Positions 1 through 45,653 of a DNA stretch of 45,653 nt are shown in pieces. The notes under the pieces are model-generated. The model searched no databases. It was not told the DNA's origin and saw only the letters and a program-made list of their open reading frames with translations. Origin of the DNA: Bacteroidota bacterium (GTDB taxonomy: Bacteria; Bacteroidota; Bacteroidia; 2-12-FULL-35-15); contig CANFLQ010000009.1 of assembly GCA_947447995.1 (NCBI GenBank), positions 1 through 45,653 of the forward strand, given 5' to 3'. A program made the position numbers and the translations under genes. Position 1 is the first letter of the stretch; each line of letters starts with the position of its first letter.

Positions 1-1
1 A

Positions 2-1513
2 GGTTCTTTACGCGATGGCAAACCAGATGGCTATTGGAAAACATACGCTAATAATGGTATCATAAAATCAGAAGGAAACAGAAGATATTTTCAGCTAGAT
101 AGTATTTGGAAATTTTATAATGAAAAAGGTATACTGGCTTTTGAATTTAATTATTTAGTGGGTAAAAAAAATGGACTAAAAAAAACGTATGATACAGAAA
201 ATGGTTTTTTAATTACTTCCGAAAATTTTATCAATGATGTCAAGCAAGGCAACACAACTATTTATTACAAACCTGCTAAATCTGATTTAGCAAAAAAACT
301 AAGGCTGGCATCGGATAGCACAAAACAAAAAATAAATAATGAGATTGAAAATAATGTTGGCAATACAAAAAAAACAACACCGTTTGTAAACGGAAAAGAA
401 GAAGGACAGGGCTTCGAATATTCAATAGATAGTACTATAATCACAATCACCCAATATAAAATGGGGTATGTTCAACAAGAAGAAAAAATCAACAGAAGAA
501 ATATTTTAAATCAGAAACAAGGCGTTTGGAAGGAATTTTATCCCACTGGTATTATTAAAAAAGAAGTTGATTATTCGGAGGACAAAATGGATGGTTACCT
601 GAAGGAATACTCACCCAAAGGGAGTCTTATAAGTACAACAAAATATGTGAAAGGCGTAATTCAAAAAAATGTACCTGAGTTAACAAAACTTGATACAAAA
701 AATGAATATTATGAAGGAGGTTTTCTTAAATCAACAGGGACCTATAAAAATGGTCTTCCCGAAGGAATTCATCGTCAGTTTTCCCCTGATGGTAAAGTAC
801 TGAGTGCAAAAATATATACCGATGGAATTTTGTTATCCGAAGGTATTATGGATATTGCCGGCGTACAACAAGGTTTTTGGAAAGAATACCATCCCAACGG
901 ACAAATAAAATCAAAAGGGGAATATTTGAACGGTAAACGTATTGGCGAATGGGTGTACTATTTTTCTAACGGAAAAATTGAGCAAAAAGGCAAATACGAT
1001 AACAAAGGAAAAGCGCAAGGAATTTGGAAGTGGTATTACCCTTGTTTTGATCCCTGCACCACCGAAATAGGCCAGCTTTGGCGTGAAGAAAACTACAGAA
1101 ATAATTTGTTAGACGGGCCAATGATAGAATATACGGATAGCGGTAAAGTAATTACAAAAGGCGAATTTGTTGATGGAGAAAAAGAAGGTAAATGGGTTTT
1201 AGAATTGGCTGATTATAGAGAAGAAGGTGAGTTTAGATCCGGTAAACGTACCGGTGAATGGAAACATTATTTTGTGGGGACAGGAAATATACGATTTGTT
1301 GGAAAATTCATTGATGATGTGCCCGATGGTAAACAACTTTTTTATTATCCCAATGGTAAAGAAAAACAAAATGGAAAATATGTTGGAGGGATGAAAGATG
1401 GCGAATGGAAATTTTATGATGAAACAGGCTATTTATTTTTAACCATATTGTTTAAAAACGATATAGAGTTAAGGTTTGATGGAATTAAAGTGATACCTGA
1501 AACCGTTCAATAA
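2..1513 (+). CDS. MORN-repeat (YwqK-like) protein, 5'-truncated by window edge
   Basis: The frame is open from base 2, and the bases before the apparent GTG at 158 already encode repeat units (for example GYWKTYANNGIIKSEG), so the true start lies upstream of the window. The visible part, about 503 residues, is made of many imperfect 20-25 residue units of the type G.W.eyypnGkik..G.y.nGk..G, the MORN_2/YwqK pattern; good examples are WKEYHPNGQIKSKGEY and WVYYFSNGKIEQKGKY. Such repeats form extended beta-hairpin stacks. In Bacteroidota they are common in exported proteins of unknown function, and the label 'antitoxin' used for the family is not informative here. The next gene, a histidine kinase, starts 8 bases after the stop, so the two are probably co-transcribed. 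No enzymatic motif is visible. Function unknown. Confidence 0.85.
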   Translation, partial: GSLRDGKPDGYWKTYANNGIIKSEGNRRYFQLDSIWKFYNEKGILAFEFNYLVGKKNGLKKTYDTENGFLITSENFINDVKQGNTTIYYKPAKSDLAKKLRLASDSTKQKINNEIENNVGNTKKTTPFVNGKEEGQGFEYSIDSTIITITQYKMGYVQQEEKINRRNILNQKQGVWKEFYPTGIIKKEVDYSEDKMDGYLKEYSPKGSLISTTKYVKGVIQKNVPELTKLDTKNEYYEGGFLKSTGTYKNGLPEGIHRQFSPDGKVLSAKIYTDGILLSEGIMDIAGVQQGFWKEYHPNGQIKSKGEYLNGKRIGEWVYYFSNGKIEQKGKYDNKGKAQGIWKWYYPCFDPCTTEIGQLWREENYRNNLLDGPMIEYTDSGKVITKGEFVDGEKEGKWVLELADYREEGEFRSGKRTGEWKHYFVGTGNIRFVGKFIDDVPDGKQLFYYPNGKEKQNGKYVGGMKDGEWKFYDETGYLFLTILFKNDIELRFDGIKVIPETVQ

Positions 1514-1521
1514 TAAGTTAA

Positions 1522-2568
1522 ATGGCACTATCAAAAAAAAATACAACACAAATTTTGCATGAACAAAACATGTTGTTGTCTAGACATGCAGAATTGGTTC
1601 CTGGTTTAATTTTTCAGTATCAGGTTTTTCCTGATGGACGTTTCTTTTTTCCTTATGCAAGTTCTAAAATTTGGGATATATTTGAAGTAACGGTAGAAGA
1701 AGCAAAAAAAAGCGGTGCCCCAGTATTTGCAAGAGTGCTTGATGAGGATAAAGAAGGAGCTATTAAATCCATTAGGCAGTCAATGAAAACATTGAACGAT
1801 TGGGATTATGAATTTAGAGTAAACCTGCCAAGTAAAGGAATAAGATGGTTAAGCGGACATGCCAAACCAGAAAAATTAGATGATGGTAGTTATTTATGGC
1901 ATGGGTATTATTATGATATTACCGATCGCAAATTAATTTTAGAACAAATTAATCAATCACTACAAGAAAAAGAAGTTTTACTCAAAGAAGTACATCATCG
2001 TGTAAAAAATAATTTGCAAGTAATATCCAGCATTTTAAACCTTCAATCGTCCTATGTAAAGGACGAAGCAACCATAAACGTTTTAAGAGAAAGCCAAAAC
2101 AGAATTAAATCAATGGCCTTTATTCATGAAAGTTTATATCAGGCAGATAATTTTTCGAGTATCAATTTTGCAGATTACGTAGTTAACTTATTGCAAAATT
2201 TAATGCAATCATATTCTAAATTAAATCAAACTGTAAAATTAAATGTTCAACTTGAAACAATTTTTCTTAATTTAGACCTTGCAATTCCATGCGGATTAAT
2301 TATAAACGAAATTATTTCCAATGCCTTAAAGTATGCTTTTATTGAAAATAAAGACGGCGACGAAATAACAATTAAAATTAAAAAAGTGGATGATAAAGTA
2401 CAACTTTTTATTGGAGACAATGGAGTTGGTCTACCCAAAAACATTGATTATAAAAATACAGAGTCGCTTGGTTTGCAATTAGTTGTAACGTTAGTAGGGC
2501 AATTGTCTGGTAATATAGAATTAGATAGTATAAATGGAACAAAATACACCATCTCATTTTTGATGTAA
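1522..2568 (+). CDS. PAS-domain sensor histidine kinase, HisKA_2 type
   Basis: A 348-residue kinase without signal peptide or membrane segment, so probably cytosolic. Residues about 25-137 form a PAS sensor ending in the usual linker WHGYYYDITDRK. The dimerisation helix carries EVHHRVKNNLQ (residues 156-166), the HisKA_2 signature, with His159 (next to Arg160) the expected phosphoacceptor. The ATPase domain follows: N box NEIISNALKYAF (262-273), G1 box DNGVGLP (299-305) and G2 region ESLGLQLV (314-321). It sits between the MORN-repeat gene (8 bases upstream) and a LytTR regulator 52 bases downstream, which is the obvious phosphotransfer partner. The signal sensed by the PAS domain cannot be told from sequence. 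Confidence 0.93.
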   Translation: MALSKKNTTQILHEQNMLLSRHAELVPGLIFQYQVFPDGRFFFPYASSKIWDIFEVTVEEAKKSGAPVFARVLDEDKEGAIKSIRQSMKTLNDWDYEFRVNLPSKGIRWLSGHAKPEKLDDGSYLWHGYYYDITDRKLILEQINQSLQEKEVLLKEVHHRVKNNLQVISSILNLQSSYVKDEATINVLRESQNRIKSMAFIHESLYQADNFSSINFADYVVNLLQNLMQSYSKLNQTVKLNVQLETIFLNLDLAIPCGLIINEIISNALKYAFIENKDGDEITIKIKKVDDKVQLFIGDNGVGLPKNIDYKNTESLGLQLVVTLVGQLSGNIELDSINGTKYTISFLM

Positions 2569-2620
2569 CTGTTTCCCCCAATTTTAAATTTTAAAAATTA
2601 AATTAAATTAAATTTCAATT

Positions 2621-3373
2621 ATGTCAAAACTTAACGTACTTATTGTTGAAGACGAAAGCATTGTTGCTAAAGATATTCAACATAGTTTAAAAAAACTTGG
2701 ATACAATGTTCTGGGAATTTGCTCTACAGGCGAAGAAGCCATAAAATTAGCAGAAGAATTAACTCCTGATCTTGTTTTGATGGATATAATGCTAAAGGGT
2801 GAAATGAATGGTATTGAAGCAGCAACTGCTATCCGAGAGGCAAACCACATACCCGTAATTTTTCTTACCGCTTATGCTGATGAAAACACTTTAAGCAAAG
2901 CAAAAGTATCGGAACCGTTTGGTTATATCATTAAACCATTCAAAGAAATTGATTTGCATACCGCTATTGAAATGGCTGTTTATAAACACGAAAAAGAAAG
3001 AAGTCTTAAAAAAGAACGGGATTTTTTGTATTCCATTGTTGAAAATAAAGAGTTTAAAGACATTTTATTTGTTAAAAACAATTCAAGATTGGTAAAAGTA
3101 AAAACAAGTGATGTTTTTTATGTGGAAGCACTTAAAGATTATGTAGTTGTAAATACCGCAACTACAAGATACACCATTCATTCCACCATGAAAGATATTG
3201 AGAAAAAATTGCCAGCAAGTGATTTTATTCGAGTACACCGTTCTTTTATTGTTCGTATTGATAAAATTGTGGCAATAGAACAACCTAACTTAATATTAGA
3301 AGACGATAAAAAATTAATCCCATTAGGAGGATCTTATAAAGAAGGGTTAATAAAACGATTAAATTTGCTATAG
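2621..3373 (+). CDS. LytTR-family response regulator
   Basis: A 250-residue two-domain regulator. The receiver domain (residues 4-122) has the acidic pocket ED (10-11), the phosphoacceptor Asp55 in LVLMDIML, Thr83 in FLTAY and Lys105 in IIKPF. A short helical linker leads to a LytTR DNA-binding domain (about 146-250), recognisable from VFYVEALKDYVVV and the closing FIRVHRSFIV motif. Proteins of this type bind direct repeats in promoters, and in Bacteroidota they are usually encoded beside HisKA_2 kinases, as here. The gene ends just before a strong rho-independent terminator, closing the operon. The target genes are unknown. Confidence 0.95.
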   Translation: MSKLNVLIVEDESIVAKDIQHSLKKLGYNVLGICSTGEEAIKLAEELTPDLVLMDIMLKGEMNGIEAATAIREANHIPVIFLTAYADENTLSKAKVSEPFGYIIKPFKEIDLHTAIEMAVYKHEKERSLKKERDFLYSIVENKEFKDILFVKNNSRLVKVKTSDVFYVEALKDYVVVNTATTRYTIHSTMKDIEKKLPASDFIRVHRSFIVRIDKIVAIEQPNLILEDDKKLIPLGGSYKEGLIKRLNLL

Positions 3374-3391
3374 ATTTAATTGTACCTAAAC

Positions 3392-3434
3392 AAAAAAGCG
3401 GAAACTATAAAATAGTTTCCGCTTTTTTGTTTTT
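3392..3434 (+). terminator. Rho-independent terminator after the LytTR gene
   Basis: A perfect 16-bp stem (3392-3407 with 3413-3428, core AGCGGAAACTA) with a 5-base loop, followed by T-rich sequence. It lies 19 bases past the regulator's stop codon. Confidence 0.92.
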
Positions 3435-3488
3435 TAGCGTAGTTGAGTTTGAGAGTAGGTTTTAGTCCTTATAAATATTACTTGTTGT

Positions 3489-3558
3489 CGTCATTGCGAG
3501 GGACGAAGCAATCTCAAACCATTTATCATATCAGATTGCTTCGTTCCTCGCAATGACG
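3489..3558. repeat. 26-bp inverted repeat, REP-like palindrome
   Basis: The arms 3489-3514 and 3533-3558 are reverse complements with a single mismatch (GTCATTGCGAGG and CCTCGCAATGAC are their outer parts) around an 18-base loop. The arms contain the GTCATTGCGAG...GAAGCAATCT motif that recurs as a dispersed intergenic palindrome in many bacterial genomes. It lies between the LytTR terminator and the 3' end of RNase R, so a double role as a terminator for rnr is possible, although no long T-run follows the hairpin on the minus strand. Confidence 0.85.
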
Positions 3559-3588
3559 CACAAACTTAGTGCTCATTTCAAAATAATT

Positions 3589-5973
3589 TTATATTTCAAA
3601 TCCCCATTCATCATCAAATGCTTTACCTGGAGTAGGAGTTTTTTTAGTGTCTTTTTTTTCTGTTTTAGGAGCTTCCGTTTTTCTTATCTCTGCATTTTTT
3701 TCTGTAGCAGATTTCATTTCGTCCTTAAAATTTTTTTTCGGAGCAGATCGTTCACGTTCTTTTTTGTTTAACATTTCCGATTTTAATCTTTTTGTAGTTT
3801 CGCTTTGTTCTACAAATGCAAAATCAAGTTGTTTTTTAACTAAATCGGCACGTTTTACTTCAATTCTAACCGTATCGCCAAGCGATAATACTTTTCCGTA
3901 TTTACGTCCGCGTAAACAATAATTATCCTCATCAAAAGCATAAAAATCATCGCGTAAATCGCGAATACGAATCATGCCTTCACAATGGTTTTCAATAATC
4001 TCAACAAAAATCCCCCATTCAGTAACACCCGAAATGATACCATCAAATTCTTGCCCTATTTTATCGGTTAAAAATTGTACTTGTTTATATTTGATAGAAG
4101 CACGTTCGGCATCGGAAGCTAATTTTTCCATGTCGGATGAATGTTTGCATTGCTCCTCTAGTTTTTCAATATCAGGACTTTTCCCCCCATCTAAATAATG
4201 TTGTAACAATCGGTGAACCATCACATCGGGATACCTACGGATAGGAGAAGTGAAGTGCGTATAATAATCAAAGCCTAAACCATAATGTCCAATGTTTTTG
4301 GTGGTATAAATTGCTTTTGCCATGGTACGTATAGCAAGCATTTCAATCATTCCAGCCTCTTTTTTCTCATTTACTTCTTTCAATAAATTATTCATCGAAT
4401 CGGCAACAGCCTTTTCATTTTTAATGTTTAATTTATATCCAAATTTGCCAACAAACTCAGCAAAACTAGCCAATTTATCAGGGTTAGGTTTATCGTGTAT
4501 ACGGTATACAAAAGCACGCTTGGAGTCTTGTGTCTTAGTTTTGTCTTGTGTCTTTTCTTTTTTCACTTTTCCAACAAATTCCGCTACTTTACGGTTAGCA
4601 AGCAACATAAAATCTTCAATCAATTGGTTGGAATCTTTTGCTATTTTAAAAAATACACCTGTAGGATTTCCGGCTTCATCCAAATGAAATTTTACTTCCA
4701 TTTTTTCAAACGCAATACTACCTGATTTAAAACGGTTGGCACGTAATATTTTTGCCAATCGGTTGAGTGTTAAAATTTCATTTTTAAATTCACCTTCTTC
4801 CGTTTCAATAACCAGTTGTGCTTCTTCGTAGGTAAATCGTTTGTTGGAATTAATGATGGTTCTGCCAAACCATTCGCCAACAACTTCCGCATCGTTGGTA
4901 AGTTCAAACACAGCTGAAAAGCACAGTTTATCTTCGTTTGGGCGTAGTGAACATACATTGTTGGATAAAACCTCCGGCAACATGGGAACAACCCTGTCAA
5001 CCAAATATACAGAAGTAGCACGACTAACCGCTTCTTTATCAATCATAGAGCCATCTTTTACGTAATGACTCACATCGGCAATGTGCACCCCAATTTCCCA
5101 ATTACCATTTTTTAAGGCCTGAATAGATAAGGCATCGTCAAAATCCTTAGCATCAACCGGATCAATGGTAAGGGTGGTAACATTGCGGAAGTCGCGTCTT
5201 TTAGCAATTTCTTCTTGTGTAATGATAATCGGTATCAAATCTGCAGCCCGTTCAACATCTTTAGGGAACTCATACGGTAAGCCAAACTCAGCAAGGATGG
5301 CGTGCATTTCTGTATTGTTTTCGCCAACATTACCAAGTACTTCAATAATTTCACCTATCGGATTAACACCATTTTTAGGCCATTCCACAATTTTAGCAAT
5401 TGCTTTTTGTCCGTTAGTAGCACCGTTTAATTTTTCTAGCGGAATATATATATCAACATGGGTTTTATTATTATCGGGCACCAAAAATGCAAAGCGTGGC
5501 GAAAGTTGAATTACGCCCACAAACTGGGTTTTAGCTCTTTGAACAACTTCAATAATCTCCCCTTCTTGTTTGCTTCTGTTGCTGGGTAGTAAACGTACTT
5601 TTACAATATCGCCATGCATGGAATTAAGTGTATTTTTAGGATTTATCTGTACGTCATTTTCTGTTTCTTCCGAAACAATATAAGCTGTTCCGCTGCTTGT
5701 CATATCCACCTTACCGGTAATAATTCTGGCTTCCAGTTTTATTTTGAATTTTCCACGTTCAGGTTCCATTACGGTTCCTCGGGATTTTAATTCCGCTAAA
5801 ATATCGTTGATCAATAATCGTTGCGCCTGATCAGTTACTTGGAGTTCGGCAGCTATTTGTTTGTAGTTGAGGATTTTTTGCGAGTTTTTGGAAAGAACTT
5901 TTAATATTTCTTCAAAAAAGAAATGTTTACTTTTGCCCTTTCCTTGTTCCTTATTTCTTGTATTTTTTGTCAT
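3589..5973 (-). CDS. rnr: Ribonuclease R
   Basis: A 794-residue 3'-5' exoribonuclease of the RNase II/R family, which degrades structured RNA. Order of parts: a basic N-terminus and winged-helix RNase R domain (about 18-80), cold-shock/OB domains (85-215), and the RNB catalytic domain with the Mg2+-binding Asp cluster in TIDPVDAKDFDDA (269-281). The nuclease core continues through YTHFTSPIRRYPDVMVHR, an S1 domain follows (about 645-725), and a Lys/Glu-rich tail ends in AFDDEWGFEI. About 471-483 there is an insertion, KEKTQDKTKTQDSKRA, encoded by a short tandem repeat (see findings). The ATG at 5973 is chosen because it gives the expected basic N-terminus; a TAnnTTTG element ends only 4 bases before it. 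No operon partner is visible on the minus strand. Confidence 0.96.
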   Translation of the reverse strand: MTKNTRNKEQGKGKSKHFFFEEILKVLSKNSQKILNYKQIAAELQVTDQAQRLLINDILAELKSRGTVMEPERGKFKIKLEARIITGKVDMTSSGTAYIVSEETENDVQINPKNTLNSMHGDIVKVRLLPSNRSKQEGEIIEVVQRAKTQFVGVIQLSPRFAFLVPDNNKTHVDIYIPLEKLNGATNGQKAIAKIVEWPKNGVNPIGEIIEVLGNVGENNTEMHAILAEFGLPYEFPKDVERAADLIPIIITQEEIAKRRDFRNVTTLTIDPVDAKDFDDALSIQALKNGNWEIGVHIADVSHYVKDGSMIDKEAVSRATSVYLVDRVVPMLPEVLSNNVCSLRPNEDKLCFSAVFELTNDAEVVGEWFGRTIINSNKRFTYEEAQLVIETEEGEFKNEILTLNRLAKILRANRFKSGSIAFEKMEVKFHLDEAGNPTGVFFKIAKDSNQLIEDFMLLANRKVAEFVGKVKKEKTQDKTKTQDSKRAFVYRIHDKPNPDKLASFAEFVGKFGYKLNIKNEKAVADSMNNLLKEVNEKKEAGMIEMLAIRTMAKAIYTTKNIGHYGLGFDYYTHFTSPIRRYPDVMVHRLLQHYLDGGKSPDIEKLEEQCKHSSDMEKLASDAERASIKYKQVQFLTDKIGQEFDGIISGVTEWGIFVEIIENHCEGMIRIRDLRDDFYAFDEDNYCLRGRKYGKVLSLGDTVRIEVKRADLVKKQLDFAFVEQSETTKRLKSEMLNKKERERSAPKKNFKDEMKSATEKNAEIRKTEAPKTEKKDTKKTPTPGKAFDDEWGFEI
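4524..4557. repeat. In-frame short tandem repeat inside rnr
   Basis: The unit GTCTTGTGTCTTA recurs as GTCTTGTGTCTTT, separated by GTTTT. On the coding (minus) strand this reads as AAGACACAAGAC units and yields the Lys/Thr/Gln/Asp peptide TQDKTKTQDSK in a surface position of RNase R. Confidence 0.7.
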
Positions 5974-5977
5974 AAAT

Positions 5978-5985
5978 CAAAGATA
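5978..5985 (-). promoter_or_regulatory. Candidate -7 element (TATCTTTG) of rnr
   Basis: On the minus strand it reads TATCTTTG, matching the Bacteroidota sigma -7 consensus TAnnTTTG. Its last base is 5 positions before the A of the rnr start codon, so the expected transcription start coincides with the ATG. No convincing TTTG -33 element is seen. Confidence 0.45.
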
Positions 5986-6096
5986 CAGATTTTAAAAGAA
6001 AGGTGCTAACATGTTAAAAAAATAAAAAACATTTTAGGTTGCAACTAAATACTGCAACTTTACGTCTAAACTGCAAACAAATACGATATTTCACAA

Positions 6097-6624
6097 ATGA
6101 CCGATGAGCAAATTGTAGATGGTTGCATTAAAAAAAATGCCATTGCTCAAAAGTACTTATATGATAAATTTTCCAGAAAGATGATGGGAGTTTGTTTAAG
6201 GTATTGTGATAGTGAGGAAGAAGCAGAAGATGTTTTACAAAATGGTTTTATTACTGTTTTTGGCAATTTACATTCCTATAAAGGCTTAGGCTCTTTTGAA
6301 GGTTGGATACGAAAAATAATGGTAAATACAGCTCTTACAAATATAAGAAAAAATAAAAAATTCAGACAAAATATTGCTTTAGATAGTGTGGAATACATGA
6401 TACCCGAAACACAAAGTGTAGCCAATAGTTTTGAAGTTCAGGATTTATTAAAAGTAATACAACAATTGCCGCAGGGAAGCAGAACGATATTTAATTTATA
6501 TGCAATAGAAGGGTATTCTCATAACGAAATTGCCAAGATGTTAAATATTTCGGAAGGAACATCTAAATCACAATATTCACGAGCTAGAGCGTATTTACAA
6601 AAAGTAATTCCATTAGATAGATAA
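6097..6624 (+). CDS. ECF-type RNA polymerase sigma factor
   Basis: A 175-residue sigma-70 family factor with only regions 2 and 4. Region 2 (about 18-88) includes CLRYCDSEEEAEDVLQNGFI and the -10 binding helix GSFEGWIRKIMVNTAL. Region 4 (about 115-168) includes LPQGSRTIFNLYAIEGYSHNEIAKML and a helix-turn-helix ISEGTSKSQYSRAR. It directs core polymerase to a dedicated promoter set. The next gene starts 6 bases after its stop and encodes a one-TM protein whose cytoplasmic N-terminus is placed like an anti-sigma domain. This arrangement suggests control of the sigma factor by a membrane partner, but the regulon is unknown. Confidence 0.94.
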   Translation: MTDEQIVDGCIKKNAIAQKYLYDKFSRKMMGVCLRYCDSEEEAEDVLQNGFITVFGNLHSYKGLGSFEGWIRKIMVNTALTNIRKNKKFRQNIALDSVEYMIPETQSVANSFEVQDLLKVIQQLPQGSRTIFNLYAIEGYSHNEIAKMLNISEGTSKSQYSRARAYLQKVIPLDR

Positions 6625-6630
6625 AAGTAA

Positions 6631-7620
6631 ATGAAAGAAAACGACGTTGATGATTTATTTAAAAAATCGTTTGAAAACTTTGAAGCCAAAGTTAAACCAA
6701 GCGTATGGAAAAATATTAAAGTTGCTCTAAAATGGGGAGGCTTAGGTGTTGTGGTTAAATTTATATTAAACAAGGTAGGATCCAATACTGTTGTTGCTAT
6801 CCTTTCTTCCGCAGCCACAGTGGTTAGTACCATTATGGTAATGAATTGGAGCAGTAATAATTCCGATAAAAATAAATCAATTGAAAATCAAACAAAAACG
6901 ATAATCGCTTCAAAAACAGCATCAAATCCCGAAATAAATGCTACAACTGCAGCATCAAAAAATGTAAATAAAAACGCAGCAGTTGTTGAAGAAGTTAAAT
7001 CGGATATTATTTTAGAAAAAACAGATATAGACGCATCTGTAAAATTTGGTAAAGAAGACAAACAAAAAATAAAATCACTTATTCATTCTTTTTCTAGTCA
7101 ATCTATTGCATCTATTTCTGCTAGCCCAGTTGGAGGCTCGGTTCCATTAATTGTAAATTTGGAAAATATTGGAACAGGCAGTACTAATAAATGGACTTTT
7201 TCAGATGGAAAAAAAGAAAGTAATGGTTCTAATCCTGTTCATGTATTTGAAGCGCCAGGAGTTTATAGTGTAATTTTAACATCTACAAATGCAGAAGGTA
7301 AAATGGCAGTTGATAGTATAAAAATTGAAGTTACAGGCAACTCATCCATTTCATCTATTCCAACTTTATTTTCGCCTAATGGAGATGGAATAGCAGATGT
7401 ATTTACGTTTCAATCAAAAAACATGATCAATATGGAAGTAGAAATTTTTGATAAAAAAGGAACAATTTTTTATAAATGGTTAGGTAATGGTGGTAAATGG
7501 GATGGAAAAAATCTCAAAGGAGGTAAAGCAAAAGAAGGCACTTATTTTTATATCATCACAGCCGAAGGTGTAGATGGCAAAAAATACGAACAAAAAGGTG
7601 CAATTAATCTAGCCAGATAA
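6631..7620 (+). CDS. One-TM protein with PKD and gliding-motility C-terminal (CHU_C) domains; putative sigma partner
   Basis: A 329-residue protein in four parts. Residues 1-40 (VDDLFKKSFENFEAKVKPSVWKNI) resemble the cytoplasmic starts of Bacteroidota anti-sigma-like proteins. Residues about 52-72 (TVVAILSSAATVVSTIMVM) form one membrane helix without a signal-peptidase site. An Asn/Ala/Lys-rich linker (73-155) leads to a PKD domain (about 160-235, WTFSDGKKESNGSNPVHVFEAPGVY, interrupted here as one PKD strand-loop set). Residues 243-329 match the gliding motility-associated C-terminal domain (FSPNGDGIADVFTF, GKWDGKNLKGG, EGTYFYII), used elsewhere as a type B sorting signal of the type IX secretion system. 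It starts 6 bases after the sigma gene. That combination, a sorting-type domain on an uncleaved membrane protein beside an ECF factor, is unusual. The anti-sigma role is inference. Confidence 0.85.
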   Translation: MKENDVDDLFKKSFENFEAKVKPSVWKNIKVALKWGGLGVVVKFILNKVGSNTVVAILSSAATVVSTIMVMNWSSNNSDKNKSIENQTKTIIASKTASNPEINATTAASKNVNKNAAVVEEVKSDIILEKTDIDASVKFGKEDKQKIKSLIHSFSSQSIASISASPVGGSVPLIVNLENIGTGSTNKWTFSDGKKESNGSNPVHVFEAPGVYSVILTSTNAEGKMAVDSIKIEVTGNSSISSIPTLFSPNGDGIADVFTFQSKNMINMEVEIFDKKGTIFYKWLGNGGKWDGKNLKGGKAKEGTYFYIITAEGVDGKKYEQKGAINLAR

Positions 7621-7650
7621 AAAACTCCCCTATTTTTTTATTTTATAACA

Positions 7651-7681
7651 GTGGTTATTAGCTTTTTATACTAATAACCAC
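7651..7681 (+). terminator. Hairpin downstream of the PKD/CHU_C gene
   Basis: A perfect 11-bp stem (GTGGTTATTAG at 7651-7661 with CTAATAACCAC at 7671-7681) and a 9-base loop, 30 bases past the stop. The following ATTTTATA is only weakly T-rich, so termination is plausible but not certain. Confidence 0.55.
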
Positions 7682-7774
7682 CATTTTATACCTCTTCCCA
7701 ATAATTGCTTTGCAGTTAAAAATTCATTGTTCCAATTAACTAATTTTAACAATCTGCTGTAAGGAAAATTCCCT

Positions 7775-7782
7775 TATATTTG
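7775..7782 (+). promoter_or_regulatory. Candidate -7 element (TATATTTG) for the DUF6089-uppS-bamA operon
   Basis: It matches TAnnTTTG exactly, 52 bases before the TTG start of the DUF6089 gene. A partial -33-like TCTG lies about 18 bases upstream. Confidence 0.45.
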
Positions 7783-7834
7783 CCTTCTTTTGTAAAAAAA
7801 CACAATAATTTCGTAAAAAAAGAGTTTTAAAATC

Positions 7835-8677
7835 TTGAAAAAACATTTTTTTATAATTGCATTTATTTTGCTTTCAGTAATATCTGGATTTGGGCAACGC
7901 ACCAAAACAAGCAATGAAATCGGTCTTTTTTTGGGCGGCTGTTATTATATTGGGGATTTGAATCCTAATGGGCATTTTAATCAATTTACTAAGCCGGCTT
8001 TAGGTTTGGTATTTCGCCATAATTTTAATCCCCGTTTTGCATGGCGGGCAAATGCAATATATGGTCATTATGAAGCTCACGATTCGTATTCAAAATCGGC
8101 ATGGCAACGACAAAGAAATTTAAGCGTAAGATCTCAGATAATTGAAGTTTCAGTTCAAGGAGAATTTAATTTTCAAAATTTTGAATTAGGTAGTGATAAA
8201 TCTAAACTATCACCATATATTTTTATGGGGCTGGGTGCATTTTACTTTAATCCTCAAGGTGAGTATGAGGGCGAATGGGATGATTTACGTCCATTGTGTA
8301 CCGAAGGTCAAGGCCTTGCCGGAGGAGCATCGAAAAATAAATACCGCCGCCTTCAAATTTCTGTACCATTTGGTGTAGGAGTTAAAGCAATGTTTTCTAA
8401 AGGAATAGGAATAGGTTTTGAATGGGGTATGCGCAAAACATTTACAGATTATATGGATGATGTTAGTAAACGCTATTACGATCCCCAAGCTTTGTTAATT
8501 GCTAATGGGAAACAATCGGCTTACATGTCGGATCCAAGTATTGGAACCGATCCTTTATATACAAATGTGGGTAAGGAACGTGGAAATAGAACAACAAAAG
8601 ATTGGTATAATTTTTTTGGAATTGTTTTAACTATCAAAATAAATAAAGGAGCCGACTTATGTCCAGTTGCTTATTAG
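7835..8677 (+). CDS. DUF6089-type outer-membrane beta-barrel protein
   Basis: A 280-residue exported protein. Start is TTG at 7835: an in-frame stop lies at 7814-7816, and only this start keeps the signal peptide KKHFFIIAFILLSVISGFGQ (cleavage after Gly-Gln region, about residue 20). The mature part shows alternating strands with aromatic ends typical of a small outer-membrane barrel, for example EIGLFLGGCYYIGDLNPNG and LGLVFRHNFNPRFAWRANA. This family (DUF6089) is found in Bacteroidota directly upstream of uppS and bamA, as here (43 bases to uppS), so a role in outer-membrane assembly is likely, but no biochemical function can be read. Proposed family assignment is from remembered pattern and context. 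Confidence 0.85.
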   Translation: MKKHFFIIAFILLSVISGFGQRTKTSNEIGLFLGGCYYIGDLNPNGHFNQFTKPALGLVFRHNFNPRFAWRANAIYGHYEAHDSYSKSAWQRQRNLSVRSQIIEVSVQGEFNFQNFELGSDKSKLSPYIFMGLGAFYFNPQGEYEGEWDDLRPLCTEGQGLAGGASKNKYRRLQISVPFGVGVKAMFSKGIGIGFEWGMRKTFTDYMDDVSKRYYDPQALLIANGKQSAYMSDPSIGTDPLYTNVGKERGNRTTKDWYNFFGIVLTIKINKGADLCPVAY

Positions 8678-8720
8678 TTAATAGCCAATAGGTATTACTT
8701 AACAAGCAATAGATAAAAAA

Positions 8721-9467
8721 ATGAAAATGAATTTAAAAGATAAGATTAATCTGTCTACTCTGCCAAAACATATTGCTATCATTATGGATGGTAATGGAAG
8801 GTGGGCTAAACAGCAGGGCTCCGATAGGATATTTGGTCATGAAAATGGAGTTAAATCGGTACGTGATACCGTTGAAACAGCAGCCGAATTAGGTGTAAAT
8901 TACCTTACGCTTTATGCCTTTTCTACTGAAAATTGGAATCGCCCTCAAGAAGAGGTAATGGCACTCATGCAATTGCTTGTACATACCATCAATGCCGAAA
9001 CAAAAACATTAAACAAAAATAATATCCGCTTAAAAGCAATAGGTAATTTAAAAAGCTTACCAACCGATTGCTATAACGAGCTTCAAGAAGCCATAGAAAA
9101 CACAAAAAACAATACCCGAATGACATTGGTTTTGGCTTTAAGTTATAGCTCACATTGGGAAATTGTAGATGCTGTAAAACAAATAGCAGAAAAAATTGAA
9201 AACAAAACCTTATCAGTTTCCGATATTAATGAAGATACTATTTCAGCACATCTTTGTACTGCAAATATGCCCGATCCAGAACTGATGATACGCACCAGTG
9301 GAGAAAACAGAATTAGTAATTTTTTATTGTGGCAATTGGCATATACCGAACTTTATTTTACCGAAAAATTATGGCCAGATTTTAGTAAGGACGATTTGTA
9401 TCAGGCAATTATCAATTATCAAACCCGCGAACGCAGATTTGGAAAAACTAGCGAACAAATAAATTAA
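8721..9467 (+). CDS. uppS: Isoprenyl transferase (undecaprenyl diphosphate synthase)
   Basis: A 248-residue cis-prenyltransferase that adds isopentenyl diphosphate units to farnesyl diphosphate to make the undecaprenyl carrier for peptidoglycan and O-antigen. The catalytic motif HIAIIMDGNGRWAK (17-30) holds the Mg2+-binding Asp23. Further family motifs are TLYAFSTENWNRP and, near the C-terminus, DPELMIRTSGENRISNFLLWQLAYTELYF and WPDF. Its length is normal for the family. The start gives MKMNLKDKINL; a second Met at residue 3 is an alternative. It is followed after 16 bases by bamA, so carrier synthesis and outer-membrane assembly are co-expressed, and its product feeds MraY and MurG encoded near the window's end. 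Confidence 0.97.
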   Translation: MKMNLKDKINLSTLPKHIAIIMDGNGRWAKQQGSDRIFGHENGVKSVRDTVETAAELGVNYLTLYAFSTENWNRPQEEVMALMQLLVHTINAETKTLNKNNIRLKAIGNLKSLPTDCYNELQEAIENTKNNTRMTLVLALSYSSHWEIVDAVKQIAEKIENKTLSVSDINEDTISAHLCTANMPDPELMIRTSGENRISNFLLWQLAYTELYFTEKLWPDFSKDDLYQAIINYQTRERRFGKTSEQIN

Positions 9468-9483
9468 CAATACAATACCCTCA

Positions 9484-12048
9484 ATGCACCATAGATTTTT
9501 ACTATTGTTATGTTTTTTATTGACTTCCATTTTAGTTAAAGCGCAAAACAAACAACCTTTAAAAGATTCAACAATTATTGATTATTCATCTCCCAAAGAG
9601 TATGAAATAGGAGGTATTTTTGTTTCAGGATCCGATCATTTAGATCAAAATGTACTCACCCTATTATCTGGATTAAGTATAGGCGATAAAGTACAGGTTC
9701 CTGGTGATAGAATATCAACAGCTATTGAAAACTTATGGAAACAAGGGCTTTTTGAAGATGTTAAAATTTCCATTTCTAAAATTCAAGGCTCAACTATTTA
9801 TCTGAATATAGCAGTACAAGAACGTCCTCGCTTGGCAAAATTTGTTTTAAAAGGATTGAAAAAAAATGAAGCAGACGATCTTCGTGAAAAAATAAAATTA
9901 ATAAAAGGTAAAGTACTAACAGATGGTTTGATAGCATCTACAGCGCTTACCGTGAAAGAGTTTTTTATTAAAAAAGGGTATTTAGATGTTAACGTAAGTA
10001 CTCAAAAGGATAAAGATCCAAAAGTAGAAAACACGGTAATTCTTACAATTACCGTTGATAAAAGATCAAAAATACGCATACAGGATATTAATTTTATAGG
10101 AAGCAGTGCATTCACAGTATCCAAACTTCACAGAACCTTTAAGGAAACCAAAGTAAAACGTTGGTGGAATCCTTTTAATGCTGGTAAACTGAGTGAAAAT
10201 GATTATGAAAAAGATAAAAAAGCATTGATTGCTAAATACAATGAAAAAGGATATAGAGATGCTAAAGTTGTTAGAGACTCTATTTATAGGATAGATAGCA
10301 AACATATTAATATTGATGTTGTTGTAAATGAAGGCCATAAATATTATTTTAGAAATATTTATTGGATAGGAAATAGTAAATATTCCAACAAAGAATTGAG
10401 TAGTGTTTTGGGTATAAAAAAAGGTGATATTTACGATCAATCACAATTGGATTCTAAACTATTTATGAATCCGAATGGGAATGATATAACTTCATTGTAT
10501 ATGGATGATGGTTATTTGTTTTTTAGTGTGTCGCCAGTAGAAATAACGGTGGTCAATGATTCGATTGATTTGGAAATGCGTATTTTTGAAGGTAAACAAG
10601 CCACTATCAATAAAATAAGCATTGTTGGTAATACTAAAACAAACGACCATGTTATTCTTCGTGAAATACGAACAAAGCCAGGGCAATTATTTCGGAGATC
10701 CGACATTATTCGATCTCAACGTGAGCTGTCACAATTGGGATATTTTGACCCCGAAAAAATGGGCGTAACGCCAACTCCTAATCAGGCAACTGGTACTGTT
10801 GATGTGGAATACAAGGTGGAAGAAAAACCATCCGATCAGATAGAGCTTTCTGGTGGTTATGGTGGCAAAACACAAATTGTTGGTACTTTAGGTGTTTCGT
10901 TTAACAATTTTTCTGGAAAAAATTTTTTTAAAAAAAGTGCATGGCGTCCATTGCCGTCTGGCGATGGGCAGCGTTTAAGTGTTCGTGCACAATCAAATGG
11001 GCTATATTACCAATCGTATAACATTTCATTTACCGAACCATGGTTGGGAGGCAAAAAACCAAATTCATTTAGCGTTACTGGATATTATTCAATTCAATCA
11101 AACGGAGTAAATGCTAAAAAATCTACTGCCGAATCGCCACGTACCAATCTTAATATTATGGGTGTTTCGGTAGGTTTAGGTAAACGTTTAAAATGGCCCG
11201 ACGATTATTTTACGTTGTACCAAGAGATGGACTACGAATATTATACGTTAAATAATTATAGCACTACCAATAGTAGAGGGATACCGCTTTTTAGTTTTAA
11301 TAAAGGGTATTCAAACAACATTCATTACAAAGTATCCTTGCAACGTAATTCAATTGATAAACCTATTTTTGAAACACGCGGTTCGCAAATTGCCTTAACT
11401 GGGCAGTTTACTCCTCCATATTCTTTGTTTAATAATAAAGATTATTCCAATCCGGCAATGACCCAGCAGGAGCGTTATAAATTTGTAGAATACCAAAAAT
11501 ATAAATTTTCGGCCAAGTTTTTTACTCCAATAACCAATAAACGTGGGGTAGAAGGTAAAGAAGCCCGAAACCTAATTTTAAAAACATCGGCAGGTTTTGG
11601 ATTTTTAGCACCGTATAACAATAAAGTGGGCAATGTACCTTTTGAACGTTTTTATCTTGGTGGTGGCGGCTTATCTGGCTTTTCGTTAGGCGGCAGAGAA
11701 GTAATTGCATTGAGGGGTTATGATGATAATGGTTCCGTTTCACCCACATCAGGTGCAGCGTTCATTGCAAAATATTCGATGGAATTACGTTTCCCTATTA
11801 CCCTTAATCCGCAAGCTACCATTTATGTGTTAGGATTTGCAGATGCAGGCAACTCATGGGCCAAAGCAAAAGATTTTAATCCATTTAATGTATACCGTTC
11901 GGCAGGTGCCGGAGTTAGAATATTTTTACCAATGTTTGGTTTGCTTGGGTTTGATTATGGTTGGAGAATGGATACATTGCCTAACTTACCAAATATGCAA
12001 AAAGGACAAATTCACTTTACTATTGGTACTAATATTGGAGAGTTGTAA
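9484..12048 (+). CDS. bamA: Outer membrane protein assembly factor BamA
   Basis: An 854-residue Omp85 protein, the central subunit of the complex that folds barrel proteins into the outer membrane. A signal peptide (1-20, LLLLCFLLTSILVKAQ) is followed by tandem POTRA domains to about residue 440; their beta-alpha-alpha-beta-beta motifs show in YEIGGIFVSGSDHLDQNVL, IQDINFIGSSAFTVSKL and INKISIVGNTKTNDHVI. The 16-stranded barrel follows (about 450-854) with FTEPWLGGKKP and the fourth-strand/L6 region GGGGLSGFSLGGREVIALRGYDD, whose RGY matches the conserved (V/I)RGF/Y motif. Length is somewhat above the E. coli protein because of longer loops, usual in Bacteroidota. It is flanked by uppS and two Skp-family chaperone genes. 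Confidence 0.97.
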   Translation: MHHRFLLLLCFLLTSILVKAQNKQPLKDSTIIDYSSPKEYEIGGIFVSGSDHLDQNVLTLLSGLSIGDKVQVPGDRISTAIENLWKQGLFEDVKISISKIQGSTIYLNIAVQERPRLAKFVLKGLKKNEADDLREKIKLIKGKVLTDGLIASTALTVKEFFIKKGYLDVNVSTQKDKDPKVENTVILTITVDKRSKIRIQDINFIGSSAFTVSKLHRTFKETKVKRWWNPFNAGKLSENDYEKDKKALIAKYNEKGYRDAKVVRDSIYRIDSKHINIDVVVNEGHKYYFRNIYWIGNSKYSNKELSSVLGIKKGDIYDQSQLDSKLFMNPNGNDITSLYMDDGYLFFSVSPVEITVVNDSIDLEMRIFEGKQATINKISIVGNTKTNDHVILREIRTKPGQLFRRSDIIRSQRELSQLGYFDPEKMGVTPTPNQATGTVDVEYKVEEKPSDQIELSGGYGGKTQIVGTLGVSFNNFSGKNFFKKSAWRPLPSGDGQRLSVRAQSNGLYYQSYNISFTEPWLGGKKPNSFSVTGYYSIQSNGVNAKKSTAESPRTNLNIMGVSVGLGKRLKWPDDYFTLYQEMDYEYYTLNNYSTTNSRGIPLFSFNKGYSNNIHYKVSLQRNSIDKPIFETRGSQIALTGQFTPPYSLFNNKDYSNPAMTQQERYKFVEYQKYKFSAKFFTPITNKRGVEGKEARNLILKTSAGFGFLAPYNNKVGNVPFERFYLGGGGLSGFSLGGREVIALRGYDDNGSVSPTSGAAFIAKYSMELRFPITLNPQATIYVLGFADAGNSWAKAKDFNPFNVYRSAGAGVRIFLPMFGLLGFDYGWRMDTLPNLPNMQKGQIHFTIGTNIGEL

Positions 12049-12106
12049 ATTAGTTTAAAGCTCAACGTTTTTTTTAGTTCAAGGTTGCATTTAAAATTTA
12101 GTTAAA

Positions 12107-12631
12107 ATGAAAAAAATATTTTTATTTGTAGTTATCCTACTTGCCACAAATGTTGCTACATTTGCGCAAAAAATTGGGTATGTAGATACGGATTATATTT
12201 TGAGCAAAATAGATGAATATAAAGCCGCTCAAACCGAATTAGATAATATTTCGGCTTCTTGGCAAAAGGAAATTGAAGCAAAATATACCGAAATTGAAAA
12301 AATGTATAAAGCTTTTGAGGCAGAACAAATTTTGTTGACAGATGAAATGAAATTGAAACGTCAAAAGGATATTGCTGAAAAAGAAACAGATGTAAAAGAC
12401 CTGCAAAAACAACGTTTTGGAATAGACGGAGAATTGTTTAAACAACGTCAGGCATTGGTAAAACCAATACAGGATAGAGTGTATAACGCTATTAAAGCAA
12501 TGGCCGAGAAAGGCGCATATTCAATTATTTTTGATAAAGCTAGTAGTATAACTATGTTGTATTCAAGCCCTAAACTTGATAAAAGCGATGCAGTTTTAAA
12601 ATTATTAGGTTTATCTGAAAAAAAGAAATAA
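12107..12631 (+). CDS. OmpH/Skp-family periplasmic chaperone, copy 1
   Basis: A 174-residue Skp-like protein. The signal peptide is MKKIFLFVVILLATNVATFAQ (cleaved after about 21). The mature start KIGYVDTDYILSKI is the family's opening beta strand; residues 35-130 form a charged coiled coil (the tentacle arms), followed by the closing strand segment AYSIIFDKASSITMLYSSP. Skp trimers hold unfolded outer-membrane proteins between SecYEG and BamA. The gene lies 58 bases after bamA and 53 bases before a second Skp-type gene. The arrangement bamA-skp-skp is common in Bacteroidota. Confidence 0.93.
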   Translation: MKKIFLFVVILLATNVATFAQKIGYVDTDYILSKIDEYKAAQTELDNISASWQKEIEAKYTEIEKMYKAFEAEQILLTDEMKLKRQKDIAEKETDVKDLQKQRFGIDGELFKQRQALVKPIQDRVYNAIKAMAEKGAYSIIFDKASSITMLYSSPKLDKSDAVLKLLGLSEKKK

Positions 12632-12684
12632 TTTAATTACGTATTCAATTAATAAAATAATAAAAACTATAAAAAAATAAAATA

Positions 12685-13266
12685 ATGAAGAATAAACTAA
12701 AAATTGCTATTGTAGGAGTTGTAATGTCTACAAGTTCATTTACAACAGTATCCGCACAAAAAATTGCTCATGTTAATTTGGATTCTCTTATTACCTTATT
12801 GCCCGAATCAAAAGATGCACAATTAAAAGTGCAAGAATATGCAAAACAATTAGAACAACAAGTAGTTGCTATGCAAACCGAATTACAAGGAAAATATGCT
12901 GAATATCAAGAAAAATCAAAAGATTTGCCCGAATTGGTGCGTGCTTCAAAAGAAAAAGAATTGAATGATTTGAATCAACGTATTCAGGATTTTCAACAAC
13001 AAGCTCAAGGCGACTACCAAAAGAAAAGTGCCGAACTTTCAAAACCAGTTTATGAAAAAGCAAAGAAAGCGATTGATCATGTTGCAAAAGAAAACGGTTA
13101 TAAATATGTGTTAGATACTAGTACAGGTATTGTTTTGTTTTCTGAACCTACTGATGATATTATAGCACTTGTTATAAAAAAATTGGGTGTAACAGTTTCT
13201 GCAACTCCTACGCCTGCAAATTTACCTGCACCTATTGCTCCTAAGCCAGTTACGCCTAAAAAATAG
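12685..13266 (+). CDS. OmpH/Skp-family periplasmic chaperone, copy 2 with Pro-rich tail
   Basis: A 193-residue paralogue of the preceding gene. Signal peptide 1-25 (VVMSTSSFTTVSAQ), then KIAHVNLDSLITLLPESKDA, the typical OmpH start with the conserved LP(E/D) element. A Gln/Lys/Glu-rich coiled coil spans about 50-135, and the closing strand is YKYVLDTSTGIVLFSEP. Unlike copy 1 it ends in a Pro/Ala-rich tail (TPTPANLPAPIAPKPVTPKK), which may be a flexible tether. The two copies differ enough to suggest old duplication and separate clients or trimers. It is the last gene of the operon; a strong terminator follows within 20 bases. Confidence 0.93.
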   Translation: MKNKLKIAIVGVVMSTSSFTTVSAQKIAHVNLDSLITLLPESKDAQLKVQEYAKQLEQQVVAMQTELQGKYAEYQEKSKDLPELVRASKEKELNDLNQRIQDFQQQAQGDYQKKSAELSKPVYEKAKKAIDHVAKENGYKYVLDTSTGIVLFSEPTDDIIALVIKKLGVTVSATPTPANLPAPIAPKPVTPKK

Positions 13267-13280
13267 TAAATTGAAATAAA

Positions 13281-13320
13281 ATTAAAAAGCCCTTCAAAAT
13301 TTTTTGAAGGGCTTTTTAAT
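13281..13320. terminator. Bidirectional terminator between skp copy 2 and rluE
   Basis: A 19-bp perfect stem (13281-13299 with 13302-13320, core AAGCCCTTCAAAA) with T-runs on both strands. It serves the two converging genes. Confidence 0.93.
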
Positions 13321-13329
13321 TGGTAAGTT

Positions 13330-13926
13330 TTAACTTGTAGTATCAGAACGAATATGCAACTTTTTATAAATAGCATCGTGCTTTAATTCGCGTACATCGC
13401 TAGGTTGCATTTGTTCTAATCTAATATCTTCAATTGCAATACGAATAAGCCGTAAACAAGGAAATCCAACTCCAGCTGTCATTTTTCTTACTTGATGAAA
13501 TTTGCCTTCTGTTAATGTAAGTTCTATCCAAGTGGTTGGTAAACTCTCGCTGATGGGATGTGCACGTGGGGCTAAATTTTCTGGTTTTTTTACCTGTTTT
13601 GCTTTACAAGGTTTAGTTGTATAAGGGCCAGCATCCAATGCAATGGTTACTCCAGTTTCAAGCTGTTTAAGTGCTTCATTGTTAATGATGCCTTGCAATT
13701 GTACCAAATAAATACGTTTGTGCTCAAATTCGGGGTTTAGCAATTTAAAGTTTAAACTTTTATCGTTGGTTAGGATTAATAATCCTTCGCTATTCTCATC
13801 TAATCTACCTAAAGGGTATACATCTTTAGGGAAGCTGAAATTTAAAAGATCCAAACACTTCTTTTTATGGGAAGATGTGAATTGCGAAATCATTTTATAA
13901 GGCTTGTATATGATGTAATAATTCAT
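13330..13926 (-). CDS. rluE: 23S rRNA pseudouridine synthase, RluE type
   Basis: A 198-residue pseudouridine synthase of the RsuA/RluE group, lacking an N-terminal S4 domain as RluE does. The catalytic Asp lies in VYPLGRLDENSEGLLILTND (about residues 36-55). C-terminal motifs HPISESLPTTWIELTLTEGK and HQVRKMTAGVGFPCLRLIR agree with the RluE pattern. RluE converts one uridine in helix 89 of 23S rRNA, at the peptidyl-transferase centre. It converges on the Skp operon and shares a bidirectional terminator with it; lipB lies 16 bases upstream, so the two minus-strand genes are probably co-transcribed. Confidence 0.88.
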   Translation of the reverse strand: MNYYIIYKPYKMISQFTSSHKKKCLDLLNFSFPKDVYPLGRLDENSEGLLILTNDKSLNFKLLNPEFEHKRIYLVQLQGIINNEALKQLETGVTIALDAGPYTTKPCKAKQVKKPENLAPRAHPISESLPTTWIELTLTEGKFHQVRKMTAGVGFPCLRLIRIAIEDIRLEQMQPSDVRELKHDAIYKKLHIRSDTTS

Positions 13927-13942
13927 TTTTTATTAGTGTAAA

Positions 13943-14644
13943 CTACTTTAGCTGGCATTCAAATAATTCGGTAAAATGTTTTTGTAGTTTTTGTTTTACT
14001 TCAGCTTCATCTATCGCTTTTCCTAATTCTTTATTCATGGAAGTAACAGATTTATCAACTATTCCACAAGGTATGATGTTGTTAAAGTACTCCAAATCTA
14101 CATTCACATTTAATGCAAATCCGTGCATAGTTACCCAACGGCTGGCGCGCACGCCCATTGCACATATTTTTCTTGCTTTTAAAGGATTGTCGGCATCAAT
14201 CCATACACCTGTTTCACCCTTGCTTCTGGTAGTTTCAATACCGTATTCTAATACGGTTCGGATAACAATTTCTTCTAAAAAACGAAGGTATTTATGTATA
14301 TCTGTAAAAAAATTGTCGAGGTCTAAAATAGGGTAACCAACAATTTGTCCCGGACCATGGTAGGTTATATCTCCACCACGATTTATTTTATAAAAGCTCG
14401 CATTTTTTTCTTCCAGTTGCTCTTCATTTAAAAGCAGGTGTTGTTTATCACCACTACTACCAAGTGTGTATACATTTGGGTGTTCGCAAAAAATAAAATA
14501 ATTGGGAGTTTGAATAATGGATTCGGGAGGAAGCTTACGGTTATTGGTTTTTATTTGTACCACTTCGTCAAATAACTTCTCTTGATAATCCCAGGCTTGT
14601 TTATAATCTATCAGTCCTAAATCTATCAACTTTACTGTTTTCAT
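13943..14644 (-). CDS. lipB: Octanoyltransferase LipB
   Basis: A 233-residue enzyme from the ATG at 14644. It moves octanoate from acyl carrier protein to the lipoyl domains of 2-oxoacid dehydrogenases and the glycine cleavage H protein. Visible motifs: NRGGDITYHGPGQIVGYPI (substrate pocket and the conserved RGGxxTYHGPGQ), CAMGVRASRWVTMHGFALNV, with the catalytic Lys replaced in place by the family's K/R region before it (ARKICAMG), and IPCGI carrying the catalytic Cys. A longer reading from 14677 would add MGREEERGFSS, which is encoded by a palindromic repeat, so I prefer 14644. It lies 16 bases upstream of rluE. Confidence 0.94.
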   Translation of the reverse strand: MKTVKLIDLGLIDYKQAWDYQEKLFDEVVQIKTNNRKLPPESIIQTPNYFIFCEHPNVYTLGSSGDKQHLLLNEEQLEEKNASFYKINRGGDITYHGPGQIVGYPILDLDNFFTDIHKYLRFLEEIVIRTVLEYGIETTRSKGETGVWIDADNPLKARKICAMGVRASRWVTMHGFALNVNVDLEYFNNIIPCGIVDKSVTSMNKELGKAIDEAEVKQKLQKHFTELFECQLK

Positions 14645-14653
14645 ACTTGAGAA

Positions 14654-14698
14654 GCCCCTCTCTTCCTCTCTCCCCAAAAGGGAGAGGTAACAGGTGAG
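14654..14698. repeat. GC-rich palindromic repeat upstream of lipB (copy A)
   Basis: A C/T-rich left arm (CCCCTCTCTTCC) followed by CTCTCCCC, AAAA and GGGAGAGG, then ACAGGTGAG. The same arm-palindrome-arm design occurs in four copies between mraY and ftsW and as a shorter version in pabB. It abuts the lipB start. Confidence 0.7.
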
Positions 14699-14727
14699 TA
14701 GTTAGATTGTTTTTTTACGAGAGGCTA

Positions 14728-15708
14728 TTAAATTTTCGACAACTCCGATTTTAAATGATTGATTACATTTATTTCAGTAGCATCCACATTTCTGATGTCA
14801 GCTAAATAAACAGAAATCCAATCGCCTAAATGAATAAAATAAATAGCCTTTTCAATTGCTGATGCGCCTTCGCTGAATATTTCTGTAATATCTGCATACT
14901 TTTGTATCACTTCTTTATTTATTTCTACACGTGCCATATTTCGTGAGTATTCATCTTTATCTAGGAAAATAAGCACAGTTAGGTCATCATTTTTCTTTGT
15001 CCAGCCAACCAATTCGTTGTGATTCATTTCGGGAATAATCTGATGCCAGCATAGTATTTTTGCATTCTCATTTAATTGCTGACGAAAACGAATTGTAATA
15101 CCTTCGTTATAAGTAGTTGCGTATATTATGGGAGTTTTATTATTTAATTTTTCTGCAATTGCTTTAGCTTTAATATGGATATTGCTTTCTTCCGTATCAA
15201 TTAATTTTACAGCATTTTCAAGTTCTTCTTTAAAATTAGGGGTAATAATTTTGTTAAAACCTAAAATAAAAAATAATTGAGTAATTGAATATCCTAAACA
15301 TGAACGAGGCGGCATACCGCCTGGAACAACTATAACATCCAGTCCTTTTTCTTTTGCTATTTCAAGTGCTTTTCCACCAGAGGTAATGCATACAATTTTT
15401 GCATTTTTAGCAATAGCCAAATTTAAACAGTTAAGGGTTTCTTCCGTATTTCCAGAATAGGTGGAAATTATGACCAATGTATTTTCATTTACATAAGCAG
15501 GGATAAAATAACCTTTAGTAACATTAATTGGAACATTAGCTTTTGAAATTACAAGTTCAGAAACAATACTTCCGCCAATACCCGAACCGCCTAATCCGCA
15601 AATTAAAACATTTGAAATTTTGTTTGTAGAAGAACTTAACTTGGCATTACTTCCAATGTTAATTGCTTCTGTTAATTGCTTGGAAAAATTGGCTATTAAG
15701 TGTTTCAT
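14728..15708 (-). CDS. SIS-domain bifunctional phosphoglucose/phosphomannose isomerase family protein
   Basis: A 326-residue cytosolic isomerase with two SIS domains. The first (about 30-160) shows NVLICGLGGSGIGGSIVSEL and VIISTYSGNTEETL, the sugar-phosphate-binding Ser/Thr loops; VVPGGMPPRSCLGYSITQLFF is typical of the bifunctional phosphoglucose/phosphomannose isomerase family (a conserved PPR with a following hydrophobic helix). The second domain runs about 180-326, with the conserved NHNE-like catalytic stretch seen as EMNHNELVGW. The enzyme interconverts glucose-6-P or mannose-6-P with fructose-6-P. It diverges from lysS across a 139-bp intergenic region. Confidence 0.9.
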   Translation of the reverse strand: MKHLIANFSKQLTEAINIGSNAKLSSSTNKISNVLICGLGGSGIGGSIVSELVISKANVPINVTKGYFIPAYVNENTLVIISTYSGNTEETLNCLNLAIAKNAKIVCITSGGKALEIAKEKGLDVIVVPGGMPPRSCLGYSITQLFFILGFNKIITPNFKEELENAVKLIDTEESNIHIKAKAIAEKLNNKTPIIYATTYNEGITIRFRQQLNENAKILCWHQIIPEMNHNELVGWTKKNDDLTVLIFLDKDEYSRNMARVEINKEVIQKYADITEIFSEGASAIEKAIYFIHLGDWISVYLADIRNVDATEINVINHLKSELSKI

Positions 15709-15817
15709 ATTTGTTATTATATATTATCTATTTACAAATCGTTGTAAAAATACATATTTTGGTAATATAATGCTCATAATTTGCTATTTTATACATTATT
15801 TATTATTTGTTTGAACG

Positions 15818-15825
15818 TATATTTG
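15818..15825 (+). promoter_or_regulatory. Candidate -7 element (TATATTTG) of lysS
   Basis: Exact match to TAnnTTTG, 22 bases before the lysS ATG. No clear -33 TTTG at the usual 19-21 base spacing. Confidence 0.45.
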
Positions 15826-15847
15826 CGCAAAAAATATATAAATAGAA

Positions 15848-17569
15848 ATGAGTACAGAATTAAACGAGCAAGAAATTATTAGGCGAGCAAAGTTGGAAGA
15901 AATAAAAAAGTTAGGCATTGATGCTTATCCTGCTCCATTATTTGAAATAAATGCCACCGCAAAAGGTATATTAGATAATTTTTCTCCCGAGAAATCAGAA
16001 GAATATAAAAACATCAGTATTGCTGGCAGGGTTATGAGTGTGCGCGATATGGGCAAAGCGGCTTTTATTAGTTTGCAGGATATGTCGGGGCGCATTCAGT
16101 TATATATACGCCGCGATGATATTTGTCCGAGCGAAGATAAGAACACCTTTGATTTATTAATTAAAAAATATACAGATATAGGTGATATTATTGGAATTAA
16201 CGGTTATGTGTTTATCACAAAAGTAGGAGAGATTTCCATTCACGTTACATCATTTACTATGCTTTGTAAATCGTTACGTCCATTGCCCGTTGTAAAACGC
16301 GATGAAAATGGTAATGCTTTTGATGAAGTAACAGATCCTGAATTTCGTTACCGCCAACGTTATGTTGATTTAATTATTAATCCCTATATTAAAGAAACGT
16401 TTATAAAAAGAACAAAAATGGTAAATACCATTCGTGATTTTTATAATGCTAAAGGTTACTTGGAAGTGGATACTCCTGTTTTACAGGCTATTCCTGGTGG
16501 AGCATCTGCACGACCGTTCATTACACATCACAATACATTGGATATGCCCATGTACTTGCGTATTGCCAACGAGTTGTATTTAAAACGATTGATAGTAGGC
16601 GGTTTTGATGGTGTTTACGAATTTTCCCGCAACTTCCGTAACGAGGGGATGGACAGAACACATAACCCCGAATTTACAGTAATGGAATTGTATGTAGCCT
16701 ATAAGGACTATAACTGGATGATGGACATTACCGAAGAATTAATCGAAAAAATTGCTTTAGACTTAAACGGTAAAACACAAGTGCAGGTGGGAGACAACAC
16801 CATTGATTTTAAACGGCCATTCAAACGCATTACCATGTTTGATTCCATTAAAGATTTTACCGGAATTGACATCAGTGAAATGGATGAAGAAGGCTTGCGT
16901 AACGTTTGTAAACAATTGCACATTGAAGTTGCACCCAGCATGGGCAAAGGTAAATTGATAGATGAAATTTTTGGCGCTAAGTGCGAAGGGAATTACATTC
17001 AACCCACGTTTATTACCGATTATCCGGTAGAAATGAGTCCGCTTACAAAAAAACACCGCAGCAAAGCCGGATTGGTAGAGCGTTTTGAATTAATGGTAAA
17101 CGGTAAAGAATTAGCAAATGCGTATTCCGAATTAAACGACCCAATTGACCAACGCGAACGCTTTGAAGAACAAATAAAATTGATGGAGCGTGGCGATGAT
17201 GAAGCCATGTTTATTGATCAGGATTTTTTACGTGCATTAGAATATGGTATGCCACCAACAGCAGGTATTGGTATTGGTATCGACCGTTTAGCAATGATTA
17301 TGACCAACAATGTATCCATTCAGGATGTATTGTTTTTTCCGCAAATGCGAAAGGAGATTGTTAAAAAAGCTGTGGTGGAATTAAAACCAGAAGAGCTAAA
17401 AGTGTTGACCGAAATAAAAATACAATTTCAATCTGTTGGAACAGCAACTATTGCAAGCATTAGTGAAAGTGTTGGGATTTCTAAAAATCAACTTCAAAAA
17501 TTGCTTAATTCATTAGAAGAAAGAAATTTGGTAAAAAGAGAAGGGCCAATTTATCAAGTAACTAATTAA
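15848..17569 (+). CDS. lysS: Lysyl-tRNA synthetase, class II, with C-terminal winged-helix-like extension
   Basis: A 573-residue class II synthetase charging tRNA-Lys. An OB-fold anticodon-binding domain (about 55-150, ISIAGRVMSVRDMGKAAFISL) precedes the catalytic core: motif 2 FRNEGMDRTHNPEFT (about 262-276) and motif 3 GIGIGIDRLAMIM (about 473-485), then VSIQDVLFFPQMR, which normally ends the enzyme. Here about 60 more residues follow (510-573: LTEIKIQFQSVGTATIASIS, VGISKNQLQKLLNSLEERNL), which look like a winged helix-turn-helix. Bacteroidota LysS proteins are often longer than the roughly 500 residues of E. coli LysS, so the extension is probably normal for the phylum. The next intact gene of the ancestral order is gpsA; a toxin-antitoxin cassette separates them. 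Confidence 0.96.
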   Translation: MSTELNEQEIIRRAKLEEIKKLGIDAYPAPLFEINATAKGILDNFSPEKSEEYKNISIAGRVMSVRDMGKAAFISLQDMSGRIQLYIRRDDICPSEDKNTFDLLIKKYTDIGDIIGINGYVFITKVGEISIHVTSFTMLCKSLRPLPVVKRDENGNAFDEVTDPEFRYRQRYVDLIINPYIKETFIKRTKMVNTIRDFYNAKGYLEVDTPVLQAIPGGASARPFITHHNTLDMPMYLRIANELYLKRLIVGGFDGVYEFSRNFRNEGMDRTHNPEFTVMELYVAYKDYNWMMDITEELIEKIALDLNGKTQVQVGDNTIDFKRPFKRITMFDSIKDFTGIDISEMDEEGLRNVCKQLHIEVAPSMGKGKLIDEIFGAKCEGNYIQPTFITDYPVEMSPLTKKHRSKAGLVERFELMVNGKELANAYSELNDPIDQRERFEEQIKLMERGDDEAMFIDQDFLRALEYGMPPTAGIGIGIDRLAMIMTNNVSIQDVLFFPQMRKEIVKKAVVELKPEELKVLTEIKIQFQSVGTATIASISESVGISKNQLQKLLNSLEERNLVKREGPIYQVTN

Positions 17570-17598
17570 AAAGTAAATTTATTAATGATATTGCAAGC

Positions 17599-17617
17599 AT
17601 GACAACCATAAAACAAA
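17599..17617 (+). repeat. Left copy of the direct repeat bounding the toxin-antitoxin cassette
   Basis: ATGACAACCATAAAACAAA, identical over 19 bases to the first 19 bases of gpsA (18343-18361). The following AAGC here corresponds to TAGC there. It is an orphan copy of the gpsA start (MTTIKQ) with no downstream gpsA sequence. Confidence 0.92.
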
Positions 17618-17628
17618 AGCTTTTTTCT

Positions 17629-17636
17629 TACATTTG
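17629..17636 (+). promoter_or_regulatory. Candidate -7 element (TACATTTG) of the toxin-antitoxin cassette
   Basis: Exact match to TAnnTTTG, 21 bases before the antitoxin ATG. It lies inside the inserted segment, so the cassette appears to carry its own promoter. Confidence 0.5.
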
Positions 17637-17656
17637 TATTTAAAAATTAAATTCAA

Positions 17657-17902
17657 ATGAAAGCAATAGACGTAAATACTACACTTATTGAAGGTTATTT
17701 GAGATTGTTGGATAATTTAAGTCCAAACAACAAACTTGACCTTATTTCAAAACTTACACTTTCAGTAAAGACGGATACCAGCGCAAGGAAAAAACATTTT
17801 TTTAAAGCATTCGGTACCTGGGAATCTAAAAAATCTGCTGATGAAATTATTAATGAAATACGCAATAGCAGGACTTTTAACAGACAAACAGAAGAGTTTT
17901 GA
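17657..17902 (+). CDS. Putative antitoxin of a VapC-type module
   Basis: An 81-residue, mostly helical acidic/basic protein (IEGYLRLLDNLSPNNKLDLI, then SAREKK-like basic stretch TSARKKHFFKAFGTWESKKS and ADEIINEIRNSRTFNRQ). I recognise no DNA-binding family with confidence. Its role is inferred from size, position immediately ahead of a PIN-domain gene, and a 4-base overlap (TTGA) with it, the translational coupling expected of type II toxin-antitoxin pairs. The C-terminal segment, with W and two short helices, is where such antitoxins usually wrap the PIN active site. It begins 21 bases after a TACATTTG element. Confidence 0.8.
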   Translation: MKAIDVNTTLIEGYLRLLDNLSPNNKLDLISKLTLSVKTDTSARKKHFFKAFGTWESKKSADEIINEIRNSRTFNRQTEEF

Positions 17903-18297
17903 AAAAGTATCTCATTGACACAAATATTTGTATTTGCTATATAAAAGGGAAGTTTGACCTCAAAAAAAAGTTTGAAAAAATTGATCCCGATAACTGTTTT
18001 ATTTCTGAAATAACCCTTGCTGAATTAAAGTTTGGGGTAGAGAACAGTGAAAAAAAAGAAAAAAATCAAAAAGCACTAGATAATTTTTTGACAGGAGTAA
18101 AAATTGTTCCCATTTTTCATTCGCTAGACTTATATGCAAAAGTAAAAACGAACTTGAGAAAGGAAGGCACTCCTGTTGATGATTTCGATCTTCTCATTGG
18201 CGTAACATCCCTTACTCATAACTTGATAATGGTAACCAATAATATAAACCATTTTAAACGAATAAAGGGAATCGTTTTGGAAGACTGGACGAAATAA
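17899..18297 (+). CDS. vapC: PIN-domain toxin, VapC family
   Basis: A 132-residue PIN-domain ribonuclease. Acidic metal-binding positions are Asp7 in YLIDTNICICYIKG, Glu42 in EITLAELKFG, and Asp97 in PVDDFDLLIG; the fourth region reads MVTNNINHF. This is the layout of VapC toxins, which cut tRNA or rRNA when freed from the antitoxin. Start is TTG at 17899, overlapping the antitoxin stop by 4 bases; it gives the family's normal beginning MKKYLIDTN. The module lies between lysS and gpsA and is bounded by a direct repeat of the gpsA start, so it seems to be a recent arrival. The exact RNA target is unknown. Confidence 0.92.
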   Translation: MKKYLIDTNICICYIKGKFDLKKKFEKIDPDNCFISEITLAELKFGVENSEKKEKNQKALDNFLTGVKIVPIFHSLDLYAKVKTNLRKEGTPVDDFDLLIGVTSLTHNLIMVTNNINHFKRIKGIVLEDWTK

Positions 18298-18342
18298 ATT
18301 TACCCCTTATTAAAAAATAGCTATAGTCTTTAAAATTTAAGA

Positions 18343-18361
18343 ATGACAACCATAAAACAAA
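18343..18361 (+). repeat. Right copy of the direct repeat, at the gpsA start
   Basis: ATGACAACCATAAAACAAA, the gpsA start codon and following 16 bases, repeated exactly 744 bases upstream at 17599. Confidence 0.92.
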
Positions 18362-19341
18362 TAGCTGTTATAGGCGGAGGAAGTTGGGCCACAGCCGTAG
18401 TGAAAATGCTTTGTAATAATTGTGAACAGGTGCATTGGTGGATTCGTAATTCAGCATCAATTGAACATATTAAAAAGTACAAACACAATCCAAATTATTT
18501 AACATCTGTAGAATTTGACCCCAACAAATTAATATTAAATACCAATATAAAGGAGGTAATAGCTAATGCTGATATCATTGTAATGGCAGTACCATCCGCA
18601 TTTTTAAAAGATGCACTTACTGGAATTACTTCCGAAGATTTTAAAAACAAACAAATTTTTTCTGCAATTAAAGGTATTGTACCTGAAAACAATCAAATTG
18701 TTGGAGAGTTTTTTAATACCGAATACAATATACCAATGGAAAACATTGGTGTTATAACAGGTCCTTGTCATGCCGAAGAAGTGGCAATGGAAAAACTATC
18801 GTATTTAACTGTTGCTTCTCAAAGCAATGAAAACGCATTGTACGTAGCTTCACAACTCAAATGCAGATACATTAAAACTACAGTATCTGACGATATTTAT
18901 GGAACAGAATATTCGGCAGTATTAAAAAATGTATTTGCCATTGCAAGCGGTATTTGTCACGGATTGGGCTATGGCGATAACTTTCAGGCGGTATTAATTT
19001 CTAATTCTATTCAGGAAATAAAACGATTTGTTGATGAAGTACATCCTATTGATAGAGATATTAAAAGTTCAGCTTATCTTGGGGACTTGCTCGTTACGGC
19101 GTATTCTCAGTTTAGCCGTAACCGCACATTTGGTGGTATGATAGGAAAGGGGTACTCCGTAAAATCGGCACAACTGGAAATGAACATGATTGCCGAAGGA
19201 TATTATGGAGTTAAATGTGTTTATGAAATAAATAAACAATACAAAGTGGAAATGCCCATTACAAATGCAGTATACAACATATTGTACGAAAAAATATCGC
19301 CTATCATTGAAATGAAATTATTGACAGATCAGTTGTCCTGA
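18343..19341 (+). CDS. gpsA: NAD(P)H-dependent glycerol-3-phosphate dehydrogenase
   Basis: A 332-residue enzyme that reduces dihydroxyacetone phosphate to sn-glycerol-3-phosphate, the backbone of phospholipids. The Rossmann motif is IAVIGGGSWATAVVK (7-21). The family's second nucleotide element is ADIIVMAVPSAFL, the substrate region includes ITGPCHAEEVA, and the catalytic Lys lies in YGTEYSAVLKNVFAIASGICHGLGYGDN, followed by SSAYLGDLLVTAYSQFSRNRTFG, characteristic of GpsA. Length is normal. Its first 19 bases also occur upstream of the toxin-antitoxin cassette, so the native promoter or read-through from lysS has been displaced by about 0.74 kb. Only 45 bases separate vapC from this ATG. Confidence 0.96.
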   Translation: MTTIKQIAVIGGGSWATAVVKMLCNNCEQVHWWIRNSASIEHIKKYKHNPNYLTSVEFDPNKLILNTNIKEVIANADIIVMAVPSAFLKDALTGITSEDFKNKQIFSAIKGIVPENNQIVGEFFNTEYNIPMENIGVITGPCHAEEVAMEKLSYLTVASQSNENALYVASQLKCRYIKTTVSDDIYGTEYSAVLKNVFAIASGICHGLGYGDNFQAVLISNSIQEIKRFVDEVHPIDRDIKSSAYLGDLLVTAYSQFSRNRTFGGMIGKGYSVKSAQLEMNMIAEGYYGVKCVYEINKQYKVEMPITNAVYNILYEKISPIIEMKLLTDQLS

Positions 19342-19421
19342 TTTTTTTATTAATGGCTTGAATATTGCTTACGCTGATTTATAATTATAATTTTACAACT
19401 TTAATCTCTAATTTTTTAAAA

Positions 19422-20297
19422 ATGAAAAAATCCATAGTATTATTATTGTTTTTTGCAGTTGGTTATTCAAAATCTTATGCACAGTTAACACCCAAAGGCG
19501 ATGTTCCAACACTGGAAGAAATGACCGTTATTTTTGAAAAAATGATGGAGTCCATTAAAAATGTAAAAACAGTAAAATATCGTTTAGTGAAAAATGAACG
19601 ATACAACGGTAAGATTGTTCAAAGTGAACAAATTGTTAAACAGCAAGTGCCATTAACAAAAATATATATGAAGATATTAAAAGGACCAAATAATGGTGCT
19701 GAGGTGCTTTATGTAAAAGGTGCTAATAATGGAAGTGCGTATGTAAATGCAAGTTCGTTTTTACCTACTTTAAGTTTAGATCCATTAGGTTCCTTGGTTA
19801 ACGAAAAACAAAGACATACCATGTTTCAACTTGGTTTTGCATATCCTGGAGATTTGATTAATGATGCTTACAATAAATATAAATCAAAAGCGGGAGAATA
19901 TTCTACTTACGGCGGAATTATTAAATGGGATAACCGCGATGTTTATAAAATAACATTGGATAATAAAGAATATAAAATTAAAGATTATACGGTATTAGCT
20001 GGCGAAGATTTGGTGAAAATTGCCAGAAAATTAAAATTAGATGAATATAACTTATTGGAATTAAATCCATCTATTAGCAACTATACTTCAGTAAAAGCCG
20101 GACAAGTAATTAAAATTCCAGAAACATTTACTAAAACGGTAATTATGTATGTGGATACAAAAAACTTTTTGCCAGTGTATCAAAAAATGACTGATTTAAA
20201 AGGAGTGGTAGGGGAATATGAATATCATGATCTTATTGTTAATCCTGCTATTCCAGATGAAGAATTTACAAAAGGGTTTAAAGGATATTCGTTTTAA
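19422..20297 (+). CDS. Exported DUF1571-like protein with an internal LysM domain
   Basis: A 291-residue protein from the ATG at 19422, chosen because it gives the signal peptide KKSIVLLLFFAVGYSKSYAQ; the longer frame from 19365 adds a non-signal-like start. The body (about 30-187 and 235-291) matches the DUF1571/LolA-like pattern: an N-terminal helix (LEEMTVIFEKMMESI), strands with YRLVKNERYNGKI and IYMKILKGPNNGAEVLYV, and late strands VIMYVDTKNFLPVYQKMTD and GEYEYHDLIVNP. A LysM module (about 188-233: YTVLAGEDLVKIARKLKLD, LLELNPSIS, VKAGQVIKIP) sits inside this fold rather than at an end. LysM suggests peptidoglycan binding in the periplasm. The function is unknown; a strong terminator follows. 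Confidence 0.8.
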   Translation: MKKSIVLLLFFAVGYSKSYAQLTPKGDVPTLEEMTVIFEKMMESIKNVKTVKYRLVKNERYNGKIVQSEQIVKQQVPLTKIYMKILKGPNNGAEVLYVKGANNGSAYVNASSFLPTLSLDPLGSLVNEKQRHTMFQLGFAYPGDLINDAYNKYKSKAGEYSTYGGIIKWDNRDVYKITLDNKEYKIKDYTVLAGEDLVKIARKLKLDEYNLLELNPSISNYTSVKAGQVIKIPETFTKTVIMYVDTKNFLPVYQKMTDLKGVVGEYEYHDLIVNPAIPDEEFTKGFKGYSF

Positions 20298-20337
20298 TTT
20301 GATATTCGTTTTAATTTATAAAAACACAAAAATATAT

Positions 20338-20385
20338 TACATAAAACATCCCGAAAAGTTTTTGCTTTTCGGGATGTTTTATGTA
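20338..20385. terminator. Bidirectional terminator
   Basis: A perfect 21-bp stem (20338-20358 with 20365-20385, core ACATCCCGAAAAG) and a 6-base loop between two converging genes. Confidence 0.92.
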
Positions 20386-20404
20386 GTTATTAAGTGTAAG
20401 AGAA

Positions 20405-21559
20405 CTAATAACTCATCGTTACAATTTTTTCTACGTCTGAAGGTTTTATATCTCTGCGTTCACCTAATCCCATCCAACCTCTATCCGTAAAGCGTTTGGC
20501 AATGGATTCAGCAGTTCCTTTATAATCGTTGGTGTATTCGCTGAGTTTTGTTTTGATGCCTAAGGAATGAAAAAATAATTCTGTTTTTTTAATGGCAGCA
20601 TGTGCTTTTTCATCAATAGAACCATCTTTAATACCCCATACACGGTCGGCATATTGCGCTAATTTTTCTTTTTTAGCATCAAACTTATAATTATATAAGT
20701 TAGGAGTTATGATGGCTAATGTTCTGGCATGGTCAATTCCGAACGAAGCTGTTAACTCATGTCCAATCATGTGTGTAGCCCAATCGGTAGGCACACCGTT
20801 TTTTATTAGTCCGTTTAAAGCCATGGTACAACACCACATAAAGTTGGATGCAGCTGCATAATCCGATGGATCTTTCATAATTCTAGGTGCAATTTCAATC
20901 AGTGTTTGTAAAATGCTCTCCGAAAAACGATCTTGTAAAAAAGCTTCGGTAGGGTAGGTCATGTATTGCTCTAATACATGTGTAAACGCATCGGTAATGC
21001 CGTTTGCCAATTGTTTTTGTGGAATGGATTGAACAACAGTAGGGTCAAGTATAGAAAATTCGGGAAACAATCCAGGACCGCCCATAGCTAATTTTTCTTT
21101 TGTTTCGGAACGGGTAATTACTGCGCCAGAATTCATTTCAGACCCAGTTGCAGGCAATGTTAACACTGTTCCAAAAGGCATTCCTTTATCAATTCGTTTT
21201 GCTAATAGTTCCCAAGGGTTATTGCCAGTGTATAAGGCTGCTGCGGATAAAAATTTAGTGCCATCTATTACAGACCCACCGCCAACAGCTAATAAGTAAG
21301 TGATGTTTTCTTTTTTTATTATTTCCAAAGCCTGCATCAATACAGCATATTCTGGATTTGCCGGAATGCCACCAAATTCAACTACTTGAAAGTCCTTCAG
21401 CGCATTTTTAATTTGCTCATAAATACCATTTGTTTTTATACTTCCGCCCCCGTAAAGCATTAATACTTTAGCATTAGCCGGTATCTCTTTGGATAAACTT
21501 TCAATTTGGCCTTTACCAAATTTTATTTTTGTTGGGTTTTTAAATTCAAATTTTAGCAT
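20405..21559 (-). CDS. Iron-type alcohol dehydrogenase, YqhD/BdhA-like
   Basis: A 384-residue group III alcohol/aldehyde dehydrogenase from the ATG at 21559. The beginning LKFEFKNPTKIKFGKGQI and LMLYGGGSIKTNGIYEQI are typical of the NADP(H)-dependent YqhD and butanol dehydrogenase group. Cofactor loops: YLLAVGGGSVIDGTK and LPATGSEMNSGAVIT. Metal ligands are the Asp and His of NGITDAFTHVLEQY and the His residues of MIGHELTASFGIDHARTL. It probably reduces short-chain aldehydes. A longer frame to 21643 exists, but its extra 28 residues are encoded by the terminator of the upstream yceI-like gene and are rejected. Confidence 0.93.
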   Translation of the reverse strand: MLKFEFKNPTKIKFGKGQIESLSKEIPANAKVLMLYGGGSIKTNGIYEQIKNALKDFQVVEFGGIPANPEYAVLMQALEIIKKENITYLLAVGGGSVIDGTKFLSAAALYTGNNPWELLAKRIDKGMPFGTVLTLPATGSEMNSGAVITRSETKEKLAMGGPGLFPEFSILDPTVVQSIPQKQLANGITDAFTHVLEQYMTYPTEAFLQDRFSESILQTLIEIAPRIMKDPSDYAAASNFMWCCTMALNGLIKNGVPTDWATHMIGHELTASFGIDHARTLAIITPNLYNYKFDAKKEKLAQYADRVWGIKDGSIDEKAHAAIKKTELFFHSLGIKTKLSEYTNDYKGTAESIAKRFTDRGWMGLGERRDIKPSDVEKIVTMSY

Positions 21560-21626
21560 GGTATGTTTAGTGTTTGCGTTATTTATAGAGATGCCTATAA
21601 GTCCCGAAGTTATCATTAATTCCTTT

Positions 21627-21672
21627 AAATAAAAAACTCCCAAAAAATATTTTCTTTGGGAGTTTTTTATTT
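21627..21672 (-). terminator. Terminator downstream of the YceI-family gene
   Basis: A perfect 18-bp stem (21627-21644 with 21655-21672, core AAAACTCCCAAA) with a 10-base loop; it lies 14 bases past the YceI stop and separates it from the alcohol dehydrogenase gene. Confidence 0.9.
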
Positions 21673-21686
21673 AGTATTAAAAGAGA

Positions 21687-22301
21687 TTAATGAGCTGCAA
21701 CTTCTGCAACAACATTCACATCTAATTCAAACGTATTGCTGATAGCTTTATCTCCAATGCCTTCAAAAAAACTTGCCGATCCGTATTTTATATCATATTT
21801 GGTACGGTCAACTGTTATTTTTGCAATTGTTACAATAACGTGTTCGTCCATTTTTATCATTGCCGGAAATGTAATTTCGTTGGTAATGCCTTTGATAGTT
21901 AGCTTTCCTGTAACATCATAATCATTTCCAGTTTTTAACGTTACTTTGGTAATATCAAATTTTGCTGTAGGATGTTTTGCAACACTAAAAAAATCATCGG
22001 ATTTTAAATGACCTATTAATTTATCATTCCATTCTTTATCTGTTAAATCAGTACAAGATATTGATGCCATGTCAAATTCTACTGTTCCGCCAGTTAAATT
22101 TTTTCCATCGGACATTAATTTACCGTTTGCAATATTTAAAGCTCCATTGTGTTTACCTGTAACTTTGGTTGCAAGCCAAGTTGCTGTAGTTTTTTTTGCA
22201 TCCACGTTGTACGTTTTTTCTTTTTTTGCAGTAGGAGTAGTAAATGCAAATGCAGTTATTGCAGCAGCTGCAACAAAGCTCATAGTGATTTTAGTTTTCA
22301 T
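21687..22301 (-). CDS. YceI-family periplasmic lipocalin-like protein
   Basis: A 204-residue exported protein. Signal peptide 1-24 (MSFVAAAAITAFAFTTPTA). The mature part is the YceI beta-barrel: YNVDAKKTTATWLATKVTGKHNG, the negatively charged turn region GGTVEFDMASISCTDL, HLKSDDFFSVAKHPTAKFDIT (hallmark LkspdFFdv..yPtatF) and YDVTGKLTIKGITNEITFPA (hallmark vtGdLtikG.tk). YceI proteins bind polyisoprenoid lipids inside the barrel; here the physiological ligand is not known. A TAnnTTTG element lies 30 bases upstream and a strong terminator downstream, so it is a single-gene unit. Confidence 0.95.
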   Translation of the reverse strand: MKTKITMSFVAAAAITAFAFTTPTAKKEKTYNVDAKKTTATWLATKVTGKHNGALNIANGKLMSDGKNLTGGTVEFDMASISCTDLTDKEWNDKLIGHLKSDDFFSVAKHPTAKFDITKVTLKTGNDYDVTGKLTIKGITNEITFPAMIKMDEHVIVTIAKITVDRTKYDIKYGSASFFEGIGDKAISNTFELDVNVVAEVAAH

Positions 22302-22330
22302 TTTATTTAGTTTTTAGTTGTTTAATATTA

Positions 22331-22338
22331 CAAATGTA
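22331..22338 (-). promoter_or_regulatory. Candidate -7 element (TACATTTG) of the YceI-family gene
   Basis: Reads TACATTTG on the minus strand, 29 bases before the ATG at 22301. No clear -33 element. Confidence 0.45.
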
Positions 22339-22444
22339 TTAATAATATATGTATATACATGTAAAATAATGAACTATATTTATTAAAAAAATAACAAGCT
22401 GTTTTTTAGCTAATTACGGTGTTTTTTTTGTGTTGGTTGAAAAA

Positions 22445-22942
22445 TTATTTTTTAAAACCAATTGAAACGGAATTTATGCAATAGCGGATTCCTGTTGGAA
22501 TTGGTCCATCATTAAAAACATGCCCTAGGTGTCCGCCGCATTTTGCACAAGTAATTTCTGTACGCTCCATCCCTAAGGTTTTATCTTGGGTGTAAACAAC
22601 TTTGCTGGAATCAATAACATCTGAAAAGCTTGGCCATCCACAGCCTGCATTAAATTTAGTGTCGGATTTGAATAACTCATTGCCACATGCTGCGCATACG
22701 TAAGTTCCTTTTTCATTGTGTAAATAATATTTTCCCGAATAAGGCATTTCTGTACCTTTTTCCCGAAGTATATTAAACTGCTCTGGGCTTAATACTTTTT
22801 TCCACTCTTCATTTGATTTTTCTATTTTATTACTCATATTAGTTGAGAGTTGGGTGTTTGTTTTTTGTTTTGTTTGTCCAATACTATTGCAAGATAGAAT
22901 GCTAAAAATTGAGATACAGCAAATTAAATTTTTCATGGTCAT
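22445..22942 (-). CDS. msrB: Peptide-methionine (R)-S-oxide reductase MsrB, lipoprotein form
   Basis: A 165-residue MsrB with an N-terminal lipoprotein signal ([10 protein letters not shown], lipobox ILSC, acylated Cys about residue 18), so it acts in the periplasm anchored to a membrane. Either Met1 or Met3 could start it; both keep the signal. The enzyme domain starts about residue 43 ([24 protein letters not shown]). It has two Zn-binding CxxC pairs, CAACG and CAKCG, the substrate motif CGWPSFSD, and the catalytic Cys in [11 protein letters not shown]. It repairs oxidised methionine in envelope proteins, with electrons probably passed by periplasmic thioredoxin-like proteins such as the DsbD-like product encoded at 27504-29582. 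Tightly follows the TPR/PD40 gene (18 bases). Confidence 0.96.
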
Positions 22943-22960
22943 TAAATTTACATAATAAAA

Positions 22961-24592
22961 TTATTTTTTTTTGATAGGAATAGCAGAACCGCTAGGTTTA
23001 ATTATTGTTTCATCTGTTGGTAATGTTGAAAGTGTTGCTATTTTTATCAAAGTAATATTTTTATCAATTTCAAATACGTAATCAATTTTATCAAATACTG
23101 TAATTTCTTCTTTTACAACTTCGTATCCAACGCTAGATATTGTTAATGTATATTTACCTGGGCCTACCGCAAAAATATATTTACCACTAGTTGGATTAAT
23201 ATTTTTTGAATCAATTTCTACTTTTGTGTTGGCATCTGTTAATGTAATAAAGGCATCAATTTCCGTTTTAGAAGTATCATTTGTTGTTACAATTCCTTTT
23301 ATAACCGATGGTTGAACATCAACATCATTAAATGTTATTTTATAAATATCAAGATCTCCAAAACCTTCCTTTCTAACAGCAGCCATATAACCATCACGTT
23401 TATTTTCGGCTAACATAAATCCAACATTGTCTTCTGGAGTGTTTATCGGAAATCCCATGTTTATTGCTTGTCCAAAGGTTTGCGTTGTTTCGTCAAACTT
23501 AGATTTAAAAATATCAAAACCTCCCATATTGGTATGTCCTTTTGACGCGAAATAAAGGATTTTATTTTTTTCATCATAAACAGGAAACGTTTCTTTGTAT
23601 TTTGTATTAACGTTAGCACCAAGATTTATGGGTAAGCCCCATTTTCCGTTGGGTAGTTTTTTAAATTTGAATAAATCGGTTTCCCCTAAACTTCCTTCAC
23701 GATTACTAGAAACAAACATTGTATTTCCATCTTCACTTATACAACCCTCTAATTCTAAACTGTTTGTATTTATAGGATCTTCAAAAGTTATAGGGGCAGG
23801 AAATGTTTTTACTTTAGGGCTAAGTGAAGTTGAAAAAATATCGCCATGTACTTGTTCGTTATCAATATAAATAATCATTGTTTGCCCATCGGGTGTTATA
23901 TATACGCATTGTTCATCTTCGGCAGTATTAACAATTGTACTTATGCTTTTTGATCTTGACCAGTCTCCCCGTTTAACGGTTGAAAAATAAATATCGGCTG
24001 TGTAAAATCCTTCCGAACTTTGTATTTTTTTTGCGTTCGTTTCTCTACTAGATGTAAAGTAAAGAGTTGACTGATCTCTTGTAATAAATGGGTAATATTC
24101 TGGGAATTTTGTGTTAATTGTTTTGCCTAAATTTTCAAAGGTTACATTTGCAGGTTTTTTAATTAATACTTTTGCACTTTCACAATTCTCTATATATCTA
24201 TCTACCAGTTCATAATTTTTTGTTTTTACTTTTGTTCTATAAATATTAAAATACTTTATGGCCTCATCAAATTTGTAGGCGTACATATAGGCTATTCCTA
24301 GGTACATAATTAATTCATCATTGTAGTTTCCTTTTTTGTAAACATAATCAAGGTAAGGAATGGCTTTGGTTTTATCATCATTTACTTTTAGATAACAAAA
24401 ACCAACTTTAATATTTACGTCTAAATCATTTTTATTTTCCTTGTATAATTTTAGATATTCTACAAGTGCTCTGTTGTAGTCTTCATATTCCAAAAAGTCT
24501 TTAGCACTTAATTTATCAGTAGTTTGCGCTGTTGCGTAATTACAAAAGCTAATTGCCGAAAAAAATAATATTGCCCCTAAAAATTTATACAT
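22961..24592 (-). CDS. TPR and PD40 (WD40-like) propeller protein, PorE-like without OmpA domain
   Basis: A 543-residue exported protein. Signal peptide 1-22 (ILFFSAISFCNYATAQ). TPR-like helices span about 28-140 (DFLEYEDYNRALVEYLKLYK). The PD40 beta-propeller (about 155-400) shows the repeated blades YPFITRDQSTLYFTSSRE, GCISEDGNTMFVSSNREG and FPVYDEKNKILYFASKGH. A carboxypeptidase-regulatory-like Ig fold follows (about 425-510: IKGIVTTNDTSKTEIDAFIT, YTLTISSVGYE). This is the order found in PorE, a type IX secretion component, but the C-terminal OmpA peptidoglycan-binding domain is absent; the protein stops in a Pro/Lys tail. Whether it belongs to the secretion system or to another envelope task is open. 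It is 18 bases upstream of msrB. Confidence 0.88.
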   Translation of the reverse strand: MYKFLGAILFFSAISFCNYATAQTTDKLSAKDFLEYEDYNRALVEYLKLYKENKNDLDVNIKVGFCYLKVNDDKTKAIPYLDYVYKKGNYNDELIMYLGIAYMYAYKFDEAIKYFNIYRTKVKTKNYELVDRYIENCESAKVLIKKPANVTFENLGKTINTKFPEYYPFITRDQSTLYFTSSRETNAKKIQSSEGFYTADIYFSTVKRGDWSRSKSISTIVNTAEDEQCVYITPDGQTMIIYIDNEQVHGDIFSTSLSPKVKTFPAPITFEDPINTNSLELEGCISEDGNTMFVSSNREGSLGETDLFKFKKLPNGKWGLPINLGANVNTKYKETFPVYDEKNKILYFASKGHTNMGGFDIFKSKFDETTQTFGQAINMGFPINTPEDNVGFMLAENKRDGYMAAVRKEGFGDLDIYKITFNDVDVQPSVIKGIVTTNDTSKTEIDAFITLTDANTKVEIDSKNINPTSGKYIFAVGPGKYTLTISSVGYEVVKEEITVFDKIDYVFEIDKNITLIKIATLSTLPTDETIIKPSGSAIPIKKK

Positions 24593-24671
24593 TTTTCACT
24601 TAATTTACAAAGAATAAAAATAAACCATTTTTTTAATATGTACATAAATTTAGTTTAAAAAGTATTTGCAT

Positions 24672-26210
24672 TTATCCTGCCCAACCTTCCCTATCCAAAC
24701 TACGGTATTGGATAGCTTCTGCCAAATGGTTAGTTTCTATATTCTCTTGTCCATCCAAGTCGGCAATGGTACGTGCTACTTTTAAAATTCTATCATAAGC
24801 ACGGGCGGAGAGTCCTAATTTTTCCATTGCTGTTTTGAGCAATTGATTGCCTGTTTCATCAATTTTACAAATGCTGCGCAATTGTTTGGAACTCATTTGT
24901 GCGTTGCAATGCACTCCATCATTGTTTGCGTAGCGATTTTGTTGTACTTCTCTTGCTTTAATAACTCTACTTCTTACATTGGCACTTTTTTCGGATGTGC
25001 GCTCTGCTGCTAGTTCATTATAAGATACAGGAGTTACTTCAACGTGTATGTCAATTCTATCCAACAATGGACCAGATATTTTATTAAGGTAGCGTTGTAC
25101 CGTGCCAGGAGGACAAACACAATCTTTATCTGGGTGGTTGTAATACCCGCATGGGCATGGATTCATAGCTGCTACCAACATAAAGCTGGCAGGATATTCT
25201 ACCGAAAATTTGGCTCTTGAAATGGTTACAACTCGGTCTTCTAAAGGCTGGCGCATTACTTCTAATACTGTGCGTTTAAATTCGGGTAATTCATCTAAAA
25301 ATAAAACTCCATTGTTAGCCAATGAAATTTCGCCCGGTTGTGGAACGCTTCCGCCGCCAACAAGCGCTATGTCAGATATTGTGTGGTGAGGCGAACGAAA
25401 CGGTCGGGTTGCAATTAAACCAATATTTTTACCCATTTTTCCGGCAACGCTATGAATTTTAGTTGCTTCAAGGGCTTCCTGTATATTCATTGGCGGTAAA
25501 ATGGTGGGTAAGCGTTTTGCCAGCATGGTTTTACCACCACCCGGAGGTCCTATTAAAATAACATTGTGTCCGCCTGCAGCTGCAATTTCCAATGCTCGTT
25601 TAATATTTTCTTGTCCTTTTACATCTGCAAAATCAAGTTCACTATCGTTTACTTTCAGGAAAAATTCGTCTTGTGTATTTACAATGGTTCGTTCAAGTGT
25701 AATATTTTCATTAAAAAAATCAATTACCTCTTTAATATTTTCTACTCCATAAACCTCTAAACCCTCTACAATTGCAGCTTCTTTGGCATTTTGTTTGGGT
25801 AGTATAATGCCTTTAAATTTTTCAATATTAGCTTGTATGGCAATGGGCAATACGCCCTTAATGGGTTGTAATCCGCCATCCAGCGAAAGTTCACCCATAA
25901 TGATATAATCACTAACCTTGTCAGAAAGTATTTGTTCAGATGCAGCAAGTATTCCCACTGCTATTGTCAGGTCATAAGCTGAGCCTTCTTTCCGAATATC
26001 GGCAGGAGCCATATTTACTACAATACTTTTGCCTGGAATTTTAAATCCATTGTTTTTTAAAGCTGCATCAATTCGCTGCTGACTCTCTTTTACGGCATTA
26101 TCGGGCAAACCGACAAGGAAAAAATTTACTCCCGGATTTATGTTGGTTTCTACAGTTACCGTTGTGGCATTAATTCCATAAACGGCGCTACCGTATGTTT
26201 TTACTAGCAT
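24672..26210 (-). CDS. comM: YifB/ComM-family Mg-chelatase-like AAA ATPase
   Basis: A 512-residue ATPase. An N-terminal ChlI/Lon-protease-like domain (1-170, [22 protein letters not shown]) precedes the AAA domain. Walker A is [15 protein letters not shown], followed by the Walker B stretch [11 protein letters not shown] and arginine-finger region [16 protein letters not shown]; a Cys-rich loop [20 protein letters not shown] is typical of the family. The C-terminal lid ends LDREGW. ComM homologues act as hexameric helicases aiding branch migration of incoming DNA during natural transformation. In species without obvious competence it is still conserved. The frame starts at ATG 26210 ([12 protein letters not shown]). 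Confidence 0.95.
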
Positions 26211-26242
26211 GATTTGTAATTAAAATTTGAAAATAAATAGGA

Positions 26243-26260
26243 CACGAATTTCACGAATTC
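26243..26260. repeat. Tandem 9-bp repeat CACGAATTT/CACGAATTC
   Basis: Two adjacent 9-base units in the 84-base gap between comM and gmhA. Similar ACGAATTTCACGAAT strings are frequent intergenic short repeats in genomes of this phylum; nothing else is visible in the gap. Confidence 0.55.
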
Positions 26261-26294
26261 AAAAGAAAAAAAGTGTAACTCGTGCGTAAATTTT

Positions 26295-26867
26295 TTATAA
26301 TGATGTTTCAGTATAATGAATCAAAGAGTGTATTACTTTAATATGTATCTCCTGCGCTCTGTCGGCGTATTTGCTGTGTGGTGCTCTAATTTCAACATCA
26401 CATAATTCTGCCATTTTTCCACCATCTTTTCCGGTTAAACCGATAATTGTGAGTTTTTTTTGTTTGGCTGCATGTATGGCATTAATAATATTTGAGGAGT
26501 TTCCGCTGGTGCTGATAGCCAATAATACATCGCCGGAGTTGCCTAATGCTTCTATGTATCTCGAAAAAACTTTATCATATCCGTAATCGTTTCCAACACA
26601 TGAAATATGTGATGGGTCTGAAATGGAAACTGCTGCTAATGCTTTTCTATCTTCCCTAAATCGACCGCTTAATTCTTCGGCAAAGTGCATTGCATCACAC
26701 ATAGAACCGCCATTGCCACAAGATATTATTTTATTGCCTTTTGTTAAAGCAGCAACAATAATTGCTCCTGCTTTTTCAATGTGATTAATATTTTTGGAAT
26801 CGCTGATAAATTGCGCTAAGATGGATTGCGCTTCTTTAAAATTATTTTCGATTAGGGAATTACTCAT
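26295..26867 (-). CDS. gmhA: SIS-domain phosphoheptose isomerase GmhA
   Basis: A 190-residue SIS-domain isomerase that converts sedoheptulose-7-phosphate to D-glycero-D-manno-heptose-7-phosphate, first step of ADP-heptose synthesis for lipopolysaccharide. Motifs: [25 protein letters not shown] (about 46-70), with the conserved GNGGS loop and the His/Glu pair HFAEEL that define GmhA, then [21 protein letters not shown] and [14 protein letters not shown]. The His in the helix [13 protein letters not shown] completes the metal/catalytic site. Length is normal. It lies 84 bases upstream of comM and is read in the same direction. Confidence 0.92.
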
Positions 26868-27044
26868 GATACTAATTTAATTTTTAATGTTGTTGCGAAT
26901 ATACGAAATAGGAGGTTATGGAATTATGCAAATGTTGCCATAGTCTGGATAAAGTTCTTTTGGCATAAAATTTGAATTTATTCAATTTATTTATACATTT
27001 ATCCGAGTAATTTTAATTAATTTGCACGCTATAATCTAATAGAT

Positions 27045-27488
27045 ATGAAAAAAAACATACTTGCCATTGCATTATTTATTGGTGTAAACTTTGTTGCCGA
27101 TGCTCAATCATCAAAAAAAACGGAAGAGGAGAGTAATTGCTATTTAAAGTGGGCGCATAAGTTTGAAACTCGTGGTGCAGATGAGGTTGCTGATGGCACC
27201 TATACCGATATAATTATTACTGTTAGAAGTGGAAGTGAAGCCGATTGTTTTTCGGGGAAGTGCGATGTAACAGGGGGTAAAGTTACAGCAATGTATGTAA
27301 AGTTGGAAGATGGGAAATATGAAGTAATGAAAAAGAAAGCACGTTACGAAATACCTATAACTATTACTAATGGAATGTCGTTATCTCTAGTAACAATGGA
27401 CGATGAGATAATCAATGTTTTATTTATAAAGAAAATAAAAGCTAAAAAAGCAGGTTTTGAAAAAGCCGCTGAACCAACGGACGACTAA
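27045..27488 (+). CDS. Small exported protein of unknown function
   Basis: A 147-residue protein with signal peptide 1-20 (ILAIALFIGVNFVADAQ). The mature part has two Cys residues (CYLKWAHKF, and CFSGKCDV, so three in all), Asp/Glu-rich surface and alternating beta strands: YTDIIITVRSG, GGKVTAMYVKLEDGKYE, KKKARYEIPITITNGMSLSLVTMDDEIINVLFIKK. It resembles a compact periplasmic or surface beta protein, with no catalytic motif I recognise. It stands alone on the plus strand between two minus-strand blocks and ends at a rho-independent hairpin. Confidence 0.8.
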   Translation: MKKNILAIALFIGVNFVADAQSSKKTEEESNCYLKWAHKFETRGADEVADGTYTDIIITVRSGSEADCFSGKCDVTGGKVTAMYVKLEDGKYEVMKKKARYEIPITITNGMSLSLVTMDDEIINVLFIKKIKAKKAGFEKAAEPTDD

Positions 27489-27491
27489 GAT

Positions 27492-27520
27492 AAAGCAGAG
27501 TTTTTACTCTGCTTTTCTGT
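27492..27520 (+). terminator. Rho-independent terminator, converging genes
   Basis: Stem AAAGCAGAGT (27492-27501) with ACTCTGCTTT (27506-27515) and a 4-base loop. It overlaps the end of the DsbD-like gene and terminates the plus-strand gene, with T-runs either side. Confidence 0.8.
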
Positions 27521-29582
27521 TTTTAAATTCAAGTATTCCTTCATCCAGCCAGTTAGTGTATTCCTGTATTCCTGATTTATAACCTCTGGGGTGAATCAAT
27601 ACCTGTTCATTATTATCTATTAAAACATATAAAGGTTGAGAGCTTTGTTTGTAAAGCGTTTCCTCCAAGTATTTGAATTTATCACCAATAGTTGTAATCT
27701 CTCTTTCTTTTCCCCACCAAAATACTTTCTTAAAATCTTTTGGGTTTAAAGCACGTTTATCATCTACATACAAAGACACGAGTACAACATCATTATTCAA
27801 CCGTTTTGTTACTTCATGATTGATCCAGATATAATCTTCCGTTTTACGGCAATTGGCGCAGGCATGACCTGTAAAATCTATTAATAAAGGTTTTCCCATT
27901 TTTTTAGCATACGCCAAAGCGTGTTCATAATCGTTCGTAAAATGTACAATGCCATTTTTGTTAATGTCCATGTATTCATCAAATTCTGGGTCTACCGATT
28001 TGAATAATGTTGGGTTACTTTCGGTACTGCTTGCGCCAAACCCGTGTGGCGATTCGGAATATTCGAGCGGCGGAAGAATTCCACTGAACAATTTTAAGGG
28101 CGCACCCCATAAGCCGGGTAAAATGTAAACGGTTACAGAAAATGAAAGGATTGCGATGAATATTCGTGTTACAGATAGGTGAGGGGTTCCGCTATCATGA
28201 GCTGTTTTAAATCCTCCAATCAGGTAAACCGACATTAAGCCAAATATCACTATCCATAAGGTAATAAATACTTCGCGGGTAAGTATGCCCAATTGATACA
28301 CCAAATCCACATTGGATGCAAATTTTAATGCCAATGCTAATTCTAAAAATCCTAAAACAACTTTAACGGTATTTAACCAACCACCACTTTTAGGGATGGA
28401 GTTGAGCATTGATGGAAAAAAAGCAAACAACCCAAAAGGAATTGCTAAACCTGAGGAAAAACCAAACATTGCCCAAAAAGCCCCTGTTTCGCTGCCTGAT
28501 GTGGATGCTGCCAATAATGCGTTACCTACCATTGGTCCTGTACATGAAAATGAAACAACTACTAATGTTAATGCCATAAAAAAGATACCAACGAGTCCGC
28601 CTCTGTCGCTTTGTTTATCAATTTTATTAACCAAACCAGATGGAAGCGTAATTTCAAATGCGCCTAAAAAAGATATTGCAAAAATGATAAGCAAAATAAA
28701 GATTACACTATTAAAACCTGCACTGGTGGCAAATGAATTGAGTGCACCAGCTCCCCATATTGCGGAAATAGTTAAGCCTAAAGCAACAAAAATTATTACT
28801 ATGGATAACATATAAATAAGCGCATTGATTTTTCCTTGCGAAGCAGTTTTGCTGCTCTTTAAAAAAAAGCTTACATTCATTGGTATTAAAGGAAAAACAC
28901 AAGGCGTAAAAAGCGCAGCAAATCCCCAAATAAATCCACTTAAAAATATTAACCACCAGGCTTTACCTGCAATTGCAGAATCATCATTGTCTGAACCTGT
29001 ATTATTTATTATTGATGTATTGCTTGGTGTTGTATCCGCTTTTGCCAATACATCGGAGGTATCAACGGCAACAACCGAATCATTTATATTAGTAGTTGAA
29101 TTATCAATACAATTTTTAGATCCTTTTAATTGAAATTCAAAAGGAGTAGCAGGCGGGAAAATACATTTATCGTCAACGCAAGCTTGGTATTCATAAGTGC
29201 CTTTAATTACAATGTCATTTTTGTCTTTTAATCTTATTTTTTGTTTGAATAATACGCTGTTCTCAAAATAGGCAACATTCATTTTAAAAATGGTATCATA
29301 AAATTTAATGGGTGTTCCTTCGGTTGGTTTCCCGATTAATTCAAAATTCTTATTTTTCGTAAAAGATATTTTAGATGGCAAAGGACCATCATCGCTTGGT
29401 AAATTGAGGGAATATATATGCCAATGTTTTTCAATGGTTCCTGCAAATTGCAATTCGTATTCGCAATCCGAAATTTTGCTGCTAGATAATTTCCATTTAA
29501 CCGGTTGTTCATTTTGTGCTTGTATGTTAAAAGCAATAAAGCTTAAAAGGAGCAGCAAATAAGTTTTCAAAAGATATTTCAT
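27504..29582 (-). CDS. DsbD-like thiol:disulfide interchange protein
   Basis: A 692-residue membrane protein from ATG 29582, which gives the signal peptide KYLLKTYLLLLLSFIAFNIQAQ; the frame reaches 29627 but its extra 15 residues are charged. An N-terminal periplasmic beta domain (about 25-165, with CVDDKCIFPP as the redox Cys pair) precedes a Ser/Thr-rich linker, then an eight-helix DsbD transmembrane domain with FTPCVFPLIP and FSCTGPMVGN carrying the buried Cys pair. A C-terminal thioredoxin domain has DFTGHACANCRKTEDYIW (Cys575 and Cys578). The three parts pass reducing electrons from cytoplasmic thioredoxin to the periplasm, for disulfide isomerisation, MsrB and cytochrome maturation. Length and order match the full-length family. 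Confidence 0.95.
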   Translation of the reverse strand: MKYLLKTYLLLLLSFIAFNIQAQNEQPVKWKLSSSKISDCEYELQFAGTIEKHWHIYSLNLPSDDGPLPSKISFTKNKNFELIGKPTEGTPIKFYDTIFKMNVAYFENSVLFKQKIRLKDKNDIVIKGTYEYQACVDDKCIFPPATPFEFQLKGSKNCIDNSTTNINDSVVAVDTSDVLAKADTTPSNTSIINNTGSDNDDSAIAGKAWWLIFLSGFIWGFAALFTPCVFPLIPMNVSFFLKSSKTASQGKINALIYMLSIVIIFVALGLTISAIWGAGALNSFATSAGFNSVIFILLIIFAISFLGAFEITLPSGLVNKIDKQSDRGGLVGIFFMALTLVVVSFSCTGPMVGNALLAASTSGSETGAFWAMFGFSSGLAIPFGLFAFFPSMLNSIPKSGGWLNTVKVVLGFLELALALKFASNVDLVYQLGILTREVFITLWIVIFGLMSVYLIGGFKTAHDSGTPHLSVTRIFIAILSFSVTVYILPGLWGAPLKLFSGILPPLEYSESPHGFGASSTESNPTLFKSVDPEFDEYMDINKNGIVHFTNDYEHALAYAKKMGKPLLIDFTGHACANCRKTEDYIWINHEVTKRLNNDVVLVSLYVDDKRALNPKDFKKVFWWGKEREITTIGDKFKYLEETLYKQSSQPLYVLIDNNEQVLIHPRGYKSGIQEYTNWLDEGILEFKNRKAE

Positions 29583-29673
29583 ATTCTGATATTTTTTGTA
29601 GAATAGTTTGTTCAAATTTTTTTGCAATAAATTTTATGGAACTAATATTTTCTTATGATTATTCATAGTAAAG

Positions 29674-29705
29674 GTAAAAAAAATAGCCCCGAATTTTCGA
29701 GGCTA
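29674..29705 (-). terminator. Minus-strand terminator downstream of the 98-residue gene
   Basis: Arms TAGCCCCGAA (29684-29693) and TTCGAGGCTA (29696-29705) pair with one G-U wobble, and eight A residues just below 29684 give the T-run on the minus strand. It lies 35 bases past the stop at 29740. Confidence 0.82.
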
Positions 29706-29739
29706 CTTTAAAATAGTGATTGATTTTAACATTATTTAG

Positions 29740-30036
29740 CTATCTGATCTCATGTATCCTATGGATAGGGATAAGTAAGCCTTGTTTCAAAATTACCCGT
29801 TTGTCGGTTACACCCCATACGGTAGTTTCAACTTGTTTTACACCTTCCGAATCTTCAAATACAATTTTAATTTTGTTATGCTCCAAATTTCCCAGCTTCA
29901 TTGCCCTTTCCAATTCGGCGTTTCGGATTTTTATTTCGTCTTTGGATACTAATACATCTTCATCAGGAAACTTCAGACCACGAATATTCTCTTTCTCTAT
30001 ATGAACGGGGTTGTTGATATCTGTGTTGCTTGTCAT
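29740..30036 (-). CDS. Small conserved protein of unknown function
   Basis: A 98-residue cytosolic protein without signal peptide: MTSNTDINNPVHIEKENIRG, a central charged helix (VSKDEIKIRNAELERAMKLG), and strands KIKIVFEDSEGVKQVETTVWG and KRVILKQGLLIPIHRIHEI. The last part (TTVWGVTDKRVILKQG...IPI.RI) is reminiscent of Bacteroidota conserved hypotheticals whose function I do not know; the short beta core hints at an RNA- or protein-binding barrel, but this is only an impression. It stands alone, with a terminator downstream and about 190 bases of AT-rich sequence upstream that show no motif beyond a TA-rich run. Confidence 0.75.
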   Translation of the reverse strand: MTSNTDINNPVHIEKENIRGLKFPDEDVLVSKDEIKIRNAELERAMKLGNLEHNKIKIVFEDSEGVKQVETTVWGVTDKRVILKQGLLIPIHRIHEIR

Positions 30037-30226
30037 ATTACTAAAGTTTTAAGGTTAAAAATGAAATAGTAGAAATTTATAAAAACGTTTACGCATAAAA
30101 TTGTATCAGTGTTACAGTTTTTGAAAAAAATAGTGTTTCTATAAATTATTGATTAAATTTTAATCAGAGACCTAAAGAAGAGGTTTGGAATATTTGGATA
30201 TATTTTAATTGAATGGAGTAAAATAT

Positions 30227-31561
30227 TTAAAGCAATTCAACTGTATATATATATATTGTTGAGTCCGTAATTTTAAAACGATCATCCATACGTAGACCAA
30301 TTACCCAAACAATTTTTCCTGCGGAAGTGAATAGCCAAGTATTTTCTTTTTGGCTGATGGATAGTTTTTTATCAATAAAAAAATCGCTAATCTTTTTTTG
30401 TCCTTTCATACCTAAAGGATAAAATACATCGCCTTTTTTCCATTTACGAATTTCGAGGGGGAAGGTAAGTTTATCAAAATCTAACTGGGCGATTAAGTTT
30501 GAATGTTCAACGTTCAAAGTTGAAAGTTGGGTTAACTTTTTGAAATTTAATTCAAGTCCATCTAATTTGATTTTTTTTTGATCTATTGTTACTTCAATCT
30601 TCCGACTTCTAACTTCTAACTTCTTACTTCTCTCTTCAATAATCAAAAACTCCCTATCCTTAATTAATCTGTGGGTTTCAGAAAAAAACTGTTTTCCCGA
30701 TTCACCGTTAAGCGAAGCAATAATATCTTCAACAGCAGTTTGATTAAAATTGAAAGGTTTTAAAAATTCAAATAAATAGGTTGCTATTGGGTTTAGTTTT
30801 TTTAATGATGCAATAGAAATAGTGTATCCGTTTGTTTCTTTTTTAACGACAGCTTTACGTTTATTTTCAATGTCATTTTTGTAGATGGTTTCAACATCAC
30901 GTAAATGTTGGATATTATTGAGCATGGTTGTTTCTAAACCCTGATTTAATTCTTTTAAAAGTGGAATTACCTGATGACGAATTTTGTTTCTAACATATTT
31001 ATCCGAAGCATTGCTGCTGTCTTCCCTGTATTTTAATTTGTGGGTTTTAACATATTCTAAAATTTGCTCTTTGTTTGTAAAAAGCATTGGTCGAATAATG
31101 TTTCCTTGTTTGGGTAAAATGCCATGTAAGCCTGAGATGCCTGTTCCTCGAATAATATTGATAAAAAATGTTTCGATGGAATCGTCCTGATGGTGAGCCG
31201 TTGCAATAAAATGATAATTGTGTTCCGTTCTTAATTTCTCAAACCAATCGTAGCGTAATTGTCGCGCTGCTATTTGTGTGGAGAGTTTGTTTTTTTTAGC
31301 GAATGCAGAAGTATTAAATTTAATGGTATGTAACTCCACTTTGTATTTTTTTGCAAGGGCACGCACAAATGTTTCGTCTCCCTCACTTTCATCGCCACGT
31401 AATTGAAAATTACAATGTGCAATACCAAAATTTATTTTTGCTAAATAAAATAATTCACACATTAACACCGAATCTACACCGCCGCTTACGGTTAGCAGAA
31501 TCTTATCTTTTTGAGAGAAAAGTTTTTGTTTTAGAATGTGTGATTGGAATGATTGGAGCAT
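30227..31561 (-). CDS. tilS: tRNA(Ile)-lysidine synthase
   Basis: A 444-residue PP-loop enzyme that converts C34 of the AUA-reading tRNA-Ile to lysidine, with ATP and lysine. The PP-loop is SGGVDS (26-31), with the family's later motifs HCNFQLRGDESEGDETFV, ATAHHQDDSIETFFINIIRG and RPMLF. The TilS substrate-binding region extends to about 300. A C-terminal tRNA-binding domain (about 360-444, IRKWKKGDVFYPLGMKGQKKISDFFIDKK) ends the protein. Between them, about 309-324, lies the repeat-encoded peptide RSKKLEVRSRKIEV and, about 345-352, another low-complexity segment; both are encoded by short direct repeats (see findings). It overlaps nothing; the RelE/ParE toxin gene ends 15 bases upstream, probably by chance. 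Confidence 0.96.
   Translation of the reverse strand: MLQSFQSHILKQKLFSQKDKILLTVSGGVDSVLMCELFYLAKINFGIAHCNFQLRGDESEGDETFVRALAKKYKVELHTIKFNTSAFAKKNKLSTQIAARQLRYDWFEKLRTEHNYHFIATAHHQDDSIETFFINIIRGTGISGLHGILPKQGNIIRPMLFTNKEQILEYVKTHKLKYREDSSNASDKYVRNKIRHQVIPLLKELNQGLETTMLNNIQHLRDVETIYKNDIENKRKAVVKKETNGYTISIASLKKLNPIATYLFEFLKPFNFNQTAVEDIIASLNGESGKQFFSETHRLIKDREFLIIEERSKKLEVRSRKIEVTIDQKKIKLDGLELNFKKLTQLSTLNVEHSNLIAQLDFDKLTFPLEIRKWKKGDVFYPLGMKGQKKISDFFIDKKLSISQKENTWLFTSAGKIVWVIGLRMDDRFKITDSTIYIYTVELL
30505..30531. repeat. Short repeat GTTCAA/GTTGAAAGTT inside tilS
   Basis: GTTCAACGTTCAAAGTTGAAAG-type string (cut here to its unit, TTCAACGTTCAAAG) typical of the 'TTGAACATTGAAC' simple repeats of this phylum, in frame within tilS. 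Confidence 0.5.
30598..30636. repeat. 7-bp tandem repeat inside tilS (unit ACTTCTA)
   Basis: About five imperfect copies of ACTTCTA/ACTTCTT in a row, read through in frame on the minus strand as the peptide RSKKLEVRSRKIEV. It lies in the linker between the synthase and the C-terminal domain. Confidence 0.75.
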
Positions 31562-31575
31562 TGGTAAGAAGTTTT

Positions 31576-31908
31576 TTAAATCTTTACACTTCTTGCTGTT
31601 TTTATTTTTCTAACACTTTGGCTAGAGTGAAATGCCCTAACAACTTCAATATTATCAGCAGTTATACGATATACAATTAGGTATTTGCCTAAAATAATAT
31701 TTCTATATTTTTTGCTTTGTGTTGGGATAGAACGACACTCAGGATGAAGATTAAATTGGAAAGATAATCCTTCAGTAACATGATGTATTTCTTCAATAAA
31801 TAAATCGGCGAACATTTTTCCAAATGTTTCTTTTCCGTAAAGATAAATGCTTTGTGAATCTTTATAAAAGGCAGATGAATAGGTTACTTTTCTAATCCTT
31901 TTTTCCAC
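31576..31908 (-). CDS. RelE/ParE-family toxin
   Basis: A 110-residue protein of the RelE/ParE superfamily. Start is GTG at 31908, lying within the antitoxin gene. Features: a first strand and helix VTYSSAFYKDSQSIYLYGKETFGKMFADLFIEEI, a central FNLHPECRSIPTQSKKYRNIIL, and the final strands GKYLIVYRITADNIEVVRAFHSSQ, the typical 'yrilY.i.gd.i.il.v.H' ending. These toxins either cut ribosome-bound mRNA or poison gyrase; I cannot tell which. An unlisted 54-residue antitoxin (31884-32048) precedes it and overlaps by 25 bases. Confidence 0.88.
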   Translation of the reverse strand: MEKRIRKVTYSSAFYKDSQSIYLYGKETFGKMFADLFIEEIHHVTEGLSFQFNLHPECRSIPTQSKKYRNIILGKYLIVYRITADNIEVVRAFHSSQSVRKIKTARSVKI

Positions 31909-32048
31909 GTCTCGAATTTCTTTTTAAATTCATTAGATGACATAAAGGGGCCTTTTTCACCTGCTTCAACAAAAAGCTTAAATTCCTTTTCAGTCATTGG
32001 AAGACCTGGAATTGCAGTATTTCTTTTGTTTTCTTTTATTATTTTCAT
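31884..32048 (-). CDS. Short antitoxin of the RelE/ParE module
   Basis: A 54-residue ORF too short for most ORF finders: MKIIKENKRNTAIPGLPMTE and, at the end, MSSNEFKKKFETWKKGLEK. The basic-acidic helical C-terminus is what binds RelE/ParE toxins in such pairs. It overlaps the toxin start by 25 bases, which implies translational coupling. It is recognised from context and from its decayed second copy 230 bases upstream, not from a named family. Confidence 0.75.
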   Translation of the reverse strand: MKIIKENKRNTAIPGLPMTEKEFKLFVEAGEKGPFMSSNEFKKKFETWKKGLEK

Positions 32049-32113
32049 GCTAGGTTTTTAACGAATTTTTTTTTATAAAGTTACTAATTAAAATTCTTTA
32101 AGCCAAATAAGCA

Positions 32114-32164
32114 ATTTTCTAATCCTTTTTTCCACGTCTTAAATTTCTTTTTAAATTCACTAGA
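32114..32164 (-). pseudogene. Remnant copy of the antitoxin 3' end
   Basis: The stretch 32114-32164 is about 90% identical to 31887-31936, which encodes the antitoxin's C-terminus. On the minus strand it reads SSEFKKKFKTWKKGLEN, then runs on as CLFGLKNFN and a stop instead of ending at the antitoxin stop; upstream in the same frame there are two stop codons. It is therefore a decayed partial duplicate, with no toxin attached. Confidence 0.8.
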
Positions 32165-32182
32165 AAAGCCGATCTACAAATG

Positions 32183-32347
32183 TTAAATTGTCCCGCCATA
32201 GTTGCCATACAATTTGACACACAGAGCGTCAAAAACATCACGTAACGTGTCTGCAATTTTATCACTCTTTCGGTCAACCATATTTGCATGAATTCTTACT
32301 TTCATTATTCGAAGATTAGGGTTTTGGTGTTTCTCAATATAGCACAT
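32183..32347 (-). CDS. Short ORF of uncertain status
   Basis: A 54-residue open frame, MCYIEKHQNPNLRIMKVRIH and then ANMVDRKSDKIADTLRDVFD, ending YGNYGGTI. Its composition looks coding-like, and an internal Met (residue 15) is an alternative start. I know no family for it. It lies just upstream of the antitoxin remnant in the same frame, so it may be a fragment of a decayed gene of the same module. Low confidence. Confidence 0.25.
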   Translation of the reverse strand: MCYIEKHQNPNLRIMKVRIHANMVDRKSDKIADTLRDVFDALCVKLYGNYGGTI

Positions 32348-32530
32348 AACGGTTGGCAGCTAAAGAAAGTGCGGAATTAATAGCACTTCACTATCTTACC
32401 GCACAAACTTAATAAATAATTACTGAAGTGAATGGCAAGCGCCAAAAACTTTCTGCCGCTGAAAAATTGCGCTTGCAACTTGCACGAACTCCGCATTTTT
32501 TTTAGGTGCTGTTAGGGGCTGCCTTTACTT
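32342..32530. repeat. Non-coding nested inverted-repeat element
   Basis: In this AT-rich gap, GC-richer palindromic parts stand out: GGCAGC (32355-32360) pairs with GCTGCC (32518-32523), and inside it TGCGGA (32370-32375) with TCCGCA (32490-32495). The element starts at ACATAACGG and ends at GTTAGGGGCTGCC. No ORF crosses it. Together with the short ORF and antitoxin remnant it fills the 630-base interval 32049-32677, which holds no convincing intact gene. Confidence 0.5.
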
Positions 32531-32624
32531 AACATTTCGATTAAGTTATGCAGTCGCTAATTTCTTAAAACTACAAAAAAATTCTAACTATTGTCTAAAG
32601 GTCTGACGAGTGTAGAAAAAAACA

Positions 32625-32660
32625 TTAAAAAAGCCGATGCGTTTTCGCATCGGCTTTTAA
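32625..32660. terminator. Terminator downstream of the metal-binding gene
   Basis: Stem AAAAGCCGATGCG (32629-32641) with CGCATCGGCTTTT (32646-32658), loop TTTT, flanked by A and T runs. It lies just past the stop of the minus-strand gene 32678-33229. Confidence 0.9.
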
Positions 32661-32677
32661 TTTAATTTCGTTCTAAA

Positions 32678-33229
32678 TTATTTAGTCATATCCATTCCGC
32701 ATTCAGGGCATTTAGCGAGATTGTCTGATTTGTGTTTAGGATGCATTGGGCATGAATAAGCTGCTGGCATTTTTGATTTGTCCATTACTTCTCCGTGTTT
32801 CATGTGGTTTTGAAGGCAATGAGCAGCACAAGCACCAAACATTTTATAGTTTTCATGAACTATAGCCATAACTTTTCCGTCAGCATCTTTTACATAGCAC
32901 GTTCCGTTTTGCGGAGCTCCAGTAGTCCAAGCACCTTTTTCTGGGGTCTCATTAAAATAAGGAAGGAAATTTCCATTTTTTTCTGCTTTCCCCATTTTGT
33001 GACCTTTGCTATCAACCAACATTCCGTCGGCATCTATGTAAGCAATTTTTACACCTTTAGCGTCTGTAATAACGCCTTCTTTCGTAACTGAACCTATATA
33101 AGTGTTCATCCTGTCAGTTACTTTACCCGAAGCGTCAATTTTAGGAGCTTTGTAATTTTGCGCAAAAGTTGTTGAGTATGTCGTTGCTCCAATAAGGAAC
33201 ATTACAAACATTGATTTTATAGTTTTCAT
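32678..33229 (-). CDS. Exported protein with a heavy-metal-binding (HMBD) tail
   Basis: A 183-residue protein with signal peptide 1-23 (FVMFLIGATTYSTTFAQ). Residues 30-125 contain repeated 'G.v.d..G..ia.id..G' strand units (SVTKEGVITDAKGVKIAYID, ADGMLVDSKGHKMGKAEKNG), a small beta-roll pattern. A Cys/His-rich helix follows (HENYKMFGACAAHCLQNHM), and the C-terminus is the heavy-metal-binding domain YSCPMHPKH...AKCPECGMDM (160-180), known from P-type ATPases and CusB-like proteins as a Cu/Zn ligand site. It probably buffers copper or zinc in the periplasm. The neighbour 33318-33710 is also exported and Cys-rich. Confidence 0.85.
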   Translation of the reverse strand: MKTIKSMFVMFLIGATTYSTTFAQNYKAPKIDASGKVTDRMNTYIGSVTKEGVITDAKGVKIAYIDADGMLVDSKGHKMGKAEKNGNFLPYFNETPEKGAWTTGAPQNGTCYVKDADGKVMAIVHENYKMFGACAAHCLQNHMKHGEVMDKSKMPAAYSCPMHPKHKSDNLAKCPECGMDMTK

Positions 33230-33317
33230 AAGTATGATTTTTTTAATTGAAGAATACAGATTTATAGGTTCTGTAATAAACCTTAAGCCTAATTTTAGAG
33301 TGTTAAGAAGAGAGGGA

Positions 33318-33710
33318 TTAAATACGGAAATTACAAACAGAAATGTAAATAGGGGTTTTACTTGTTAAAGGAGGTGCGTGAGTGTAGGCAAATAATGGCG
33401 ATTTACTTAGTGAAGAAAAAGAATTAAAGGTCGTAACATAAATATTAATTAGGTGTATGAAATAATTACTTTGATCCGTTCTTAATTCTTGAGATGGAGA
33501 ATGATTGTCTTTGATTTTCAGAAAAGTCCTTTTTGTATTACAACAACTGGGGGCTTTTTTGTCTCCTTTACACGGGTTAGTTAAGTTTTTGTGATTGAGT
33601 AGAAAAGAAGTCTCTTTGAGTTTACCACAGCAATAAAAATAATTAATAGTAACACCTGAAGTGCTAACTACATAAAATAAAGTGAAAAATATTATTGCAA
33701 CTCTTTTCAT
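33318..33710 (-). CDS. Exported Cys-rich protein, HYC_CC_PP-like
   Basis: A 130-residue protein with a signal-anchor start (VAIIFFTLFYVVSTSGVTINYF) and three spaced motifs: YFYCCGKL (24-31), SCCNTK (55-60) and HAPPL (near 111). That order of a 'YC', a 'CC' and a 'PP' motif is the pattern of the NCBI family called HYC_CC_PP, exported Bacteroidota proteins of unknown function often found near copper-handling genes; the His of the first motif is here Phe/Tyr. It lies 88 bases upstream of the HMBD gene in the same orientation, so a joint role in metal handling is likely. A TAnnTTTG element ends 6 bases before its ATG. Confidence 0.75.
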   Translation of the reverse strand: MKRVAIIFFTLFYVVSTSGVTINYFYCCGKLKETSFLLNHKNLTNPCKGDKKAPSCCNTKRTFLKIKDNHSPSQELRTDQSNYFIHLINIYVTTFNSFSSLSKSPLFAYTHAPPLTSKTPIYISVCNFRI

Positions 33711-33715
33711 TTATA

Positions 33716-33723
33716 CAAAGGTA
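33716..33723 (-). promoter_or_regulatory. Candidate -7 element (TACCTTTG) of the HYC_CC_PP-like gene
   Basis: Reads TACCTTTG on the minus strand, with its last base 6 positions before the A of the ATG at 33710. The expected transcription start is at or within about two bases of the start codon. Confidence 0.45.
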
Positions 33724-33886
33724 GAAAAATATATATTCGGGTTTACAAATACCTTGCCAAGCATTTTAAGATTTTTATTTATAGGAGTCAATTCGATAGA
33801 GTTCGTATTGTTTGTCTCTCGTGTATGGATTTCATAAGGTTGCCCCTAACTCATGGCTTTGTGCAACTAGAAATACAAAATTTTTC

Positions 33887-35203
33887 CTAATTATTCTTTT
33901 GCAACACCTCAAACATCGCCTTCGCCTTTAGTAAACACTCTTCGTATTCCTCTTCGGCAATAGCTTTATCAGTTATTGCACTGCCAACCATAAACGATAA
34001 ATAATTGTTTTTGGAATTATATAAAATACTTCTGATAACTACATTAAAATCAAAATCACCTTCAGGATTAATGTATCCCATTGCTCCCGAATACAAGCCT
34101 CTTTTGGTGCTTTCGTAGTGTTCTATTAATTTCATTGCACTTACTTTGGGTGCGCCAGTCATGGAGCCCATAGGGAAAGTGCTTTTAATAATATCTGTGA
34201 AATTTGCATTGTCTTTTAATTCACAACTTAAAGTAGAAACCATTTGATGCAATTGTTTAAAGCTATAAATGCCAAATAATTCTTCCACTTTTACACTACC
34301 TGTTTTTGCGATACGTGAAAAATCGTTACGAACCAAATCTACAATCATCACATTTTCGCTACGTTCTTTGTTGCTATTTTGTAATTCGTGTTTAAGTTGT
34401 TCATCTTCTGCTTTGTTTACTGAGCGTTTAATGGTTCCCTTGATGGGTTGGGAAATTAACTTGTTTGCACGTTTTTGTAAATACCTTTCCGGACTTGCAC
34501 AAAGCGCATAAAGGTTGTCAAATTTGCAATAAGCCGAAAATGGAGCTTCGGAAATTTGATTTAGTTTTTCAAAAATTGCTACGGTGTTTATAACAGCATT
34601 TTTAGCGTAAAATTCCTGGCAAAAATTTACTTCATAAATATCACCTTTGTGAATATGTTGTTTGAGTTGATTCACCGAATTAATGTATTCGGTTCTTTTA
34701 ATTTTAGATTGAATAACAACCTCGTTAACTGGCAGCAACTCCCCCTTCAGGGGGCTAGGGGGGCTAATACTCAAATTGTAAATATCTTCTGCTTCTTGTT
34801 TTGAGATGCGTTCATCATCATAAATAACCGAAATAGAATCTGGATACATTTGAATCACCACTTTCGGCACAAAAAAGTTAAGCAATGGAAACCCCAATCC
34901 ATCCTTATTTTCAGAGCTTAATTGTTCTATCGTATTTTTTAGATCATAAGTAAGATAGCCGAATAACCATGATTTTTTTTTGTCAATCAACTGTTGTAAT
35001 TCTTCCAATGCGTTGTCAGAATCGTTTTGTTCGATTTCCTGAACAGCACCAACAGCAATGATTTTAGAAGCTTGCAGGCGTTGGTTTTTATTTGCCTGTA
35101 AGTTAGAATCAAAAATACAAACATGTTTGAACTGTTTGTTCAACGCGTGTATGTTAATGGTTACGCCCTTTTCGGGAATTGTATATGTTAATGTTTGGAG
35201 CAC
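33887..35203 (-). CDS. pabB: Aminodeoxychorismate synthase component I
   Basis: A chorismate-binding enzyme of about 438 residues that aminates chorismate for folate synthesis (PabB rather than TrpE by overall pattern). An N-terminal domain (1-145) is followed by the chorismate-binding core: RTEYINSVNQLKQHIHKGDIYEVNFCQEF, the Lys/Gly motif QPIKGTIKRS, ELQNSNKERSENVMIVDLVRNDF, FPMGSMTGAPKVSAM and GLYSGAMGYI. The QPIKGT element is the Lys-type signature of PabB. GTG at 35203 is preferred over the TTG at 35209, because a -7 element (TATCTTTG) overlaps the latter. A palindromic repeat is read through in the interdomain linker (SPPSPLKGEL, about residues 147-156 from GTG). It stands alone on the minus strand, diverging from mraZ. 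Confidence 0.9.
   Translation of the reverse strand: MLQTLTYTIPEKGVTINIHALNKQFKHVCIFDSNLQANKNQRLQASKIIAVGAVQEIEQNDSDNALEELQQLIDKKKSWLFGYLTYDLKNTIEQLSSENKDGLGFPLLNFFVPKVVIQMYPDSISVIYDDERISKQEAEDIYNLSISPPSPLKGELLPVNEVVIQSKIKRTEYINSVNQLKQHIHKGDIYEVNFCQEFYAKNAVINTVAIFEKLNQISEAPFSAYCKFDNLYALCASPERYLQKRANKLISQPIKGTIKRSVNKAEDEQLKHELQNSNKERSENVMIVDLVRNDFSRIAKTGSVKVEELFGIYSFKQLHQMVSTLSCELKDNANFTDIIKSTFPMGSMTGAPKVSAMKLIEHYESTKRGLYSGAMGYINPEGDFDFNVVIRSILYNSKNNYLSFMVGSAITDKAIAEEEYEECLLKAKAMFEVLQKNN
34738..34763. repeat. GC-rich palindromic repeat inside pabB (copy B)
   Basis: CTCCCCC, TTCA and GGGGGCTAGGGGGG: a palindrome (CCCCC/GGGGG) followed by a second G-run arm, the same design as the copies near murD but shorter. 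It is read in frame as PPSPLKGE. Confidence 0.75.
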
Positions 35204-35206
35204 GCA

Positions 35207-35214
35207 CAAAGATA
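35207..35214 (-). promoter_or_regulatory. Candidate -7 element (TATCTTTG) of pabB
   Basis: Identical to the rnr element. Its last base is 4 positions before the G of the GTG start at 35203; the transcription start should fall on the start codon. Confidence 0.45.
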
Positions 35215-35439
35215 GTTTTTAATAAAGTTTTTGCCCAAAAAAAATTTGCAATCTACTGAACCAAAATTCAGGATGTTTTCAGCAGGTAAAAATTTCCCAC
35301 TTTGATAATATTTGAAAAATTAACAAATTAAAATTTATTGTAATCCTTTATCTAATGTAGTTATAGGCTCTATTTAGGTTTTTATTGATGATTATATTTT
35401 GCGTCGTTCAATGTCGAAAACCTAAAAGTTTTCAACAAA

Positions 35440-35469
35440 GTGGTAAATTGTGGTAAAAAGTGGGAAATT
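35440..35469 (+). promoter_or_regulatory. MraZ operator: three 10-bp direct repeats
   Basis: Three consecutive decamers, GTGGTAAATT, GTGGTAAAAA and GTGGGAAATT, each with a TGG(T/G) core repeated every 10 bases, 38 bases before mraZ. E. coli MraZ binds TGGGN boxes spaced by 5 bases, that is, a 10-base period, in front of its own operon. The match in motif, period and place supports an autoregulatory operator. Confidence 0.85.
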
Positions 35470-35506
35470 TGTTTTTATTTTTACAAACGATAGTAAATAA
35501 ATCACA

Positions 35507-35974
35507 ATGGATAGTTTGTTTGGAGTTTATGAGTGCAGTGCAGATGCGAAAGGTCGCGTGATGCTGCCTGTTGCTTTTAAAAAGCAACTTGCCAAGCAAC
35601 TCAAAGGTGGTTTTGTGATGAAACGCAGCATTTTTAGTAAGTCGCTTGAATTATATCCAATGGCAACTTGGAACGAAATGGTGAAAGAAGTAAACAAGCT
35701 AAACAAGTTTGTGAAAAAAAATGTGGAGTTCATCCGCATGTTTAACTACGGTGTAGTGCCTGTTGAATTGGATGTTTCTGGAAGGTTATTGATTTCAAAA
35801 GACCTGATAACCTTTTCGGGCATCAATAAAAATATTGTGATGGCTGCGGCAGGAGATAGGATTGAGATTTGGGATACCAAAGCATACGAGAAATTTATTA
35901 ACGACAGTACTCAGGATTTTGAAAAACTGGCAGAGGATGTTATGGGAGGTATTCAACCAACTCCCGGCGAATAA
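35507..35974 (+). CDS. mraZ: Transcriptional regulator MraZ
   Basis: A 155-residue MraZ with two tandem AbrB-like swapped-hairpin halves: 5-60 (GVYECSADAKGRVMLPVAFKKQL) and 80-125 (VPVELDVSGRLLISKDLITFSGI), each with the DxxGR DNA-contact motif. MraZ forms a ring and represses its own operon by binding direct repeats upstream; three such boxes lie at 35440-35469. It is the first gene of the dcw cluster. Its stop overlaps the rsmH ATG by one base (TAATG), so the two are translationally coupled. Confidence 0.96.
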   Translation: MDSLFGVYECSADAKGRVMLPVAFKKQLAKQLKGGFVMKRSIFSKSLELYPMATWNEMVKEVNKLNKFVKKNVEFIRMFNYGVVPVELDVSGRLLISKDLITFSGINKNIVMAAAGDRIEIWDTKAYEKFINDSTQDFEKLAEDVMGGIQPTPGE

Positions 35975-36870
35975 TGGACTATCACAACCCTGTTCTTTTA
36001 AAAAATTGTATAGAAGGCTTAAATATTAATCCTAAGGGGATTTATGTAGATGTAACATTTGGTGGTGGCGGACATTCAAGGGAGATACTGAAACACCTTA
36101 CTACAGGCAAGTTATACGCTTTTGATCAGGATGAAGATGCTGTGAAAAATAAAATTGACGATGAACGATTTGTGTTGATTCGTCAAAATTTCAGGTATCT
36201 GAAAAACTTTTTAAAGATGTACAACGCATTGCCAATAGATGGATTGTTGGCTGATTTGGGCGTTTCATCACATCAGTTTGACGAAGCAGAGCGGGGTTTT
36301 TCTACTCGTTTTGATGCCAAGCTAGATATGAGAATGGATAGAGGTGCAAAGCTAACAGCAGCAGAAGTGCTGAATACATACACTGAAGAAGATTTAAAAC
36401 GCATTTTTAAAATGTACGGCGAAGTGGAAAATGCAGGTAGGTTGGCTTATCACATTGTTCATTCAAGAAACACAAAAAAGATTGAAACAGTAAATGATTT
36501 AAAACTAGCAATTGATAAATGTGTGAAGCGTGGCAGAGAAAATAAATATTATGCTCAGGTATTTCAGGCATTAAGAATAGAGGTAAATAAAGAGCTGGAC
36601 GCATTAAAAGAGTTGTTAACTCAAAGTTTGGAGGTTATTAAACCGGGTGGCAGATTGGTTGTTATTTCTTACCAATCATTAGAAGATAAATTGGTGAAGA
36701 ACATTATTCGCAGCGGAAAATTTGAAGGGGAAGTGGAAAAAGATTTTTTTGGAAATCAATTAACACCCTTAACCGCAATTACCCGAAAGGCAATTGTACC
36801 AAGCGAAGAAGAGATAGCAGAGAATAGCAGAGCACGCAGTGCAAAATTGAGAATAGCTGAAAAAAAATAG
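35974..36870 (+). CDS. rsmH: 16S rRNA (cytosine(1402)-N(4))-methyltransferase
   Basis: A 298-residue SAM-dependent methyltransferase for N4 of C1402 in 16S rRNA. SAM-binding motif YVDVTFGGGGHSREIL (about 24-39); catalytic/structural segments LLADLGVSSHQFDEAERGFSTRFDAKLDMRMD and EVLNTYTEEDLKRIFKMYGEVENA; and the C-terminal GRLVVISYQSLEDKLVKN and LTPLTAITRKAI, with the typical N.RARSAKLR end. Second gene of the dcw cluster; overlaps mraZ by one base and is followed by ftsL after 5 bases. Confidence 0.97.
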   Translation: MDYHNPVLLKNCIEGLNINPKGIYVDVTFGGGGHSREILKHLTTGKLYAFDQDEDAVKNKIDDERFVLIRQNFRYLKNFLKMYNALPIDGLLADLGVSSHQFDEAERGFSTRFDAKLDMRMDRGAKLTAAEVLNTYTEEDLKRIFKMYGEVENAGRLAYHIVHSRNTKKIETVNDLKLAIDKCVKRGRENKYYAQVFQALRIEVNKELDALKELLTQSLEVIKPGGRLVVISYQSLEDKLVKNIIRSGKFEGEVEKDFFGNQLTPLTAITRKAIVPSEEEIAENSRARSAKLRIAEKK

Positions 36871-36875
36871 AATAA

Positions 36876-37268
36876 ATGGGAAACAACTTTAAAGAACAAC
36901 AAACCCCTGAAGAACCTAAAAAACCTGCAACTCCTGAAAAGGAGAACAAGGTTATCCGTTCGGTGGCGAGTGTTGTCAGCGGTAGTTTCCTTTCCAAAGA
37001 AACAACAATTAAAAATTTTCCATTCATTTTCTTCTTGTCGTTTTTAGCCATTTGTTATATCGCAAACGGTTATTATGTGGATGATCAGGTAAGAAAAGTG
37101 AATCGCTTGACGGGCGAAATCAAGGAATTAAGAACTCAATACATTGTTGCAAAAGATTCATTAGTTATTAAAAGTAAACAAACAGAAGTTGCAAAAGCGT
37201 TGGCTGTGATGCAAACGGGAATTAAAGAAAGTGTGGTACCTCCTAAAAAGATAGCTATATGGAAGTGA
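36876..37268 (+). CDS. ftsL: FtsL-like cell division protein
   Basis: A 130-residue bitopic protein: a charged Pro/Glu/Lys-rich cytoplasmic tail (1-46), one membrane helix (about 47-65, FPFIFFLSFLAICYIANGY), and a periplasmic coiled coil (68-110, VRKVNRLTGEIKELRTQYI). This is the FtsL layout, and it occupies FtsL's place in the dcw cluster between rsmH and ftsI, though sequence similarity is low as usual for the family. FtsL links FtsB/FtsQ to the FtsWI synthase. It overlaps ftsI by 10 bases. Confidence 0.85.
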   Translation: MGNNFKEQQTPEEPKKPATPEKENKVIRSVASVVSGSFLSKETTIKNFPFIFFLSFLAICYIANGYYVDDQVRKVNRLTGEIKELRTQYIVAKDSLVIKSKQTEVAKALAVMQTGIKESVVPPKKIAIWK

Positions 37269-39373
37269 AAAAAGACATGCTTTGGCGCGTTTATCTCATC
37301 TACTTTTTTATATGTCTTTTTGGTGTTGCTATCATTTATAAAATTTTCATCATCCAATTTTCTGAAGGTGATGAATGGCGTGCAAAATCAAAAAAATTCT
37401 CTACCAAGTTATTTGATGTAGAAGCTGTAAGAGGTAATATTTACGATGCTAACGGAATTTTACTGGCAACCTCATTGCCTTATTACGAAGTTGGAATGGA
37501 TGTGAATGTTGAAGCTACTACGCAAGAAGTGTTTGATGAGAATGTGGATTCTTTGGCTGTTTGTTTTGCAAATCTGTATCCTGATAAATCAGAAAGAGAA
37601 TATAAAAAGTTATTGGTGAAAGCGCGTAAGGACGGCGACAGATGGGTGGAGCTTCGTAAAGGTGTTTCGTATGCGGAGTTGCAAAAGATAAAAAAATTCC
37701 CCATCATCCGAAGAGGAAGAAACAGAGGAGGTTTTAATTATATCCAAACCAACAAACGTGAACGCCCTTTTCAAAATTTAGCTGGTCGTACCATCGGCAA
37801 TTACAATAAAGAAGGTACAGGTAAATCGTACGGTTTGGAAAGTGCCTATAACAGTTATCTGCAAGGTGAAAGCGGACAACGTTTGATGCAAAAAATTGCA
37901 GGTGGCGTTTGGAAACCAATCAATGAAGAAGAAGAATTTAAGTTAGAAGATGGCGATGATGTTATTTCTACCATTGATATAAATATACAGGACGTTGCTT
38001 CCAATTCGTTGATGAATTCTTTGAAAAAACACGGTGCCGATCATGGTTGTTTGGTATTGATGGAAGTAAAAACCGGTGAGGTTAAAGCAATTGCAAATCT
38101 TACTCGCAGAGATTCCTCCAATTATGTAGAGAATTTGAATTACGCTGTTGGTGTAGCAACAGTACCAGGTTCAACATTTAAGTTGCCTTCCTTGGTTGCT
38201 GTGATGGAAGATTACAATGTGAAGTTGAGTGAAGTGGTTGACATCGGAAACGGTGTTTGTTATTACAGCGATGCAAAAGTGGCGGACTCTCATCATCCGG
38301 AAAAAAGCAGGGTTACTGTGCAGGAAGTTTTTGAACAATCGTCAAACGTAGGTGTAACAAAAATTATTACCGGTTATTACGGTAAAGATCCTCAAAAATA
38401 CATTGACCGTTTGTACCAAATGAATTTGAACTCGCCCTTAAATATTAGTCTGCCGGGTGAAGCACAACCCTATATTAAAACAACACAAGATAAAAGCTGG
38501 TCTAAAATTTCATTGCCTTGGATTAGTTATGGATACGAATCTAGAATTACTCCTTTACAGATATTAAATTTTTATAGCGCAATTGCCAACAATGGTAGAA
38601 TGATGCGACCAATGTTTGTAAAAGAGGTTAAAAAGCGCGGTAAGACTGTTAAAAAGTTTGATGCAGAAGAGATCAATCCGGCTATCTGCTCTCAATCAAC
38701 AGTGGAAAAAGCAAAAAAAATGATGGAAGGTGTTGTGTTGAATGGCACTGCAAAAAGTTTAAAAGCTGCCGATTATCAGATTGCAGGAAAAACTGGTACG
38801 GCGCAAATGGGTAAGGTGAATGGTAAAATGACCTATCAGGCATCCTTTGTTGGTTATTTTCCGGCCGATAATCCAAAATATGCATGCATAGTGGTGGTAA
38901 GTGCACCTTCCGGAGATGCTTATTATGGTGGTGTTGTAGCTGGTCCTGTATTTAAAGATGTTGCGGATAAAGTGTATTCAACAAGTTTGGAAATTCATAA
39001 AGAAATTAATCCGGTGGATCCAAAATTTGCATTGAGAGCGCCTTCTACAAAATCCGGATCGCAAGATGAAATTGAAACAGTTTTAAAAACACTTAAAGTG
39101 CCGGTAACAACTAATAACAAAAATGCTGAGTGGGTTTCTTCATCAACCAAGGATTCTATTCATATACAATTGGCTTCTCAAAAAATTGAATACGATTTGA
39201 AACATAAGATTATTCCCAATTTAATTGGAATGACTGCTCAGGATGCATTATATCTATTGGAAAATAGTGGTATCAGGGTAAAACTTATTGGAAGTGGAGC
39301 TGTTGCAAATCAGTCGTTGCTTGAAGGAACAACATTTACAAAAGGAACACAAATCATATTGCAATTGATATAA
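37259..39373 (+). CDS. ftsI: Class B penicillin-binding protein (FtsI/PBP3-like) with PASTA domain
   Basis: A 704-residue transpeptidase. Short cytoplasmic start and membrane anchor (about 8-32, MLWRVYLIYFFICLFGVAI), pedestal domain (about 45-230), and transpeptidase domain (about 240-590) with the active-site serine Ser305 in PGSTFK (STFK 305-308), SSN 361-363, and KTGT 511-514. A C-terminal PASTA domain (about 640-704, IIPNLIGMTAQDALYLLENSGIRVKLIG) may sense or bind peptidoglycan. It cross-links septal wall with FtsW. It starts 10 bases inside ftsL and ends 3 bases before murE. In Bacteroidota, ftsI carries PASTA more often than in Proteobacteria. Confidence 0.96.
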   Translation: MEVKKDMLWRVYLIYFFICLFGVAIIYKIFIIQFSEGDEWRAKSKKFSTKLFDVEAVRGNIYDANGILLATSLPYYEVGMDVNVEATTQEVFDENVDSLAVCFANLYPDKSEREYKKLLVKARKDGDRWVELRKGVSYAELQKIKKFPIIRRGRNRGGFNYIQTNKRERPFQNLAGRTIGNYNKEGTGKSYGLESAYNSYLQGESGQRLMQKIAGGVWKPINEEEEFKLEDGDDVISTIDINIQDVASNSLMNSLKKHGADHGCLVLMEVKTGEVKAIANLTRRDSSNYVENLNYAVGVATVPGSTFKLPSLVAVMEDYNVKLSEVVDIGNGVCYYSDAKVADSHHPEKSRVTVQEVFEQSSNVGVTKIITGYYGKDPQKYIDRLYQMNLNSPLNISLPGEAQPYIKTTQDKSWSKISLPWISYGYESRITPLQILNFYSAIANNGRMMRPMFVKEVKKRGKTVKKFDAEEINPAICSQSTVEKAKKMMEGVVLNGTAKSLKAADYQIAGKTGTAQMGKVNGKMTYQASFVGYFPADNPKYACIVVVSAPSGDAYYGGVVAGPVFKDVADKVYSTSLEIHKEINPVDPKFALRAPSTKSGSQDEIETVLKTLKVPVTTNNKNAEWVSSSTKDSIHIQLASQKIEYDLKHKIIPNLIGMTAQDALYLLENSGIRVKLIGSGAVANQSLLEGTTFTKGTQIILQLI

Positions 39374-39376
39374 TAT

Positions 39377-40840
39377 ATGAAATTATTAAAAGACATATTA
39401 TACAAAGTAAGAATAGTTGAAGTAATCGGTTCAACCAATGTTGCAATAACGGCTATTAGTTTTGATTCCCGAAAAATTGAAAAAGATAGTTTATTTATTG
39501 CTGTAAAAGGTACTCAAAGCGATGGACACAAATACATTGATGATACCATTACAAAAGGAGCTATTGCTATTTTGTGTGAAGAACTCCCCAAAAAATTAGA
39601 TGAAAAAGTTACCTATATAAAAGTAAGTGATACCACAGCAGCGCTTGGTATTGTTGCCGGTAATTTTTACGATAATCCTTCTGAAAGTTTATCGTTGGTT
39701 GGTGTTACCGGAACAAATGGAAAAACTACAACAGTTACGTTGCTTTTTAATTTGTTTAAAAAATTGGGTTATAAAGTAGGTCTAATCTCCACAGTAAAAA
39801 ATCAGATTAACAATGATTTATATCCTTCCACACATACTACGCCTGATGCAATTGAGCTGAATGCATTGCTTCGTCAAATGGTGGATAAAGGGTGTTCACA
39901 TTGCTTTATGGAAGTGAGTTCACATGCAGTGGTACAAAACAGAATTGCCGGAGTTCGCTTTGTTGGTGGGGTATTTACCAATATTACTCACGATCATTTG
40001 GATTATCATAAAACATTTGAAGAATACATAAAAGCAAAAAAAGGATTTTTTGATATGTTGGGGAAAGATGCCTTTGCATTGGTAAATAAAGATGATGCAA
40101 ATGGTGAAATAATGGTTCAAAATACCAAAGCAGTAAAAAAATCCTATTCACTTCGCGCCATGGCTGATTTCAAATGCAAAGTGGTAGAAAATCAATTTAG
40201 CGGTTTGCACTTAAACATTGATAACAATGAAGTGTGGAGTAAATTGATTGGCAGTTTTAATGCCTATAACCTTTTGGCAGTGTACGCTACAGCGATAATG
40301 TTAAAAGAAGATAAAACCAATGTGCTTACTACGCTGAGCACGTTGAGTTCGGTAGAAGGTCGTTTTCAATACATCCGATCAGACAATGGAATAATAGGAA
40401 TTGTTGATTATGCGCACACTCCCGACGCATTGGTGAACGTGTTAAAAACCATTAATGATATACGTACTGGTAATGAACAGGTAATTACCGTTGTTGGTTG
40501 TGGTGGCGATCGGGATGCAGCTAAACGCCCTATGATGGCGAAAATTGCCTGTGATTTGAGTAACAGGGTAATTCTTACATCCGATAATCCAAGAAGCGAA
40601 GATCCCGATTCAATTATTAAACAAATGCAAAAAGGTGTGGACGCGGTAAATCATAAAAAAACCTTATCCATTAACGATAGAAGTGAAGCAATTAAAACAG
40701 CATGTTCAATTGCTCAACCAGGTGATATTATACTGGTTGCCGGTAAAGGACATGAAAAATATCAAGAGATAAAAGGGGTAAAGCATTCGTTTGATGATAT
40801 GCTGGTATTACAAGAAAACTTAAAACTATTTCTAAAATAA
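39377..40840 (+). CDS. murE: UDP-N-acetylmuramoyl-tripeptide synthetase MurE
   Basis: A 487-residue Mur ligase that adds the third amino acid to UDP-MurNAc-Ala-Glu. ATP-binding loop [13 protein letters not shown] (108-120), central-domain motifs [12 protein letters not shown] and [13 protein letters not shown] (which holds the conserved His/Glu), ITHDHLDYH, and the C-terminal [14 protein letters not shown] and [10 protein letters not shown]. The DNPR motif indicates meso-diaminopimelate as substrate, as expected for the phylum. C-terminal catalysis includes [11 protein letters not shown]. It ends 1 base into mraY (TAATG overlap). There is no murF between murE and mraY. Confidence 0.97.
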
Positions 40841-42108
40841 TGTTCTACTATCTATTCGACTTTTTAGACAAGCAGTTCAACTTTCCCGGAGCAGGAGTGT
40901 TTCAATACATCTCCTTCCGAGCTGCAATGGCATTGATTTTTTCATTGCTAATATCATTGGTGTTTGGTAAATCCATCATCAATTTATTGCACAAAAAACA
41001 AGTAGGAGAAACAGTTCGCGACTTAGGTTTAGATGGTCAATTGCAAAAGAAAGGTACTCCTACAATGGGCGGTTTAATTATACTTTCAGCCATTGTTGTT
41101 CCAACATTATTATTTGCAAAATTACATAACGTATATATTATGTTATTGTTATTGTCTACTGTATGGCTTGGTGCTATTGGGTTTTTGGATGATTACATTA
41201 AAGTATTCAAAAAAGATAAAGCGGGTTTAGCTGGTAAATTTAAAGTGTTAGGTCAGGTTGGAATAGGTTTAATAGTTGGGGTTACCCTATATTTTCATGA
41301 TGATGTAGTTGTTCGTAATCGCGTTCACAGTAGTGGTCAAAGTGCTTATTCCATTGAAGCGGCAAATCAGGCAAAACAATTACCTGGCATGCCCGAATAT
41401 TCAAAAGAGGAAACAAAGTCGATGAAAACAACCATTCCTTTTGTGAAAAATAATGAATTTGATTATTCGTCTTTGCTTTCATTTTTAGGTGATGGTTATC
41501 AAAAGTGGGCATGGTTAATTTTTATACCAATCGTTATTTTAATTGTTACGGCTGTATCCAATGGCGCCAATATAACCGATGGTATTGACGGTTTGGCAAC
41601 AGGTACATCAGCAATTATAGGGGTTACATTGGCTGTACTTGCTTATGTATCGGGTAACAGAGTTTTTGCAGATTATTTGAACATCATGTACATACCCAAT
41701 GTAGGAGAACTCGTAATTTTTATTGCTGCATTTGTTGGAGCTTGTGTAGGTTTTTTATGGTACAACTCTTTTCCGGCTCAAGTGTTCATGGGTGATACAG
41801 GTAGTTTGGCTTTAGGTGGTATCATCGCCGTTTTTGCTTTTGCTATTCGTAAAGAACTTTTGATTCCCATTTTATGTGGTGTGTTTTTAGTTGAAAATCT
41901 TTCTGTAATGCTACAAGTAGGGTACTTCAAATTGATGAAACGAAAACACGGAATCGAATTTGCCCGCGCAAACAGGCTTTTTAAAATGGCTCCATTGCAT
42001 CATCATTATCAAAAATTAGGATTTCACGAAGCGAAAATTGTATCCCGTTTCTGGATCATCGGAATTATGTTGGCAGTGTTAACTATTGTAACCTTGAAGT
42101 TAAGATAA
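40840..42108 (+). CDS. mraY: Phospho-N-acetylmuramoyl-pentapeptide-transferase MraY
   Basis: A 422-residue membrane enzyme making lipid I from UDP-MurNAc-pentapeptide and undecaprenyl phosphate. Ten membrane segments; catalytic Asp residues in [18 protein letters not shown] (Asp117/118), [16 protein letters not shown] (240-255), and [12 protein letters not shown], with the substrate loop APLHHHYQ near the C-terminus. It is about 60 residues longer than E. coli MraY because of an extra hydrophilic segment (about 155-222) after the fourth helix, normal in Bacteroidota. It overlaps murE by one base. Palindromic repeats begin 6 bases after its stop. Confidence 0.97.
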
Positions 42109-42114
42109 AATACT

Positions 42115-42150
42115 TCTCCCCTTCATCCCCTCTCCTGAAGGAGAGGGGGC
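42115..42150. repeat. GC-rich palindromic repeat after mraY (copy C)
   Basis: CCCCTCTCCT (42127-42136), GA, AGGAGAGGGG (42139-42148): a perfect 10-bp stem, with an outer left arm CTCCCC. Its right arm contains AAGGAGAG just before the murD TTG, so the repeat may supply a ribosome-binding sequence. Confidence 0.85.
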
Positions 42151-42155
42151 AAGAG

Positions 42156-43595
42156 TTGAAAAGTATTGTGATAAAAAAGTTGAAAAAAGAAAAACAAAAT
42201 AATAACAATTCTTATACTCCCTCCCCTGTGGGGAGGGCTGGGGAGGGGTGTCGATTAGTTATTTTGGGTGGTGGCGAAAGCGGTGTAGGTGCGGCAGTAC
42301 TTGCACAAAAAAAAGGATTTGATGTTTTTCTTTCCGACAAAGGAAAAATAAAAGATAAATACAAAGTAGTTCTTTCAAATAATGGAATCAAATGGGAAGA
42401 AGAAACACATACAGAAGCACTTATTTTAAATGCGGATGAAGTGATTAAAAGTCCTGGTATACCGGACAAAGCCGAATTGATAAAAGCATTGCATAAAAAA
42501 GGTATTCCTGTCATTTCCGAGATAGAATTTGCAGGGCGATATACCAAGGCTAAAAAGATTTGCATAACAGGCAGTAATGGAAAAACTACCACCACTTTGC
42601 TTACTTACCATATACTTCAAAAGGCTGGTTTTAAAGTAGGATTAGCAGGTAATGTTGGAAAAAGTTTTGCAATGCAGGTTGCCGAAAATGGCGAAAATGA
42701 TTTTGATTATTACGTGTTAGAGCTGAGTAGTTTTCAGTTGGACGGCATGTTTGAATTTAAAGCAGACATATCAGTTTTACTGAACATTACGCCCGACCAT
42801 TTGGATAGATACAATTATGAAATGCAAAATTATGTGGACTCAAAATTTAGGGTCATACAAAATCAAACAGAAGAGGATGCTTTTATTTATTGCATCGACG
42901 ATGAAATAATAGCAAAAGAAATAGCAAGTAAAATTATTAAAGCAAAACAATTTCCATTTTCTATAAAGCGAAAGGTAGAACAAGGAGCATTTTTAGATGA
43001 AAACAATCAACTCGTAATAAATACAAACAACTCTAATCCTTTATTTATGACAATTCAAGAACTAGCACTACAAGGCAAACACAACATTTACAATTCAATG
43101 GCAGCCGGCATTACCGGAAAATTGGTTGAAATAAGAAAGGAAACAATCCGTGAAAGTCTTTCTGATTTTCATAACATTGCTCACCGCTTGGAAGTGATTG
43201 GTAACATTCATGGAATTGAGTTTATCAACGATTCAAAAGCAACCAATGTAAATTCTACCTGGTATGCTTTGGAGAGTATGAACAATCCTGTAATCCTTAT
43301 CCTTGGTGGAGTTGACAAGGGAAATGATTATTCGATGTTGAATGAGTTGATAAAGGAAAAAGTAAAAGCAATTATTTGTTTGGGTACCGATAATAAAAAA
43401 ATCATCAAAGCTTTTGGTGGTTTGGTTGAAACAATTTTGGAAGCAGGTTCAGCTAAAGAAGCGGTGAACCAAGCCTATAAATTGGGTAAAAAAGGAGATA
43501 CCGTTTTGTTATCGCCTGCATGTGCAAGCTTCGATTTATTTGATGATTACGAAGATCGTGGAACTCAATTTAAACAAGCTGTAAGGGGATTGTAA
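42156..43595 (+). CDS. murD: UDP-N-acetylmuramoylalanine-D-glutamate ligase MurD, with repeat-derived N-terminus
   Basis: A 479-residue Mur ligase that adds D-Glu to UDP-MurNAc-Ala. The enzyme proper begins at residue 33 (RLVILGGGESGVGAA). The ATP loop is CITGSNGKTTTT (136-147), followed by LELSSFQLDGM, NITPDHLDRY and FINDSKATN, and the C-terminal LSPACASFDLF. Residues 1-32 are atypical: Lys/Asn-rich, then SYTPSPVGRAGEG, which is copy D of a palindromic repeat read in frame. Normal MurD starts almost directly with R-L-V-I-L-G, so the native start codon was probably displaced. No ATG precedes it in frame; TTG 42156, GTG 42168 or TTG 42180 are candidate starts. The start is therefore uncertain. 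Confidence 0.9.
   Translation: MKSIVIKKLKKEKQNNNNSYTPSPVGRAGEGCRLVILGGGESGVGAAVLAQKKGFDVFLSDKGKIKDKYKVVLSNNGIKWEEETHTEALILNADEVIKSPGIPDKAELIKALHKKGIPVISEIEFAGRYTKAKKICITGSNGKTTTTLLTYHILQKAGFKVGLAGNVGKSFAMQVAENGENDFDYYVLELSSFQLDGMFEFKADISVLLNITPDHLDRYNYEMQNYVDSKFRVIQNQTEEDAFIYCIDDEIIAKEIASKIIKAKQFPFSIKRKVEQGAFLDENNQLVINTNNSNPLFMTIQELALQGKHNIYNSMAAGITGKLVEIRKETIRESLSDFHNIAHRLEVIGNIHGIEFINDSKATNVNSTWYALESMNNPVILILGGVDKGNDYSMLNELIKEKVKAIICLGTDNKKIIKAFGGLVETILEAGSAKEAVNQAYKLGKKGDTVLLSPACASFDLFDDYEDRGTQFKQAVRGL
42219..42250. repeat. GC-rich palindromic repeat inside the murD start (copy D)
   Basis: CCCTCCCC (42219-42226), TGT, GGGGAGGG (42230-42237), then CTGGGGAGGGG. It encodes TPSPVGRAGEG of the extended MurD N-terminus. 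Confidence 0.88.
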
Positions 43596-43634
43596 CACCT
43601 CTCCTCTTAATCTCCTCTCCACAGGAGAGGAGGT
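43596..43634. repeat. GC-rich palindromic repeat after murD (copy E)
   Basis: Arms TCTCCTCTCC (43611-43620) and GGAGAGGAGG (43624-43633), loop ACA, with a left outer arm CACCTCTCCTC. It begins right after the murD stop codon. Confidence 0.85.
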
Positions 43635-43721
43635 AGTGTAAATATTGGGTTTAGATGGTTGTTTGGAGTTGTTTTGAAAATGAGTATAAATTTTTACAGT
43701 TTTAATTAAGTTTTTCACTTG

Positions 43722-43767
43722 CTACCCTCTCTCTCCCTTGGAGGGAGAGGATGAAGGAGAGGGGTAT
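43722..43767. repeat. GC-rich palindromic repeat before ftsW (copy F)
   Basis: Inner stem CTCTCCC (43731-43737) with GGGAGAG (43743-43749) and outer arms TACCCTCT (43723-43730) and AGAGGGGTA (43758-43766). The right part contains AAGGAGAGG 13 bases before the ftsW ATG, again a possible ribosome-binding sequence. Between copies E and F (43635-43721) I see only AT-rich sequence. Confidence 0.85.
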
Positions 43768-43772
43768 TTATT

Positions 43773-44918
43773 ATGAATCTATTTAAATACATAAAAGGTG
43801 ATAGGGTTATTTGGGCAGCAGTGCTGCTGCTTTCGCTTTTGTCTGTATTGGTGGTTTATAGCTCTGTTGTAGCATTGGCGTATCGTTATAAAGGAGGCGA
43901 TACGGCATCCTATTTAATAAAGCACGTTTTTATAGTTAGTTCGGGAATATTACTGATGTATTTTATTCATAAAGTAAAATATACCTATTTTTCTCGAATT
44001 TCTCAGGTTGCAATTATACTTGCAGCTCCACTGTTACTGTATACCTTGGTAAATGGTATTAGCGCTGGTGAAGCGAGTCGCTGGCTAGCTATACCGGGTA
44101 CTTCATTAACCTTTCAAACTTCTGATTTTGCTAAGCTTGCGTTGATTACTTATGTAGCACGTATGTTAACCATAAAGCAAGATCAGATAAAGGATTTTAA
44201 AACTGGATTTTTGCCCATCGTTGTTCCTGTTGGGATTATTTGTGCATTGATATTACCTGCAAATTTTTCAACAGCTGCATTGTTATTTTTAACTTGTTTT
44301 GTGTTGATGTTTATCGGAAGAGTACATGCTAAACACATGTTATTGCTTGTAGGTTCGGGATTGGTTGTTGGATTATTAATTATTGTTATCATTTTTAATT
44401 TTCCGAACGCAATACCAAGAGGTGCAACTTGGAAAGCCCGCATCGAAGGGTTTAGCAGTGGTGATAGCGATAGTAATTTTCAGGCTGAACAAGCGAAGAT
44501 TGCAATAGCTTCGGGTGGTGTAATAGGTATGGGACCCGGTAAAAGTATGCAACGGAATTTTTTACCACAGGCATCGTCCGATTTTATTTTTGCTATTGTG
44601 ATTGAAGAGTGGGGCTTGATTACAGCCATCATTGTTGTTTTTTTATACCTGATATTATTGTTTCGTGGAGTTCGGATTGCCAATAAAAGCGAAAAGACTT
44701 TTGGTAGCTTGTTAGCCATAGGACTGACTTTTAATCTTGTGTTTCAAGCCATGATTAACATGGCCGTTGCTGTGAATTTACTGCCTGTAACTGGTCAGCC
44801 ATTACCATTGATAAGTATGGGAGGAACATCGATATGGTTTACCAGTATTGCTATTGGAATTATATTAAGTGTGAGCAGAGATGGTGAAGAGGAAGGAGGG
44901 CAAAATGCAACCGCTTAA
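43773..44918 (+). CDS. ftsW: Septal peptidoglycan polymerase FtsW
   Basis: A 381-residue SEDS glycosyltransferase with about ten membrane helices that polymerises lipid II at the septum with FtsI. Motifs: [12 protein letters not shown] in the first helix, the [29 protein letters not shown] region with the conserved Arg-Trp and P-S-(D/E) positions, the periplasmic loop [34 protein letters not shown] (the E-E-x-G element bears the conserved acidic residues), and [19 protein letters not shown] near the end. Its ATG lies 5 bases after repeat copy F. It ends overlapping murG by 14 bases. Confidence 0.96.
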
Positions 44919-45653
44919 AATTATAGTAAGTGGAGGTGGAACAGGCGGACATATTTTCCCCGCCATTGCCATTGCAAATGCCATAAAAGCTGCAAGACCC
45001 GATGCTGAATTTTTGTTTGTAGGTGCCGAAGGTAAAATGGAAATGGAAAAAGTTCCTGCCGCAGGTTATAAAATTGTAGGGCTTTGGATCAGTGGTTTTC
45101 AGCGTAAGTTAACAGTGTCTAATTTAGCTTTTCCTTTTAAAGTGATTAGCAGTTTGATGAGAGCAAAAAAAATTTTGAAAGAATTTAAACCCAATGCAGT
45201 TATTGGTACTGGAGGATTTGCGAGCGGACCAATGTTACAGATGGCGGCTAAAAATAATATTGTAACTGTTATACAGGAACAAAATTCATTCCCGGGAATT
45301 ACCAATAAAATTCTTTCTAAAAATGTAGATAGAATTTGTGTTGCATATTCGGGCATGGAAAAATATTTTCCGAAGGAAAAAATTTTGATGACCGGAAATC
45401 CCATTCGTCAGGATATATTGACATTAGAAGGAAAGCGTGCCAGAGGGTTAGAGTTTTTTGGATTAGATGCTACTAAAAAAACAATTGTAGTAATTGGTGG
45501 CAGCTTGGGTGCAAAAACCATCAACGAAAGTATTTTAATTTGTTTGGATACCTTCGAAAAAAATAACATTCAATTGGTTTGGCAAACCGGCAAAGCTTTT
45601 AATGATAGAGCTCAGGCTGCTGTTGCCAACTATCAGGGAAAAGGAATAAAAGC
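44905..45653 (+). CDS. murG: UDP-N-acetylglucosamine transferase MurG, 3'-truncated by window edge
   Basis: A frame of at least 249 residues that is open to the last base. MurG adds GlcNAc to lipid I, making lipid II. The Gly-rich loop [19 protein letters not shown] (GGGTGGH 10-16) defines the family. Other motifs are [43 protein letters not shown] and [15 protein letters not shown] (second domain). ATG at 44905 overlaps the end of ftsW by 14 bases, with GGAAGGAGGG just ahead as a strong ribosome-binding sequence. The rest of the gene, and probably murC and ftsQ, lie beyond the window. Confidence 0.96.

Follow-up and report, generated by a model that had tools for sequence, protein, structure and literature searches.

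How Bacteroidota keep the output of giant surface proteins in step with their type IX secretion system (T9SS) is, as far as we found, not known, and the circuits described so far regulate the secretion machine. The question is raised by a locus in a stretch of 45,653 nucleotides from a Bacteroidota bacterium (assembly GCA_947447995.1, contig CANFLQ010000009.1), hereafter the window, in which an ECF sigma factor gene is followed by a gene for a membrane protein that ends in a domain resembling a T9SS sorting signal. What does such a domain do on the presumed partner of a sigma factor? A first-pass annotation of the sequence had suggested that it might serve as bait in a sensor of T9SS activity.

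Architecture of the sigma factor gene and its partner

The two genes and the parts of the partner protein are as follows.

6097-6624, + strand: ECF sigma factor gene (175 aa), with matches to Sigma70_r2, Sigma70_r4_2 and TIGR02937
6631-7620, + strand: gene for a one-helix anti-sigma-like protein (329 aa), with a PKD domain and a type B sorting-like domain at its end
6631-6744, + strand: cytoplasmic segment, residues 1-38, with the motif DLFK.SF.N.EA.V.PSVWKNI; presumed sigma-binding domain
6781-6852, + strand: single membrane helix, residues 51-74, from hydropathy and helix prediction
6853-7113, + strand: variable periplasmic tether, residues 75-161 (mean conservation 0.31, with indels; pLDDT 21-38)
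7114-7329, + strand: PKD domain, residues 162-233 (PF18911, PF00801)
7357-7617, + strand: type B (CHU_C/TIGR04131) sorting-like domain, residues 243-329 (PF13585, 63.6 bits; TIGR04131, 40 bits)

The first protein contains sigma regions 2 and 4 only (Sigma70_r2, E 2e-14; Sigma70_r4_2, E 8e-16, both over the cut-off), reaches 94.9 bits against the ECF superfamily model TIGR02937 and is thus classified as an ECF sigma factor. Its stop codon is separated by 6 bases from the start of the partner gene on the same strand, and the partner protein matches PKD_4 (E 2e-10) and CHU_C (E 2e-17) in Pfam as well as TIGR04131 above its cut-off of 35 bits. These results bear out the anatomy given in the first-pass annotation, namely an ECF sigma factor and, after this short gap, a protein in which a cytoplasmic segment, one helix, a PKD domain and CHU_C succeed one another.

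The sole membrane-helix-like stretch of the partner sits behind about 50 lysine-rich residues of cytoplasmic type, and a Sec signal peptide is absent from its N-terminus, which these residues, many of them charged, make up. In some orthologues residues 150-170 resemble another membrane helix, but this stretch is the region of the first PKD strand, and the reading was rejected. Residues 1-38 are the best conserved part of the partner (mean 0.73, versus 0.31 in the linker); K11, F14, E18, V21 and W26 are invariant over the families, and two helices are predicted in this segment, at residues 6-15 and 23-35. Profile models of known anti-sigma families did not match the N-terminus. We also modelled the sigma factor fused to residues 1-52 of the partner, for which two in-frame TAA codons were read through solely to obtain one chain. 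In this model the helix containing W26 reached a pLDDT of about 84, compared with about 36 in the partner alone. Because the underlying alignment was trimmed and shallow (14 sequences) and most of sigma region 4 was modelled at low confidence, this is taken as a hint only that the N-terminus may bind the sigma factor.

The two genes form a conserved pair

The first-pass annotation had made its proposal depend on the adjacency of the two genes in other Bacteroidota, and their orthologues are indeed not usually separate. Both genes stand side by side in 7 of 7 relatives taken from genome contigs, in which the sigma orthologues are 72-89% identical, and the sigma gene lies directly upstream in all full-length relatives of 34 genomes of the genus; at locus L055, the sigma reading frame and the promoter described below are present in the locus sequence. 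The genes are adjacent in every intact orthologous locus that we read (about 50 loci in nine families of the class), with an intergenic gap of -20 to +48 bases.

For a class-wide search of 296 genomes, we then used the aligned first 78 residues of the partner as the query. It matched in 111 of them, which is an upper bound because weak matches may include Dma-like proteins (see below). Beyond the genus, the sigma gene adjoins at all of the 18 best loci (L168-L185, in families f5, f16, f20, f22, f33, f43 and f60) as well as in family f19. Wherever the partner gene is complete at the loci outside the genus, the order is the same and a CHU_C-like domain comes last, as confirmed by Pfam for f5, f16, f22 and f60. 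The partner gene stands next after the sigma gene in one operon, as expected of an anti-sigma factor gene, and we are highly confident that the two genes form a conserved pair of the sigma/anti-sigma type.

In the window the pair is followed by a gene for PorG (NF052316; 7835-8677), then by uppS, bamA and two OmpH-like genes. The T9SS protein PorG was rejected as a functional neighbour, because this arrangement is shared with the nearest relative only; at the other loci the pair is followed by a large CHU_C cargo gene or by unrelated genes.

The promoter of the sigma operon

The sigma gene is preceded by a promoter that is kept across families, with the consensus TGCAAC-N17-CRTCTA.

6040-6068, + strand: ECF-type promoter of the sigma operon, TGCAAC (6040-6045), 17 bases, CGTCTA (6063-6068)

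The promoter reads TGCAACCAAATAATGCAACTTTGCATCTA or a slight variant thereof in the genus, and its position is unchanged at every orthologous locus there. Other families have (T)GCAAC-N17-CATCT at the sigma gene, with a few looser versions, e.g., at L180 and L183. By chance, 0.3 matches to the pattern would be expected in the window at one mismatch. As this is the typical layout of an ECF promoter, its position before the sigma gene points to autoregulation, and the sigma factor presumably transcribes its own operon. The same promoter is absent upstream of the other ECF genes in the genome of the window, one of which shares the -35 part.

Within the genus, the 17-base spacer of the sigma factor's own promoter is conserved as well (a second TGCAAC and the inverted repeat TGCAACTTTGCA), whereas the spacers of the cargo promoters described below lack such conservation. 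Perhaps a second regulator binds in the spacer of the sigma factor's own promoter.

The promoter recurs upstream of T9SS cargo genes

A strict form of the motif yielded 122 sites in 24 genus genomes, versus 16 for the reversed pattern and 8 for a pattern with a spacer shorter by 2 bases. Complete genes located at most 250 bases from the fetched sites were taken as first genes (63 genes, 3 of which stem from the family f16 genome G050), and sorting domains were scored on their C-terminal 130 residues. As many as 35 of the 63 end in a sorting domain (CHU_C in 23, Por_Secre_tail in 12), compared with 11 of 150 random genes from the genus (2 and 9, respectively). Fisher's test gives p 4e-12 for type B alone and 8e-14 when both types are pooled; of 304 genes in a broader control, 2 had type B and 19 had type A domains. 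The targets prefer type B (23 B to 12 A, versus 2 to 9 in random genes). In family f16, a slightly relaxed pattern gave 55 sites in 6 genomes, versus 3 for the reversed pattern, and 19 of the 25 intergenic first genes encode cargo (12 type B and 7 type A), versus 3 type B and 14 type A among 171 other genes. Since orthologous genes are counted repeatedly in these raw totals, they were corrected by single-linkage collapse, after which cargo accounted for 11 of 29 clusters (p 1e-5) and for 8 of 11 clusters (p 3e-7).

The genome of the window (G000) has looser promoters, and with a relaxed pattern it yields large cargo genes at C7, C10 and C67; the gene at C7 lies 261 bases from the motif, and this gene and its type B-like ending were read by eye. 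A PorP/SprF shuttle gene stands behind five type B cargo genes with the motif. In 21 genomes of other families, the strict motif occurs mostly at the sigma gene only and rarely elsewhere. As membership of the regulon is assigned by likeness to the promoter of the sigma gene itself, some sites could be shared with ECF factors whose -35 element is similar (L022). Judged from these promoter comparisons, the regulatory link of the sigma factor to cargo is well supported, and the sigma factor very probably drives T9SS cargo in families f1 and f16.

Some recurrent sites precede other genes. The motif lies about 45-50 bases before topA, encoding DNA topoisomerase I, at L062 and L106 in the genus and at L210 and L214 in f16, which makes topA a conserved non-cargo target; it also precedes a gene for a YqeY-domain protein in three genus genomes (L063, L086, L107). 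Small secreted-looking, histidine-rich proteins of about 110-150 aa recur behind it as well (L059, L085, L118, L121 and L228; C81 in the genome of the window).

The recurrence of the sigma promoter upstream of T9SS cargo genes thus ties the pair to type IX secretion, as supposed in the first-pass annotation, although the inferred regulon consists of cargo and some shuttle genes and not of the machinery: none of the first genes behind the motif in the genus and f16 was recognised as encoding T9SS machinery, and no protease genes stand out. This bears on the direction of the signal. In one alternative, which takes up the first-pass annotation, the domain would sense cargo piling up; held by the T9SS it would keep the sigma factor off, and a block of export would release it. 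Such a circuit would have the same anatomy, and stress-type ECF systems usually turn on after damage, but extra cargo made during an export block would aggravate the jam, and the inferred regulon lacks standout protease or machinery genes. We therefore regard this sign as quite improbable.

The sorting domain of the partner lacks the RWG motif

To compare the domain with genuine cargo, we aligned 52 anti-sigma sorting domains and 79 domains of cargo encoded at the same loci. They differ at one short motif.

7450-7461, + strand: DKKG, residues 274-277, in place of the (D/N)RWG of type B domains in cargo

At position 276, none of the 52 anti-sigma domains has a W, in contrast to 71 of the 79 cargo domains, and [RK][WFY]G is contained in 73 of the 79 cargo domains but in just one anti-sigma domain (as RYG). 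Still kept in the anti-sigma domains are the P-N-D-G..D start, W290, G292, Y305, G323 and a basic last residue. In the sorting-domain tree, which is built on few columns and has long branches, the anti-sigma domains stand mostly apart from cargo.

The partner shares with T9SS type B cargo (PMC9143113, PMC12618676) the C-terminal TIGR04131/CHU_C domain, over the TIGR04131 cut-off, and differs from it in the cytoplasmic N-terminus and the lack of both signal peptide and RWG. The type B domain of SprB comprises five conserved motifs, each of which is required for secretion (PMC12618676); we take RWG to be one of them. As RWG is absent from the partner, its domain is probably a retained mimic that is not exported. 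This would make sense, because an exportable domain on a protein anchored in the inner membrane might block the translocon. Of the bait proposed in the first-pass annotation, the type B signature has thus stood, while the systematic loss of RWG makes a non-exported mimic the more fitting description.

This difference also matters for a second alternative. In flagella, the anti-sigma factor FlgM of sigma-28 is tied to the secretion machine and the regulon consists of late cargo; FlgM is soluble and exported. A comparable gate could be built from the same parts as found here: a working T9SS would pull on the tethered domain or try to export it, and the force would trigger proteolysis and release the sigma factor, so that cargo genes would be on only while the export machine works. 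A regulon of late cargo without machinery resembles the late flagellar genes. Unlike FlgM, however, the partner is a membrane protein and its export is unlikely; moreover, RWG is missing from its domain, and with each of the SprB motifs being needed (PMC12618676) engagement of the translocon is doubtful. We consider such a gate unlikely.

The loss of RWG might also mean that the domain is out of contact with the T9SS altogether. The PKD and CHU_C-like domains would then be a sensor of the surface or cell wall only (glycan, peptidoglycan or the state of the outer membrane), and T9SS cargo would be regulated because it is surface material. A search of PDB sequences with the C-terminal domain gave no T9SS structure. 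A fold search returned PorU first and mostly generic Ig-like folds at low TM-score, which would suit such a sensor, as would the outer-membrane beta-barrel at the end of further anti-sigma-like proteins with one helix in this genome. Against it stand the type B signature, which is kept over families down to the last residue, and the bias of the targets towards type B cargo; we consider this explanation unlikely.

Comparison with known systems

The closest relatives in layout are the dual membrane-spanning anti-sigma (Dma) proteins, which occur with ECF21 sigma factors in Bacteroides thetaiotaomicron (PMC13088901). Both have an adjoining sigma gene, an N-terminal anti-sigma segment (presumed in the partner), one helix and a long disordered tether. 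The Dma proteins end in an outer-membrane beta-barrel and control vesiculation and PULs (PMC13088901), whereas the partner ends in a PKD and a T9SS type B-like domain and the inferred regulon is T9SS cargo. The layout thus equals that of Dma with the barrel exchanged, and the partner may work like a Dma protein although it has no barrel. The genome of the window encodes four more pairs of an ECF factor and a one-helix anti-sigma-like protein (L018:4369-5736, L021:2917-4815, L022:5115-6485 and L024:3706-4605), two of which, at L018 and L022, end in a barrel (PF13568).

In Porphyromonas gingivalis, PorA-PorXY-SigP likewise uses a CTD protein to signal the surface or T9SS state to an ECF sigma factor (PMC7712824). 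There, PorA is a secreted CTD protein that acts via a histidine kinase and SigP controls T9SS machinery (PMC7712824); here, it is the membrane partner that carries the CTD-like domain, and cargo makes up the inferred targets, with no machinery genes recognised among the first genes. In Flavobacterium psychrophilum, the targets of SM6 ECF promoters include a sigma/anti-sigma operon and T9SS genes, the latter being, unlike those found here, machinery genes: GldN, PorU and a PG0189-like outer membrane protein (PMC9723704). These two systems show that ECF factors can control T9SS genes and that CTD proteins can act as signals (PMC7712824, PMC9723704); for neither is a sorting domain on an anti-sigma factor or a cargo regulon reported. 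In the literature searched, which comprised freely available papers, we found no published description of a sigma factor combined with a sorting-domain anti-sigma factor. The remark in the first-pass annotation that such a system is not described therefore holds there, with partial precedents (PMC7712824, PMC9723704, PMC13088901).

A putative meter of secretion load

The conserved pair, its promoter, the cargo regulon and the altered motif all emerge from the comparison of genomes. To account for them we lean, if only slightly, towards the view that the partner is a Dma-like one-helix anti-sigma factor that carries, in place of the beta-barrel, a T9SS cargo mimic incapable of export, and that cargo production is set by T9SS load.

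According to this model, the first 38 or so cytoplasmic residues of the anti-sigma factor would hold the sigma factor, which would transcribe its own operon and T9SS cargo genes, preferentially type B, in addition to type A and some PorP/SprF shuttle genes. The disordered tether would reach from the inner membrane and bring the PKD and pseudo-type B domains towards the outer-membrane T9SS. There, the cargo-like domain without RWG could dock on a T9SS component, either the translocon or a PorP/SprF-like shuttle, without being exported itself. The genome of the window encodes the T9SS translocon protein SprA at full length and has 15 matches to the PorP/SprF family. Since type B domains bind PorP/SprF-like barrels (PMC9143113, PMC12618676), these would be the first candidates for docking. 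As to the direction of the signal, we infer that docking would report free export capacity, upon which the sigma factor would be freed and cargo made; real cargo would then fill the sites and displace the mimic, and the sigma factor would be held again. Its release might proceed by regulated proteolysis. Taking all signs and mechanisms together, among which this likelihood is divided, some readout of the occupancy or activity of the T9SS by the domain is likely, whatever the route.

The RWG difference provides a simple rule to separate regulators from cargo in databases, where models at present label such regulators as T9SS type B sorting domain proteins. Whether a class-wide family of anti-sigma factors measures free T9SS capacity with a non-exportable copy of the signal, and adjusts the transcription of cargo and shuttle genes to it, is a tentative proposal to which we give slightly less than an even chance. 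With the promoter, the regulon and a sensor derived from an export signal at hand in many families, the question of load matching is now directly testable. If the proposal is true, these bacteria would possess a meter of secretion load built from a copied secretion signal, by which the output of cargo may be matched to export capacity.
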